Part shown: positions 1 through 49,576 of the stretch, one piece after another
Numbering within the stretch: position 1 is the first letter of the stretch
Layout of the letters: every line of letters starts with the position of its first letter
Assembly: GCA_003222535.1 (NCBI GenBank)
Contig: QHWJ01000246.1
Coordinates: 1-49,576 of the forward strand
Origin: Acidobacteriota bacterium
GTDB lineage: Bacteria > Acidobacteriota > Vicinamibacteria > Vicinamibacterales > CAVVIG01
Length of the DNA stretch: 49,576 nt
Reading direction: 5' to 3'
Translations under genes and position numbers: made by a program
Notes under the pieces: generated by a model
What the model saw: only the letters and a program-made list of their open reading frames with translations
The model's database searches: none
What the model was told of the DNA's origin: nothing

Positions 1-1
1 C

Positions 2-808
2 GTCGCGCAGTTCGAAATGGAGCTGCAGCGCGCCAAAGTGCTGCAGCACGACTTGATCAAGAGCTACGTGCGGCTGCCGGACCTGCAGCAGAAGCGCATG
101 GTCGAGTTCGCGCACTCCATCGGGGTGCCGGTGGCGACGCACGAGATCTATCCCGCCGCTTTCGTCGGCGTCGACAACACCGAGCATACCGGCGCGACCA
201 GCCGTCGCGGCTACTCGCCGAAGATCGCGACCCTTCAGCGCAGCTACGAGGACGTCGTGCAGCTGTTCGGCAGGAGCGGCCGCATCTTCTGCCCGATGAT
301 CTCGCCCGCCGGCACGCGCAGGCTCCTTGATCTCGAGCCCGACCTGGCCAACGATCCGCGTTTCAAGCTGTATCCGCTGTGGATTCAAGAGCAGCTCGTG
401 TCGCGCCAGATGAACGCCTTCGCCGCGCCGGTCGATCCGGCCGCCGGGAGCGGGAAGATGGTGATGGACATCATGCGCGCGGGCGGGCTCGTGGTCGCCG
501 GCACCGACACGCCGAACGCGATCAACCTGCACGGCGAGATTGCCGCGTACACGCTGGCCGGCATGACGAACTACGAAGCGCTGAAGGCGGCGACGGTGAA
601 TCCCGCCCGGGCCCTCGCGCTGGACGCCGGCACGATTGAAGCGGGCAAGCTCGCCGACCTCGTGATGGTCGACGGCGATCCGCTCGCGAACATCGCGAAC
701 GCGCACAAGGTCCGCCGTGTGATCGCGAACGGCCGGCTCTACGATGTCGATCAGCTCGTGAAAGCGGACGCCGGTCCCGAGCGAACCTCGTCGGGTGTCG
801 TCCGGTAG
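2..808 (+). CDS. Amidohydrolase-family protein, C-terminal part (5' end outside window)
   Basis: The reading frame is open from the window edge, so this is the last 268 residues of a longer protein and the ATG at 17 need not be the start. The C-terminal half has the layout of metal-dependent amidohydrolases of the imidazolonepropionase-like group: a GTDTP segment carrying the late metal/catalytic Asp, then AAYTLAGMTNYEALKAAT, NPARALALD, and the closing beta-sandwich stretch GTIEAGKLADLVMVDGDPL followed by VRRVIANGRL. These enzymes hydrolyse amide or related bonds in a TIM barrel. The substrate cannot be told, because the N-terminal HxH metal motif lies outside the window. Seen: the motifs. 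Known: their meaning in the family. It is followed after 90 bp by a TonB-dependent receptor on the same strand. Confidence 0.85.
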   Translation, partial: VAQFEMELQRAKVLQHDLIKSYVRLPDLQQKRMVEFAHSIGVPVATHEIYPAAFVGVDNTEHTGATSRRGYSPKIATLQRSYEDVVQLFGRSGRIFCPMISPAGTRRLLDLEPDLANDPRFKLYPLWIQEQLVSRQMNAFAAPVDPAAGSGKMVMDIMRAGGLVVAGTDTPNAINLHGEIAAYTLAGMTNYEALKAATVNPARALALDAGTIEAGKLADLVMVDGDPLANIANAHKVRRVIANGRLYDVDQLVKADAGPERTSSGVVR

Positions 809-898
809 TCAGTCGGCTTCGTCGGCGCGTCTCTCCGTAATGGAGCTCCCGTCAGTGGCCGGCGGGCCGCCGGGCCCGCCTCAAAGGAGGATCCGACC

Positions 899-3799
899 GT
901 GCGCACCACCATGATTGTCGTCGTCGGTCTGCTGCTCGTGCTTGCGTCCGCGGCGTCGGGGCAGGAAGTCCTCGTCATTGGTGCGGTGACCGACGAGTCG
1001 AAGGCGGTCATTCCCGGCGTCACGGTGACGGCCGTCGATCTCGAAACCGGTCGTCAGTTCACCGGCGTCAGCAACGAGAACGGCGAGTACCGCCTGTCGA
1101 ATATGCAGCCGGGCGCGTACAGATTCCAGGCCGATCTGTCCGGATTCGCCACCGTCGTCATCGCGCGCGTCGAGCTGCTCGTCGGTCAGCACGCCACGAT
1201 TCCGTTCACGATGAAACTGGCGCGGCTGACCGAGACGGTGACTGTCACCGGCGAGTCGCCGCTCGTCGACACCCATTCCTCGCAAGTGGCAGGCAACGTC
1301 GACCGGCGGCAGATGGAGGATCTGCCGCTTCAGGGCCGCAACTGGATGGAGCTGGCGATGATCGTCAAGGGCATCACCGCCAACGACGTGAGCGATCGGC
1401 CCGGCGTGCGGGACGGGCAGTTCCAGCTCAATCTCGACGGCCAGCAGATCACGCAGCAGGTCGCCGGCTCCGGATTCGGCCAGCCCAAGTTCAGCCGGGA
1501 AGCGATTGCCGAGTTCCAGGTCGTCACCAACCTGTTCGACATCACGCAGGGACGCTCGATCGGTATTCAGGTGCAGGCGGTGTCGAGGGCGGGTACCAAC
1601 AAGCTGGCGGGCAGTTATTACGGGTACTTTCGTGACGACAAGTTCAACGCCGCAGACCCGATTGCGCTTCGCGTGCTGCCCTATTCAAACCAGCAGACCG
1701 GAGGTACGTTCGGCGGCCCCATCATCAAGGACAAGCTCCATTACTTCGCGTCGTACGAGTACGAACGCGAGCCGAGCACCATTCTGACCGCGCCGGCGGC
1801 GCTGCCGGGACAGAGCTTCTCGTTCGACACGAAGCTCATTCAGAACAGCTTTCTCGGACGAGTGGACTACACCCTCTCCGGCAAGGACCATCTCACCGTG
1901 CGTTCGTCGTACTGGGACTGGGGCTCGCCGTTCACCGGCCTGACCGGCACGACGCACCCGTCGCAGGCCGCGCACCGCACGCGGAAGGCGAGCAACACCG
2001 TGGGCAGCTTTGCGCGCATCTTCACCAGCAATCTGTTAGGGGAGCTCAAGTTCGGCTACAGCCACTTCGACTGGAAGAACCTGCTGTCGGTTCCGGCGCT
2101 CGCCAGCACGCCGAACTACGTGTTTCCGAACCTCACGGTCGGGCAGCCGAGAAACTACCCGCAGGAATTCTTTCAAAATACGTTCACGCTGAGGTACGAC
2201 CTCACCGCCCACAAGTCGAAACACGACATGAAACTTGGCGGCGAGTTTCTCCGCTGGCACGACACGGGCCAATGGCAGCTGCTCTCGCGCGGCGAGTTCA
2301 TCTTCAACACCTCTCCAGCCGACCTGGCGCGCCGGTTCCCGGCCGCTGCCTGGGACGACCCCACGAAATGGGATCTGTCCGGGCTCGACGCCTCGGTGCA
2401 ACGCTTCGACCAGAACTTCGGCGACTGGACGATCGACATTCCGCGGCCGACCTGGGCGATCTGGTTCGGCGACACCTGGTCGGCGAGCGACCGGCTCACC
2501 CTCAACGGCGGCGTCCGCTGGGACGACGACCTGGGCGCGATCGATCCGCCGTTTGTCAACCAGCCGGCCACGTTCAATCCTTCCGGGCGTACGCCGGTCG
2601 ACTCGGCCGGCATCACTCCGGGCGGGACCTTGTATCAGACCGGCTTGCGCGACCACAACAATGTGGCACCGCGCGTCGGCTTCACCTACAACGTCACCGA
2701 GCAGCAAGACTTCGTGGTCCGCGGCGGTACGGGCTTCTACTACTCCATACCCGACTCGAACACCACGTTCAGCCAGCAGTCGTTCAACGGCGCGCGCATT
2801 CTGGTCAACTCGTTCCCGAACGACAGGCTGCCCGGATTCATCGTCGATCCAACGCGCGGGAAGACCGGTGCGGACTTCGTGGCGGGCAAATATCCCCTGC
2901 CCGCACAAAACCCGCGCGTGATCGCGCACGACTACAAGATGCCTTACACCTGGCAAAGCGTCCTGGGGTTCCAGAAGCAGCTCGGCGCCGTTATGTCGGT
3001 CGAGTCCGACCTGACGTACTGGAATGCGCATAACCTGGGCAATCAGCTCGACCTGAACCTGCTGTTCAACCCGGCTACTGGATATCCCGTCAATCCCAAC
3101 ACCTTGCGCGCCGATCCGAAATTCACTCAGATCCAGTTCCTCGAGAGCCACGGCCAGGCCGATCTCGCGAGCATCGCGTCAGGGTTTACACGACGCTTCA
3201 GGAACAACTTTCAAGCCAACGTCACGTACACGCTGATGCTCTTTGCGCACGACGACACGACCGGCTTCCAGACGCAGCCGAACAACCAGTTCGATCGCAC
3301 GGCCGACTGGGCGCGGTCGACCGAGTTCCAGCGGCACACGCTTCGCGCGAGCGGCATCTACCGCTTGCCGTGGGACCTCTCGGTGTCGGGCGCGTACTTC
3401 TTCGGATCGGGGAACTACTATGCGACTACCATCGGGCTGAACCCGTTCGGCACGGGCGCCGGCCCCAACCGCTACAACAGCGGCGCCGCGCTCACGATTC
3501 CGGCCGCGGTCGCCGATCGGTACGACGGCCCGACCGTCATCGCGACGGGCGAGGTCGCGCCGCGCGATGCGCTCAAAGGCCAGCCGCTCCATAAAGTGGA
3601 CGTGCGCATGACGAAAGACATCAGGCTGGGTGCCCTGAAACTGACCGGGATCGCAGAAGTGTTCAACGTGTTCAACCACGCCAACTTCGGCGCCTACAAC
3701 GGCACGATCAACACGACGACGTTCGGGGAGCCGCGCCAGAACGCCGTGAACTCGTACTTTCCGCGCACGGCGCAGTTCGCCTTCAGGATTGCGTTCTAA
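899..3799 (+). CDS. TonB-dependent receptor, Oar-like, with carboxypeptidase regulatory domain
   Basis: Outer-membrane receptor of 966 residues. I chose the GTG at 899 because a strong ribosome site AAAGGAGG (883-890) lies 8 nt upstream and the product opens with a signal peptide (hydrophobic VVVGLLLVLASAASG). Next comes a Cna-B/carboxypeptidase regulatory-like fold at about residues 22-110 (VTDESKAVIPGVTVTAVDLE). The plug follows (TVTVTGESPLVDTHSS, LPLQGRNWMELAM), then a long beta-barrel ending in Phe (FAFRIAF), as in BAM substrates. Members import large or unknown ligands using TonB energy; the ligand cannot be inferred here. A second, longer paralogue follows, separated by a repeat array and a terminator, so the two genes are probably transcribed separately. 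Confidence 0.93.
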   Translation: MRTTMIVVVGLLLVLASAASGQEVLVIGAVTDESKAVIPGVTVTAVDLETGRQFTGVSNENGEYRLSNMQPGAYRFQADLSGFATVVIARVELLVGQHATIPFTMKLARLTETVTVTGESPLVDTHSSQVAGNVDRRQMEDLPLQGRNWMELAMIVKGITANDVSDRPGVRDGQFQLNLDGQQITQQVAGSGFGQPKFSREAIAEFQVVTNLFDITQGRSIGIQVQAVSRAGTNKLAGSYYGYFRDDKFNAADPIALRVLPYSNQQTGGTFGGPIIKDKLHYFASYEYEREPSTILTAPAALPGQSFSFDTKLIQNSFLGRVDYTLSGKDHLTVRSSYWDWGSPFTGLTGTTHPSQAAHRTRKASNTVGSFARIFTSNLLGELKFGYSHFDWKNLLSVPALASTPNYVFPNLTVGQPRNYPQEFFQNTFTLRYDLTAHKSKHDMKLGGEFLRWHDTGQWQLLSRGEFIFNTSPADLARRFPAAAWDDPTKWDLSGLDASVQRFDQNFGDWTIDIPRPTWAIWFGDTWSASDRLTLNGGVRWDDDLGAIDPPFVNQPATFNPSGRTPVDSAGITPGGTLYQTGLRDHNNVAPRVGFTYNVTEQQDFVVRGGTGFYYSIPDSNTTFSQQSFNGARILVNSFPNDRLPGFIVDPTRGKTGADFVAGKYPLPAQNPRVIAHDYKMPYTWQSVLGFQKQLGAVMSVESDLTYWNAHNLGNQLDLNLLFNPATGYPVNPNTLRADPKFTQIQFLESHGQADLASIASGFTRRFRNNFQANVTYTLMLFAHDDTTGFQTQPNNQFDRTADWARSTEFQRHTLRASGIYRLPWDLSVSGAYFFGSGNYYATTIGLNPFGTGAGPNRYNSGAALTIPAAVADRYDGPTVIATGEVAPRDALKGQPLHKVDVRMTKDIRLGALKLTGIAEVFNVFNHANFGAYNGTINTTTFGEPRQNAVNSYFPRTAQFAFRIAF

Positions 3800-3805
3800 A
3801 GAAAT

Positions 3806-4032
3806 GGTTAGGTCAGGTAGGTCGGATAGGTCGGGTAGGTCGGATAGGTCAGGTAGGTCGGGTAGGTTAGGTAGGTCGGATAGGTCAGGTAGGTTCAGGT
3901 AGGTCAGGTAGGTCGGATAGGTGAGGTAGGTCGGATAGGTCGGGTAGGTCGGGTAGGTCAGGTAGGTCGGATAGGTCGGGTAGGTCAGGTAGGTCGGGTA
4001 GGTCAGGTAGGTGAGGTAGGTCAGGTAGGTGA
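3806..4032 (+). repeat. Period-9 tandem array, unit close to GGTCGGGTA
   Basis: About 24 copies of a 9-bp unit GGTnnGnTA, mainly GGTCAGGTA, GGTCGGGTA and GGTCGGATA, with one single-base insertion near 3893-3902. It begins 7 nt after the stop codon of the upstream receptor and ends just before a rho-independent terminator. The minus strand is open across it and reads as TYPTYL repeats, which I regard as an artefact of the 9-bp period. The same unit recurs near 8912, 23760, 27648 and 42242. Confidence 0.95.
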
Positions 4033-4040
4033 GAACAGGA

Positions 4041-4076
4041 CGGGCTCTTCGCGGGCCCGACTGTTTCTTTTTCTTT
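4041..4076 (+). terminator. Rho-independent terminator after the first TonB-dependent receptor
   Basis: Stem CGGGCTC (4041-4047), loop TTCGC, stem GGGCCCG (4053-4059) with one G-U pair, followed by a T-rich tract with 11 T in the 15 bases 4062-4076. Both elements point to the plus strand, so transcription of the first receptor should end here before the next promoter. Confidence 0.75.
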
Positions 4077-4159
4077 ACGTGGCCACTCACGTCACTCCGT
4101 TCAGATCCAATCTGCCGGACACGGACGATTCTGCCCGCACAAGGAACTCGCTCAAGTTC

Positions 4160-4188
4160 TTGACAACAGGGCCGGCGAGGCTTACAAA
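4160..4188 (+). promoter_or_regulatory. Sigma-70-type promoter candidate for the second receptor
   Basis: TTGACA (4160-4165, perfect -35), 17-nt spacer, TACAAA (4183-4188, 4 of 6 matches to -10). The expected transcription start near 4195 lies upstream of the ATG at 4241 and downstream of the alternative GTG at 4079, which supports the shorter protein. Confidence 0.55.
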
Positions 4189-4240
4189 CGCAGGCAATTT
4201 TCGCGCGGCTCCCACTCCACCTTCGAAAGGGGCGCAGTTC

Positions 4241-7200
4241 ATGTCGCAGACACGAAGCGGGCTCTGCCACGGGATCATCATGGCGCTGGCTTTCACGCAT
4301 GCGGCTTACGCGCAGCGCACGACCGGCGACATCAGCGGCACGGTCACTGACGCCACGGGCGGCGTGCTGCCCGGCGTCACGATTACCGCCGTGTGCACAG
4401 CCACGAACTTCAGCCGATCGGCGGTTTCGGATGCGCAGGGCGGGTTCACGCTGCCGGAGCTGGCGGTGTGCGTCTATCGCGTGACGAGCGAGCTCGCCGG
4501 CTTCAAGTCCGTGGCGCGCGAGGTCCAGGTCGCGGTGAACACGGTGGCCAAATCGGACTTCCGGCTCGAGGTCGGCGCACAATCCGAAACCATCACCGTC
4601 GAGGGCGTCTCGCCGCTCGTCGAGTTCTCCGATAAGCTGAACAACAACGTCGACAAGGATCGGATCGATTCGATTCCGTTGAGCGGCCGCGATTTCAACT
4701 CTCTGCTCGGCGTCACGCCGGGCGTTCAGCGGGATCCCGGCGGCGGCTTCCTCGCCGTCAGCATCAGCGGGGCGCGGCGCACGTCGAACAACTACATGAT
4801 CGACGGCATCTCGAACAACGACCGCTACTACGGCGACTCGGTCCTCAATCAGACCGGCGTCGTCGGTGTGCCGGCGACGCTCGTGCCGATGGACGCGATC
4901 GCCGAGTTCACGGTGCAGCAGACGCCGTCAGCGGAGTTCGGCGTGAAGGGGGGCGGCGCCATCAACGTCGTGATGAAGAGCGGTACGAACCAGCCGCACG
5001 GCACGGCGTACTACTTCCGTCACGACGACTGGACCGATTCGCCGAACTATTTCGTCAAGAAGAGCGGCGGTTCGACGACGCCGGTAAAGAACCAGCAGTA
5101 CGGCGGCACGTTCGGCGGACCGATCGCGAAAGATCGCACGTTCTTCTTCGGGTACTACGAAGGACAGCGGCTCGCGGTCACCTCGCCGTATCAGGCGCAG
5201 GTGCCCACGCCGGCCGAGATCGGGGCCGCCCGCGCCCGCATCCAGGCGGCGGGCCTGACGGCCAGTCCGGTTGGCGAGAATCTGCTCAAGTTCTACCCGG
5301 TCGATCCGGCGGGCACCCTCACGGTGAACTCGGCCAACGTCGCCAACATGAGCACCTTTTCGGTGAAGGTCGACCATCAGGTGAACGCGCGGAACCTCGT
5401 GAACGGCCGCTTCTTCTTCGGGAACAGCTATCAATCGGCGCCTGCGTTCGTCGGCGAGCTGACCCCCGCCAACGGCCCGCAGGACATGTTCAACTCGGTC
5501 ACCGATCCGACCCGCATCGCGCTGGCCGGGTTCGTCTGGAACTCGACGCTGTCGTCGCGATCGCTTCTGCAGGTCCGGTTCGGCTACAACCGGATATCGC
5601 AGACGATCGACGTCAACAACAAGATCGATCCGGCCAGTCTGGGCCTGAACACCGGACCGCTCGATCCCGCGGACTTCGGCGTGCCGCAAGTGAATCTCGG
5701 AAACTTCGGGTACATCGGCGGCGTCGGCGGCTACCCGATCACGACATCGCCAACCGAAACGATGGACCTGTCCGGATCGCTCACGCAGTCGCGCGAGCGG
5801 CACACGATCAAGATCGGCGGCAACTGGCAGACGGGCAGGAACCACAGCGTTCGCAACCGCGCCCGCACGGTCATCACCGCAAGCGGGGGCGGCTCGTTCG
5901 ACGACGTGGATACGCTTGTCGGGCTCCTGCTCGGCCGGTTCGACAGCGTCGGCCGGTCGTTCGGGTCGACGTCGAGGGACATGTCACAGCACTCGATCGG
6001 TCTGTTCATCAACGACGACTGGAAGATCTCGTCGCAGGTGACCGTCAGCACTGGCCTGCGCTACGATCTGAACCTGCCGCTGCGCGAGGTGAACAACCTC
6101 GCGTCGAATTTCGATCCGTCGCGGGGCCTCGTCCGGCTCGGCGCCGGCCTCGATCGCCTCTACGACATCGACAAGAACAACTTCGGGCCACGCGTCGGCA
6201 TCGCGTGGGACGTCACCGGCGATGGCAGAACGAGCGTGCGGAGCGGGTACGCGCTCACCTACGACTTGCCGGACTTCAAGACGATCCACTCGCCGAACAC
6301 GACCTGGAGCGGACTCAGCGCGCGCGCCGGCTCGATGACGAACCCCGATCTCGGCGTGTACTCGGTCACGCTCAATGGCTCGCAGGCCAAGCCGCCCGAC
6401 GATCGGACGGCCACGTGCATCAATCCGAACGCGGCACCGACCGGCGACTTCGTCTGCGTCCAGCCGGGCGTGGCGATCTTCGGATCGAGCCCGACCGGTG
6501 CGCCGCCGTTCAACGCCTTCGCGATTCCGACCGACTACAAGACGCCGATGTACCACTACTTCCATGCGACGCTGCAGCGCGAGCTGTCCAGGGGCACCGC
6601 CGTCACCGTGACGTACCTCGGGTCGCGGGGACGCGATCAGTCGTGGTTCCGCGACATCAACGGTCCGCCGGTGGGCGCGTCATTCAGCGATCCGCAGCCC
6701 GCGCGGCCGTTCGCCACGCAATATCCGACGCTCGCGCACATCATCCAGCTCACCAACGACGGCAAGTCGTGGTACGACGCGCTGCAGCTCTCGTTCCGCC
6801 AGCAGTCGTGGCACGGAATCAACACGCAGTACAACTACACGCTGTCGAAATGCGAGGACTACAACTCCGACAACAGCCGCGGCCGGAATGATTTCCCACA
6901 GGCGAACAACCCGTACAATCCTGCCGCGAACCGCGGACCGTGCGGCTTCGACCGCCGTCACAATTTCAATGTGGGCGGCGTGTATGCCATTCCCGGGGGC
7001 AACCACGCCGTGACTCGCGGATGGGAGATCGGCACCGTCGTCACCGCGCTGAGCGGCCGTCCTTTCACGCCGAACCTCAGCAATCGCGACCGGACGGGAC
7101 AGGACACCGGCTCGATCCGCGCGGATTGTTCAGCGAGCCCAATCTACGACTTCACCAATCCGGAGAAGTTCATTTCGAACGCTGCGCAGGCGTTTGCCAC

Positions 7201-7498
7201 GCCCGCGACAGGCCAGCTCGGCACGTGCGGCCGCAACAGCGCGCGGCTCCCCGGCCTGGCGCAGTGGGATCTGAACATCATCAAGGACATCCACCTGTCG
7301 GGCAGCGCCCGCCTGCAGGCGCGATGGGAGATCTTCAACCTCCTCAACCGTGTCAATCTCGGATCGGCGCAAAGCACGAACGTGCGGAGCGGCCTGTTCG
7401 GCACCATCGGCTCGACGCCGGACGTCGACTCGGGCAACCCGGTCATCGCGCAGGGCGGCCCGCGGTCGATGCAGTGGGCCTTGAAGGTACTATTCTGA
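4241..7498 (+). CDS. TonB-dependent receptor, Oar-like, with carboxypeptidase regulatory domain
   Basis: A 1085-residue outer-membrane receptor. The frame is open back to 4079, but I start at ATG 4241: it has a GAAAGGGG ribosome site 8-15 nt upstream, a promoter candidate before it, and yields a proper signal peptide (GIIMALAFTHAAYAQ). Order: carboxypeptidase regulatory-like domain at about 25-110 (GDISGTVTDATGGVLPGVTI), plug with SISGARRTSNNYMIDGISNN, then a large barrel ending MQWALKVLF. The plug motif and barrel are typical of Oar/CirA-like acidobacterial receptors that are often paired with surface hydrolases; a sulfatase-fold protein follows on the same strand. The ligand is unknown. Confidence 0.93.
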   Translation: MSQTRSGLCHGIIMALAFTHAAYAQRTTGDISGTVTDATGGVLPGVTITAVCTATNFSRSAVSDAQGGFTLPELAVCVYRVTSELAGFKSVAREVQVAVNTVAKSDFRLEVGAQSETITVEGVSPLVEFSDKLNNNVDKDRIDSIPLSGRDFNSLLGVTPGVQRDPGGGFLAVSISGARRTSNNYMIDGISNNDRYYGDSVLNQTGVVGVPATLVPMDAIAEFTVQQTPSAEFGVKGGGAINVVMKSGTNQPHGTAYYFRHDDWTDSPNYFVKKSGGSTTPVKNQQYGGTFGGPIAKDRTFFFGYYEGQRLAVTSPYQAQVPTPAEIGAARARIQAAGLTASPVGENLLKFYPVDPAGTLTVNSANVANMSTFSVKVDHQVNARNLVNGRFFFGNSYQSAPAFVGELTPANGPQDMFNSVTDPTRIALAGFVWNSTLSSRSLLQVRFGYNRISQTIDVNNKIDPASLGLNTGPLDPADFGVPQVNLGNFGYIGGVGGYPITTSPTETMDLSGSLTQSRERHTIKIGGNWQTGRNHSVRNRARTVITASGGGSFDDVDTLVGLLLGRFDSVGRSFGSTSRDMSQHSIGLFINDDWKISSQVTVSTGLRYDLNLPLREVNNLASNFDPSRGLVRLGAGLDRLYDIDKNNFGPRVGIAWDVTGDGRTSVRSGYALTYDLPDFKTIHSPNTTWSGLSARAGSMTNPDLGVYSVTLNGSQAKPPDDRTATCINPNAAPTGDFVCVQPGVAIFGSSPTGAPPFNAFAIPTDYKTPMYHYFHATLQRELSRGTAVTVTYLGSRGRDQSWFRDINGPPVGASFSDPQPARPFATQYPTLAHIIQLTNDGKSWYDALQLSFRQQSWHGINTQYNYTLSKCEDYNSDNSRGRNDFPQANNPYNPAANRGPCGFDRRHNFNVGGVYAIPGGNHAVTRGWEIGTVVTALSGRPFTPNLSNRDRTGQDTGSIRADCSASPIYDFTNPEKFISNAAQAFATPATGQLGTCGRNSARLPGLAQWDLNIIKDIHLSGSARLQARWEIFNLLNRVNLGSAQSTNVRSGLFGTIGSTPDVDSGNPVIAQGGPRSMQWALKVLF

Positions 7499-7504
7499 TG
7501 ATTT

Positions 7505-7580
7505 GGAATTAAGAAGTCAGAATCTGGAATTCGAGCGCGCATTCCGCATTCCAAATTCCAAATTCCCAATTCCAAATTGC
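7505..7580. repeat. Inverted GGAATT / ATTCCAA short-repeat block
   Basis: Begins 6 nt after the receptor stop. GGAATT occurs on the left (7505-7510 and 7525-7530). Units of the complementary type ATTCCAA, AATTCCC and ATTCC fill 7541-7577. The block lies entirely in the spacer before the sulfatase-like gene; the open frame through it is the reason the downstream gene could be mis-started at 7503. Confidence 0.7.
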
Positions 7581-7610
7581 GATTGGACAAGCCTGGCGCC
7601 GCCCTTTTTC

Positions 7611-9680
7611 ATGCGTCCGATAGTCACACTCGCCGTGTTGGCGATCTCGTTCGGCGACACGCTCGTCCTGAGCCAGTCGACGGACGGGCTCGTCCAACGG
7701 AAGCCGAGCGTCCTGTTGATCACGCTCGACACGACCCGCGCGGATCGGATGGGGTTCCTCGGATCGACGCGCGGGCTGACGCCGGCGCTCGACGCGCTGG
7801 CGCGGACGTCGACGATCTTCACGCGGGCCTACGCGCAGGCACCGATCACGACCGTCTCGCATGCGACGATCCTCAGCGGCACGTATCCACTCTTCCATCG
7901 CGTCACCGACTTCGGGTCGCCGCTCCCGGCCACCGTGCCGTACCTGCCCGACTTGCTGCGCCGGCAGGGTTATCACACGGCCGCGTTCGTCGGCTCGCTC
8001 GTCCTGGATCCGAAGATCGGAACGGCGTCGGGCTTCGATCGCGGCTTCGACGTCTACGACGCCGGCTTCCGGATGAGAAGCCCCGGCGAGGATCGCTACC
8101 GGACGATCGAGCGGCGGGGCGACGAGGTGGCGTCGCGCGCGATCGCGTGGCTGACATCCGCCGGCCGCGAGCCCTACTTTCTGTGGGCGCATCTGTTCGA
8201 TCCGCACGATCCGTACGATCCGCCGCCGGATCTGGAACAGCGATTTCGGTCGGCGCCGTACGACGGGGAGATCGCATCGGTCGATCGGATCGTCGATCGG
8301 CTGGTGAAGGCCGCCGGCCCTGGCACGATCGTCGCCGTCGCCGCCGATCATGGGGAAGCGCTCGGCGGCCACGGCGAAGCGACGCACGGCGTGTTTCTGT
8401 ATGACGAGACGCTGCACGTTCCTCTCGTGATTCGGCTGCCCGGCGTGGGGCCCGGCTCCAGCCGGACCGCTCGACGTGTCACGACGCGGGTACGCCTCGC
8501 AGATCTTGCGCCGACGCTGCTCGATGCGGCCGGCCTCCCCCGTCCATCCGCGATGCAGGGCGAGTCGCTGATCCCCCTGGTCCGGCTGAAGCCGGACCCC
8601 ACGGGAACAACAGCTACTGGAACGACTGCGGCCGGAACGGGCGCGGTCCGGCTGGAGCCGGACACTGCCGGAACGACTGACGATCGACCGGCGTATGCCG
8701 AGACCGAATATCCGCGGCAGGCGTTCGGCTGGAGCATGCTCGCCTCGTGGCGAAGCGATCGGTTTCTTTTGGTGCGCGCACCAAGGCCCGAGTTGTACGA
8801 CGTGATCGCCGATCCGGGCGCGACGCGCAACCTCGCGGCCACTCGTCCACGCATTGTGGCCGGGCTGACCGCCGAGCTCGAGCAGTTCCTTGCTTGGTCG
8901 ACTGGGGCAGATGGGTCGCGTAGGTCAGGTGGGTCAGGTAGGTCGGGTGGGTCAGGTAGGTCGGGTGGGCCAGACAGGTCGGGTGGGGCGGGCGGGTCAG
9001 GTGGGGTGGCTGGCGCGCGCATCGATCCGGCGGTCGCCGAACGGCTGGCGTCGCTCGGGTACGTCGGCGGATCGGGGAGCACTCCGGCCGCCGGCGGAGT
9101 CGACCCCAAGGACCGCATCGCCGTCGCCAACACGCTGCACGACGCGATGATCGCCGTCGAGGACGCGCGGTTCGCGCGAGCGATTCCGTTGCTGGAGCAG
9201 GTGATTGCGCGCGAACCGGGAATTCCGATCGCCCAGCTCAACCTGGGCATCGCGCGGGCGCGGCAGAAACAGTATGCGCGGGCCGTGCCGCCGCTCACCC
9301 GAGCCGTCGCGCTGAAGACCGAAGATATGCGCGCGCATTACGAGCTCGCCTCCGCGCTGTACGAGACGGGCGATGTGACATCGGCCGCCCGCCACTTCGC
9401 GGTCGTCGCCTCGACGATGCCGGCGTGGGCCGATGCACGCTATTCGCTCGGATCCGTGTACGCGCGCATCGATCGGATCCCCGACGCGATCGCCGAGCTC
9501 CGCGCGGCCCTGGATCTCGAGCCGCGCCATTTCCGCGCGAACCTGCTGCTCGGCCGGATCCTCACGCTGCGCGGCGAGGCGCCTCTCGCAGTGCCGTACT
9601 TGAGAACGGCGGTGAATGTGCAGCCGGACTCGAGCGAGGCGAAGCAGTTCCTCGCCGAGGCCTTGAAGGACGGCAAATAG
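7611..9680 (+). CDS. Sulfatase/alkaline-phosphatase-fold protein with C-terminal TPR repeats
   Basis: 689 residues from ATG 7611, which opens a signal peptide (MRPIVTLAVLAISFGDTLVL). Earlier starts would translate a repeat block. Sulfatase core: VLLITLDTTRAD (metal Asp about 40), PITTVSHATILSGTYP (about 78-93), DHGEALGGHGEATHG. The position that holds the formylglycine Cys/Ser in true sulfatases (C-x-P-S-R) reads T-T-V-S-H, so classical sulfatase chemistry is unlikely; hydrolase activity through Thr, or loss of activity, are both possible. About residues 510-690 form TPR helices (IAQLNLGIARARQKQYARA). Two repeat insertions interrupt the protein in frame: a palindrome pair (about residues 323-352) and a Gly/Ser/Arg linker made of period-9 DNA (about 435-466). 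Confidence 0.88.
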   Translation: MRPIVTLAVLAISFGDTLVLSQSTDGLVQRKPSVLLITLDTTRADRMGFLGSTRGLTPALDALARTSTIFTRAYAQAPITTVSHATILSGTYPLFHRVTDFGSPLPATVPYLPDLLRRQGYHTAAFVGSLVLDPKIGTASGFDRGFDVYDAGFRMRSPGEDRYRTIERRGDEVASRAIAWLTSAGREPYFLWAHLFDPHDPYDPPPDLEQRFRSAPYDGEIASVDRIVDRLVKAAGPGTIVAVAADHGEALGGHGEATHGVFLYDETLHVPLVIRLPGVGPGSSRTARRVTTRVRLADLAPTLLDAAGLPRPSAMQGESLIPLVRLKPDPTGTTATGTTAAGTGAVRLEPDTAGTTDDRPAYAETEYPRQAFGWSMLASWRSDRFLLVRAPRPELYDVIADPGATRNLAATRPRIVAGLTAELEQFLAWSTGADGSRRSGGSGRSGGSGRSGGPDRSGGAGGSGGVAGARIDPAVAERLASLGYVGGSGSTPAAGGVDPKDRIAVANTLHDAMIAVEDARFARAIPLLEQVIAREPGIPIAQLNLGIARARQKQYARAVPPLTRAVALKTEDMRAHYELASALYETGDVTSAARHFAVVASTMPAWADARYSLGSVYARIDRIPDAIAELRAALDLEPRHFRANLLLGRILTLRGEAPLAVPYLRTAVNVQPDSSEAKQFLAEALKDGK
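8579..8663. repeat. Two palindromes of the CT-nn-AG family inside the sulfatase-like gene
   Basis: First palindrome 8579-8598: arms GGTCCGGCT and AGCCGGACC around GA. Second 8646-8663: arms GTCCGGCT and AGCCGGAC around GG. They are joined by degenerate GGAAC-type units and read in frame as VRLKPDPTG and VRLEPDTAG. The arms equal those at 30167-30184 and 33452-33469. Confidence 0.9.
8912..9008 (+). repeat. Period-9 array within coding sequence
   Basis: About ten degenerate GGTCAGGTA / GGTCGGGTG units inside the sulfatase-like gene. Nine bases are three codons, so the frame is kept and the product is a Gly/Ser/Arg linker (SGGSGRSGGSGRSGG) between the sulfatase-fold domain and the TPR domain. 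It is the only coding copy among the five period-9 arrays. Confidence 0.92.
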
Positions 9681-9709
9681 CAGTCTGCCCCAAGACAAGA
9701 TCTCTGACC

Positions 9710-9883
9710 GGTTCAGGATTCAAGGTTCAAGGTTCAAGGTTCGTTCGGGTTCAGGGTTCAAGGTTCGGAGTTCGAAGTTCTGCAGTTCCGGGTTCTGCGC
9801 GGGCTGGCGCCGTACACTGAACGTTGAACCGCGGACCGAGAACCTGGCAGGCAGGACCCGAACCAACCCTGAACCCTGAACCC
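9710..9883. repeat. Inverted pair of GGTTCAA-type arrays
   Basis: Left block 9710-9794 is built from GGTTCAA / GGGTTCA units. Right block 9817-9883 is built from the complement (GAACCCT, TGAACC). The two can fold onto each other with a loop of about 22 nt. It fills the space between the plus-strand sulfatase-like gene and the minus-strand Lon-domain gene, i.e. a convergent junction, where a bidirectional terminator would be expected. Confidence 0.85.
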
Positions 9884-9925
9884 TGTTGGTTGTCCTCAAA
9901 TGTGTCGCACGGGTGAGCGCGCGGT

Positions 9926-10558
9926 TCAGTGCGCGAAGTGGGAGAGACCGGGCGTCCGCGCCATCATGATCTTCATCTCGAGCAGCTCGACGAGCGCCGC
10001 CGCGCGCGTGCGGAGGCACGGCTGTTCGAGCAGCGCCTGTTTCTCCAGCGCCTCGAGGTCCAGATACTGCGCCAGTGCGTTCACCAGATCCTCGTCCGAC
10101 ATCGCGGACGGCGTCCTGTAGTCCCCTCCCGCCCGTTCGACGGCCGGCGACAGCATCGACTCGAGCTTCGACCGCTGGTTCCGGATCGCCGCCTCATCGT
10201 CCGCGCTGAGCCGCCGCTCCGGCAGCGGCTCGATGGACGCGCGGCGGTAGCTGCGCTCGTGGTCCTCGCCGACAATCCGGAACCGCTCGAGCCCGCGCAG
10301 CACGAGGTTGTACCGGCCGTCGGCCATGCGCTCGACATGCGTCAACACGCCGCTGCAGCCGACGGTGTAGACCGGCGGCCGCCCTTCGTAATCCCGCTCC
10401 CAGCCGGGCCGCAAAAGCACCATCCCGATCATCCGATCGCTGGCCACCGCGTCAGAAATCATCTCGCGGTACCGAGGCTCGAAGATGTGCAGCGGCAGGA
10501 ACACGTTGGGGAAGAGCACAACGTTGGGCAGCGGAAAGAGGGGAAGCAGATCGGCCAT
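9926..10558 (-). CDS. LON N-terminal (substrate-binding) domain protein
   Basis: 210 residues, about the length of stand-alone LON-N-domain proteins and lacking the ATPase and protease parts of Lon. The N-terminus is diagnostic: LPLFPLPNVVLFPNVFLPLHIFEPRYREM, then GMVLLRPGWE, TVGCSGVLTHVERMADGRYN and LVLRGLERFRI. In full Lon this domain recognises substrates; the role of free versions is poorly known. It is the last of three minus-strand genes, after the MoxR-type ATPase and the VWA protein, with a 136-bp repeat-filled gap before it. Cotranscription is plausible but not shown. Confidence 0.88.
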   Translation of the reverse strand: MADLLPLFPLPNVVLFPNVFLPLHIFEPRYREMISDAVASDRMIGMVLLRPGWERDYEGRPPVYTVGCSGVLTHVERMADGRYNLVLRGLERFRIVGEDHERSYRRASIEPLPERRLSADDEAAIRNQRSKLESMLSPAVERAGGDYRTPSAMSDEDLVNALAQYLDLEALEKQALLEQPCLRTRAAALVELLEMKIMMARTPGLSHFAH

Positions 10559-10569
10559 GCGAACGGTGC

Positions 10570-10697
10570 AAGTCAGAAGTCTGAAGTCTGAAGTTCGAAC
10601 TCTGAGTGGTCAGGGTTCGTATTTCGTAGTTCAGATTTCAGATTTCAGATTTCAGACTTCAGACTTCAGAGTTCAGACTTCAGACTTCAGACTTTCA
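10570..10697. repeat. Period-7 CAGACTT array with inverted arms
   Basis: Left arm 10578-10605 and right arm 10666-10693 are complementary at 26 of 28 positions, both built of AGTCTGA / TCAGACT units. Between them are further CAGATTT units. The array provides the TGA stop of the VWA gene on the minus strand (CTGAAAGT unit at 10695-10697) and separates it from the next gene. Confidence 0.9.
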
Positions 10698-11990
10698 GTG
10701 AATCGTTTTCGTCTTCTTGTCCATGTAGTCCATCAGGACGTACTGGCCGAGCGTGTACGGCGTCGTGAAGTACGCCTTGCCCTTGCAGATGTCGGCGACG
10801 CGGCGGACGAAGCTCACCAGATCGTAGTCGCGCGCGAGCATGAACGTGTTGATCATGATCCCGCTCTTCCGGCACGCCGCGACCTCGGCGCACGTCTCGG
10901 CGACGATGAACGGATCGAGGCCGAAGGCGTTCTTGTAGATGCGGCCGTCGGGCTGCGTGAGCGCCGACGGCTTGCCGTCGGTGATCATGATGATCTGCCG
11001 CATGTCCTTGCGCTGCCGGTCGAGAATCCGGCGGGAGAGGCGCAGCCCCTCGCGCGTGTTCGTATAGTACGGGCCGACGCGCACGCGTCCGAGCTCGGCC
11101 AGCGGAATCTCTTCCGCCGAGTCGTGAAAGAGCACGACTTTCAGCGCGTCACCCGGGTACTGCGCCTTGATCAGCTGCGCGAGCGCCAGCGCCACGCGCT
11201 TGGCCGGCGTGAACCGGTCCTCGCCGTACAGGATCATGCTGTGGCTGCAGTCGAGCATCAGCACCGTCGCGCAGGAGCTCTGGTACTCGCCCTGCACGAC
11301 CATCAGGTCGTCATGCCTGACGTGAATCTTGCGCGAGGCGGGAGGCTGGAGCGCGGGGTCCAGCGCTGCGCGTTCCCGCGCTTCGCGCTGCACGGCGTTC
11401 AGCAGCGTGCTCGCCGGATCGAGGTTCAGCGTGTCGCCGAATTCGTACGGCTTCGGCGCGCCGGTGGTTTCGACGCCGGTGGCCTGCTCGCGCGTGTCGT
11501 GACGGCCATAACTGCTCTTGCCGAGCGATCCCAGGAGGTCGCGCAGCGCGCGGTAGCCGAGGAAATCGAGCGCCTTGTCGGTCACCTCGAACGTGACCTG
11601 CGCGGGGGCATCGCGTCCGAATCCGCCGTCGCCCCGCCGCCGCTCGCGCTCCGCGTTCAGGTCAGGCGGCGTGGTGATGTAGCCCTGGTCCGCCATACGC
11701 TCGATGATCAGCTGAATCAGCTCTTCGAGCTTCGACCGCGCGTCTTCCTGGTCGCCGTCGGCCGGATCACCGAGCAGCCGCTCGATCGTGTCCTCCGGCA
11801 GCACGCCGCCGTTGAACAGCGCGTCCAGGATCGCATCGTGCAGCGCCTGCATCGTCCGCTCCTCGTCGTCCATGCCGTGCGGGTTGCCGAACCCGCTGGA
11901 GAGGAGCAAATCGGAGAGCTTCGACACCAGATCCTCGAGATCCAGGTCGTCGAGCTCGCTGCCGGTGAACTTGGTGTAGCGGTATTTCAT
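10695..11990 (-). CDS. VWA-domain protein of the CoxE/MoxR-partner type
   Basis: 431 residues. The C-terminal half is a von Willebrand A domain: LMLDCSHSM is the DxSxS metal-ion-dependent adhesion motif (about residue 245), [13 protein letters not shown] and [12 protein letters not shown] supply the later MIDAS Asp. The N-terminal half is acidic and helical ([19 protein letters not shown]) with no recognised domain. Upstream on the same strand is a MoxR-type AAA ATPase; MoxR-VWA pairs act as chaperones that insert metals or mature protein complexes. The target of this pair is not evident. The final codon is followed by a stop that belongs to a repeat unit. Confidence 0.9.
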
Positions 11991-12000
11991 GAACGTTGTT

Positions 12001-12093
12001 GGGACTGGGGACTAGGGGACTAGGGGACTAGGGACTACGGTCGAGACGCCGAGCGTTGAAGTCCCCCAGTCCCCAGTCCCCAGGTCCCCTAGT
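12001..12093. repeat. Inverted pair of GGGGACT arrays
   Basis: Left block 12001-12036 repeats GGGGACTA. Right block 12060-12093 repeats the complement AGTCCCC. The loop between them is about 23 nt. On the minus strand the first unit (TAGGGGACC) supplies the TAG stop of the MoxR-type gene at 12089-12091. Confidence 0.9.
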
Positions 12094-13579
12094 TGTAATA
12101 CTTCTTCTTTCCCGACGGTATCCGGATCTCGTCGTCGTGCGTGGCTTCTTCCCGGCGCGCGCTTCGGCGTGGTGCCGGTTCGCCGGCGGAGTAACCGCGA
12201 TCGTCGCTGCGGCTGATCTTTTTCTGGGCGTACAGCCCCTCGAGGACGAAGTCGAGGGCCGACGCGACGGCCGGGGCGGCGGCGCCGCCGGACAGACCGG
12301 CCTGCGTCGCCAGCTCGCGCAACCCCTGGACGGCGCGCGCCCGGGCGATCAGGTCGTCGGCGGAGGAGCTGTCGCTGAGCGGCAGCGATCCGCCCACGTC
12401 GAACCATTCGACGACGGGGCGCGTGTCCACGCCGTCGAACATGCCGGTGAACACGGAGCCGACGGCGGATCGAATCAGGTCGCGCGCGATCTGTTCCGCG
12501 CCGCGCAGCTCGCCTTCATACTCGAGCTCGAACTTGCCGGTGATCGACGGCAGCGCGGCGTAGACGTCGGTGACGCGCGGCACGACGAGCGGCTCGCCGT
12601 GCGCCAGCGCGCGGCGTTCGGCGTTCGAGACGACGAGCTCGAGGGTGGTGATCGGAAGCCGCTGGCTGACGCCGGATCGCTTGTCGATCTTGCGATCGGA
12701 CCGCGCCTGGAACGCGATCTCTTCGACCACTTCGCGGACGTAGGCGGGGATCTCGACCTTCAGCGCGCCGGTGCGCTCGGTCCACGCTTCCTGCTTCGTA
12801 ATCGCCATCGCGTGGCCGCGCGTCACGGGATAGTGCGTGCGGATCTCCGAGCCGATGCGGTCCTTGAGCGGCGTGATGATCTTCCCGCGCGCCGTGTAGT
12901 CCTCCGGGTTCGCCGTGAAGACGAGCATGACGTCGAGCTTCAGCCGGATCGGATAGCCCTTAATCTGGACGTCGCCTTCCTGCAGGATATTGAACAGGCC
13001 GACCTGGATCTTGCCGGCGAGATCGGGCAGCTCGTTGATCGCGAAGACGCCCCGGTTCGCCCGCGGCAGCAGCCCGTAATGCATCGTCAGCTCGTCGGAG
13101 AGGTTCAGCCCCGACTCGGCGGCCTTGATGGGATCGATGTCGCCGACCATGTCCGCGATCGTCACATCCGGCGTCGCCAGCTTTTCGACGAACCGCTCCT
13201 CGCGCCGCAGCCAGCCGATCGGGAGGCGGTCGCCTTCCTTCGCGGCGCGCGCGCGGCACGCGGCGCAGAGCGGCGCCACCGGGTCGTCGTGGATCTCGCA
13301 GCCGGGCACGACCGGGATCCGTTCGTCCAGCAGATCGACGAGGCCCCGCAGAATGCGGCTCTTCGCCTGACCCCGCAGGCCGAGCAGAATGAAATTGTGG
13401 CGCGACAGGATCGCGTTGACGAGTTGCGGAATCACCGTCTCGTCGTAGCCGATGATGCCGGGGAAGAGCGTCTGGCCCGCTCTCAGCTTGCAGACCAGGT
13501 TGTCGCGGACTTCCTGTTTGACCGGCCGCGAGCGATAGCCCGACTGACGCAGGTCACCGAGAGTCTCAATGGCCGTCAT
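12089..13579 (-). CDS. MoxR / Mg-chelatase-type AAA+ ATPase
   Basis: 496 residues. The P-loop region reads [14 protein letters not shown] (Walker A with Ala before the Lys rather than Gly), and the Walker B region [16 protein letters not shown]. Later [22 protein letters not shown] is typical of the chelatase/MoxR clade of AAA+ proteins. A short Cys-rich insert, [15 protein letters not shown], may bind a metal. It is the first gene of a minus-strand set with the VWA protein and the LON-domain protein. Known: MoxR-VWA pairs remodel or metallate partners. Inferred: the same here. ATP hydrolysis should be tested, given the altered Walker A. Confidence 0.9.
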
Positions 13580-13641
13580 GAACCGATTCTAACCGAACTA
13601 GACTACCGACTTGTGTGGTGAGTTTGACGCTTCTGTACTCC

Positions 13642-13697
13642 GCTCATCCCGAGCCTGTCGAAGGATGAGCTGATTCGCTCGCGGTTCGACAGGCTCG
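13642..13697. repeat. REP-like inverted repeat GAGCCTGTCGAA
   Basis: GAGCCTGTCGAA (13651-13662) is followed by its exact complement TTCGACAGGCTC (13685-13696). Around the first copy, GCTCATCC (13642-13649) pairs with GGATGAGC (13663-13670). The same core recurs at 17242-17283 and 25765-25776. This type of REP is seen in many unrelated bacterial genomes. It fills the space between the divergent MoxR-type and GDPD genes. Confidence 0.85.
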
Positions 13698-13761
13698 CCA
13701 CGAGAGCCGCGTGACGCGATCTCGATCTCGCCACGCGAGCGGCTCCGATCAGCTGACGTCG

Positions 13762-14490
13762 ATGCATCCGTTTTTTTCATCGTCCCGTCCGCTCGTGTTT
13801 GCCCACCGTGGCGGCTCCGCGCTGGCGCCGGAGAACACAATCACCGCGTTCGACAACGGTCTGGCGCTCGGGTCCGACGGCCTCGAGCTGGACGTGCGAC
13901 TCTCACGTGACGGCGCGGTTGTCGTCCATCACGATCGGACCCTCGATCGCACCACGACCCTGCGCGGACCGATTGCGGACCGGACCGCGAATGAGTTGCG
14001 GCGCGCCGGCGTCCCGGTGCTGGCCGACGTCCTGGCCCGCTATCGCGAGGCGCGAATCATCATCGACTTGAAGGTCGACCGTTCCGCGCTGGCGGACGCG
14101 ACCATCGACGCGATCCGCCGGGCCGATGCCGTCGAGCGTGTCTGTCTCGCCTCGTTCGGGCGGCGTGTCCTTCGGGCCGCGCGGGCGCTCGATCCGGACA
14201 TCGCGACGAGCGCGGCGCGCGAGGAGGTGCGATGGGCGTTGTACCGGTCGTGGTGCCGATGGCCGGTCTCGCGCGCGGCGTACGCCGGCTATCAGGTGCC
14301 GGAAGCCGCCGGGCGGACGCGCGTGGTGTCGGCGCCGTTCGTCGCGGCGGCGCATCGCGCCGGGCTCGGCGTGCAGGTATGGACGGTCGACTGCGAAGAG
14401 GACGCGCGCCGTCTGATCGGCTGGGGTGTAGACGGGTTGATCACGGATCGGCCCGATCGCATCGTGCCCCTTGTGCTACGCGGAGGATAG
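13762..14490 (+). CDS. Glycerophosphodiester phosphodiesterase (GDPD family)
   Basis: 242 residues from the ATG at 13762. An upstream ATG at 13711 is in frame, but the added residues would come from DNA next to the REP element and precede the conserved core. Motifs: FAHRGGSALAPENTITAF (catalytic His-Arg and Glu), LELDVRLSRDGAVVVHHD (metal-binding Glu/Asp and catalytic His), IIIDLKV, and the closing VQVWTVD / GVDGLITDRPD. The family hydrolyses glycerophosphodiesters to glycerol-3-phosphate and an alcohol. No signal peptide is evident, so it is probably cytoplasmic. The dehydratase gene starts 3 bp downstream, so the two are probably cotranscribed. Confidence 0.92.
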   Translation: MHPFFSSSRPLVFAHRGGSALAPENTITAFDNGLALGSDGLELDVRLSRDGAVVVHHDRTLDRTTTLRGPIADRTANELRRAGVPVLADVLARYREARIIIDLKVDRSALADATIDAIRRADAVERVCLASFGRRVLRAARALDPDIATSAAREEVRWALYRSWCRWPVSRAAYAGYQVPEAAGRTRVVSAPFVAAAHRAGLGVQVWTVDCEEDARRLIGWGVDGLITDRPDRIVPLVLRGG

Positions 14491-14493
14491 ATC

Positions 14494-15459
14494 ATGCAGG
14501 CTCCGACTCTGGCCGACGTCTACGCCGCGCGCGAACGGGTGTACCGCGTCGTTCGCCCGACGCCGCTCATGCGGCACCCGCTGCTCGCCGCCGAAACCGG
14601 CCTCGACCTTCTCGTCAAGCACGAGAATCACAACCCGACGGGCGCGTTCAAGGTGCGCGGCGGGCTGAACCTGATCGGCAGCCTCTCGCCAAAGGAGAAG
14701 CGCGGCGTGATCACCGCCACGACCGGGAATCACGGCCAATCGATTGCGCTCGCCTGCCAGCGCGACGGCGTGCCGTGCACCATCGTCACACCGATCGGCA
14801 ACAATCCGGAGAAGAACGCTGCGATGCGGGCCTTCGGCGCCGAGCTCATCGAGTTCGGCCGCGACTTCGACGAAGCGCGCGAACGGGTGGAGCAGCTCCA
14901 GCACGACCGCGGGCTGCGCTACGTCCATTCCGCCAACGAACCGCTCCTGATCGCGGGCGTGGCGACCTACGCGCTCGAGATCTTCGAGGAGCAGCCGGAC
15001 GCGGACGTCATTCTCGTCCCGATCGGCGGCGGCAGCGGCGCGTGCGGGTGCACGCTCGTGCGAACCGGGCTCGGCAGCCGAGCGAGAGTGATCGGCGTCC
15101 AGGCCGAGCGGGCGGACGCTTTCGCCCGATCCTGGAAGGGCGACACGCGCATCGTCGGCGAGAAGGCCGACACGTTCGCGGAAGGCATGGCGACGCGTGT
15201 CACCTTCGATCTGACCTTCGGCATCCTGAAGAAGGAGCTCGACGACGTTGTCTCGCTCACTGAGGACGAGCTCGCAGAGGGTGTGCGGCTCGCGCTCCGC
15301 GCGACGCACAACCTCGCGGAAGGGGCGGGCGCGGCGCCGCTGATGGCGGCGATAAGGCTGCGCGACGAGCTGCGGGGGAAGAAGGTCGTCTGCGTGATGA
15401 GCGGCGGCAACGTCGATCGCGCGACGCTCGCACGCATTCTCGCGGACACGCTCGCCTGA
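14494..15459 (+). CDS. Threonine/serine dehydratase (PLP fold type II)
   Basis: 321 residues, usual for catabolic-type dehydratases that lack the ACT regulatory domain. KHENHNPTGAFKVRGG contains the PLP-binding Lys; TTGNHGQSIA and IPIGGGSGACG-type glycine loops hold the cofactor (as VPIGGGSGACG), and VVCVMSGGNVD closes the fold. The product would deaminate threonine or serine to a 2-oxoacid. Related enzymes include serine racemase, so substrate choice is open. It starts 3 bp after the GDPD gene. The TGA stop sits inside a CTGAAAGG repeat that continues into the spacer. Confidence 0.9.
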   Translation: MQAPTLADVYAARERVYRVVRPTPLMRHPLLAAETGLDLLVKHENHNPTGAFKVRGGLNLIGSLSPKEKRGVITATTGNHGQSIALACQRDGVPCTIVTPIGNNPEKNAAMRAFGAELIEFGRDFDEARERVEQLQHDRGLRYVHSANEPLLIAGVATYALEIFEEQPDADVILVPIGGGSGACGCTLVRTGLGSRARVIGVQAERADAFARSWKGDTRIVGEKADTFAEGMATRVTFDLTFGILKKELDDVVSLTEDELAEGVRLALRATHNLAEGAGAAPLMAAIRLRDELRGKKVVCVMSGGNVDRATLARILADTLA

Positions 15460-15525
15460 AAGGCTCGCGCTCCTGGTTTTGCGGAAAGGCTCGCGCTCCG
15501 CGTTTGCTGAAAGAGTCGCGCGCGG
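15456..15525 (+). repeat. Three degenerate copies of a CTGAAAGGCTCGCGCTCC element
   Basis: Copies start at 15456, 15482 and 15507 (spacing 26 and 25 bp). The first contains the TGA stop of the dehydratase, and the third reaches the stop of the convergent TonB-like gene. A fourth copy lies at 16341-16358. The reverse complement resembles the palindrome at 17069-17089. Confidence 0.8.
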
Positions 15526-16206
15526 TCACCGGTCCTGCAGCGTGAAATTCACGGTGACGGTCATGACGACCGGCACGGGCACGCCATTGAGCAGCGTTGG
15601 CGTGAACACCCATTGCCGCACGGCCTCGACGGCGGCCTGATCCAGCAGCGGAATCGAACGGAGAACGCGCACGGATTCGACGTGCCCACGCGCATCGATG
15701 ACCGCTTCGAGAATGACCACGCCTTCTTTCCGCGCCGATTGCGCCAGCGCGGGATACAGCGGACGAACGTCCACTACCTTTCTCGGCGGCTGCATGCCCG
15801 AGTGCAAATGAATCGGTGTTTGAGCGGGCGCCGGCGGCGGAGGCGGGATGCGCTCGATCGTCCCGACATTGAGCCCTGACTCCAGGCCGCGCGCGACGCC
15901 GACGGCATCCAGAAGGCCCCCGGGTGAGCCGCCGCTTTCGCGTTCTGTTTCCGGTGCGATGTCGGTCGGCGCATCGACCGGCGCGACGTCTGGTTCGATC
16001 CCGAGGGTCGGTCCGCCGCCACGAGCCGCGCGCGTGTGCGAAGGCCGGAGCGGAACGTCAATGACGCGAATGATCTGTGCGCCGTCGAACGTCACCGGGC
16101 GTCTGGGCGTGGGAAGCGTTCCGACCGCGAGCACTTGCGCGATCAGCGTCGCCGTGACGACAACCGCGTGAACGACGACGGAGCAGAGCGTGAAGACGCG
16201 CCGCAT
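15526..16206 (-). CDS. TonB-like energy transducer family protein
   Basis: 226 residues from the ATG ending at 16206. An earlier in-frame ATG at 16236 exists, but a GGGGGAG ribosome-like site lies just before the chosen one, though unusually close (about 2 nt). The N-terminus is one membrane helix (FTLCSVVVHAVVVTATLIA). A long Pro/Gly-rich periplasmic linker follows, then the TonB C-terminal domain at about 145-226: VVDVRPLYPALAQSARKEG, VVILEAVIDARGHV, AAVEAVRQWVFTPTLLNG. Such proteins couple inner-membrane proton-motive force to outer-membrane receptors, two of which lie 8-15 kb away. No exbB/exbD is in the window. Confidence 0.88.
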   Translation of the reverse strand: MRRVFTLCSVVVHAVVVTATLIAQVLAVGTLPTPRRPVTFDGAQIIRVIDVPLRPSHTRAARGGGPTLGIEPDVAPVDAPTDIAPETERESGGSPGGLLDAVGVARGLESGLNVGTIERIPPPPPAPAQTPIHLHSGMQPPRKVVDVRPLYPALAQSARKEGVVILEAVIDARGHVESVRVLRSIPLLDQAAVEAVRQWVFTPTLLNGVPVPVVMTVTVNFTLQDR

Positions 16207-16340
16207 GGCTCCCCCTGACGTGGTGCGTTCATGCACTCACGTCACGTTGGACACCATGCCGCGATGGAGGTTCCAGTGCCCTCGACGTTTGCAAGACGCC
16301 GTACGCGAGCTTTCCGCCGAGCGAACGACGCTCGCCTCGC

Positions 16341-16359
16341 CTGAAAGGCTTGCGCTCCA
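16341..16359 (+). repeat. Single CTGAAAGGCTTGCGCTCC element
   Basis: One copy of the element seen three times at 15456-15525, with a single C-to-T difference in the core. It lies in the 169-bp space between the divergent-looking starts of the TonB-like gene and the end of the uracil-DNA glycosylase gene. Nothing else was recognised in that space. Confidence 0.7.
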
Positions 16360-16375
16360 TGAACCTGTAGAACGG

Positions 16376-17146
16376 TCAGCGCAAATCCGTGTCACGCAGA
16401 GTCCGTGCGACACGCTGGAACACGTCGTCCATCATGCACGCGCTGAGCTTGCCTGTATTCGTGTTCTGCCGGCTGGGGTGATAACAGCCGATGAGCGTCT
16501 GACCGTTCGGCAGCTCGTGCGCGACGCCATGGCCGAACGCGGGTTTCGGGCGGACGTTCACGCCGCGGCGCTTCAGCAATTGCAGATAGGCGTCGAAGCC
16601 GATCTTTCCAAGCGCGACGACCACGCGGACGCGTGGCAGCGCGGCGATCTCCGCGTCGAGATGGGGAAGGCAGTTGGCGATTTCCACGGGCGTCGGCTTG
16701 TTGTCGGGCGGCGCGCACCGCACGGCTGCCGCGATGAACGCGTCGGTCAGCTCGAGTCCGTCGTCGGTGCGCTCGGCCGTCGGGATGTTCGCGAAGCCGG
16801 CTCGGTGCAGCGCAGCCATGAGAAAATCGCCGGAGCCATGAGGGCCGTCGCCGGTGAAGACGCGCCCGGTGCGATTCGCGCCGTGCGCGGCCGGTGCGAG
16901 CGCCACGAGCAGCATTCGCGCGCGAGGATCGCCGAACCCCGGCACCGGCTTGCCCCAGTAGACCTCGTTGCGATACGCCCGCCGTTTCGTCCGCGCGATC
17001 TCGGCGCAGTACTCGCGTAGCCTCGGACAGCGCTCGCAGGAGACGATCGACTGTTGTATTGCTTGTAGGGCGAGCCTTTCAGGCTCGCCAACGCGTGTCG
17101 GATGTTCCTGGCGGTCTTTGCGGGCTTTTCGTTCGATGGTCACCAT
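16376..17146 (-). CDS. Uracil-DNA glycosylase, family 5 (UDGb) type
   Basis: 256 residues. Motif 1 is LVALAPAAHGANRTGRVFTGD, where the A-H-G-A-N pattern is typical of family 5. Motif 2 is CYHPSRQNTNTGKLS, the catalytic-loop HPS. Four Cys (SCERCPRLREYC, then AAVRCAPP) fit the 4Fe-4S cluster of thermophile-type UDGs. It excises uracil and some other deaminated bases from DNA. The first 35 residues (VGEPERLALQAIQQ) are largely encoded by a palindrome of the repeat family at 17069-17089, so the true start may be internal or the N-terminus may be extended by insertion. Confidence 0.88.
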   Translation of the reverse strand: MVTIERKARKDRQEHPTRVGEPERLALQAIQQSIVSCERCPRLREYCAEIARTKRRAYRNEVYWGKPVPGFGDPRARMLLVALAPAAHGANRTGRVFTGDGPHGSGDFLMAALHRAGFANIPTAERTDDGLELTDAFIAAAVRCAPPDNKPTPVEIANCLPHLDAEIAALPRVRVVVALGKIGFDAYLQLLKRRGVNVRPKPAFGHGVAHELPNGQTLIGCYHPSRQNTNTGKLSACMMDDVFQRVARTLRDTDLR

Positions 17147-17186
17147 ACTCGGCTGGCAACGCGTGTCGGCGACGCCGAAAGCGTCG
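17069..17186. repeat. Two palindromes sharing a CAACGCGTGTCGG flank
   Basis: 17069-17089: arms GGCGAGCCT and AGGCTCGCC around TTC, inside the N-terminal codons of the UDG gene. 17166-17186: arms GGCGACGC and GCGTCGCC around CGAAA, just outside it. Both are next to CAACGCGTGTCGG (from 17089 and from about 17158), suggesting duplication of a larger unit. Confidence 0.88.
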
Positions 17187-17241
17187 CCTTACGAGTGTCC
17201 TTCTCCGGACGAGGAACGCAAAGGCCGCAAAGCGCGCATCC

Positions 17242-17283
17242 TTCGACAGGCTCAGGATGAGCGCTCATGGTGAGCCTGTCGAA
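17242..17283. repeat. REP-like inverted repeat TTCGACAGGCTCA
   Basis: TTCGACAGGCTCA (17242-17254) and its exact complement TGAGCCTGTCGAA (17271-17283), separated by 16 nt. Same core as 13651-13696. It lies between the UDG and M13 peptidase genes, both on the minus strand. Confidence 0.88.
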
Positions 17284-17318
17284 CCATGCGGGCTTCGCGT
17301 TCAAACGTCTTGTGGTTG

Positions 17319-19448
17319 CTACCACACGCGGCACGCGTTCGCGCGCACCATCGGCGCACCCCCCTTGCACGAGAACGCTTTCTGGAACTCGGGCATGTTC
17401 GAGATCGATCCGTTGACCCGGTACCTGTTCGATGAGTGAGGATTGGTGGCCGCCTTCAGCCGTTCCGCTTCGGGCCGGGTGTTCTCGCACCAGACCTGCG
17501 CCCAGCCGAGGAAGACGCGCTGTTCGGGCGAAAAGCCGCCGACCTTGTCCCTCCTGTCGCGCAGCTTCGCGCCGGGCCCCGCGAGATACGCCATGAGCGC
17601 GAGGCGCAGGCCGCCGTTGTCGGCCGTGTTCTCGCCGAGCGTCAGCCGTCCGTTGATCGTCGTGTCGCCCGCCACGGCGTAGCTGGAGTACTGATCCGCG
17701 ATGCAGCTCGCACGCTCGTCGAACGCCCTGGCGTCCTCCGGCGTCCACCAGTCGCGCAGGTTGCCCTGACCGTCGAAGCGGCGGCCCTGATCGTCGAAGC
17801 CGTGCGTGAGCTCGTGGCCGATGACGGCGCCCGCGGCGCCGTAGTTCACCGCGGCGTCGCGGCCGGCTCTGTAGAACGGCGGCTGCAGGATGCCGGCCGG
17901 GAAGTTGATGTTGTTGCGGTCGGGGCTGTAGTACGCGTTCACGGTCGGCGGCGTCATGCTCCACTCGCCGCGATCGACCGGCTGGCCGATCTTCTGCAGG
18001 CTGCGTGCATGCTCGAACGCCATCGCCCGCTGCCGGTTCCCCAGCGCATCGTCGCGCGTCACGCGGATGCCGGCGTAGTCGCGCCACGTATCGGGGTAGC
18101 CGATCCGATCGACGAGGGCGTTCAGCTTCGCCATCGCGGCTTTCTTCGTCCCGCCGCTCATCCATGGTGCCGCGTCGATGTCCTGCCGCATCGCGCCTTT
18201 GATGTCCTGAACCATCTGGAGCATGTCCGCTTTTGCCTGCGGGGCGAACGCTTCTTCGACGAACGCCTTGCCGAGCGCCTCGCCGAGCCGGGCATCGGTT
18301 TCCGTAACGCACTGCCGCCAGCGCGGCGGCCGATCCTGCTGGCCCGCGAGCGTGCGGCTGAAGAAGTCGAAGTCGGCGTCGGCGAACGCCCTGGGCAGCA
18401 GATCCGCCGAGGCGTGGAGCAGCTGCCAGCGGAGGTACGCCTTCAGATCGCCCACCGATGTCGCGGCAATCAATTGATCGAGGGCCTTCAGGTAGTCCGG
18501 CACCGCGACGTTGACAGCCTGGAAGCGCGGCGCTTCGGCGGCCGCCGCGTACTTCCGCCAGCCGAAGTTCGGCGTTATCGCCTGCAGATCGGTGAGCGTC
18601 ATCGGATGCTCGGTCATGGCGGGATCGCGCCGCTTCACGCGATCGAGCGCGGCGTTGGCCAGCGCCGTTTCAATCTCCATGACCGCCTTCGCATCCGCTG
18701 CGGCCGTGTCAGGCGGCGCGCCGGCGAGGCCGGACAGCCGTTCGACGTGCGCCATGTATTTGCCCCTCAGCTCCACCGAGCGCGCGTCGGTCTTCAGGTA
18801 ATAGTCGCGGTCGGGCAGGCCGAGCGCGGCCTGATCGACGTCGGCCATCTCCCGCGTGGCATCGCGCAGGTCGGTCCGCGAGCTGAAGCGGAAGAACGCC
18901 GGCACGCCGTAGGCGTGGAGGTGCGCCAGCAGCACCGGCAGATCGTCCGGGTTCGTGAGGGCGTCGATCGTGGCGAGATCCGGGCCGACGAACGCGAGTC
19001 CGTTCGACTCGATGCGCGGCTCGTCCATGCAGGCGGCGTAATAGTCCGCGGCCTTCTTGCGGTCGCCCCCGGCGCCCGGCGCTTCGAGGATCCGTCGCAG
19101 GATCGTGAAGTTGCGATCCTGCACCTCCTGGAACCGGCCCCACGAGCGGCGATCGGCCGGCAACGGGTTTTTCGCAATCCAGCCGCCGCAGGCGAACTGG
19201 TAAAAATCGGTGCACGGATCCGTGCGGTGATCCATCGCGCCGGGCTCAACGCCCGACGCCGCGGACGCCGACGCCTGCGCATCGAGGCCAGGCCTGAAGG
19301 CCGGCACGACCTCCGTGGTGCGGATCTTCGAGCGGGCCGCACCGGGAGTAGTGGGGACCTTCAGGTCCGCCGTTGGTCTCTGCGCCGCGCCGAGCGCAAC
19401 GGCCAGTGGCAGCGCGACGAATGTCAAAGCGAAGAGCTGGCGGCGCAC
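17319..19448 (-). CDS. M13 family zinc metallopeptidase (neprilysin-like)
   Basis: 709 residues from the GTG ending at 19448, chosen because GGAGGAAGGGG precedes it and it opens a signal peptide (QLFALTFVALPLAVALGAAQ). Family landmarks: DPCTDFYQFACGGW at the N-terminus, NAYYSPDRNNINFPAGIL, the zinc site VIGHELTHGFDDQG (HExxH), GENTADNGG with the third zinc ligand region, and the closing CRVW. Secreted M13 enzymes cut peptides in the periplasm or at the surface. The linker before DPCTD (ADLKVPTT and PAFRPGLDA) is encoded by two palindromes of the repeat family. It diverges from aceE. Confidence 0.93.
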   Translation of the reverse strand: MRRQLFALTFVALPLAVALGAAQRPTADLKVPTTPGAARSKIRTTEVVPAFRPGLDAQASASAASGVEPGAMDHRTDPCTDFYQFACGGWIAKNPLPADRRSWGRFQEVQDRNFTILRRILEAPGAGGDRKKAADYYAACMDEPRIESNGLAFVGPDLATIDALTNPDDLPVLLAHLHAYGVPAFFRFSSRTDLRDATREMADVDQAALGLPDRDYYLKTDARSVELRGKYMAHVERLSGLAGAPPDTAAADAKAVMEIETALANAALDRVKRRDPAMTEHPMTLTDLQAITPNFGWRKYAAAAEAPRFQAVNVAVPDYLKALDQLIAATSVGDLKAYLRWQLLHASADLLPRAFADADFDFFSRTLAGQQDRPPRWRQCVTETDARLGEALGKAFVEEAFAPQAKADMLQMVQDIKGAMRQDIDAAPWMSGGTKKAAMAKLNALVDRIGYPDTWRDYAGIRVTRDDALGNRQRAMAFEHARSLQKIGQPVDRGEWSMTPPTVNAYYSPDRNNINFPAGILQPPFYRAGRDAAVNYGAAGAVIGHELTHGFDDQGRRFDGQGNLRDWWTPEDARAFDERASCIADQYSSYAVAGDTTINGRLTLGENTADNGGLRLALMAYLAGPGAKLRDRRDKVGGFSPEQRVFLGWAQVWCENTRPEAERLKAATNPHSSNRYRVNGSISNMPEFQKAFSCKGGAPMVRANACRVW
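19288..19368. repeat. Two CT-nn-AG palindromes in the M13 gene linker
   Basis: 19355-19368: arms GGACCT and AGGTCC around TC. 19288-19305: imperfect arms CCAGGCCT and AGGCCGGC around GA. Both are read in frame on the minus strand, between the signal peptide and the catalytic part, where added residues should be tolerated. Confidence 0.8.
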
Positions 19449-19596
19449 GCTTTCCCCTTCCTCCAAACCCAAGGTACAATTCGTGGTTGGCCTACGGGCT
19501 GAGGGTCTGTTGGCCGACAGTCCGACAGAAGCTCACGCTCGCCCCGAGCCTGGCCGAGGGGCGTCCATCCCCGAGAGCTGAAAGGATCCCGCTTCC

Positions 19597-22272
19597 GTGA
19601 GATACATCGCTCCTAAAGACGCGGCGGAACTGGACCAGACCGAAACCCGAGAGTGGCTCGACTCGCTTGATTATGTGCTGCAGAGCGGTGGCCCCGCAAA
19701 GGTGGCGCGCCTGCTCCGCGAGTTGACGATTCACGCCCGCCAGAGCGGCGTCAAGCTTCCCTTCTCCGCGAACACCCCGTATGTCAACACCATCTCGGCC
19801 GACGACCAGGTGCTCATGCCGGGCAGTCCGGATCTCGAGCGCCGGATCAAGAGCCTCGTGCGCTGGAACGCCGCGGCCATGGTTGTGCGCGCGAACAAGG
19901 CCGAAGAAGGCATCGGCGGGCACATTTCGACCTTTGCGTCGGCCGCCACGCTGTACGAAGTCGGCTTCAACCATTTCTTCAGGGGTCACGAGGATGCCGA
20001 CGGCGACGTGATCTACTTCCAGGGCCACGCGGCGCCCGGGATCTACGCGCGCGCCTACCTCGAAGGACGCATCGACGAGACGCATCTCGAGAATTTCCGC
20101 CGCGAGACGATGCCGGGCGGCGCCCTGTCGTCCTACCCGCACCCCTGGCTGATGCCCGACTTCTGGGAATACCCCACGGTCTCGATGGGCCTTGGCCCGC
20201 TGATGGCGATCTACCAGGCGCGCTTCATGCGGTATCTCGAGGATCGCGGGCTGAAGCCGCCGTCGACCGCGAAAGTCTGGGCGTTTCTCGGTGACGGCGA
20301 AACCGACGAGCCCGAAGCGCTCGGCGCGATCACGCTGCCGGCGCGCGAGAAACTCGACAATCTCATCTTTGTCATCAACTGCAACCTGCAGCGGCTCGAC
20401 GGTCCGGTGCGCGGCAACGGCCAGATCATCCAGGAGCTCGAAGCGGCGTTCCGCGGCGCCGGCTGGAACGTGATCAAGGCGATCTGGGGCCGTGAATGGG
20501 ATCCGTTGCTCGCCAAAGACCGTGAGGGCCTGCTCGTGAAGCGCATGGGCGAGATCGTCGACGGGCAGTATCAGAAGTACGCCGTCGAGTCGGGCGCGTA
20601 CGTGCGCGATCATTTCTGGGGCGCGGACCCGCGGCTGCTCGACATGGTCAAGCACCTGTCGGACGACCAATTGAAGAAGATGACGCTCGGCGGGCACGAT
20701 CCGATCAAGGTCTACAACGCGTTCAAAGCCGCGTGCGAGCACAAAGGCGCGCCGAGCGTCGTCCTCGCGCGCACGATCAAGGGCTACGGCCTCGGCGAAG
20801 CCGGCGAAGGCAAGAACATCACGCATCAGCAGAAGAAGATGAACGAAGAGGAGCTGCGGGCGTTCCGCACGCGCTTCGGGATTCCGATTTCAGATGCGGA
20901 CGTCGGCAAAACGCCGTTCTACCGGCCCGCCGCCGACAGCATCGAGATTCGCTACATGCGCGAGCGGCGCAAGGGGCTCGGCGGCTTCGTGCCGACGCGC
21001 AAGGTCCGCAGCGAACCGCTCACGCCCGTTTCGAGCGAGCTCTTCGAGGAGTTCCACAAGGGCACCGAAGGCCGCAAGGCCTCGACGACCATGGTGTTCG
21101 TGCGGCTGCTGTCGAAGATGCTGCGCGACAAAGAGCTGGGACGGCTCATCGTGCCGATCGTGCCGGACGAAGCCCGGACGTTCGGCATGGAGGCGTTGTT
21201 CCGCCAGGTCGGCATCTACTCGCACGCCGGGCAGGTGTACGAGCCGGTCGACATGGATACGCTCCTCTATTACAAGGAAGCCTCCGACGGCCAGATTCTC
21301 GAGGAAGGGATCACGGAAGCCGGATCGATGTCGTCGTTCATCGCGGCGGGCACCGCCTACGCGACGCACGGCGTCAACACGATCCCGTTCTTCATCTATT
21401 ACTCGATGTTCGGCTTCCAGCGGATAGGCGACCTGATCTGGGCCGCCGGCGATGCGCGCACGCGCGGCTTCCTCCTCGGGGGGACCGCCGGCCGCACCAC
21501 GCTCGCCGGCGAAGGGCTGCAACACCAGGACGGAAACAGCCAGCTCTTCGCGATGGTCTATCCCAACTGCGTCAGCTACGACCCGGCATTTGCCTACGAG
21601 ATCGCCGTCATCATCCAGGACGGTATCCGCCGGATGTACGTCGAACAGGAAAGCATCTTCTACTACCTGACGGTGATGAACGAGCAGTACGCCATGCCGG
21701 CGATGCCGCCGGGCGTTGTGGACGGCATCCTGAAGGGGCTGTATCGCTACCGGGCCGCGTCGAAGCCCGACCGGCCGCTCCGTGCGCAGCTCTTCGGGAG
21801 CGGGGCGATCCTGCCCGAAACAATCAAGGCACAGGAGATTCTCGAGTCCAAGTACAACGTGGCGGCCGACGTCTGGAGCGTGACGAGCTACACCGAGCTC
21901 TATCGAGAAGGCCACGCGTGCGAGCGCTGGAACATGCTGCATCCGGCCGAGGCTCCGCGCGTCCCGTACGTGACGCAGTGCCTGAAGGATGCATCCGGCG
22001 TGCTCATCGCGGCGTCCGATTACGTGAAGGTGCTGCCCGATTCGATCGACCGGTGGCTGCCTCGTCCGCTCGTCGCGCTCGGCACCGACGGCTACGGGCG
22101 CAGCGAAGGCCGCGCCGCGCTGCGGGACTTCTTCGAGGTCGACTACCGCTACATCATCGTCGCCACGCTGGCCGCGCTCGCGCGCGACGGCAAGGTCGAC
22201 ACGTCGATCGTCGAGCAGGCGATGCACGCGCACAACGTCAATCCCGAGAAAAGCAACCCCGCTGTGTCGTAG
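19597..22272 (+). CDS. aceE: Pyruvate dehydrogenase E1 component, homodimeric type
   Basis: 891 residues, the usual size for the homodimeric AceE family. GTG start at 19597 with AAAGGA 10 nt upstream. The thiamine-diphosphate motif runs [15 protein letters not shown] to [16 protein letters not shown]. Also visible are [19 protein letters not shown] near the N-terminus and [16 protein letters not shown]. It decarboxylates pyruvate and passes the acetyl group to the lipoyl arm of E2. It is followed after 21 bp by aceF and then lpd, so the complex is encoded in one run. The upstream spacer with the divergent M13 gene holds a GCCCC...GGGGC inverted repeat near 19541-19562. Confidence 0.96.
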
Positions 22273-22293
22273 CGACCAGCCGTAAGGTTTCTT

Positions 22294-23757
22294 GTGCCTA
22301 CTGACCTCACACTCCCCGAGCTCGGCGAGAGCATCTCCTCGGGTGACATCCTGCGCGTGCTGGTCAAGCCGGGAGACACGCTCGTGAAGGATCAGCCCGT
22401 CCTCGAGCTCGAGACCGACAAAGCGACGATCGAAGTGCCTTCAGCGCTCGCCGGGATGGTGAAGGAGATCAAGGTCAAGGCGGGCGACAAGGTCAAGGTG
22501 GGCCAGGTGATCCTGAGCGTCGAGGAAGATGGCGCCGCAGCCGCACCGAAACCCGGCCCGGTGAAAGCGCCGCCTGCAAAGGCGGAGGCCGCGCCGAATC
22601 CCGCGGGGAAGACTCCCCGGGCGCGTGCGGGCGGAGACGAAGCGGCGGGCGCCAACCCGTCTTCGACGCCGCCGGACAGTGACATGGAGCAGCACCTCGC
22701 CGGTGAGAAGCGCGCGACGGGCGGCAAGGTGGGCGTCAAGGATCCGAGGATCGGGCCAGAGGCCGCCTCCGACGAGGCCCCGGCGCGCGCCACCAACGTC
22801 GTCGACATCACGCGCGGTGCGCGGGCGGCCCTGGAACCGGCGGCACCGGAATTGCCGCCCGTACCGGCAGCGCCGTCCGTGCGGCGCATGGCGCGCGAGC
22901 TTGGCGTCGAGATCGGCGAAGTGCCGGGCAGCGGACCTGGCGGACGTGTTTCCGTCGAGGACGTCAAGGCGCACGCCAAGCGGCTGGTGGAGCGCGCCGG
23001 AAGAACGGGCAGCGCAGGTGGCAGCCCTGTCCCTCTTCCCGATTTCGCCCGCTGGGGCGCGGTGGAGCGGCAGCCGATGCGGGCGGTCCGCCGAAAGACC
23101 GCCGAGCACCTGAGCGCGGCGTGGGCGGCGATTCCGCACGTCACGCAGTTCGATCTCGCCGACATCACGGGGCTCGACGCGCTGCGCAAGAAACATGCGA
23201 AGCAAGTGGAGGCGGCGGGCGGCAATTTGACCGTCACCTCCATCGCGGTGAAGGTCGCCGCCGCGGCGCTGAGGGTGTTTCCGCAGTTCAACGCGTCGAT
23301 CGACATGGCGGCCGACGAGATCATCGTCAAGAAGTACGTGAACATCGGCATCGCCGTCGACACCGACCGCGGGCTGCTCGTGCCGGTGATTCGCGACGCG
23401 GACCGGAAGAACATCGTGGAGCTGTCGGTGGAGCTCGTGCAGCTCTCCGAGAAGGCCCGTACGCGCAAGATCGCGCTCGAAGACCTGCAGGGTGGCTGCT
23501 TCAGCATCTCGAACCTCGGCGGCATCGGCGGCACGTATTTCACGCCGATCATCAACGCGCCCGAAGTCGCGATTCTGGGCCTCTCGCGCGCGCGCACGGA
23601 ACCGATCTACAAGGACGGTGGTTTCGAGCCGCGTCTGATGCTGCCGCTCTCGCTGTCCTACGATCATCGCGCCATCGACGGCGCCGACGGGATCCGCTTT
23701 CTGCGCTGGATCGCGGAGGCGCTCGAGCAGCCCTTCTTGCTGTCGCTCCAAGGGTGA
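22294..23757 (+). CDS. aceF: Dihydrolipoyllysine-residue acetyltransferase (PDH E2)
   Basis: 487 residues, GTG start. It has one lipoyl domain (about 1-75) with the modified Lys in ELETDKATIEVPS, an Ala/Pro-rich linker (about 85-180), and the E1/E3-binding domain SVRRMARELGVEIGEVPGSG (about 190-225). The catalytic acetyltransferase domain (about 255-487) carries SYDHRAIDGADG with the active His and Asp. It transfers acetyl groups to CoA. The single lipoyl domain is fewer than in enterobacterial AceF (three). Neighbours aceE and lpd complete the complex; lipA, which makes its lipoyl cofactor, is about 11 kb away. Confidence 0.95.
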   Translation: MPTDLTLPELGESISSGDILRVLVKPGDTLVKDQPVLELETDKATIEVPSALAGMVKEIKVKAGDKVKVGQVILSVEEDGAAAAPKPGPVKAPPAKAEAAPNPAGKTPRARAGGDEAAGANPSSTPPDSDMEQHLAGEKRATGGKVGVKDPRIGPEAASDEAPARATNVVDITRGARAALEPAAPELPPVPAAPSVRRMARELGVEIGEVPGSGPGGRVSVEDVKAHAKRLVERAGRTGSAGGSPVPLPDFARWGAVERQPMRAVRRKTAEHLSAAWAAIPHVTQFDLADITGLDALRKKHAKQVEAAGGNLTVTSIAVKVAAAALRVFPQFNASIDMAADEIIVKKYVNIGIAVDTDRGLLVPVIRDADRKNIVELSVELVQLSEKARTRKIALEDLQGGCFSISNLGGIGGTYFTPIINAPEVAILGLSRARTEPIYKDGGFEPRLMLPLSLSYDHRAIDGADGIRFLRWIAEALEQPFLLSLQG

Positions 23758-23759
23758 CA

Positions 23760-23870
23760 CGGTGGTCGCGTGGGTCAGGTACCCGACCTACCCGACCTAC
23801 TGAACCTACTGAACCTACTGGACCTACTAGACCTACTAGACCTACTAGACCTACTAGACCTACTAGACCT
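23760..23870. repeat. Period-9 CCTACTAGA array with a short inverted head
   Basis: Begins right after the aceF stop with GGTCGCGTGGGTCAGGTA, then flips to the complementary orientation (CCCGACCTA, then CTGAACCTA, then CTAGACCTA, ordered in runs). It ends 3-4 nt before the lpd ATG. Runs of one variant followed by runs of the next suggest local copying of neighbouring units. Confidence 0.93.
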
Positions 23871-23873
23871 CAT

Positions 23874-25307
23874 ATGACTTCTGTCCAACTCGTCGTCGTG
23901 GGCGCCGGCCCCGGGGGCTACGCCGCCGCGTTTCTTGCCGCGGATCTCGGTCTCAGCGTCGCGCTCGTCGATCCCGAAGCGAATCCGGGCGGCGTCTGTG
24001 TGTACCGTGGATGCATTCCCTCGAAGGCGCTGCTGCATGTCGCGAAGCTCCTCGACGAATCGCGCCACGCGAAGGCGTGGGGCGTCGACTTCGGTGAGCC
24101 GACGATCGATCTCGCCAGGCTGCGCGCGTTCAAGGACGGCGTCGTCAGGAAGAACACGAGCGGCACGGGACAGCTCGTGAAGGTTCGCAAGGTCCAGTAC
24201 AGTCAGGGGTGGGCCGCGATTGTCGACGCACACGCCCTGCGCGTGAAGCTGGTATCGGGCGGCGAGGAAGACGTTCAATTCGAGCACGCCATTCTGGCGA
24301 CCGGATCAACGCCGGCGATTCCGCCGATGCTGAAGGCCGACGACCCGCGCGTGATGGACTCCACTTCCGCGCTCGACATGCCCGACATCCCGAAGTCGCT
24401 GCTCGTTGTCGGCGGCGGCTACATCGGCCTCGAGCTCGGTTCGGTCTATGCCGCGCTCGGCAGCGACGTGACCGTCGTCGAGATGACGGCGGGGCTCCTG
24501 CCGGGCGCGGACCGCGACCTGGTCGACGTCTTGGCGAAGCACGTGGGGCAGGTGATGAAGAGCGTGCTCCTCGAGACAAAGGTCGTGCACGTGAAACCGG
24601 AAGCGAACGGCGTGCGCGTGACTTTTGATGGCAACGTCGAGCCGAAAGAACAGGCCTTCGATCGCGTGCTCGTCTCGGTCGGCCGCCGGCCCAACTCGAA
24701 GATTCCCGGGCTCGAGCGCACCCACGTGCAGGTCGATCAGCGCGGCTTCATCGTGGTCGACGAGCAGCGGCGGACGCACGAGCCGTCGATCTTCGCGATC
24801 GGCGACGTTGTCGGCGAGCCGATGCTCGCGCATAAGGCGTCGCACGAAGGACGCGTCGCCGTCGAAGTGATGGCGGGCGAGAACGTCGCCTTCGCGCCGC
24901 GCGCGATCCCGGCGGTCGTCTTCACCGATCCCGAGCTCGCGTGGGCGGGGTTGACCGAAGCGCAGGCGAAACAAGACAACAATCCGGTGACGGTGGCGAA
25001 ATTCCCGTGGGGCGCTTCAGGCCGCGCGGCGACGCTCGATCGCACCGACGGCCTGACCAAACTGATCCTCGATCCGGAAACCGAGCGCCTGCTCGGCGTC
25101 GGGCTCGTGGGCCCGGGGGCGGGCGAGCTGATTGCCGAAGGGGTCCTCGCCATCGAGATGGGCGCGAACGCGACCGATCTCAAGCTCACCATCCACCCGC
25201 ATCCGACCCTGAGCGAAACGCTGATGGAGTCGGCCGAAGTCTTCTTCGGCCAGGCGACTCACGTGTACAGGCCGAAGCGCGGCGGGCAGGGCGGGCGGGC
25301 CGGGTAG
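23874..25307 (+). CDS. lpd: Dihydrolipoyl dehydrogenase (PDH E3)
   Basis: 477 residues from ATG 23874. The frame is open far upstream inside aceF, but the FAD motif VVVGAGPGGYAAAFLAADLG begins only here. The redox disulfide is GGVCVYRGCIPSKALLH; NAD site VVGGGYIGLELG; the His-Glu pair is in HPHPTLSETLMES. It reoxidises the dihydrolipoyl arms of E2 using NAD. No Shine-Dalgarno sequence precedes the ATG, because the upstream DNA is a repeat array. The last residues (GGQGGRAG) and the TAG stop come from GGGCGGGCC / GGTAGG repeat-like DNA. Confidence 0.95.
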   Translation: MTSVQLVVVGAGPGGYAAAFLAADLGLSVALVDPEANPGGVCVYRGCIPSKALLHVAKLLDESRHAKAWGVDFGEPTIDLARLRAFKDGVVRKNTSGTGQLVKVRKVQYSQGWAAIVDAHALRVKLVSGGEEDVQFEHAILATGSTPAIPPMLKADDPRVMDSTSALDMPDIPKSLLVVGGGYIGLELGSVYAALGSDVTVVEMTAGLLPGADRDLVDVLAKHVGQVMKSVLLETKVVHVKPEANGVRVTFDGNVEPKEQAFDRVLVSVGRRPNSKIPGLERTHVQVDQRGFIVVDEQRRTHEPSIFAIGDVVGEPMLAHKASHEGRVAVEVMAGENVAFAPRAIPAVVFTDPELAWAGLTEAQAKQDNNPVTVAKFPWGASGRAATLDRTDGLTKLILDPETERLLGVGLVGPGAGELIAEGVLAIEMGANATDLKLTIHPHPTLSETLMESAEVFFGQATHVYRPKRGGQGGRAG

Positions 25308-25317
25308 GCCGGTACTT

Positions 25318-25512
25318 CTAACTTCCGGCTCGGGTTACCGAGCCGGAGGCGGTCCAGCGAAGAAAGGCCGCGGCCACCAGCGACTCGATCACGGCGCGAC
25401 ACATCTCGTGCTCGAGGCCCCATAGCCTCGTGGCTTGCGCGGGTGTGAGCAGCAGGCCCGGCATCTCCCTGAATTCCTCGCGAACGCGCCGGACGGCCAT
25501 TTCAAGTTCCAT
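25318..25512 (-). CDS. Small winged-helix-like protein
   Basis: 64 residues (MELEMAVRRVREEFREMPG, then LLLTPAQATRLWGLEHEMC, then AVIESLVAAAFLRWT). The helix pattern with a PGLLLTPAQATRLWGL stretch looks like a short winged-helix DNA-binding fold, and similar small proteins are common in Acidobacteria as far as I recall. Its start overlaps the 3' end of the decayed HELFH gene by 11 nt, a sign of former translational coupling. It converges on lpd; its last codons form the hairpin listed as a terminator. Confidence 0.6.
   Translation of the reverse strand: MELEMAVRRVREEFREMPGLLLTPAQATRLWGLEHEMCRAVIESLVAAAFLRWTASGSVTRAGS
25325..25346. terminator. Perfect hairpin at the lpd convergent junction
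   Basis: Arms CCGGCTCGG (25325-25333) and CCGAGCCGG (25338-25346) around GTTA. It starts 17 bp after the lpd stop and lies within the last codons of the small minus-strand gene. There is no T-tract on either side, so intrinsic termination is uncertain; it may act as a transcript 3'-end stabiliser. Confidence 0.5.
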
Positions 25513-25795
25513 GAGCGTTCCTCGTGGTGGAAGTGAGCAATTCGCGCCGCGTGCGCCTGCCCGCGTCGGCGGCCGCCAGTGTGTCGAAGGTTCGCCGTCC
25601 GGTTGCTGTCGCTGGCCTGGGTCCCGATTCGCTCGTAAAAGGCCGCCAGCGTTCGCGCGGTCGACGTGGACGGCTCGGCTGCGATTTCCGTCGCGTGGAA
25701 CAGCTCGTGACCGAGCGTCGCCATCTGCGTGAACCCGCTTCGCCCACACGCCAGCTCGATAGTCAGCCTGTCGAAGGACGCGGCCTTTCGGTTCC
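25502..25795 (-). pseudogene. Decayed HExxH metalloprotease-like gene, frameshifted
   Basis: One frame reads LTIELACGRSGFTQMATLGH then ELFHATEIAAEP and AAFYERIG, including HELFH (HExxH zinc motif). Near 25589-25605 the meaningful frame shifts to FDTLAAADAGRRTRRELL and ends TRNAHGT at 25502. The two halves make sense only if joined, so I call a frameshift. The upstream part runs into a REP arm (AGCCTGTCGAA at 25765-25775) and no clear N-terminus is found, so the 5' end is probably lost. No recognisable gene was found from 25796 to 26050. Confidence 0.55.
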
Positions 25796-26050
25796 GTCCA
25801 GGGGTTCCAGACGCTCGTCATGCGCGTACTGGCGAGCAAGATGCACACCACAACGGCGCGGATGTCGCCGATGGAAATCCCGGCTATTTTCAGTGATTCG
25901 CACGAATGGGTTCGCTCGAATCAGACATTGCTGTAGGAGAGTGCCGATGATCGGACGAAAATGTAGATTTCTGGCGCGCCAAGGGCATCGCGTGGATCGC
26001 TGAACCGACACAAATGTCTGGCGTGATGTTCATGACGACAGGAATGTAGG

Positions 26051-27640
<1,590 letters not shown>

Positions 27641-27647
27641 CGGCCGG

Positions 27648-27771
27648 GTAGGGCACGTGGGTCGGGTAGGTCACGTGGGTCGGAGGGTCGCGTGGGTCGC
27701 GCAGGTCACGTGGGTCGAGTCGGTCACGTGGGTCGGGTAGGTCGCGTAGGTCACGTGGGTCGGTGGGCAAT
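27648..27771 (+). repeat. Period-9 array mixing GGTCACGTG and GGTCGGGTA units
   Basis: About 13 units, alternating GGTCACGTG, GGTCGGGTA and GGTCGCGTA. It lies between the activator and the 3' end of the broken restriction gene, and is read through by the last open frame of that gene on the minus strand (THVTYATYPTHVT). Confidence 0.93.
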
Positions 27772-30439
27772 GGTACGCGTCGTCCGCGCTGACGACGACG
27801 TCAAAGGGGACGCCGATGGCTTCAGAGTGGCTCGAGCCGCCGCGGACCCTGTCGGCTTCAGGGGTTCGCAGCTCGAGGAAGTCCTTCGTGCTCTTGCCGT
27901 CGATCATTCGCGCCCTTGCCGTCGATCAGCAGCCGATGGAGCTCGCTTTTCAGAATCGCCGCCACCTGATCCATGTATCGTTGCGGGTTGACGAAGAACT
28001 CCTTCAGCCTGCCTGAATCCTTGAGAATCCGGACGATGGTCGATCGTGTGAGCTCGGTCTCGTTCTGCAGGTAGGCGACGATATCGGGCAGGGGACCGGT
28101 GAAGACTGCGTCCTCGTTGTGCATCCGCGCGGCCGTGGCCGCCACGCCGCCATTGCGCACCGACACCTGCGCGGACGTGATGCGGATGCTCGGCGCCGCG
28201 ATCGTGCTCATGGCACGAACGGCGTCCGCCGCGCGCGCGACCAGCTTTTCGGTCTCGAACTCGACGCGGCAGGTCGTCGGCTTGATCCGGTCCCACAATG
28301 TTGCGAACTCGGGGCTGAGCCGGGCCTGCCTGTCGACTCTGTTCGTCCGCCCGTCACGCTCACGGCGGATGTGCCGCTCGATCTGGTACGACGAGAGGAG
28401 GTCGATGACCGGTGCCCTGATGTCCGGATCGCGCGCGCTTCATCGGCGGCAATCGCCCGGGCGCGGTCACCGACGAGGCGGCTCAGGCGTGCGAACGCCG
28501 TGAGCGGCAGCGTGCCGAACGTGACGCCGCAATCCTGCTCGTATTCAGTCTGCAGCGCCCTGGCGAAGTCCTCGTAGGTTTCGTTCGCCATCACGTACAA
28601 GCGGTTGACGGAATCATCCATCACGCGGACGCCGTTCTGGTCCACCGGCAGGCGCAGGCCGCGGCCGAGCGTCTGGCGGCGCTCGCGCTCGGAGGCCATC
28701 TCGCGCAGGCTGCAAATCTGGAAGACGTTCGGATTGTCCCAGCCTTCGCGCAGGGCCGAGTGGCTGAAGATGAACCGGAGCGGCTCGTCGAGCGAGAGCA
28801 GCCGCTCCTTGTCCTTCATGATCAGGTCGTACACTTCGTCATCGGCGTGCGTGTCGCCGCGGGTGTCCTTGAGCGTGCCTTTGCGATCCCGCGCGAAGTA
28901 GCCGTTGTGCACGCGATCGGCCGGCAGCTTCAGCCAGTCGAGGCTCTGAAAACGCGGGTCTCTCGCGCGTTCTGCAAGCTCGGCTTCGAGGGCCTCGGCG
29001 AACTTGCCGGGCGCGGGTTTGGCGTCGCCGTCGTAGTCGCGGTAGTTGGCGACGCGATCGATGAAGAACAGCGTCAGCACCTTGATGCCGCGGCCCTGCA
29101 GCTCCAGCTCTTTCTCGAGGTGGTGCTGAACCGTCTGCCGGATCTCGGCCCTCCACACCTCGTCCCGCAGGCCGCCAATCTCCTCGCCGAGACGAAGCAC
29201 CCGGCCGCTGCCGAAGCGGACGAATTCCCGTCCAGGCTCCGCGCAGATCTCCGCGATCGAGAAGCCCTGCTTATAGGCCACGCGCTCGCCAGAGCGGGCG
29301 TACAGGTCGTCGCCCTGCTTGACGTTCAGCACTTTCTCTCCTGGACCCCTTGCCGTCTGCGCATGGATCCGCAGCATCGCTTTGATGCCGTTCTTGTAGT
29401 CAACTTTCTCGACGCGCACGAACGCATCGTTCGCCGTCGCCTGCGCCGCGGCGCTGCCGACGACGATCTGCTTCACGAGCCGCTGCTCGAAGGCACGCAC
29501 CGGATCGAGCCGGTAGACCAGGTTGTAGGCCGTCCTGTGCGTGGCGGAGTAGCGCAGCGTGCAGAGCGGGTTGAGCGCCTTGATCGCTTCCCGCGACTTC
29601 CCGGTGCTGTCCACGCTTTGCGGCTCGTCGATGATGACGATGGGGCGGGCGGCCTGGACGAACTCGATCGGCTTTCGGGCCGAGAGCTTGTCGGTCTCCT
29701 TGTAGATGACGTTGCTCTTCAGCTCGGCTTCGGTCCCGCTGAAGTTCTTCCGGAACGCGTCGATGTTGATGACGAGAATCTGGAGGGTCGTGCTCTGCGC
29801 GAACTGCCGCAGGCGATTGACCGACCGCGCGTCGTAGACGAAGTGCTCGAACGGCGGGTTGCTGAAGCAGGCGCGGAAGTGGTCGCGCGTCACCTCGATG
29901 TTCTTGAGCACGCCCTCGCGGACGGCGACGCTCGGCACGACGACGACGAACTTCTGAAAACCGTATCGGCGCGACAGCTCGAAGATGGTCCGCAGATAGA
30001 CGTACGTCTTGCCGGTGCCTGTCTCCATTTCGACCGAGAAGTGGGGGCATTGCCGCGCGGCATTCGCTGGCACGTCGAAGAGATCCCATCCTTCGATCGG
30101 GACCGGTTCTCCGGTGGTGTCCGGCTCGCGTGTGCCGGCTGTGTCCGGCTGCCGGGTGTCGGTAGTGTCCGGCTTCAGCCGGACCGTGGTGCTGCCGACC
30201 TCATTGCGCGCCTGCACGGCGCGGAGGTTGTGGCTGAGGCGCTCGGTGCCGATGAGGAGCCGGTTGCCGACGCCGAGCTCGGTCAGCTCCTGACCGGCGA
30301 ACAGGGCGCCGAGGCCGGCACCTTCCGTCCTGATGATCGAGTACTCCGGCGCGCCCTGCGGCTGGCCGTCGAACAGGTCGACAATGGCGGCCACGGCGTC
30401 GAGCTGGAACTGCTGGTTGGCCTCGAACTGCAGCTTCAT
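27671..30439 (-). pseudogene. Type III restriction-modification Res subunit (DEAD/DEAH helicase), broken
   Basis: The N-terminal 667 codons are intact: FSVEMETGTGKTYVYLRTIF (Walker A), PIVIIDEPQSVD (DEPQ), LRYSATHRTAYNLVYRLDPV (motif III), FIFSHSALREGWDNPNVFQI, and the QTLGRGLRLPVDQNG motif VI. At 28430-28437 a CG run (CGCGCGCG) marks a frameshift: the sensible reading moves to DPDIRAPVIDLLSSYQIERH and on to ELHRLLIDGK. There, near 27899-27925, a 22-bp imperfect duplication (ATCGACGGCAAG twice) joins directly to KSTKDFLELRTPEADRVR. That is normally the extreme C-terminus of Res, so the segment carrying the nuclease motif appears deleted. A palindrome-derived insert (VRLKPDTTDTRQPDT) sits at about residues 85-116. 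No mod gene is present. Confidence 0.82.
30090..30184. repeat. GTCCGGC-type repeat insert in the Res gene
   Basis: Palindrome 30167-30184 (GTCCGGCT, TC, AGCCGGAC) followed toward 30090 by degenerate copies of GTGTCCGGCT / GTGCCGGCT. The minus strand reads VRLKPDTT, then RQPDTAGT and REPDTTG. The palindrome and its CGTGG flank are identical to those at 33452-33474. Confidence 0.9.
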
Positions 30440-30612
30440 GCGTCAGACCGTTCGGAGGACGACGCCGATTGGCAGGGTCGCCCATCTCTGAAGTTTACGC
30501 GTCCCTTGCGCCGCAACGGGGCGCGCCCAGGCGAAGGCCGGCCGGCGCTTTTTCTTGATACACTTGCGCGTTTCAAACAGGATTGGCCGCCCACATCGAA
30601 GCGGAGGTCTTC

Positions 30613-31092
30613 ATGCCCATTCCCGTTCGGTTGCGCGTCAACAACGCGCCGCGTCAACACGACATCGAGCCACGCCTCCTGCTGGTGCACTACCTGCGCG
30701 ACGTCTGCGGCCTGACCGGCACCCATGTCGGCTGCGACACCAGCATCTGCGGTGCGTGCACCGTGCTCGTCGACGGCAAGGCCGTCAAGTCGTGCACGAT
30801 GTTCGCCATTCAGGCCGACGGCTCCGACGTCACGACGATCGAAGGCATTGCGACCAACGGCCATCTGCACCGCGTGCAGCAGGGCTTCTGGGACTGCCAT
30901 GGCCTGCAGTGCGGCTTTTGCACGCCGGGGATGATCATGGCCTCGGTGCACCTGCTGGCCGGGAACGCCTCCCCCAGCCGGGCCGAGATCGCCGACGGCC
31001 TGCGCGGGAACCTGTGCCGGTGCACGGGCTACTCCCACATCATCGACGCCGTCGCACAGGCGGCGAACAGCACGGAGGTGACCCATGGCTGA
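30613..31092 (+). CDS. Molybdenum hydroxylase small [2Fe-2S] subunit (CoxS-like)
   Basis: 159 residues from ATG 30613, with GGAGG 6 nt upstream; an earlier TTG at 30583 has no ribosome site. Two iron-sulfur clusters: plant-type CDTSICGACTVLVDG with C-x22-C at SCTMFAIQ, and the helical cluster CGFCTPGM with NLCRCTGY. It carries electrons from the molybdenum site to FAD. It is the first gene of a small-large-medium series; its stop overlaps the start of the large subunit by 8 nt. Confidence 0.93.
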   Translation: MPIPVRLRVNNAPRQHDIEPRLLLVHYLRDVCGLTGTHVGCDTSICGACTVLVDGKAVKSCTMFAIQADGSDVTTIEGIATNGHLHRVQQGFWDCHGLQCGFCTPGMIMASVHLLAGNASPSRAEIADGLRGNLCRCTGYSHIIDAVAQAANSTEVTHG

Positions 31093-33439
31093 CACGATCG
31101 GCACGCCCTACGTCGGCCGCGCGATGAAGCGCGTCGAGGACCCGAGACTCATCAAAGGCCTCGCCACCTATGTCGACGACATCCGGCTGCCCGGGCTCCT
31201 GCACGCCGTCATCCTTCGCAGCCCGCATGCGCACGCCCGCATCGGCCGCGTCGACGTCTCGGCGGCGCGGGCCATTCCCGGCGTCGTCGCGGTCCTGACG
31301 GGCGCCGACGTCAACGCCGCGTGCGGTCTGGTGCCGTGCGCCGCGGCGATTCCGGACCTCAAGGCGCCGAAGCACACCGTGCTCGCCGGCGACCGGGTGT
31401 ATTTCGTCGGTCACGCCGTCGCCGTGGCGGTCGCGACCGATCCGTACATCGCGCGCGACGCCATCGACGCGATCGACGTCGACTACGATCCGCTGCCGGC
31501 CGTCACCAACCCGGAGGAAGCGGTCAAGAGCGGGACACCGCTGACGCATCCCGATCTCGGATCCAACATCGCCTACACGCATGTGGTCGCCGGCGGCTCG
31601 GATATAGACGAGGCCTTCCGGCGCGCCGATCGCGTCGTCAAACACCGGCTCTGCCATCAGCGTCTGACGCCGATGCCGATCGAACCGCGCGGCGTCGTCG
31701 CGTCGTATGACCCCGGCGAGGGCACGCTGACGCTCTGGACGGCGACGCAGATTCCGCATCTGCTCCGCACGCTCCTGCCCGGGATGATCGGCGTGCCGGA
31801 GAACAAGCTGCGGGTCGTCGCTCCGGAGGTGGGCGGCGGGTTCGGCGCGAAGCTGAACGTCTATCCCGAGGAGGCGCTGTGCGCGCACCTCGCGATGCGG
31901 CTCAACGCGCCGGTGAAATGGATCGAGTCGCGCCGCGAGAACGCCGCGTCGACGATTCACGGCCGCGACCAGATCGGCGAGTACGAGGTGGCCGTCAAGA
32001 AGGACGGCGCGATTCTCGGCATCAGGACCAGGACGGTCGCGGACCTCGGATCGTACCTGCAGCTGTTGACGCCCGCGATCCCGACCCTCACCGGCCTCGT
32101 GCTGACCGGCTGCTACCGGATTCCGGCGGTCAAGATGGAGATTGTCGGCGTCTACACGAACAAGATGGCGACCGACGCGTATCGAGGCGCCGGCCGTCCC
32201 GAAGCCACCTATCTGATCGAGCGCCTGATGGACGTGGTGGCGCGGGAGCTCGGCATCGACCGCGTCGATCTCCGGTTGAAGCATTTCCCGGCGCCAGCCG
32301 AGTTTCCCTTCGCCACGTCGTGCGGCCTCACCTACGACAGCGGCAATTACCAGGGCGCGCTCACCAAAGCCCGACAACTCGCGAATTGGGATCAGTTGCT
32401 GAAGGACCGCGCGGCGGCCCGCGCCGCCGGGAGGCTGTCCGGCATCGGCATCTCCACCTACGTCGAGATCTGCGCGATGGGTCCGTCGAAGGCGATGCCC
32501 GCGGGCGGCTGGGAGTGGGGCTGCGTGCGGATGGAGATCTCGGCGAAGGTCACCGTGATCACCGGCGTGTCGCCGCATGGACAGGGTCAGGAGACGACCT
32601 TCGCGCAGTTCGTCGCGGACCGGCTCGGCGTGCTGATGGAGGACATCGTCGTGCTGCACGGCGACACGAACGTGGCGCATTACGGACGCGACACGTATGG
32701 CAGCCGCGGGACGGCGGTCGGCGGCTCGGCGATCGTGATGTGCATCGACAAGATCGTCGCCAAGGCGAAGACGCTCGCGGCGCATCTGTTCGAGACGACC
32801 GCTGATCACGTGGTGTTCGAGAAGGGCACGTTTCGCGCACCGGGCGTGACCAACCGCGAAATCGGATGGCCCGAGCTTGCCGGCGAAGCCTACGTCGCGA
32901 AGAACCTGCCGGCCGGGCTGGAGCCCGGGCTCGAGGCGTCGAGCTTCTACGAGCCGCAGAATTTCACCTTCCCGTTCGGCACGCACATCGTCGCCGTGGA
33001 GGTCGACCGCGACACCGGGCACGTCGCGATCACCAAGTACGTGGCGGTCGACGACTGCGGACCGCAGATCAATCCGCTCATCGTCGAAGGACAGGTGCAG
33101 GGCGGCATCGCGCACTCCATCGGTCAGGTGCTCTTCGAGCAGACCATCTACGACGAGAACGGGCAGCTGCTGACGGGCGAGCTCATGGACTACGCGCTGC
33201 CGCGCGCGGCCGATATCCCCGAATACATCCTCGGGAGCACGGTGACGCCCTCTCCGGTCAACCCGCTCGGCATCAAGGGTGTGGGCGAGGCAGGAACGAT
33301 CGGCGCGACGCCGGCCATCGCGAACGCGGTGCTCGATGCGCTGCAGCCGCTCGGCGTCACGCATCTCGATCTGCCGATGACGCCGGAACGCGTCTGGCAG
33401 GCGATCAAGACCAGGACCGCGGCGCCGGTTGGCGCTTAA
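31085..33439 (+). CDS. Molybdenum hydroxylase large subunit, form-II CO-dehydrogenase type
   Basis: 784 residues, the expected size of CoxL-type subunits. It binds molybdopterin-cytosine dinucleotide. The active-site loop reads DAYRGAGRPE, the AYRGAGR signature of form-II enzymes rather than the AYxCSFR of proven CO dehydrogenases, so CO may not be the substrate. Other family stretches: GTPYVGRAMKRVEDPRLI, GGGFGAKLNVYPEE, and GIKGVGEAGTIGATPAI with the catalytic Glu. Gene order small-large-medium is that of form II. The upstream gene overlaps by 8 nt. Confidence 0.92.
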   Translation: MADTIGTPYVGRAMKRVEDPRLIKGLATYVDDIRLPGLLHAVILRSPHAHARIGRVDVSAARAIPGVVAVLTGADVNAACGLVPCAAAIPDLKAPKHTVLAGDRVYFVGHAVAVAVATDPYIARDAIDAIDVDYDPLPAVTNPEEAVKSGTPLTHPDLGSNIAYTHVVAGGSDIDEAFRRADRVVKHRLCHQRLTPMPIEPRGVVASYDPGEGTLTLWTATQIPHLLRTLLPGMIGVPENKLRVVAPEVGGGFGAKLNVYPEEALCAHLAMRLNAPVKWIESRRENAASTIHGRDQIGEYEVAVKKDGAILGIRTRTVADLGSYLQLLTPAIPTLTGLVLTGCYRIPAVKMEIVGVYTNKMATDAYRGAGRPEATYLIERLMDVVARELGIDRVDLRLKHFPAPAEFPFATSCGLTYDSGNYQGALTKARQLANWDQLLKDRAAARAAGRLSGIGISTYVEICAMGPSKAMPAGGWEWGCVRMEISAKVTVITGVSPHGQGQETTFAQFVADRLGVLMEDIVVLHGDTNVAHYGRDTYGSRGTAVGGSAIVMCIDKIVAKAKTLAAHLFETTADHVVFEKGTFRAPGVTNREIGWPELAGEAYVAKNLPAGLEPGLEASSFYEPQNFTFPFGTHIVAVEVDRDTGHVAITKYVAVDDCGPQINPLIVEGQVQGGIAHSIGQVLFEQTIYDENGQLLTGELMDYALPRAADIPEYILGSTVTPSPVNPLGIKGVGEAGTIGATPAIANAVLDALQPLGVTHLDLPMTPERVWQAIKTRTAAPVGA

Positions 33440-33451
33440 CCCGTACGCGGA

Positions 33452-33469
33452 GTCCGGCTTCAGCCGGAC
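33452..33469. repeat. Palindrome GTCCGGCT-TC-AGCCGGAC between subunit genes
   Basis: A perfect 8-bp-arm palindrome in the 44-bp gap between the large and FAD subunit genes. With its CGTGG flank it matches 30167-30189, which lies inside a coding region. The ribosome site of the next gene (GGAGAG) begins right after it. Confidence 0.93.
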
Positions 33470-33483
33470 CGTGGAGAGACAAC

Positions 33484-34326
33484 ATGTATCCCGCAGCCTT
33501 TGACTACAAGCGCCCTGCAACGGTCGACGAAGCGGTCGCGCTCCTCGTGCGTCATGGCGACGATGCGAAGCTGCTCGCGGGCGGGCACAGCCTGATCCCG
33601 GCGATGAAGCTCCGCCTCGCGCAGCCGAAAGTCGTCGTCGACATCGGCCGCATCACGAACCTGAGCTACATCCGCGACACGGGGGGCACCATCGCCATCG
33701 GCGCGATGACGACGCATCACGAGATTGACGCGTCGAAGGTGCTGCACGACCGCAGTCCGCTGCTGCCCGAGACCGCCCGACATATCGGCGACACGCAGGT
33801 CAGGAACAAGGGGACGATCGGCGGCAGCCTCGCGCACGCGGACCCGGCCGCCGACTATCCGGCCGCGATCCTGGCGCTCGACGCGGAGATCGATCTGGTC
33901 GGTCCTCGCGGCCGCCGCACCGTGAAGGCGGGAGCCTTCTTCATCGACCTGCTGCAGACGGCCATCGCGCCAGACGAAATCCTGACCGAGATTCGTGTGC
34001 CGGCGACGGCGCGCACGACGGCGTACGTGAAGACCGAGCAGAAGGCGAGCGGCTTCGCGCTGGCGGGCGCTGCCGTGGTGATCGGTGCGGACGGCGTCCG
34101 GGTCGGGATCACGGGCGTCGCGGCCAAAGCGTATCGCGCGACGGGGGTCGAGCAGGCGCTCGCAGGTCAGCGCACGCCGACGGCGGAGGCCATCGCGCGC
34201 GCGGCGGCCCATGCGGCCGACGGCGTCCAGCCGCTCGGCGACATCCACGCATCGCCGGCGTTCCGCGCCCATCTCGCGCAGGTCAATACCCGACGCGCGA
34301 TCGAGCGGGCGCTCTCGCGCGCATGA
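33484..34326 (+). CDS. Molybdenum hydroxylase FAD-binding medium subunit (CoxM-like)
   Basis: 280 residues from ATG 33484, with GGAGAG 7 nt upstream. The frame is open back to 32866, but only as a shadow of the large subunit. The FAD-binding region has AGGHSLIPAMKLRLAQP and TIGGSLAHADPAADYPAAIL, both typical of the family. It hands electrons to the external acceptor. It ends in ATGA followed at once by a repeat array (AAATTGCAAGATTGC). Confidence 0.93.
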   Translation: MYPAAFDYKRPATVDEAVALLVRHGDDAKLLAGGHSLIPAMKLRLAQPKVVVDIGRITNLSYIRDTGGTIAIGAMTTHHEIDASKVLHDRSPLLPETARHIGDTQVRNKGTIGGSLAHADPAADYPAAILALDAEIDLVGPRGRRTVKAGAFFIDLLQTAIAPDEILTEIRVPATARTTAYVKTEQKASGFALAGAAVVIGADGVRVGITGVAAKAYRATGVEQALAGQRTPTAEAIARAAAHAADGVQPLGDIHASPAFRAHLAQVNTRRAIERALSRA

Positions 34327-34424
34327 AATTGCAAGATTGCAGGATTTCAGGATTGCAGAATGGGAAGGAAGAAAGTCCCTTGACCTTCCTTTCCTGCAAT
34401 TCTGCAATCCCGCAATTCTGCAAT
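34327..34424. repeat. Inverted pair of ATTGCAG arrays
   Basis: Left block: ATTGCAAGATTGCAGG then TTTCAGGATTGCAGAATGGG. Right block (34384-34424): CTTCCTTTCCTGCAAT, then TCTGCAATCCCGCAATTCTG and CAAT. GGAAGGAAG pairs with CTTCCTTTCC. The left block begins at the stop of the FAD subunit gene and the right block ends at the start of the CoxG-like gene. Confidence 0.9.
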
Positions 34425-34431
34425 GTGTGAA

Positions 34432-34878
34432 ATGAAGCTCACGCTTACGAGCGTCGTGCCGGCGGACCGCGCCCGCGTGTTCGCGGCGCTCATCGACGCC
34501 GACGTCCTGCGGCGCTGCATTCCCGGGTGCGAGACGTTCACCGCGAAGGGTCCGGACACCTACGAGGCCGCGCTGAAGATCGGCGTCGCCGGTCTCAAGG
34601 GGACCTACAGCGGGAAAGCGGCGATTCGCGACAAACAGCCGCCCGATTCGCTGACGCTCGGCTTCGAAGGAAAGGGCGGTCCGGGGTTCGTCCGCGGATC
34701 CGCCGCGATCACGCTGTCCGCCGACGGCGACTCGACTCGCATCGTCTGCGACGCGGACGTTCAGGTGGGCGGGCTGATTGCCGCCGTGGGCTCGCGCCTC
34801 GTCGAAGCCGCCGCCAGAAAGCTCGCGGACGATTTCTTTCGCCAGTTGTCGAGCGAGCTCAGCACACAACAACAATAG
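34432..34878 (+). CDS. CoxG-like SRPBCC-fold protein
   Basis: 148 residues from ATG 34432; an ATG at 34423 is in frame, 3 codons earlier and inside the repeat block. It has the START/Bet v1-like fold of carbon monoxide dehydrogenase subunit G: RVFAALIDADVLRRCIPGCE, then KIGVAGLKGTYSGK and VGGLIAAVGSRLVEAAARKL. CoxG-type proteins help bring or anchor molybdenum hydroxylases to the membrane. Its position right after the three subunits supports membership of the same unit, though no clear ribosome site precedes it. Confidence 0.88.
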   Translation: MKLTLTSVVPADRARVFAALIDADVLRRCIPGCETFTAKGPDTYEAALKIGVAGLKGTYSGKAAIRDKQPPDSLTLGFEGKGGPGFVRGSAAITLSADGDSTRIVCDADVQVGGLIAAVGSRLVEAAARKLADDFFRQLSSELSTQQQ

Positions 34879-34927
34879 AACGTAAAGACCGCGAAGCTCG
34901 CCAGGAAAAACATTTCTTTGCGGCCCA

Positions 34928-35887
34928 TCACGGCGCGCTGGACGGCTGTTGCCGAATCGCAGGTCTTTCTTGACGGCTCGCGCGACCGAGAGCGTAGGCG
35001 TCCGCGGTTTCGTGGGCGTGGTAGGAACTGCGGACGAGCGGACCGGATTCAACCTGGACGAAGCCGAGATCGAGCGCGGTTTCCTTGAGATCGCTGAACT
35101 CATCAGGGTGATAGTAGCGGAGCATCGGGGCGTGCCCGGCCGACGGCCTGAGATACTGACCAATCGTCAGAATCCCGCAGCCTGCCTCGCGCAGATCCTT
35201 GAAGGTGGCGACGAGCTCCTCGCGCTCCTCGCCGAGGCCGACCATCAACCCGGTCTTGGTCGGAATGTCCGGGGCATGGCGCCGCGATCGATCGAGGAGC
35301 TCGATTGTGCGCGCGTAACGTCCGCCCGAACGCGCCATCCGGTAGAGGCGAGGAACGGTTTCAGTGTTGTGATTCAGGACGTCGGGCCGGGCGTCGAGCA
35401 CGGCGTGCAGCGCCTCCTCCTGGCCCTGAAAGTCGGGAATCAGCACCTCGATGCGACACTCGGGCAGCCGCGCGCGCGTCTCTCGAATCGTGTCGGCGAA
35501 GATCGACGCGCCGCCGTCCTCCAGATCGTCGCGGTCGACCGAGGTGATGACGACGTAGCTGAGGTCGAGCGTGCGGATGGCGTTGGCGACGCGAAGCGGT
35601 TCAGCGGTGTCGACCGCGGCGGGACGTCCATGCGACACCGCGCAGTACGAGCAGGCGCGCGTGCACACATCGCCGAGGATCATGAAGGTCGCGGTCCCGT
35701 GGTTCCAGCACTCGCCGATGTTCGGGCACTGCGCCTCCTCACAGACCGTGTGCAGGTTCAGCTCCCGCATCAGTCCCTTGAGGCGCAGATAGCTCGGCGA
35801 CCCCGGCGCGCGCACCTTCAGCCACTCCGGCTTCGGCAGATGCGGCCGTGCGGGCGAGAGCGGCGTGATGGAAATAACGCGAGCCAC
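34928..35887 (-). CDS. lipA: Lipoyl synthase (radical SAM)
   Basis: 319 residues, GTG start. Auxiliary cluster Cys: CEEAQCPNIGEC; radical-SAM cluster CTRACSYC; the conserved C-terminal RSSYHA with the third-ligand Ser. Family stretch VLNHNTETVPRLYRMAR is also present. It inserts two sulfurs into octanoyl groups to form lipoyl-E2, so it serves the pyruvate dehydrogenase complex encoded at 19597-25307. A TATAAT hexamer (35895-35900 on the plus strand as ATTATA) lies only 7 nt upstream of the start, which would give a transcript with almost no leader. The coxG-like gene converges on it. Confidence 0.95.
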   Translation of the reverse strand: MARVISITPLSPARPHLPKPEWLKVRAPGSPSYLRLKGLMRELNLHTVCEEAQCPNIGECWNHGTATFMILGDVCTRACSYCAVSHGRPAAVDTAEPLRVANAIRTLDLSYVVITSVDRDDLEDGGASIFADTIRETRARLPECRIEVLIPDFQGQEEALHAVLDARPDVLNHNTETVPRLYRMARSGGRYARTIELLDRSRRHAPDIPTKTGLMVGLGEEREELVATFKDLREAGCGILTIGQYLRPSAGHAPMLRYYHPDEFSDLKETALDLGFVQVESGPLVRSSYHAHETADAYALGRASRQERPAIRQQPSSAP

Positions 35888-35892
35888 TTCTC

Positions 35893-35900
35893 TTATTATA
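35893..35900. promoter_or_regulatory. Shared AT-rich -10 region for divergent lipA and thioesterase
   Basis: Only 20 bp separate the two divergent starts. Within them TTATTATA offers TATAAT on the minus strand (35895-35900) and TATTAT on the plus strand (35894-35899). Neither strand has a good -35 at the right distance, so this is a candidate only; both transcripts would be nearly leaderless. Confidence 0.35.
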
Positions 35901-35907
35901 TCGGTCG

Positions 35908-36327
35908 GTGGCCCTCTACCATCATATCGACCTCCGCGTGCGGTGGTCCGACACCGATCCGGCGGGCATCGTGTGGTTCGGTGTCTTCTTCCGCTACTTC
36001 GAGCACGCCGAAGAGGAGCTGTACCGGCGGCTCGGCAGCGATCGAACGACGCTGCTGCGCGGGCTGAACATCTTCATGCCGCGGACGTCGCTCCAGACGC
36101 GATTTCGATCGCCCGCGAAGCTTGGCGACGAGCTGTCGGTCGGCGTCGGTGTCGGACGGATCACGGAACGCCGGATCGGCTTCGCGTTCGACATTCACGA
36201 GCGCGTCACCGATCGTCTGATCTGCGAGGCTTCGTACCGAGTGGCGTGCGTCGACGCGAGCACGTTCGCGCCACAACCGTTCCCGCGAGAAGTTGTCTCG
36301 CTGCTGGCGCCGGCGGTCCTCACGTGA
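35908..36327 (+). CDS. 4-hydroxybenzoyl-CoA-type thioesterase (hotdog fold)
   Basis: 139 residues, GTG start. RWSDTDPAGIVWFGVFFRYFEHAEEE has the catalytic Asp and the long helix of the 4HBT family. It hydrolyses acyl- or aroyl-CoA thioesters. Placed before a benzoate-CoA-ligase-like gene and the box genes, it may release aromatic acids from stalled CoA thioesters, as box clusters in other bacteria also carry such enzymes. The ligase gene follows after an array of about 115 bp. Confidence 0.88.
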   Translation: MALYHHIDLRVRWSDTDPAGIVWFGVFFRYFEHAEEELYRRLGSDRTTLLRGLNIFMPRTSLQTRFRSPAKLGDELSVGVGVGRITERRIGFAFDIHERVTDRLICEASYRVACVDASTFAPQPFPREVVSLLAPAVLT

Positions 36328-36336
36328 CGATGTACG

Positions 36337-36452
36337 GACCAGGGACCGAGGACGGATCAGGGACCGAGGACGGACCAAGGACCAGGGACCGAGGACGGAC
36401 CGGGGACCAGGGACGGACCAAGCACCAAGCACCAAGCACCAAGGACCGAAGA
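36337..36452 (+). repeat. GGACCAGGGAC / CACCAAG array
   Basis: Units of GGACCAGGGACCGAGGAC type with variations, ending in a run of CACCAAG (4 copies). The array reaches to within a few bases of the ligase start codon. The same vocabulary (GGACCAGGGAC, CACCAGG) appears at 44090-44155. Confidence 0.9.
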
Positions 36453-38215
36453 TGACCAGCACCGCCGTGACCGCGGAAGCGCTCGGTATCCCCGAGACGT
36501 TCAACGTCGCGACCCATTTCGTCGACCGCAACGTCGAGGAAGGGCGCGGCGCGCACGTCGCGATCGAATGCGGCGACGCCCGTGTCACCTACGACGAGGT
36601 GCTGCGAAGCGTGAATCGGTTCGGCAGTGCGCTGCGCGCTATCGACGTCCGGCCCGAGGAGCGCGTCCTGCTGCTTCTCCTCGACGGCCCCGATTTCGTC
36701 TACAGCTTCTTCGGCGCGATCAAGGCGGGCGCGGTGCCGATTCCGCTGAACACGTTGTGGAAGCCGGCCGACTATCAGCACGTCATTCACGATTCGCGTG
36801 CGCGTGTGTTGATCGTGAGCGCCACGCTTCTGCCCGAGATCGAGAAGATTCCCACCGGCGAGCGGCGCTCGCTTCGCCACATCTATGTGGTGGGCAGCGC
36901 CGAGTCGACCGGCACGCACACCGGGTTCGACCGGTTGCTGGCCGAGGGATCCCCCGATCTGGAAGCCGAGCCGACCAGCCGGGATGCGCCGGCCTTCTGG
37001 CTGTACTCCTCGGGCAGCACCGGCGCGCCCAAGGGCTGCGTCCACCTGCACCACGACATGGTCGTCTGCGCCGAGCTGTTCGGAAAGGGCGTGCTCGGCA
37101 TCCGCGCGTCCGACCGGTGCTTCAGCGTGGCCAAGCTGTTCTTCGCCTACGGCCTCGGCAACGGGTTGTACTTTCCGTTCGCGGTTGGCGGAACCACGGT
37201 CCTGTGGCCGGGGCCGCCGACGCCGCAGCACGTCTATGCGGTGATCGAGAAGCACCGGCCGACGTTGTTCTTCTCGGTACCGACCGGGTACGGAATGTTG
37301 CTCGCGCATCGCAGGCCTGAAGAGCCTGCGAACAATTCGCGCACACGCAGTGTCCAGCTTCCGCCTTCGCGTGAAGCTTCGGCGGACCGGCATAGCCTAG
37401 GCGACGGCGGTCCGCCGGACCCGACAGGTCCGCCTGAAGGCGGACACGACGGCGATCATAGGGCGGACCTTCAGGTCTGCGATTTCGATCTTTCCAGCGT
37501 TCGCCTCGCGGTCTCGGCGGGCGAGGCGCTTCCGCCCTCGCTGTACGAGCGTTTCAAACAGCGCTTCGGCGTGGACATCATCGACGGGATCGGTTCCACC
37601 GAAGTCCTGCACATGTTCATCTCGAACCGGCCCGACGCGATTCGTCCCGGCTCGAGCGGTCTGCTGGTCCGAGGCTATGAAGCACGCCTGCTGGACGAGA
37701 GCGGCGCCGCAACGCCGCAGGGCGAAATAGGCAACCTCTGGATCAACGGCGATTCGGTCTGCGCGGGCTACTGGAACCAGCACGAGAAGACGAAGGCCAC
37801 GATCGAAGGCCACTGGATTCGCACGGGCGACAAGTACACGCAGGATCAGGACGGCTTCTACTGGTATGCCGGCCGGTCCGACGACATGCTGAAGGTCGGT
37901 GGGTTGTGGGTCAGTCCCGTCGAAGTCGAAAACGCGCTGGTGGGACATCCGTCGGTGCTCGAATGCGGCGTCGTTGGCCGCGAGGATCACGATGGCCTCG
38001 TCAAGCCGATGGCCTTCGTCGTCCTGCGAGAGGGTGTTGGGAGCCCGGCCGAGCTGGGCCACATACTGCAGCAGTTCGTGCGCGAGCGGCTGGCCGAGTA
38101 CAAGCGGCCGCGATGGGTCGAATTCCTGCCTGAGCTGCCGAAGACCGCGACCGGAAAGATCCAGCGGTTCCGCCTGCGCGAGCTGGCCAACAAATCGAAA
38201 CCGGCGTCCGTCTAA
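36452..38215 (+). CDS. Benzoate-CoA-ligase-like AMP-forming ligase with repeat-derived insert
   Basis: 587 residues from ATG 36452, about 50-60 more than usual for the family. AMP-binding motif YSSGSTGAPKGCVHLHHDM, then SVAKLFFAYGLGNGLYFPF (typical of benzoate-CoA ligases), the acid motif DGIGSTEVLHMFIS, RTGDKY, and the catalytic Lys in ATGKIQRFRLREL. It would convert benzoate or a relative to the CoA thioester. Residues about 288-345, between LLAHRR and FDLSSVRLAVSAGEALPPSL, have no counterpart in the fold and are encoded by a cluster of palindromes of the repeat family, all in frame. Whether the enzyme stays active is untested. It converges on the TetR gene. Confidence 0.9.
   Translation: MTSTAVTAEALGIPETFNVATHFVDRNVEEGRGAHVAIECGDARVTYDEVLRSVNRFGSALRAIDVRPEERVLLLLLDGPDFVYSFFGAIKAGAVPIPLNTLWKPADYQHVIHDSRARVLIVSATLLPEIEKIPTGERRSLRHIYVVGSAESTGTHTGFDRLLAEGSPDLEAEPTSRDAPAFWLYSSGSTGAPKGCVHLHHDMVVCAELFGKGVLGIRASDRCFSVAKLFFAYGLGNGLYFPFAVGGTTVLWPGPPTPQHVYAVIEKHRPTLFFSVPTGYGMLLAHRRPEEPANNSRTRSVQLPPSREASADRHSLGDGGPPDPTGPPEGGHDGDHRADLQVCDFDLSSVRLAVSAGEALPPSLYERFKQRFGVDIIDGIGSTEVLHMFISNRPDAIRPGSSGLLVRGYEARLLDESGAATPQGEIGNLWINGDSVCAGYWNQHEKTKATIEGHWIRTGDKYTQDQDGFYWYAGRSDDMLKVGGLWVSPVEVENALVGHPSVLECGVVGREDHDGLVKPMAFVVLREGVGSPAELGHILQQFVRERLAEYKRPRWVEFLPELPKTATGKIQRFRLRELANKSKPASV
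37311..37480. repeat. Cluster of CT-nn-AG palindromes inserted in the ligase gene
   Basis: Three or four elements. 37311-37329: GCAGGCCT, GA, AGAGCCTGC. 37428-37445: arms GTCCGCCT and AGGCGGAC around GA. 37463-37480: arms GCGGACCT and AGGTCTGC around TC, with one G-T pair. Near 37364-37391 there is also an inverted CTTCCGCC / GGCGGACC region. Total about 170 bp, a multiple of three as judged by the preserved frame. Confidence 0.88.
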
Positions 38216-38237
38216 TGCCGGCGCGTCGTGATCTGCC

Positions 38238-38351
38238 GCCGCTCGGCTAAAGCCTTCGCGCTACGCTGACGTGGTACTTCGCGCTCCACGGGGCGGTACT
38301 TCGCGCTCCACTGAGGTCGTCGTAGTAGCGCGAAGGCTCTAGCCGAGCGGC
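38238..38351. repeat. Long inverted repeat between ligase and TetR genes
   Basis: Left arm 38238-38264 and right arm 38325-38351 (27 nt each) are complementary at 26 positions. The 60-nt loop contains two copies of GGTACTTCGCGCTCCAC (38273-38289 and 38295-38311). The right arm encodes the last residues and the TAG stop of TetR. Located at a convergent junction, it could terminate both transcripts. Confidence 0.93.
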
Positions 38352-39001
38352 GAGCGCTTCAACCCGGCGACGAAGAAGTCGGCGAAGAGATCGGCGATCG
38401 TCTGCGAAGTCGCTGCTCCCGCCGGATTGAACCACCGCGGGATCCAGTTCACCGCGCCGAACAGCGCGAACGCCAGCAGCTTTGAATCGCCGGCGGCGAA
38501 GACGCCGGTTGCCATCCCTTCCTCGAGCACGAGCCGAACGGCGTGGTCGAACTGGTCGCGCCGCACGATCACCGCCTCGAGGTGCGCGGGCGACAGCGCC
38601 TCGAGCTCCAGGATCAGCGCCGTGCCGTGCAGATCGTCGAGAATCGTGTGCACGAAGGCGACGATCAGCCGCCGGAGCTTCTCGTCGGCGGCGATGCCGC
38701 TGCGCTCCACTTCGTCGAGCAGCCGCATCAGCTGATCGAGCGAGTACTGGTGGCAGGCAAAGAGGATCTCCTCCTTGTTCTTGAAGTAGTAGTACAGGTT
38801 GCCTTTCTTCATGTGCAGCGCCGCCGCGATCTGTTCGACCGTGGCGCCGTGGTAGCCCAGCCGGCGGAACGCCTTCGCGGCGCTTTTGAGGATGTCGACG
38901 CGGGTCGACGCGAGCGCGTCGGCGTTTCGCGGCCGCTTCGGTCGCCGCGGGCCCTTCAAGCTCGGCGGTCGCGCCGCCGGTATTGACTCGCTGCTCGCCA
39001 C
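38339..39001 (-). CDS. TetR-family regulator, probable regulator of the box genes
   Basis: 220 residues from the GTG ending at 39001. An upstream TTG at 39037 is in frame but would start inside the operator, so I prefer the GTG. N-terminal HTH at about 35-80: RVDILKSAAKAFRRLGYHG, then ATVEQIAAALHMKKGNLYYY and FKNKEEIL. The ligand domain is FadR/AcrR-like and would probably bind an acyl- or aroyl-CoA. It diverges from boxC; a perfect inverted repeat lies between the starts. Proteobacterial box clusters use BoxR (XRE/shikimate-kinase type) instead, so a TetR here is a different solution. The last codons (SPLG) and the stop are part of a repeat arm. Confidence 0.88.
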   Translation of the reverse strand: MASSESIPAARPPSLKGPRRPKRPRNADALASTRVDILKSAAKAFRRLGYHGATVEQIAAALHMKKGNLYYYFKNKEEILFACHQYSLDQLMRLLDEVERSGIAADEKLRRLIVAFVHTILDDLHGTALILELEALSPAHLEAVIVRRDQFDHAVRLVLEEGMATGVFAAGDSKLLAFALFGAVNWIPRWFNPAGAATSQTIADLFADFFVAGLKRSPLG

Positions 39002-39012
39002 GGCTCTAAAGT
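38983..39012 (+). promoter_or_regulatory. Promoter candidate for boxC
   Basis: TTGACT (38983-38988), 18-nt spacer, TAAAGT (39007-39012). The expected start near 39018-39020 falls inside the TetR operator candidate, giving a simple repression geometry. It overlaps the first codons of the TetR gene. Confidence 0.55.
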
Positions 39013-39015
39013 AGT

Positions 39016-39031
39016 TTGAACGACCGTTCAA
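39016..39031. promoter_or_regulatory. TetR operator candidate, perfect 16-bp inverted repeat
   Basis: TTGAACG (39016-39022), AC, CGTTCAA (39025-39031). The form TTGAACGnnCGTTCAA is close to sites bound by TetR regulators of fatty-acid and aromatic-acid catabolism. It lies between the TetR and boxC starts and covers the predicted boxC transcription start; it would also control tetR itself. Confidence 0.75.
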
Positions 39032-39036
39032 TTTCA

Positions 39037-40668
39037 ATGATCACCTTCGAGACCGATCCCGATCGCTACAAACACTGGAAGCTCGCGGTGGACGGCCCGA
39101 TCGCCACGCTGTCGATGGACGTGCGCGAGGACGCCGGCCTCTCGCAGGACTACAGGCTCAAGCTCAACTCGTACGACCTCGGCGTCGACATCGAGCTCGC
39201 CGACGCCGTCGAGCGGCTGCGCTTCGAGCATCCCGACGTCCGGGCCGTGATCGTCACGTCGCTCAAGGAGCGGATCTTCTGCGCGGGCGCGAACATCATG
39301 ATGCTGCGCGGGTCGTCGCACGGCGCCAAGGTGAACTTCTGCAAGTTCACGAACGAGACGCGTCTGGCGATCGAGGATGCCAGCGCGCACTCGGGATTGA
39401 AGTTTCTCGCGGCGTTGAACGGCATCTGCGCCGGCGGCGGCTACGAGCTGGCGCTCGCGTGCGATGAGATCCTGCTCGTGGACGACGGCAACTCAGCGGT
39501 CAGCCTGCCCGAGGCGCCGCTGCTCGGGGTGCTGCCCGGCACAGGCGGCCTCACGCGCCTGGTCGACAAACGACGCGTGCGCCGCGATCGCGCCGACTTC
39601 TTCAGCACGCTCGCCGAGGGCGTGAAGGGGAAGCGCGCGGTCGAGTGGCGGCTCGTGGACGCCGTGTCTCCGACCAGCCAGTTCAAGGAGGCGGTGCAGA
39701 AACGCGCGCGCGAGCTGGCCGCTGCGTCGGATCGCCCCGCGGTCGGCCGGGGCATCACGCTGAGCCCGCTGAACCCGACCGTCACCGACTCCGCGCTCAC
39801 GTATTCCGCGGTCACGCTGGCGATCAATCGGGGCAGGCGGACGGCGGATCTCACCGTGCAGGCGCCAGGCGGGCCGCAGCCCTCCACTCCCGGCGAGATT
39901 CTCGCCGTCGGCGATCAGTTCTGGCCGTTGCGCGCGTTCCGCGAGCTGGACGACGCGCTGCTGCGGCTGCGCGTGAACGAGCCCGAGATCGGCACCGTCG
40001 TCATCCGCACGGAAGGCGATCGCGAGGCGGTGCTGGCGATCGACCGGACGCTGGTCGCGCATCAGTCGCACTGGCTCGTGGGCGAGATCATCCACCGCAT
40101 GAAGCGGACGTTGAAGCGGGTCGACCTCACCGCGCGCAGTTTTTTCGCCTTCATCGAGCCGGGCTCCGCGTTTGCGGGATCGCTCCTGGAACTGGCGCTC
40201 GCCGCCGATCGCTCGTACATGTTCCACGACGACAACGAGGAGAACGCGATTGCGGTGTCGCCGATGAACGGCGGTCCGCTGCCGATGAGCAACGGTCTCA
40301 CGCGCCTGCAGACGCGGTTCCTGTCCGACGCCGGCACGGTGGCGGAGCTGCTCGCGCACGACGGACCGTTCAACGCGGCCGACGCGGAGGAAGCCGGCCT
40401 CGTGACGTTCGCGCCCGATGAAATCGACTGGGACGACGAGGTGCGGCTGGCGGTCGAAGCGCGCGCCGCCTTCTCGCCCGACGCGATGACCGGGCTCGAG
40501 GCGAACCTGCGGTTCGCCGGGCCCGAGACGATGGAGACGAAGATCTTCGGACGGCTGACGGCCTGGCAGAACTGGATCTTCCAGCGGCCGAACGCCGTCG
40601 GCGAGAAGGGCGCGCTGAAAGTCTACGGACAGCAAGGCAGGCCGGAGTTCGACTGGAAGCGCACGTAA
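39037..40668 (+). CDS. boxC: 2,3-epoxybenzoyl-CoA dihydrolase
   Basis: 543 residues from ATG 39037, about the length of known BoxC (two fused crotonase-like halves). First half: DVRAVIVTSLKERIFCAGAN (oxyanion-hole region), ALNGICAGGGYELALACDEI and PLLGVLPGTGGLTRLVDKRR. Second half: FFAFIEPGSAFAGSLLELAL. It opens and hydrolyses the epoxide ring formed by BoxAB, giving an open-chain semialdehyde-CoA and formate. It is preceded by a TetR operator and followed by boxB. boxA (reductase) and boxD (aldehyde dehydrogenase) are not in the window. Confidence 0.93.
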   Translation: MITFETDPDRYKHWKLAVDGPIATLSMDVREDAGLSQDYRLKLNSYDLGVDIELADAVERLRFEHPDVRAVIVTSLKERIFCAGANIMMLRGSSHGAKVNFCKFTNETRLAIEDASAHSGLKFLAALNGICAGGGYELALACDEILLVDDGNSAVSLPEAPLLGVLPGTGGLTRLVDKRRVRRDRADFFSTLAEGVKGKRAVEWRLVDAVSPTSQFKEAVQKRARELAAASDRPAVGRGITLSPLNPTVTDSALTYSAVTLAINRGRRTADLTVQAPGGPQPSTPGEILAVGDQFWPLRAFRELDDALLRLRVNEPEIGTVVIRTEGDREAVLAIDRTLVAHQSHWLVGEIIHRMKRTLKRVDLTARSFFAFIEPGSAFAGSLLELALAADRSYMFHDDNEENAIAVSPMNGGPLPMSNGLTRLQTRFLSDAGTVAELLAHDGPFNAADAEEAGLVTFAPDEIDWDDEVRLAVEARAAFSPDAMTGLEANLRFAGPETMETKIFGRLTAWQNWIFQRPNAVGEKGALKVYGQQGRPEFDWKRT

Positions 40669-40823
40669 GACAACGCCAAGGACACCAAGGTTACAAAGGA
40701 CACCAAGGCCGCTACAAAAGCTCGCCTGCACGGGTGAAACCAGCGCGTTTACCGTGTTCCCTCTGTGTCCTTTCTTTCCTTTGTGTCCTTGACGGCGAGG
40801 CATTGTCTTTGACAGCGAGGCAG
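40669..40823. repeat. AAGGACACCAAGG inverted repeat block between boxC and boxB
   Basis: Left: CAAGGACACCAAGG then ACAAAGGACACCAAGG (40677-40710). Right (40764-40790): complementary TGTGTCCTTTCTTTCC and TTTGTGTCCTT. Then a direct repeat TTGACGGCGAGGCA / TTGACAGCGAGGCA (ending 40822), whose second copy offers GCGAGG as a weak ribosome site for boxB. Confidence 0.85.
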
Positions 40824-40825
40824 CC

Positions 40826-42244
40826 ATGATCTCGGCCGAGAAAATACCGAATAACGTCAACCTCTCCAGCAACAAGCGGCTGCAGCGCGCGCTCGAGCAC
40901 TGGCAGCCGAAATACATCCAGTGGTGGCGCGACATGGGGCCGCAGGGCTTCCAGGACTACCACCGGGTGTATGTCCGGACGGCGATCAGCGTCGACCCGG
41001 AAGGGTGGGCGCACTTCGAGTACGTGAAGCTGCCCGAGTACCGCTGGGGCATCTTCCTGGCCGATCCGACGCCGGATCGGCGCATCGGCTTCGGCGATTT
41101 CTTCGGCCAGCCGGTGTGGCAGGAAGTGCCGGGCGAATTCCGCAATCAGCTCCGCCGCCTGATCGTCACCCAAGGCGACACCGAGCCGGCGAGCGTCGAG
41201 CAGCAGCGGTTGCTCGGCCGGCGCTGCCCGAGCCTCTACGACCTGCGCAACCTGTTTCAGGTGAACGTCGAGGAAGGCCGCCATCTGTGGGCGATGGTGT
41301 ACCTGCTGCACTCGTACTTCGGCCGCGACGGCAGGGACGAAGCGGAGGAGCTGCTCGAGCGCCAGAGCGGCAATCGCGACAAGCCGCGCATTCTCGAAGC
41401 GTTCAACGAGCCGATCGACAACTGGCTCGACTTCTTCATGTTCACGATGTTCACCGACCGCGACGGCAAGTCGCAGTTGATGTCTCTCTCGGAGAGCTCG
41501 CTCGACCCGTTGTCGCGCACGACGCGCTTCATGCTCACAGAGGAAGCGCACCATATGTTCGTCGGCGAGACGGGCATCGCGCGGATTCTCGAGCGCACCT
41601 GTCAGTTGATGAAGCAGGCCGGATACTCCGAGGACGTTCGAAAGGTCGGCGGCATCGACATCCCGACGATTCAGAAGCATCTCAACCAGTGGTTCAGCCT
41701 GAGCCTCGATCTGCACGGCAGCGAGGTGTCGAGCAACGCGGCGTCGTACTTCGCGAACGGGCTGAAGGGCCGCGCCAAGGAAGACACCTTCGACGAGCAC
41801 ATCGTCAAGAACGCGTACTACAACATGGAGTTCTTCGAGGACGGGAAGCCGGTGACGAAGGACGTGCTGATGCGCAACGCCATGAACGAGGTGCTGCGCG
41901 ACTGGTACGTCGGCGACTGCGCCGCCGGCGTCGTCCGCTGGAACCGGATCTTCGAAGCGCACGGCATGTCGGATCGGTTGAAGCTGCCGGATCGAAAATT
42001 CCATCGCGGGATCGGGATGTATTCGGGCTTCCATTTCGATCCCGACGGCGTTCCGCTGACGGCCGGGCAGTGGGAGAAGCGGAAGTACGACTGGCTGCCG
42101 TCGGAGGCCGACAGCGAGTACCTGCTCAGCATCATGGCCGAACCCGTCTACGAGCCGGGCACGTTCGCGAACTACATCGCCCCGCCGCGCCGGGGGGTCA
42201 ATCAGCAGCCGGTCGCGTTCGAGTACGTGCGGACAGAACAGTAG
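40826..42244 (+). CDS. boxB: Benzoyl-CoA 2,3-epoxidase, oxygenase component
   Basis: 472 residues, usual for BoxB. Class-I diiron protein: ligand pairs NVEEGRHLWAMVYLL and MLTEEAHHMFVGETG (ExxH patterns), with WLDFFMFTMFTDRDGKSQL between. With its reductase BoxA it adds one oxygen atom across the ring of benzoyl-CoA. BoxC, two genes upstream in function, opens the ring. The TAG stop belongs to the first unit of the period-9 array that follows. Confidence 0.95.
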   Translation: MISAEKIPNNVNLSSNKRLQRALEHWQPKYIQWWRDMGPQGFQDYHRVYVRTAISVDPEGWAHFEYVKLPEYRWGIFLADPTPDRRIGFGDFFGQPVWQEVPGEFRNQLRRLIVTQGDTEPASVEQQRLLGRRCPSLYDLRNLFQVNVEEGRHLWAMVYLLHSYFGRDGRDEAEELLERQSGNRDKPRILEAFNEPIDNWLDFFMFTMFTDRDGKSQLMSLSESSLDPLSRTTRFMLTEEAHHMFVGETGIARILERTCQLMKQAGYSEDVRKVGGIDIPTIQKHLNQWFSLSLDLHGSEVSSNAASYFANGLKGRAKEDTFDEHIVKNAYYNMEFFEDGKPVTKDVLMRNAMNEVLRDWYVGDCAAGVVRWNRIFEAHGMSDRLKLPDRKFHRGIGMYSGFHFDPDGVPLTAGQWEKRKYDWLPSEADSEYLLSIMAEPVYEPGTFANYIAPPRRGVNQQPVAFEYVRTEQ

Positions 42245-42440
42245 GTCGGATGCGTAGGTCGGGTGGATAGGTCGGGTAGGTTGGATAGGTCGGGTAGGGT
42301 CCGGTAGGTTGGATAGGTCGGATAGGTTGGGTAGGTCGCGTAGGTTGGGTAGGTCGGGCAGGTTGGGTAGGTTGGGTAGGTTGGGCAGGTCGGGTAGGTT
42401 GGGTAGGTTGGATAGGTCAGGCAGGTCCGGTCAGGCAGGC
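42242..42440 (+). repeat. Period-9 array, unit GGTCGGGTA / GGTTGGGTA
   Basis: About 21 units with C/T variation at position 4 (GGTCGGGTA, GGTTGGGTA, GGTTGGATA). The first unit contributes the TAG stop of boxB (TAGGTCGGA at 42242). It ends about 50 bp before the metallo-hydrolase start. Confidence 0.94.
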
Positions 42441-42490
42441 CCACCCCGCCCACCTGGCCCACCAGCCGTGCGCCGCTTCATAATTCAGAC

Positions 42491-43210
42491 GTGACCCCAG
42501 TACCAAGCGGCACCCTGTCATTTACGTGGTTGGGCCACGGGACGTTTCTCTTTCGCTCGCCGGGGGGGAAACGGATCCTGGTCGATCCGTTTCTCGAGGC
42601 GAATCCGTCGTGTCCCGAGGCATTCAAGCGGAGCGTCGGCGATCTGGATCTGATCCTCGTCACGCATGCCCATGACGACCACATGGGCGATGCGATCCCC
42701 GTTGCGCGAGCCACGGGCGCGACCGTCATCAGCCAGGTCGAGATTGGCGCCTGGCTCCGCGCGAAGGGGCTGCAGCGCCTCAGCCCGATGAATCACGGCG
42801 GCACGCAAACGATCGGCGGCATCGCGATCACGATGGTACCGGCGTTTCACAGCAGCTCGACGACCGAGGACAGCCGGCGCGTCGAGCTCGGCACGGCAGC
42901 CGGGTTCGTCATCCGGTTCGAGAACGAGCTCACGATTTACTTTGCCGGCGACACCGCAGTGTTCGGCGACATGCGGTTGATTGGTGAGTTGTACAGCCCG
43001 GCGATCGCGTTCCTGCCGATCGGCGACCACTACACCATGGGCCCCACGCAGGCGGCGAAGGCGTGCGGGCTGCTCGGCGTGAAGCAGGTCGTGCCGATGC
43101 ATTACGGAACGTTCCCGGTCCTCACCGGCACGCCGGCGGCCTTGCGGGAGCTCGTCGAACCGTGCGGCGTGCAGGTGCTGGAGCTGAAACCCGGGGAAAC
43201 CGCGTCTTAA
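42491..43210 (+). CDS. Metallo-beta-lactamase-fold hydrolase (UPF0173 type)
   Basis: 239 residues, GTG start. Metal motifs: LVTHAHDDHMGDAI (HxHxDH), then PAFHSS, YFAGDTAVFGDM and PMHYGTFPVLTG. N-terminal FTWLGHGTFLF is typical of UPF0173 metal-dependent hydrolases. Substrate unknown. Its TAA stop lies at the head of a TTAACCACGAAAGCC repeat. Confidence 0.9.
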   Translation: MTPVPSGTLSFTWLGHGTFLFRSPGGKRILVDPFLEANPSCPEAFKRSVGDLDLILVTHAHDDHMGDAIPVARATGATVISQVEIGAWLRAKGLQRLSPMNHGGTQTIGGIAITMVPAFHSSSTTEDSRRVELGTAAGFVIRFENELTIYFAGDTAVFGDMRLIGELYSPAIAFLPIGDHYTMGPTQAAKACGLLGVKQVVPMHYGTFPVLTGTPAALRELVEPCGVQVLELKPGETAS

Positions 43211-43257
43211 CCACGAAAGCCACGAAAACACCAAACATGGACGGAACCACGAAAACG
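43208..43257 (+). repeat. AACCACGAAA-type short repeats
   Basis: AACCACGAAAGCCACGAAAA, then GGAACCACGAAAAC. Similar strings occur after genes in several unrelated bacterial phyla. The first copy contains the TAA stop of the hydrolase. Confidence 0.75.
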
Positions 43258-43343
43258 ATCTGCGTAGTCTTACAATGGAGACCCGGTAAACGGATGTAAA
43301 CCATTGTCAGGTGTCCGACACCTTTTCAACTGAGGACAACGAC

Positions 43344-44000
43344 ATGAACCGATCTCGACGAGGACTGCTCGGGTTACCGTTGGCGCTGGCGATGAAGCAC
43401 CCAATCGCGCAGGCAGCGCAGCAGGCGACGGGGCTCACCGAGTTGCCCGCGAACCTGCCGGTGCCGAAAGATGATGGCGGCGCTCGACATCTCAAAGGCA
43501 TGGCGATGCCCGACCTCGAGCTGCCCTCGACGGCGAACAGGCGCGTCAACCTCTCGAAGATCGGTACGCCGCGTATCGTGGTCTACGCCTATCCGATGAC
43601 CGGACAGCCGGGCAAGACACTGCCGGCCGGCTGGGACGACATCCCCGGGGCGCGCGGCTGCACGCCGGAGACCTGCGGCTTCCGCGACCATCACAAGGAC
43701 CTCGCGAAGCTGCACGCCGAGGTCTTCGGCGTGAGCACGCAGTCCACCGAGTATCAGCAGGAAATGGTGAAGCGCCTCGATGTGCCGTTCGAGGTCCTGA
43801 GCGACGAGCACTTCGCGTTGACGCACGCGCTGCGGCTGCCGACCTTCACCGTCGAGGGCATGACGCTCATGAAGCGGCTCACGGTGATCGTCACCAACGG
43901 ACGCATCGAGCACGTGTTCTATCCGGTGTTTCCACCCGACAAGCACGCGGAAGACGTGATCGCCTGGGTGAAAGCGAATCCAGCAGGGGCTGGGGGCTAG
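43344..44000 (+). CDS. Peroxiredoxin (AhpC/TSA-like) with N-terminal extension
   Basis: 218 residues from ATG 43344, with GAGGA 7 nt upstream. Thioredoxin-like core with GARGCTPETCGFRDHH: the first Cys is the likely peroxidatic residue, and the second is 4 residues on. The first 27 residues (MNRSRRGLLGLPLALAMKH) precede the family core (LTELPANLPVPKDDGGA) and look like a weak twin-arginine signal (SRRGLL), so the protein may be exported. Alternatively a later ATG (MKHPIAQAA) is used. Last residues AGAGG and the TAG stop come from the head of a GGGGACT array. Confidence 0.88.
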   Translation: MNRSRRGLLGLPLALAMKHPIAQAAQQATGLTELPANLPVPKDDGGARHLKGMAMPDLELPSTANRRVNLSKIGTPRIVVYAYPMTGQPGKTLPAGWDDIPGARGCTPETCGFRDHHKDLAKLHAEVFGVSTQSTEYQQEMVKRLDVPFEVLSDEHFALTHALRLPTFTVEGMTLMKRLTVIVTNGRIEHVFYPVFPPDKHAEDVIAWVKANPAGAGG

Positions 44001-44155
44001 AAACTGGGGACTGGGGACTGGGGACTGGGGACTGAGGACTGGGGACTGAGGACTGGGGACTGAGGACTGGGGGACTGCGGACCAGGGACTAAGGACCAGG
44101 GACGGACGAAGGACCTGGGACGGACCAGGCACCAGGCACCAGGGACCAAGGACCT
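43989..44155 (+). repeat. GGGGACT array that changes into GGACCAGGGAC units
   Basis: Starts within the last peroxiredoxin codons. 44006-44080: GGGGACTG x many, with GAGGACTG variants. 44081-44155: GGACCAGGGACTAAGGACC, then GGGACGGACGAAGGACC and CACCAGG runs. It ends 4 bp from the convergent Nramp gene stop. Confidence 0.93.
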
Positions 44156-44158
44156 CGT

Positions 44159-45409
44159 TTACTCCCGCGCCTGTGCGATCACCATCGCAATCGTGAGCAC
44201 AATCATCGTCCCTGCGGTGACCCACGAGACGACGTTGTACCAGCGGGAGTTGATGTGTTTGCCCATCAGTTCGGCGTCGTTGATCAACAGCAGCACGAAA
44301 ACCAGCACGAACGGCAGCAGCACGCCGTTCGCCACCTGCGACAGCACCATGACGCGAAAGAGCGGGAAGTGCGGCACGAGCACGACCCCGGCGCCGAAGA
44401 CAATCAGCGCCGTATACAGCCAGTAGAAGGCCGGCGCTTCCTCGAACCGCTTGTCGAGTCCCGACTCGAGACCCAGGCCCTCGCACACAGCGTAGGCGGT
44501 CGAGATCGGCAGGATCGACGCCGCGAAGAGTGACGCGTTGAAGAGCCCCGCGGCAAACAGGAGGTAGGCGTAGTCGCCCGCGAGCGGACGGAGCGCCTGC
44601 GCCGCATCGGCGCCGGTCTCGATGTTGAACTTGCCGGCCGAATGCAGCGTCGCCGCGCACGCGACGACGATGAACCATGCGACGATCGCCGCGAAGAGGC
44701 ACCCGACGATCACGTCCAGCCGCGACGTCGAGTACTGCCGCGCGGTCACTCCTTTTTCGACGATCGATGCCTGCAGGTAGAACTGCATCCACGGCGCGAT
44801 CGTCGTGCCGGCGAGGCCGATGACCATCGACAGGTAGCCGTAGTTCCTGAAGCCGATGCTCTCGGGCCGGGTCAGCGTCGACAGCGCCGCCGCCTTCCAG
44901 TCGGGATGCGCCAGCACGCCCGACACGATGTACGCGACGTAGAATCCCGATGCTGACAGGAACACTTTTTCCACGGTGCTGTAGGTCCCGTGGACGACGA
45001 TCCCCCACACGATGAAGGCGGCCACCGGCACGACGATGTATTTCGAGACGCCGAACAGCTCGAAGCTGCTCGCCACGCCGGCGAACTCCGACACGACGTT
45101 GCCGAAGTTGGTGACGACGAGCGCAATCATCAGCAGGAACGTCGCCCGAAAGCCGAATTCCTCACGGATGAGGTCGCTCAACCCCTTGCCGGTCACCGCG
45201 CCCATCCGCGACGACATTTCCTGGATGACGACGAGCGCGACGGTGATGGGGATCATCGTCCACAGCAGCGTGTAGCCGAACTGCGCGCCCGCGACCGAAT
45301 ACGTGGCGATGCCCCCGGCGTCGTTGTCCACGCTGGCCGTGATGAATCCCGGACCGACAACCGCCAGGACCAGCGCGATCCGGACCCGCCAACTCTTGAG
45401 GAGGCTCAT
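44159..45409 (-). CDS. Nramp-family transporter with atypical metal site, possible Mg transporter
   Basis: 416 residues, about 11 membrane helices. TM1, normally DPGN in Nramp manganese/iron carriers, reads SVDNDAGGIATYS (residues 26-38). TM6, normally MPH, reads TTIAPWMQFYLQ (about 200-213). These are the two metal-binding stretches, so the usual substrate is unlikely. Loss of the methionine motif is a hallmark of Nramp-related magnesium transporters; I infer a similar role. The gene 9 bp upstream in the same direction encodes an MgtE-type magnesium-sensor domain without the channel part, which supports this. Confidence 0.85.
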   Translation of the reverse strand: MSLLKSWRVRIALVLAVVGPGFITASVDNDAGGIATYSVAGAQFGYTLLWTMIPITVALVVIQEMSSRMGAVTGKGLSDLIREEFGFRATFLLMIALVVTNFGNVVSEFAGVASSFELFGVSKYIVVPVAAFIVWGIVVHGTYSTVEKVFLSASGFYVAYIVSGVLAHPDWKAAALSTLTRPESIGFRNYGYLSMVIGLAGTTIAPWMQFYLQASIVEKGVTARQYSTSRLDVIVGCLFAAIVAWFIVVACAATLHSAGKFNIETGADAAQALRPLAGDYAYLLFAAGLFNASLFAASILPISTAYAVCEGLGLESGLDKRFEEAPAFYWLYTALIVFGAGVVLVPHFPLFRVMVLSQVANGVLLPFVLVFVLLLINDAELMGKHINSRWYNVVSWVTAGTMIVLTIAMVIAQARE

Positions 45410-45418
45410 GGCGGTCGC

Positions 45419-46654
45419 TCAGCGGTGCCGCAGCATCGTGATCACGTCGTCCGCCGTGATGATGCCGGCCAGGCGCCCGTGCTCGTCGACCACGGCGAGG
45501 GTGATCAGGTTGTATTTGTCGAAGAGCGCCGCGACCTCGTCCTGCGGCGTATCGGGCGCGCACGCGATGTGCGGCTCGCTCAGCTCCGAAAGCTGGATGG
45601 CGGGTGACGAGATCGCAATCTTCACGAGCGGCACCGAGCCGACCAGCTTCTGACCGGCGCCGGTGAGATAGATCGTCGCGAGCGCTTCGCGGCTGCCTTC
45701 GAACCCTTTCAGCGCCTCGATGGCGTCGTCCACGACGGCCGTCTCGGAGACGGCGATGTACTCCGTCGTCATGCGTCCCGCGGCGGTGTGCTCGCCGAAC
45801 TCGAGGAGCTGCGTCACCTCGCGGCGCTCCGCGGGCCGCATCTCCTCGAGAATCTCGCCGGATTGCGCCTCCGTCAGATCTCCGAGCAGGTCGGCCGCCG
45901 CGTCGGGGTCCATCTCCTCGACGATGTCGGCCACGCGATCCTTGTCGAGCGATTCGACGATCGAGACCTGGATGCCGGGATCGATTTCCTCGAGCGCCTC
46001 CGCGGCGACCTCCTCGTCGATCGTCTCGAAGACCGCCTCGCGCTCGGCGGGCGCGAGGTCCTCGACGATGTCGGCGATGTCGGCCGGGTGAAGCTTCGCG
46101 AGGCCTTCGTAGGCGATCTTCAGCTTGACGCGGCGCGCCGGGTCGGTCTCGAGAAGATCGACGAACTGCCAGGGGATCACGCGCGGCGGGATCTTCTCGA
46201 GCAGCGCGCGCAGCGTGAACGACGGGACGAGGCCCTTCGAGAGACGGCGAATGGCGCCGCGGGCGCCGACGTCGACGGCGACGACGTTCAGCAGCAGGTG
46301 GCGGTTCACCGGCGTCGACTCGATCTCGACGTCGTTGACGCGCACGACCTTGCGTCCGTGGACGTCGATGATCTGCTGATCGAGCAGATCGCGCTTGAGG
46401 AGCAGCAGGCCGTCCGAGGGAGAGAAACGGTCCCACTGAGACATCTCCGTGGCGGTGCGAACCGATGCGCCGGCGGACATGAGCGTGTCGGGCGGCAGTA
46501 TGCGCTCGCCGTCCGGCGTCTTGACAATCAGGTATGCGATGCGGGTGGGATGATCCTGCGGTGTGACGGCGATTTCACGCACCCGTCCACGCACGGTGCC
46601 GGAGGCATCGCGCACGGTGGCGCCGAGCAGTTCCGATAGGGCGACGACGGACAT
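45419..46654 (-). CDS. PRC-barrel / MgtE_N / CBS-pair protein lacking a transport domain
   Basis: 411 residues, soluble. N-terminal PRC-barrel-like domain at about 1-150 (LLGATVRDASGTVRGRV and, repeated, QQIIDVHGRKVVRVNDVEIE). MgtE intracellular N domain at about 185-285 (LHPADIADIVEDLAPAERE, DRVADIVEEMDPDAAADLLG). CBS pair at about 290-411 (MTTEYIAVSETAVVDDAIEA and GRLAGIITADDVITML). In MgtE these parts bind Mg and gate a membrane channel, but the channel helices are absent. Located 9 bp upstream of the Nramp-like gene, it may sense Mg for that carrier. A perfect palindrome touches its start codon. Confidence 0.9.
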   Translation of the reverse strand: MSVVALSELLGATVRDASGTVRGRVREIAVTPQDHPTRIAYLIVKTPDGERILPPDTLMSAGASVRTATEMSQWDRFSPSDGLLLLKRDLLDQQIIDVHGRKVVRVNDVEIESTPVNRHLLLNVVAVDVGARGAIRRLSKGLVPSFTLRALLEKIPPRVIPWQFVDLLETDPARRVKLKIAYEGLAKLHPADIADIVEDLAPAEREAVFETIDEEVAAEALEEIDPGIQVSIVESLDKDRVADIVEEMDPDAAADLLGDLTEAQSGEILEEMRPAERREVTQLLEFGEHTAAGRMTTEYIAVSETAVVDDAIEALKGFEGSREALATIYLTGAGQKLVGSVPLVKIAISSPAIQLSELSEPHIACAPDTPQDEVAALFDKYNLITLAVVDEHGRLAGIITADDVITMLRHR

Positions 46655-46666
46655 GGACCTAGGTCC
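46655..46666. promoter_or_regulatory. Perfect palindrome GGACCTAGGTCC at a start codon
   Basis: Lies directly upstream of the ATG (46652-46654, minus strand) of the MgtE_N/CBS gene, so it covers the place where a ribosome site should be. It is also GGACCT plus AGGTCC, the arms of the palindrome at 19355-19368 without its TC centre. Confidence 0.6.
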
Positions 46667-46753
46667 CCGAACAGGGCCATTGCGGTTGCCGGACCATTGT
46701 AGCTCGCCGCCTTCGCGGTTCCAGGACTAACGACGTAGGGCGACCCGACGTAG

Positions 46754-46799
46754 GGCGACGCTCTCAGGGTCGCCATTCGGCGAGGCTGCAGGCCTCGCC
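46754..46799. repeat. Two palindromes of the CT-nn-AG family
   Basis: 46754-46774: arms GGCGACGCT and AGGGTCGCC around CTC (one mismatch). 46779-46799: arms GGCGAGGC and GCCTCGCC around TGCAG. A direct repeat CGACGTAGGGCGAC (46731 and 46747) lies before them. No gene was recognised between 46667 and 46838. Confidence 0.85.
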
Positions 46800-46838
46800 C
46801 TGTGTCTCGCACGAGTCCCTTCGCGCGCGAGCGGACGC

Positions 46839-47040
46839 TCAATGCACGTGTTGCGAAGAAGCCCGGGCCGGCCGCCACCGCAGGAACACGTGGTAGGAGT
46901 GCGGCAAGCCGTAGAACTCGATCAACTCGGCCGACGTCCGGTGGACCGTGATGTCGGCGCCGAGACCGACGCGGCTCCATCCGTCGAGAGGAACGTCGCG
47001 CACGTAGCCGAGCGTCAGTGCGTGTCTTCGAGTCGGGCCG
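46839..47040 (-). pseudogene. C-terminal fragment of an outer-membrane-like protein
   Basis: Minus-strand frame reads HALTLGYVRDVPLDGWSRVG, then LGADITVHRTSAELIEFYG, LPHSYHVFLRWRPA and a stop at 46839. The pattern of paired beta-strands ending HVFLRWRP is like the last strands of acidobacterial barrel proteins I recall. No start codon or upstream part is found; at its 5' side lies Uma2 debris. I call it a gene remnant, with moderate confidence. Confidence 0.45.
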
Positions 47041-47100
47041 CTATAATGGCGGGAAGCTCATGGCTCGCCGAGCCGCAGCGGTCCGCATGACATACGCCGA

Positions 47101-47400
47101 ATGACAAATCCTGCGATCCTGGTCGAAGTCCTGTCCGAAGGCACCGAGGCCTACGATCGCGGATCGAAGGCGGCGCACTATCGCCGCATCCCGTCGCTGC
47201 TGGCGTACGTCTTTGTTTCGCAGGCCGAGCCGCGCATTGAAGAGTATCGCCGTGCGGACGCCGGTGGATGGCTGCTGTCGGAGGCACGCGGGGGTGAGTC
47301 GGCCGCGATTGAGCCGTTGGGGATCCGCCTCGACGTGAACGCCGTCTACGTGAATCCCCTGAACGCTGAACTCCATACAGGAACCCATGAAACGAGACCC
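47101..47400 (+). pseudogene. Uma2-family endonuclease fragment, N-terminal half missing
   Basis: The reading TNPAILVEVLSEGTEAYDRG then KAAHYRRIPSLLAYVFVSQ and EPLGIRLDVNAVY is the second half of Uma2/DUF820 proteins (PD-D/ExK fold), where EVLS and the following residues belong to the nuclease core. About the first 90-100 residues of the family are absent upstream, where a minus-strand barrel remnant lies instead. It runs in frame into the next small gene. Confidence 0.75.
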
Positions 47401-47610
47401 ATGAAAACAACGCTGGACGATGGTCTCCGGGCGCTCGCTGAATCGTCCGAGCTCGCCAGATCGATCCGCATCGAGCTGGACGACGACTACCTGCGCGCGA
47501 TCGCGATCGTCGAGGCCCTGCCGGAGAACCAGTCCGGCGCAGACAAGAGCTGGGTCTGGCGCATGGACGCGGCATGTCGCGCGGAGATTCGGAAGGCGAC
47601 GCGAAAGTAA
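47401..47610 (+). CDS. Small protein of unknown function next to a nucleotidyltransferase
   Basis: 69 residues from ATG 47401 (MKTTLDDGLRALAESSELAR, then SIRIELDDDYLRAIAIVEAL). Predominantly helical and acidic at the N-terminus, basic at the C-terminus (RAEIRKATRK). I do not recognise the family. Its stop is 1 nt from the start of the nucleotidyltransferase, which implies cotranscription. The frame continues upstream into the Uma2 fragment, so a fusion product is also possible. Confidence 0.55.
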   Translation: MKTTLDDGLRALAESSELARSIRIELDDDYLRAIAIVEALPENQSGADKSWVWRMDAACRAEIRKATRK

Positions 47611-47611
47611 G

Positions 47612-48130
47612 GTGGAGTCGCCGCTAGCTCGCCTCGGGCGCGCGCTTCACGAACGATCCGCGCGATTCGTTCTGATTGGCGTCGGAGGCGCCAACTTCTA
47701 CGCGCTCGGCGGATCGACCGTGTTCATGACGGAAGACCGTGATCTCTTTCTGCCTCTCGATCCCGACAACCTGGTTCGATGCTGGTCGGCGTGTGAGGCG
47801 ACCGGACTTGATCTCTGGAGCGGTCACGAACCGCTCGACTCGCCCCGCGATCGGTGGCTCGCCGAAGGCGTCGTGGAGCGACAGGCCCTCACGCGCGCAA
47901 CTGGAGAGGACCTGCAGGTGGACCTGACACTCGTCATGAAGGGGTTCGATTTCGAGACTGTCTGGAACGAGCGCAGTGTCTTCACTCTCGACGGTGTTGA
48001 CGTTCCCATCGCGCGGCTGCAACACATCGTCCAATCGAAGCACGCCGCCGGCCGCGACAAGGATCGCTTGTTCCTTGCCACGTATCGCGAGGTGCTCGAA
48101 CAGCTATTGCGCCGAGAGGACCGGACGTAG
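47612..48130 (+). CDS. Nucleotidyltransferase-fold protein (AbiEii-like)
   Basis: 172 residues, GTG start one base after the preceding stop. RFVLIGVGGANFYALGGST and FMTEDRDLFLPLDPDNL give the glycine turn and the ExD/DxD-like metal pair of minimal or AbiEii-type nucleotidyltransferases; DLQVDLTLVM supplies a later acidic strand. The tail RLQHIVQSKHAAGRDKDR is typical of proteins annotated as nucleotidyl transferase or AbiEii toxin family. A toxin role with the upstream small protein as partner is a hypothesis only. Confidence 0.75.
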   Translation: MESPLARLGRALHERSARFVLIGVGGANFYALGGSTVFMTEDRDLFLPLDPDNLVRCWSACEATGLDLWSGHEPLDSPRDRWLAEGVVERQALTRATGEDLQVDLTLVMKGFDFETVWNERSVFTLDGVDVPIARLQHIVQSKHAAGRDKDRLFLATYREVLEQLLRREDRT

Positions 48131-48176
48131 CGCGACCGACGCGTCACCGCCGCTCACGCGGTGTAGACTTCACGTG

Positions 48177-48539
48177 ATGAGCCTGTTTCGCGTCAACGTC
48201 GTGGCCCGCAATCCGAAGGATGAGAGCCAGGAGACTCCACCGATCGAGGCGCTGGTTGACACAGGGTCCGAGCTCACCTGGCTGCCGGCTCACGTCCTCC
48301 AACAGGCCGGAATCGCGCCGCGCCGGAAGCGGACCTTCTTTACGGCGACCAGGCAGACGGTAACTCGTGACGTGGGCTACGCCATCCTGGCGTCCGAGAA
48401 CTTCGAGACCGCTGACGAAGTGGTCTTCGCCGAGCCGAGCGACCTCGTCCTCCTGGGCGTGCGCACGATCGGGGGGTTCGGTGTTCTCGTCGACAACGTC
48501 GGTCACCGTTTCGTGGCCCAGGCTTCGATCGTCGCGTGA
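48177..48539 (+). CDS. Retropepsin-like aspartic protease domain protein
   Basis: 120 residues from ATG 48177. PIEALVDTGSELTWLPAHVL contains the D-T-G active-site motif of clan AA proteases, and VLLGVRTIGGFGVLVDN the hydrophobic-Gly psi-loop part. The length of about 120 fits a single lobe that would act as a homodimer. Substrate unknown. The next gene starts within or just after its stop. Confidence 0.75.
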   Translation: MSLFRVNVVARNPKDESQETPPIEALVDTGSELTWLPAHVLQQAGIAPRRKRTFFTATRQTVTRDVGYAILASENFETADEVVFAEPSDLVLLGVRTIGGFGVLVDNVGHRFVAQASIVA

Positions 48540-48556
48540 CGCTGCCGTGTAGACAC

Positions 48557-49570
48557 ATGCCGGACGTGTCCAGACGCTGGATCGGCGTCGGGGCGTGTGT
48601 CGTGACGGCGCTCCTCATCGCCGTCGTGACCGCGACGGTCGTCACGTCACGCCGTCGGTTGGCGCCCGCCGTCCCGGCCGCGGCGAAGCCCCATCTGCCT
48701 CGCCCGCCCGAGCGGCCGTTCCTCATGTTCATCAGCCTGGCGTCCGAGGACACGTTCAAGCGTGTCGTGCTCGCGCCGCTCGATGCGCCCGACGGCGCGC
48801 GCTACGTCACGGCGCTCAACTGCGAGCGCGTGTACTACGCGGGCTCGCGCGGCTTGTGTCTGGAGACGCGGCCCGAGCGCCCTGGCGTCGCGGCCCACTT
48901 CGCGCATGTGTTCGACGAGCACTTCACGCGGCTCCACACGCTGCCGCTGACCGGACCGCCGAGCCGCACCCGCTTGTCGCCGGACGGGCGTCGCGCCGCG
49001 TTCACGGTCTTCGACGAGGGGCACTCCTACGCGGACGGCGTGTTCTCCACGCGCACGACGATTATCGACACCATCGGCGGCAGCGTGATTGGCGATCTCG
49101 AGAGCTGGAAGGTGACGCGAGACGGCAAGCCGTTCGCGAACCGCGACTTCAATTTCTGGGGCGTGACGTTCGCGCCGGACGGCAACACGTTCTTCGCCAC
49201 GCTGAGGACCCAGGGCAGCGCGTACCTGATCGAGGGGGACGTCGACGGCCGTGCGGCGCGCGTGCTGATGCAGGGGGCGGAGTGGCCGTCGCTCTCGCCC
49301 GATCGCACGGGCATCGCGTTCAAGAAACGGGTGGGCGGATCCCATGGCTGGTGGCAGCTCTCGCTGTTCGACCTGTCAACGCGGGCGGTGCGCACGCTGA
49401 GCGGCGACACCGGGAGCGTGGACGACCAGGTCGAATGGCTGGACACGGCGAAGCTGATCTATTTCCGCCCGACGTCGGACGGCAACATCATCTGGCAGCT
49501 TCGCACCGACGTGGACGAGCCGCCGCACTCTTTCGTCCAGGCCGAGTTCTCGCCGGCGGTCGTGCGTTAG
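48557..49570 (+). CDS. Membrane-anchored TolB-like beta-propeller protein
   Basis: 337 residues from ATG 48557; a GTG at 48536 would overlap the previous stop and add seven residues. N-terminal anchor or signal (WIGVGACVVTALLIAVVTAT), then a propeller with PD40/WD40-like blades: SRTRLSPDGRRAAFTVFDEG, GVTFAPDGNTFFATLRT and WPSLSPDRTGIAFKKR. Probably periplasmic. The function of such proteins outside the Tol system is not known. Confidence 0.8.
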   Translation: MPDVSRRWIGVGACVVTALLIAVVTATVVTSRRRLAPAVPAAAKPHLPRPPERPFLMFISLASEDTFKRVVLAPLDAPDGARYVTALNCERVYYAGSRGLCLETRPERPGVAAHFAHVFDEHFTRLHTLPLTGPPSRTRLSPDGRRAAFTVFDEGHSYADGVFSTRTTIIDTIGGSVIGDLESWKVTRDGKPFANRDFNFWGVTFAPDGNTFFATLRTQGSAYLIEGDVDGRAARVLMQGAEWPSLSPDRTGIAFKKRVGGSHGWWQLSLFDLSTRAVRTLSGDTGSVDDQVEWLDTAKLIYFRPTSDGNIIWQLRTDVDEPPHSFVQAEFSPAVVR

Positions 49571-49576
49571 CGTTGT

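Follow-up and report, generated by a model that had tools for sequence, protein, structure and literature searches.

A probable nest of REP-type mobile palindromes within the coding sequence of a benzoate-CoA ligase family gene of an Acidobacteriota bacterium

Introduction

The stretch of DNA analysed here (the window; 49,576 nucleotides of contig QHWJ01000246.1 of an Acidobacteriota bacterium) includes a gene of the benzoate-CoA ligase family whose middle is interrupted by a cluster of palindromes that leaves the reading frame open. The locus raises the question of what this palindromic DNA is, how it came to lie within the coding sequence of an enzyme, and what became of the enzyme.

Several known systems bear on this question. 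Passages of Di Nocera et al. 2013 (PMC3733652) describe dispersed palindromes with a GTAG end that are often paired or clustered and are chiefly intergenic. Intragenic REPs are described there in many species, some of them in frame, with clusters that code for 43-82 residues and with targets that include repair/excinuclease genes (e.g., uvrA and uvrB). The same passages record that recB of two Xanthomonas species carries different REPs at roughly one position, and argue that insertions in loops may be neutral. REPINs, as presented in parts of Bertels and Rainey 2011 (PMC3116915) and Nunvar et al. 2010 (PMC2817692), are inverted REP pairs with a spacer, and a Y1/HUH transposase gene is found between inverted REPs. 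The Rickettsia palindromic elements (RPE) are in-frame palindromic repeats within unrelated genes, in the summary given in a passage of PMC3733652. A literature search on Rickettsia elements and Vicinamibacter returned nothing further.

Results

The gene and the features of its insert were located in the window as follows.

36452-38215, forward strand: benzoate-CoA ligase family gene of 587 aa, with an ATG start, a stop codon at 38213-38215 and the lengthened loop at residues 287-345.
37311-37480, forward strand: entire insert, which keeps the reading frame and is presumably translated, missing in short-loop orthologues and predicted at pLDDT <50 over residues 291-342.
37309-37331, forward strand: left palindrome, TCGCAGG-CCTGAAGAG-CCTGCGA, putatively one half of an older outer insertion; a similar GCAGGCCTGGAGGCCTGC is present at the same position in G020.
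37346-37450, forward strand: composite REP, putatively of the GTAG type, the nested inner element, with copies of 91-94% identity elsewhere in the genome and a degenerate tag, GCAG, at 37347-37350.
37356-37417, forward strand: conserved core of the REP element, ~55-60 nt, with a mean column identity of 83% in a 30-copy alignment.
37428-37445, forward strand: REP unit GTCCGCCTGAAGGCGGAC, which the window contains 6 times, this site included, compared to 0.58 expected.
37463-37480, forward strand: right palindrome GCGGACCTTCAGGTCTGC, putatively the other half of the outer insertion, common to G005 and G020 at the orthologous position.

By profile search, the ligase was found to score 621.5 bits against TIGR02262, above the curated cut-off of 375.25, and both the AMP-binding (PF00501) and the C-terminal (PF13193) domains were detected. 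The likeness to the family (TIGR02262; 4eat, 2v7b, 4wv3) covers the entire enzyme outside the insert, with the family motifs invariant. The difference from the family is confined to one loop, which is ~55 residues longer in the window enzyme and is the sole long addition to the ligase. Alignment to the solved homologues 4wv3, 2v7b and 4eat was broken in two at this site, ending at about residue 285 and picking up again at about residues 344-349. Compared to the orthologue of G005, dN (~0.13) is well below dS (~0.87), with the two halves of the gene concordant and with dS so near saturation that the direction alone is trustworthy; this comparison indicates that purifying selection acts on the ligase outside the insert. 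When the protein was modelled with AlphaFold from 29 sequences, a confident ligase fold was obtained (mean pLDDT 85.5) in which the lengthened loop connects helix 277-285 to strand 352-355, and residues 291-342 had a pLDDT <50 and were devoid of secondary structure. Judging from this disorder and the tolerance of the insert, the loop probably lies at the protein surface. The original prediction had placed a palindrome cluster at 37311-37480, in frame in a benzoate-CoA-ligase-like enzyme, and its sequence, coordinates and frame were correct; its proposal that the insert is tolerated in an otherwise intact enzyme agrees with the invariant motifs, the purifying selection and the confident fold, and the structural model that it had suggested as a check returned that fold with the insert disordered.

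The ligase gene is bordered by other repeats. Directly 3' of its stop codon lies a large inverted repeat of a different palindrome family (38237-38352; 35-nt arms, 89% complementary, 46 nt between arms), and immediately 5' of its start, at 36320-36450, are short tandem-like repeats (GGACCAGGGACCGAGGACGG...) that may influence the translation start site.

The ends of the insert, 37311 and 37480, match the outer palindrome (GCAGGCCTGAAG ... CTTCAGGTCTGC), and the outer arms, at 37308-37322 and 37469-37483, are inverted. Perfect short inverted repeats account for 62 of the 186 bases of the variable segment, compared to a mean of 9.7 after shuffling (0/300 shuffles). As RNA, the 176 nt from 37308 to 37483 were predicted to fold at -98.3 kcal/mol, compared to -69.4 kcal/mol for dinucleotide shuffles (z -6.8; 0/200 shuffles as stable). 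No target-site duplication of the kind that accompanies a MITE was identified at the insert when it was compared by eye to the loops of the orthologues.

A search of its own genome with the insert DNA gave 72 matches. Among the other copies, the longest spans 105 bases at 91% identity, several match over 85-105 bases at 91-94% identity, and the inner REP is ~6-9% diverged from its nearest genome copies. The pattern GTCCGGCTNNAGCCGGAC, which is near-identical to the REP unit, occurs at 187 genome sites compared to 2 for the reversed control pattern, and GCAGGCCTNNAGGCCTGC of the left palindrome occurs at 28 sites compared to 8 for its control. The element was detected in 28 of 60 genomes of the order. 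An alignment of 30 copies revealed a common core of ~55-60 bases flanked by palindromic arms that vary from copy to copy (GTCCGGCT, GGCGACCCT, GCAGGCCT, GGGACGGTCT and others). These arms stay complementary, with a mean perfect arm of 6.7 compared to 5.8 after re-pairing of the left and right flanks (0/500), a result that is to be read as support and not as a probability, as related copies are counted several times. By eye, and uncounted against chance, GTAG was seen adjoining the left arm of many copies (e.g., L002, L004-L006, L010, L011, L013, L015-L017, L020 and L022); in the window copy this tag is degenerate. Based on these comparisons, the middle of the insert is identified as a dispersed repeat, a REP element putatively of the GTAG type. 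In copies L010, L011, L013, L015 and L022, the same core is found within palindromes of differing sequence, as if it had been inserted in the hairpin loops of several REP families.

The placement of the copies was judged by a simple codon-usage score only, trained on the window. By this measure, 4 of the 30 top-scoring matches (window included) lie within an open reading frame with a coding score on either side of the match, and most of the others are intergenic or at a gene end. The four intragenic copies are in the window ligase, a UvrC, a sulfatase-TPR protein and a coiled-coil-like protein; besides the ligase, the UvrC and the sulfatase have recognised domains, with the REP in frame. The core copies in these genes have a common reading frame, two per strand, although the comparison extends to four copies only. 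A second gene of the window (7503-9680, forward strand), coding for a sulfatase-TPR protein, carries an in-frame REP pair at 8580 and 8646 (8580-8663; residues VRLKPDPTGTT...VRLEPD); its orthologue in G005 is without the REP-coded residues. In the UvrC (L018, 50-2125, forward strand; G000:C204), a ~90-residue insert of several repeats (STGSGRAEASA..., SAKAPAVRRSFSEGGSAEGAKAG) lies between RKFRIRG and DDFAAMHEVV.

The genome also encodes a candidate for the mobilizing enzyme. An open reading frame at L053 (1390-1929, reverse strand; 180 aa) matched the Y1 transposase family PF01797 at 45.8 bits, the sole PF01797 match in the genome, and has inverted REPs on either side (L053 1325, 1370 and 1945). 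These REPs have the arm GTCCGGCT, which is also the arm of the subfamily closest to the inner element. Because the Y1 gene is flanked by inverted REPs with this arm, the genome fits the RAYT-REP pairing, and the likeness of the flanking palindromes suggests that the L053 protein may have moved the inner element.

The loop was compared among relatives; nine genomes of the family have the ligase gene, with one genome sampled from the window's genus. A scan of named genomes returned more distant relatives only, at 67% identity or less. From LLAH to DLSS, the window enzyme has 59 residues compared to 4 in three insert-free orthologues, those of G010 (same family), G037 and G050 (other families of the order), which bears out the original prediction that the segment is an addition. 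Measured from the 'PT' motif to 'SAGE', the distance is 79 residues in the window, whereas among 77 more distant relatives the median is 27 and no distance exceeds 38. Family members with lengthened loops have 9-59 residues between LLAH and DLSS, and their inserts differ. The loop of G016 is a dimer of palindromes unrelated to those of the window, which is its own genome's dispersed REP (46 matches) and in which GTAG is visible by eye. In G026, which belongs to the genus of G016, the loop holds a different imperfect palindrome with weak copies elsewhere in the genome, and this insert is probably tied to a repeat family; that of G014, with 3 matches in its own genome, itself included, is likewise probably repeat-derived. 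In G009 and G017, the loops are of 9-11 residues and have no visible palindrome. By sequence comparison, the window insert is shown to be built of its own genome's dispersed palindromic repeats, to extend a single ligase loop in frame, and to occupy a site that is empty or otherwise filled in the orthologues. Neither the dispersed repeat family nor the other palindromes in the same loop of relatives had been noticed in the original prediction.

The relatives also provide an order of events. Palindromes like the outer pair of the window are present in the loop of G020, and the loop of G005 retains the right end alone, with an exact match to the window across 20 bases, 6 of them from the native gene; the loop of G005 suggests that such inserts erode too. 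Because the right-hand end is common to the window, G005 and G020 at the orthologous position, the outer palindrome appears to predate the split of the window's genus from the genus of G005 and G020. The inner REP was found at this loop in the window genome alone among those sampled, and probably came later than the outer palindrome; its distribution would reflect either a later gain in the window's lineage or a loss in the other genera. The earlier suggestion that the insertion is recent does not hold for the outer palindrome and fits the inner REP in part, given its confinement to this genome as sampled and its divergence of ~6-9% from other copies.

Taken together, these results indicate that the insert is very probably a nest of REP-type mobile palindromes within a coding gene. 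A different account, that the added residues form a functional addition (e.g., a binding or regulatory linker) retained by selection on protein sequence, is unlikely: exactly this loop is lengthened in several genera, a possible sign that a longer loop is useful, but the inserts are not alike in sequence, length or repeat family, not even those of G016 and G026, which belong to one genus, the insert of the window is predicted to be unstructured, and the same repeat is chiefly intergenic. The close relatives have short, eroded or differently filled loops at the insert site, and not the well-conserved domain that the original prediction had named as evidence against an insertion. It is very improbable that the insert is spliced out of the mRNA or bypassed by ribosomes to leave an enzyme of normal length. 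Strong hairpins of the RNA strand could in principle aid bypassing, but a search of the insert region against Rfam (E up to 1) matched no family, and every lengthened loop in the family keeps the frame and is stop-free in the frame used, which would be needless if these loops were removed; in the window, this frame is the one of the three forward frames that is stop-free, the other two having stops. That the gene is a decaying pseudogene in which the insert has merely not yet been removed is scarcely credible, for although a 55-residue palindromic insert is unusual in the enzyme's large domain, the frame is open over 587 codons, the family motifs are retained, both halves are under purifying selection and the fold is confident. 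On this counter-evidence, the readings of the insert as a conserved domain, as an intron or bypassed segment and as part of a pseudogene were rejected.

Discussion

On the reading of the insert as nested REP-type palindromes, its origin may be pictured as follows. An ancestor of several genera would have acquired a GCAGGCCTGAAG-type palindrome in the loop that joins helix 277-285 to strand 352-355, and a GTAG-type composite REP would then have entered this outer palindrome in the window's lineage, probably moving as single-stranded DNA by way of a RAYT (Y1/HUH) transposase. Insertions that disrupted the frame or fold would have been eliminated, and those that survive would do so where the repeat is free of stops in the frame used and the loop accommodates what is added. 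The added residues, presumably translated given the open frame, would form a disordered linker of no needed function.

The window insert is a new example of an already known phenomenon, that of intragenic REPs. It has in common with the GTAG-tagged REPs described in passages of PMC3733652 that the repeats are short dispersed palindromes, often paired or clustered, mostly intergenic and sometimes in frame, with a GTAG end visible by eye in many copies. Further parallels are a repair gene among the targets, clusters that code for tens of residues, and different REPs at one site of a gene in different hosts. It differs from what those passages describe in its repeat sequence, with a constant core in changing palindromic arms, in its target, a CoA ligase, in its host group, which is absent from those passages, and in the filling of one loop by unrelated repeats in several genera. 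Inverted REP pairs and a Y1/HUH gene flanked by inverted REPs are also features of the REPIN/RAYT systems in the parts of PMC3116915 and PMC2817692 cited above; the REPINs are extragenic there, whereas one copy of the present repeat lies in coding sequence, with the RAYT link drawn by likeness. The RPEs, as summarised in PMC3733652, resemble the window insert in being in-frame palindromic inserts missing from orthologues, with translation presumed for the window; the resemblance is one of description, made apart from any claim of RPE membership. They come from a different bacterial group, and RPE-1 is a single longer element, whereas the window insert consists of several short ones nested together.

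To this phenomenon, the present case adds a constant core in changing arms, a well-resolved set of sites that are either empty or filled and, of most interest, a single loop that has been used repeatedly in different genera. We tentatively suggest, as a possibility somewhat short of probable, that this loop is a standing landing site, entered on several independent occasions by unrelated REP families within one bacterial family, and that the mobile core nests in the hairpins of other REPs, such that coding loops grow palindrome into palindrome. The locus, with its empty and differently filled orthologous sites, offers a clean example, from a little-studied group of bacteria, of a metabolic enzyme that gained protein sequence from mobile palindromes, and explains low-complexity inserts that might otherwise be taken for new domains in such genomes. 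It makes testable how non-coding repeats survive in genes, and whether loops are filtered by tolerance alone or are preferred targets.
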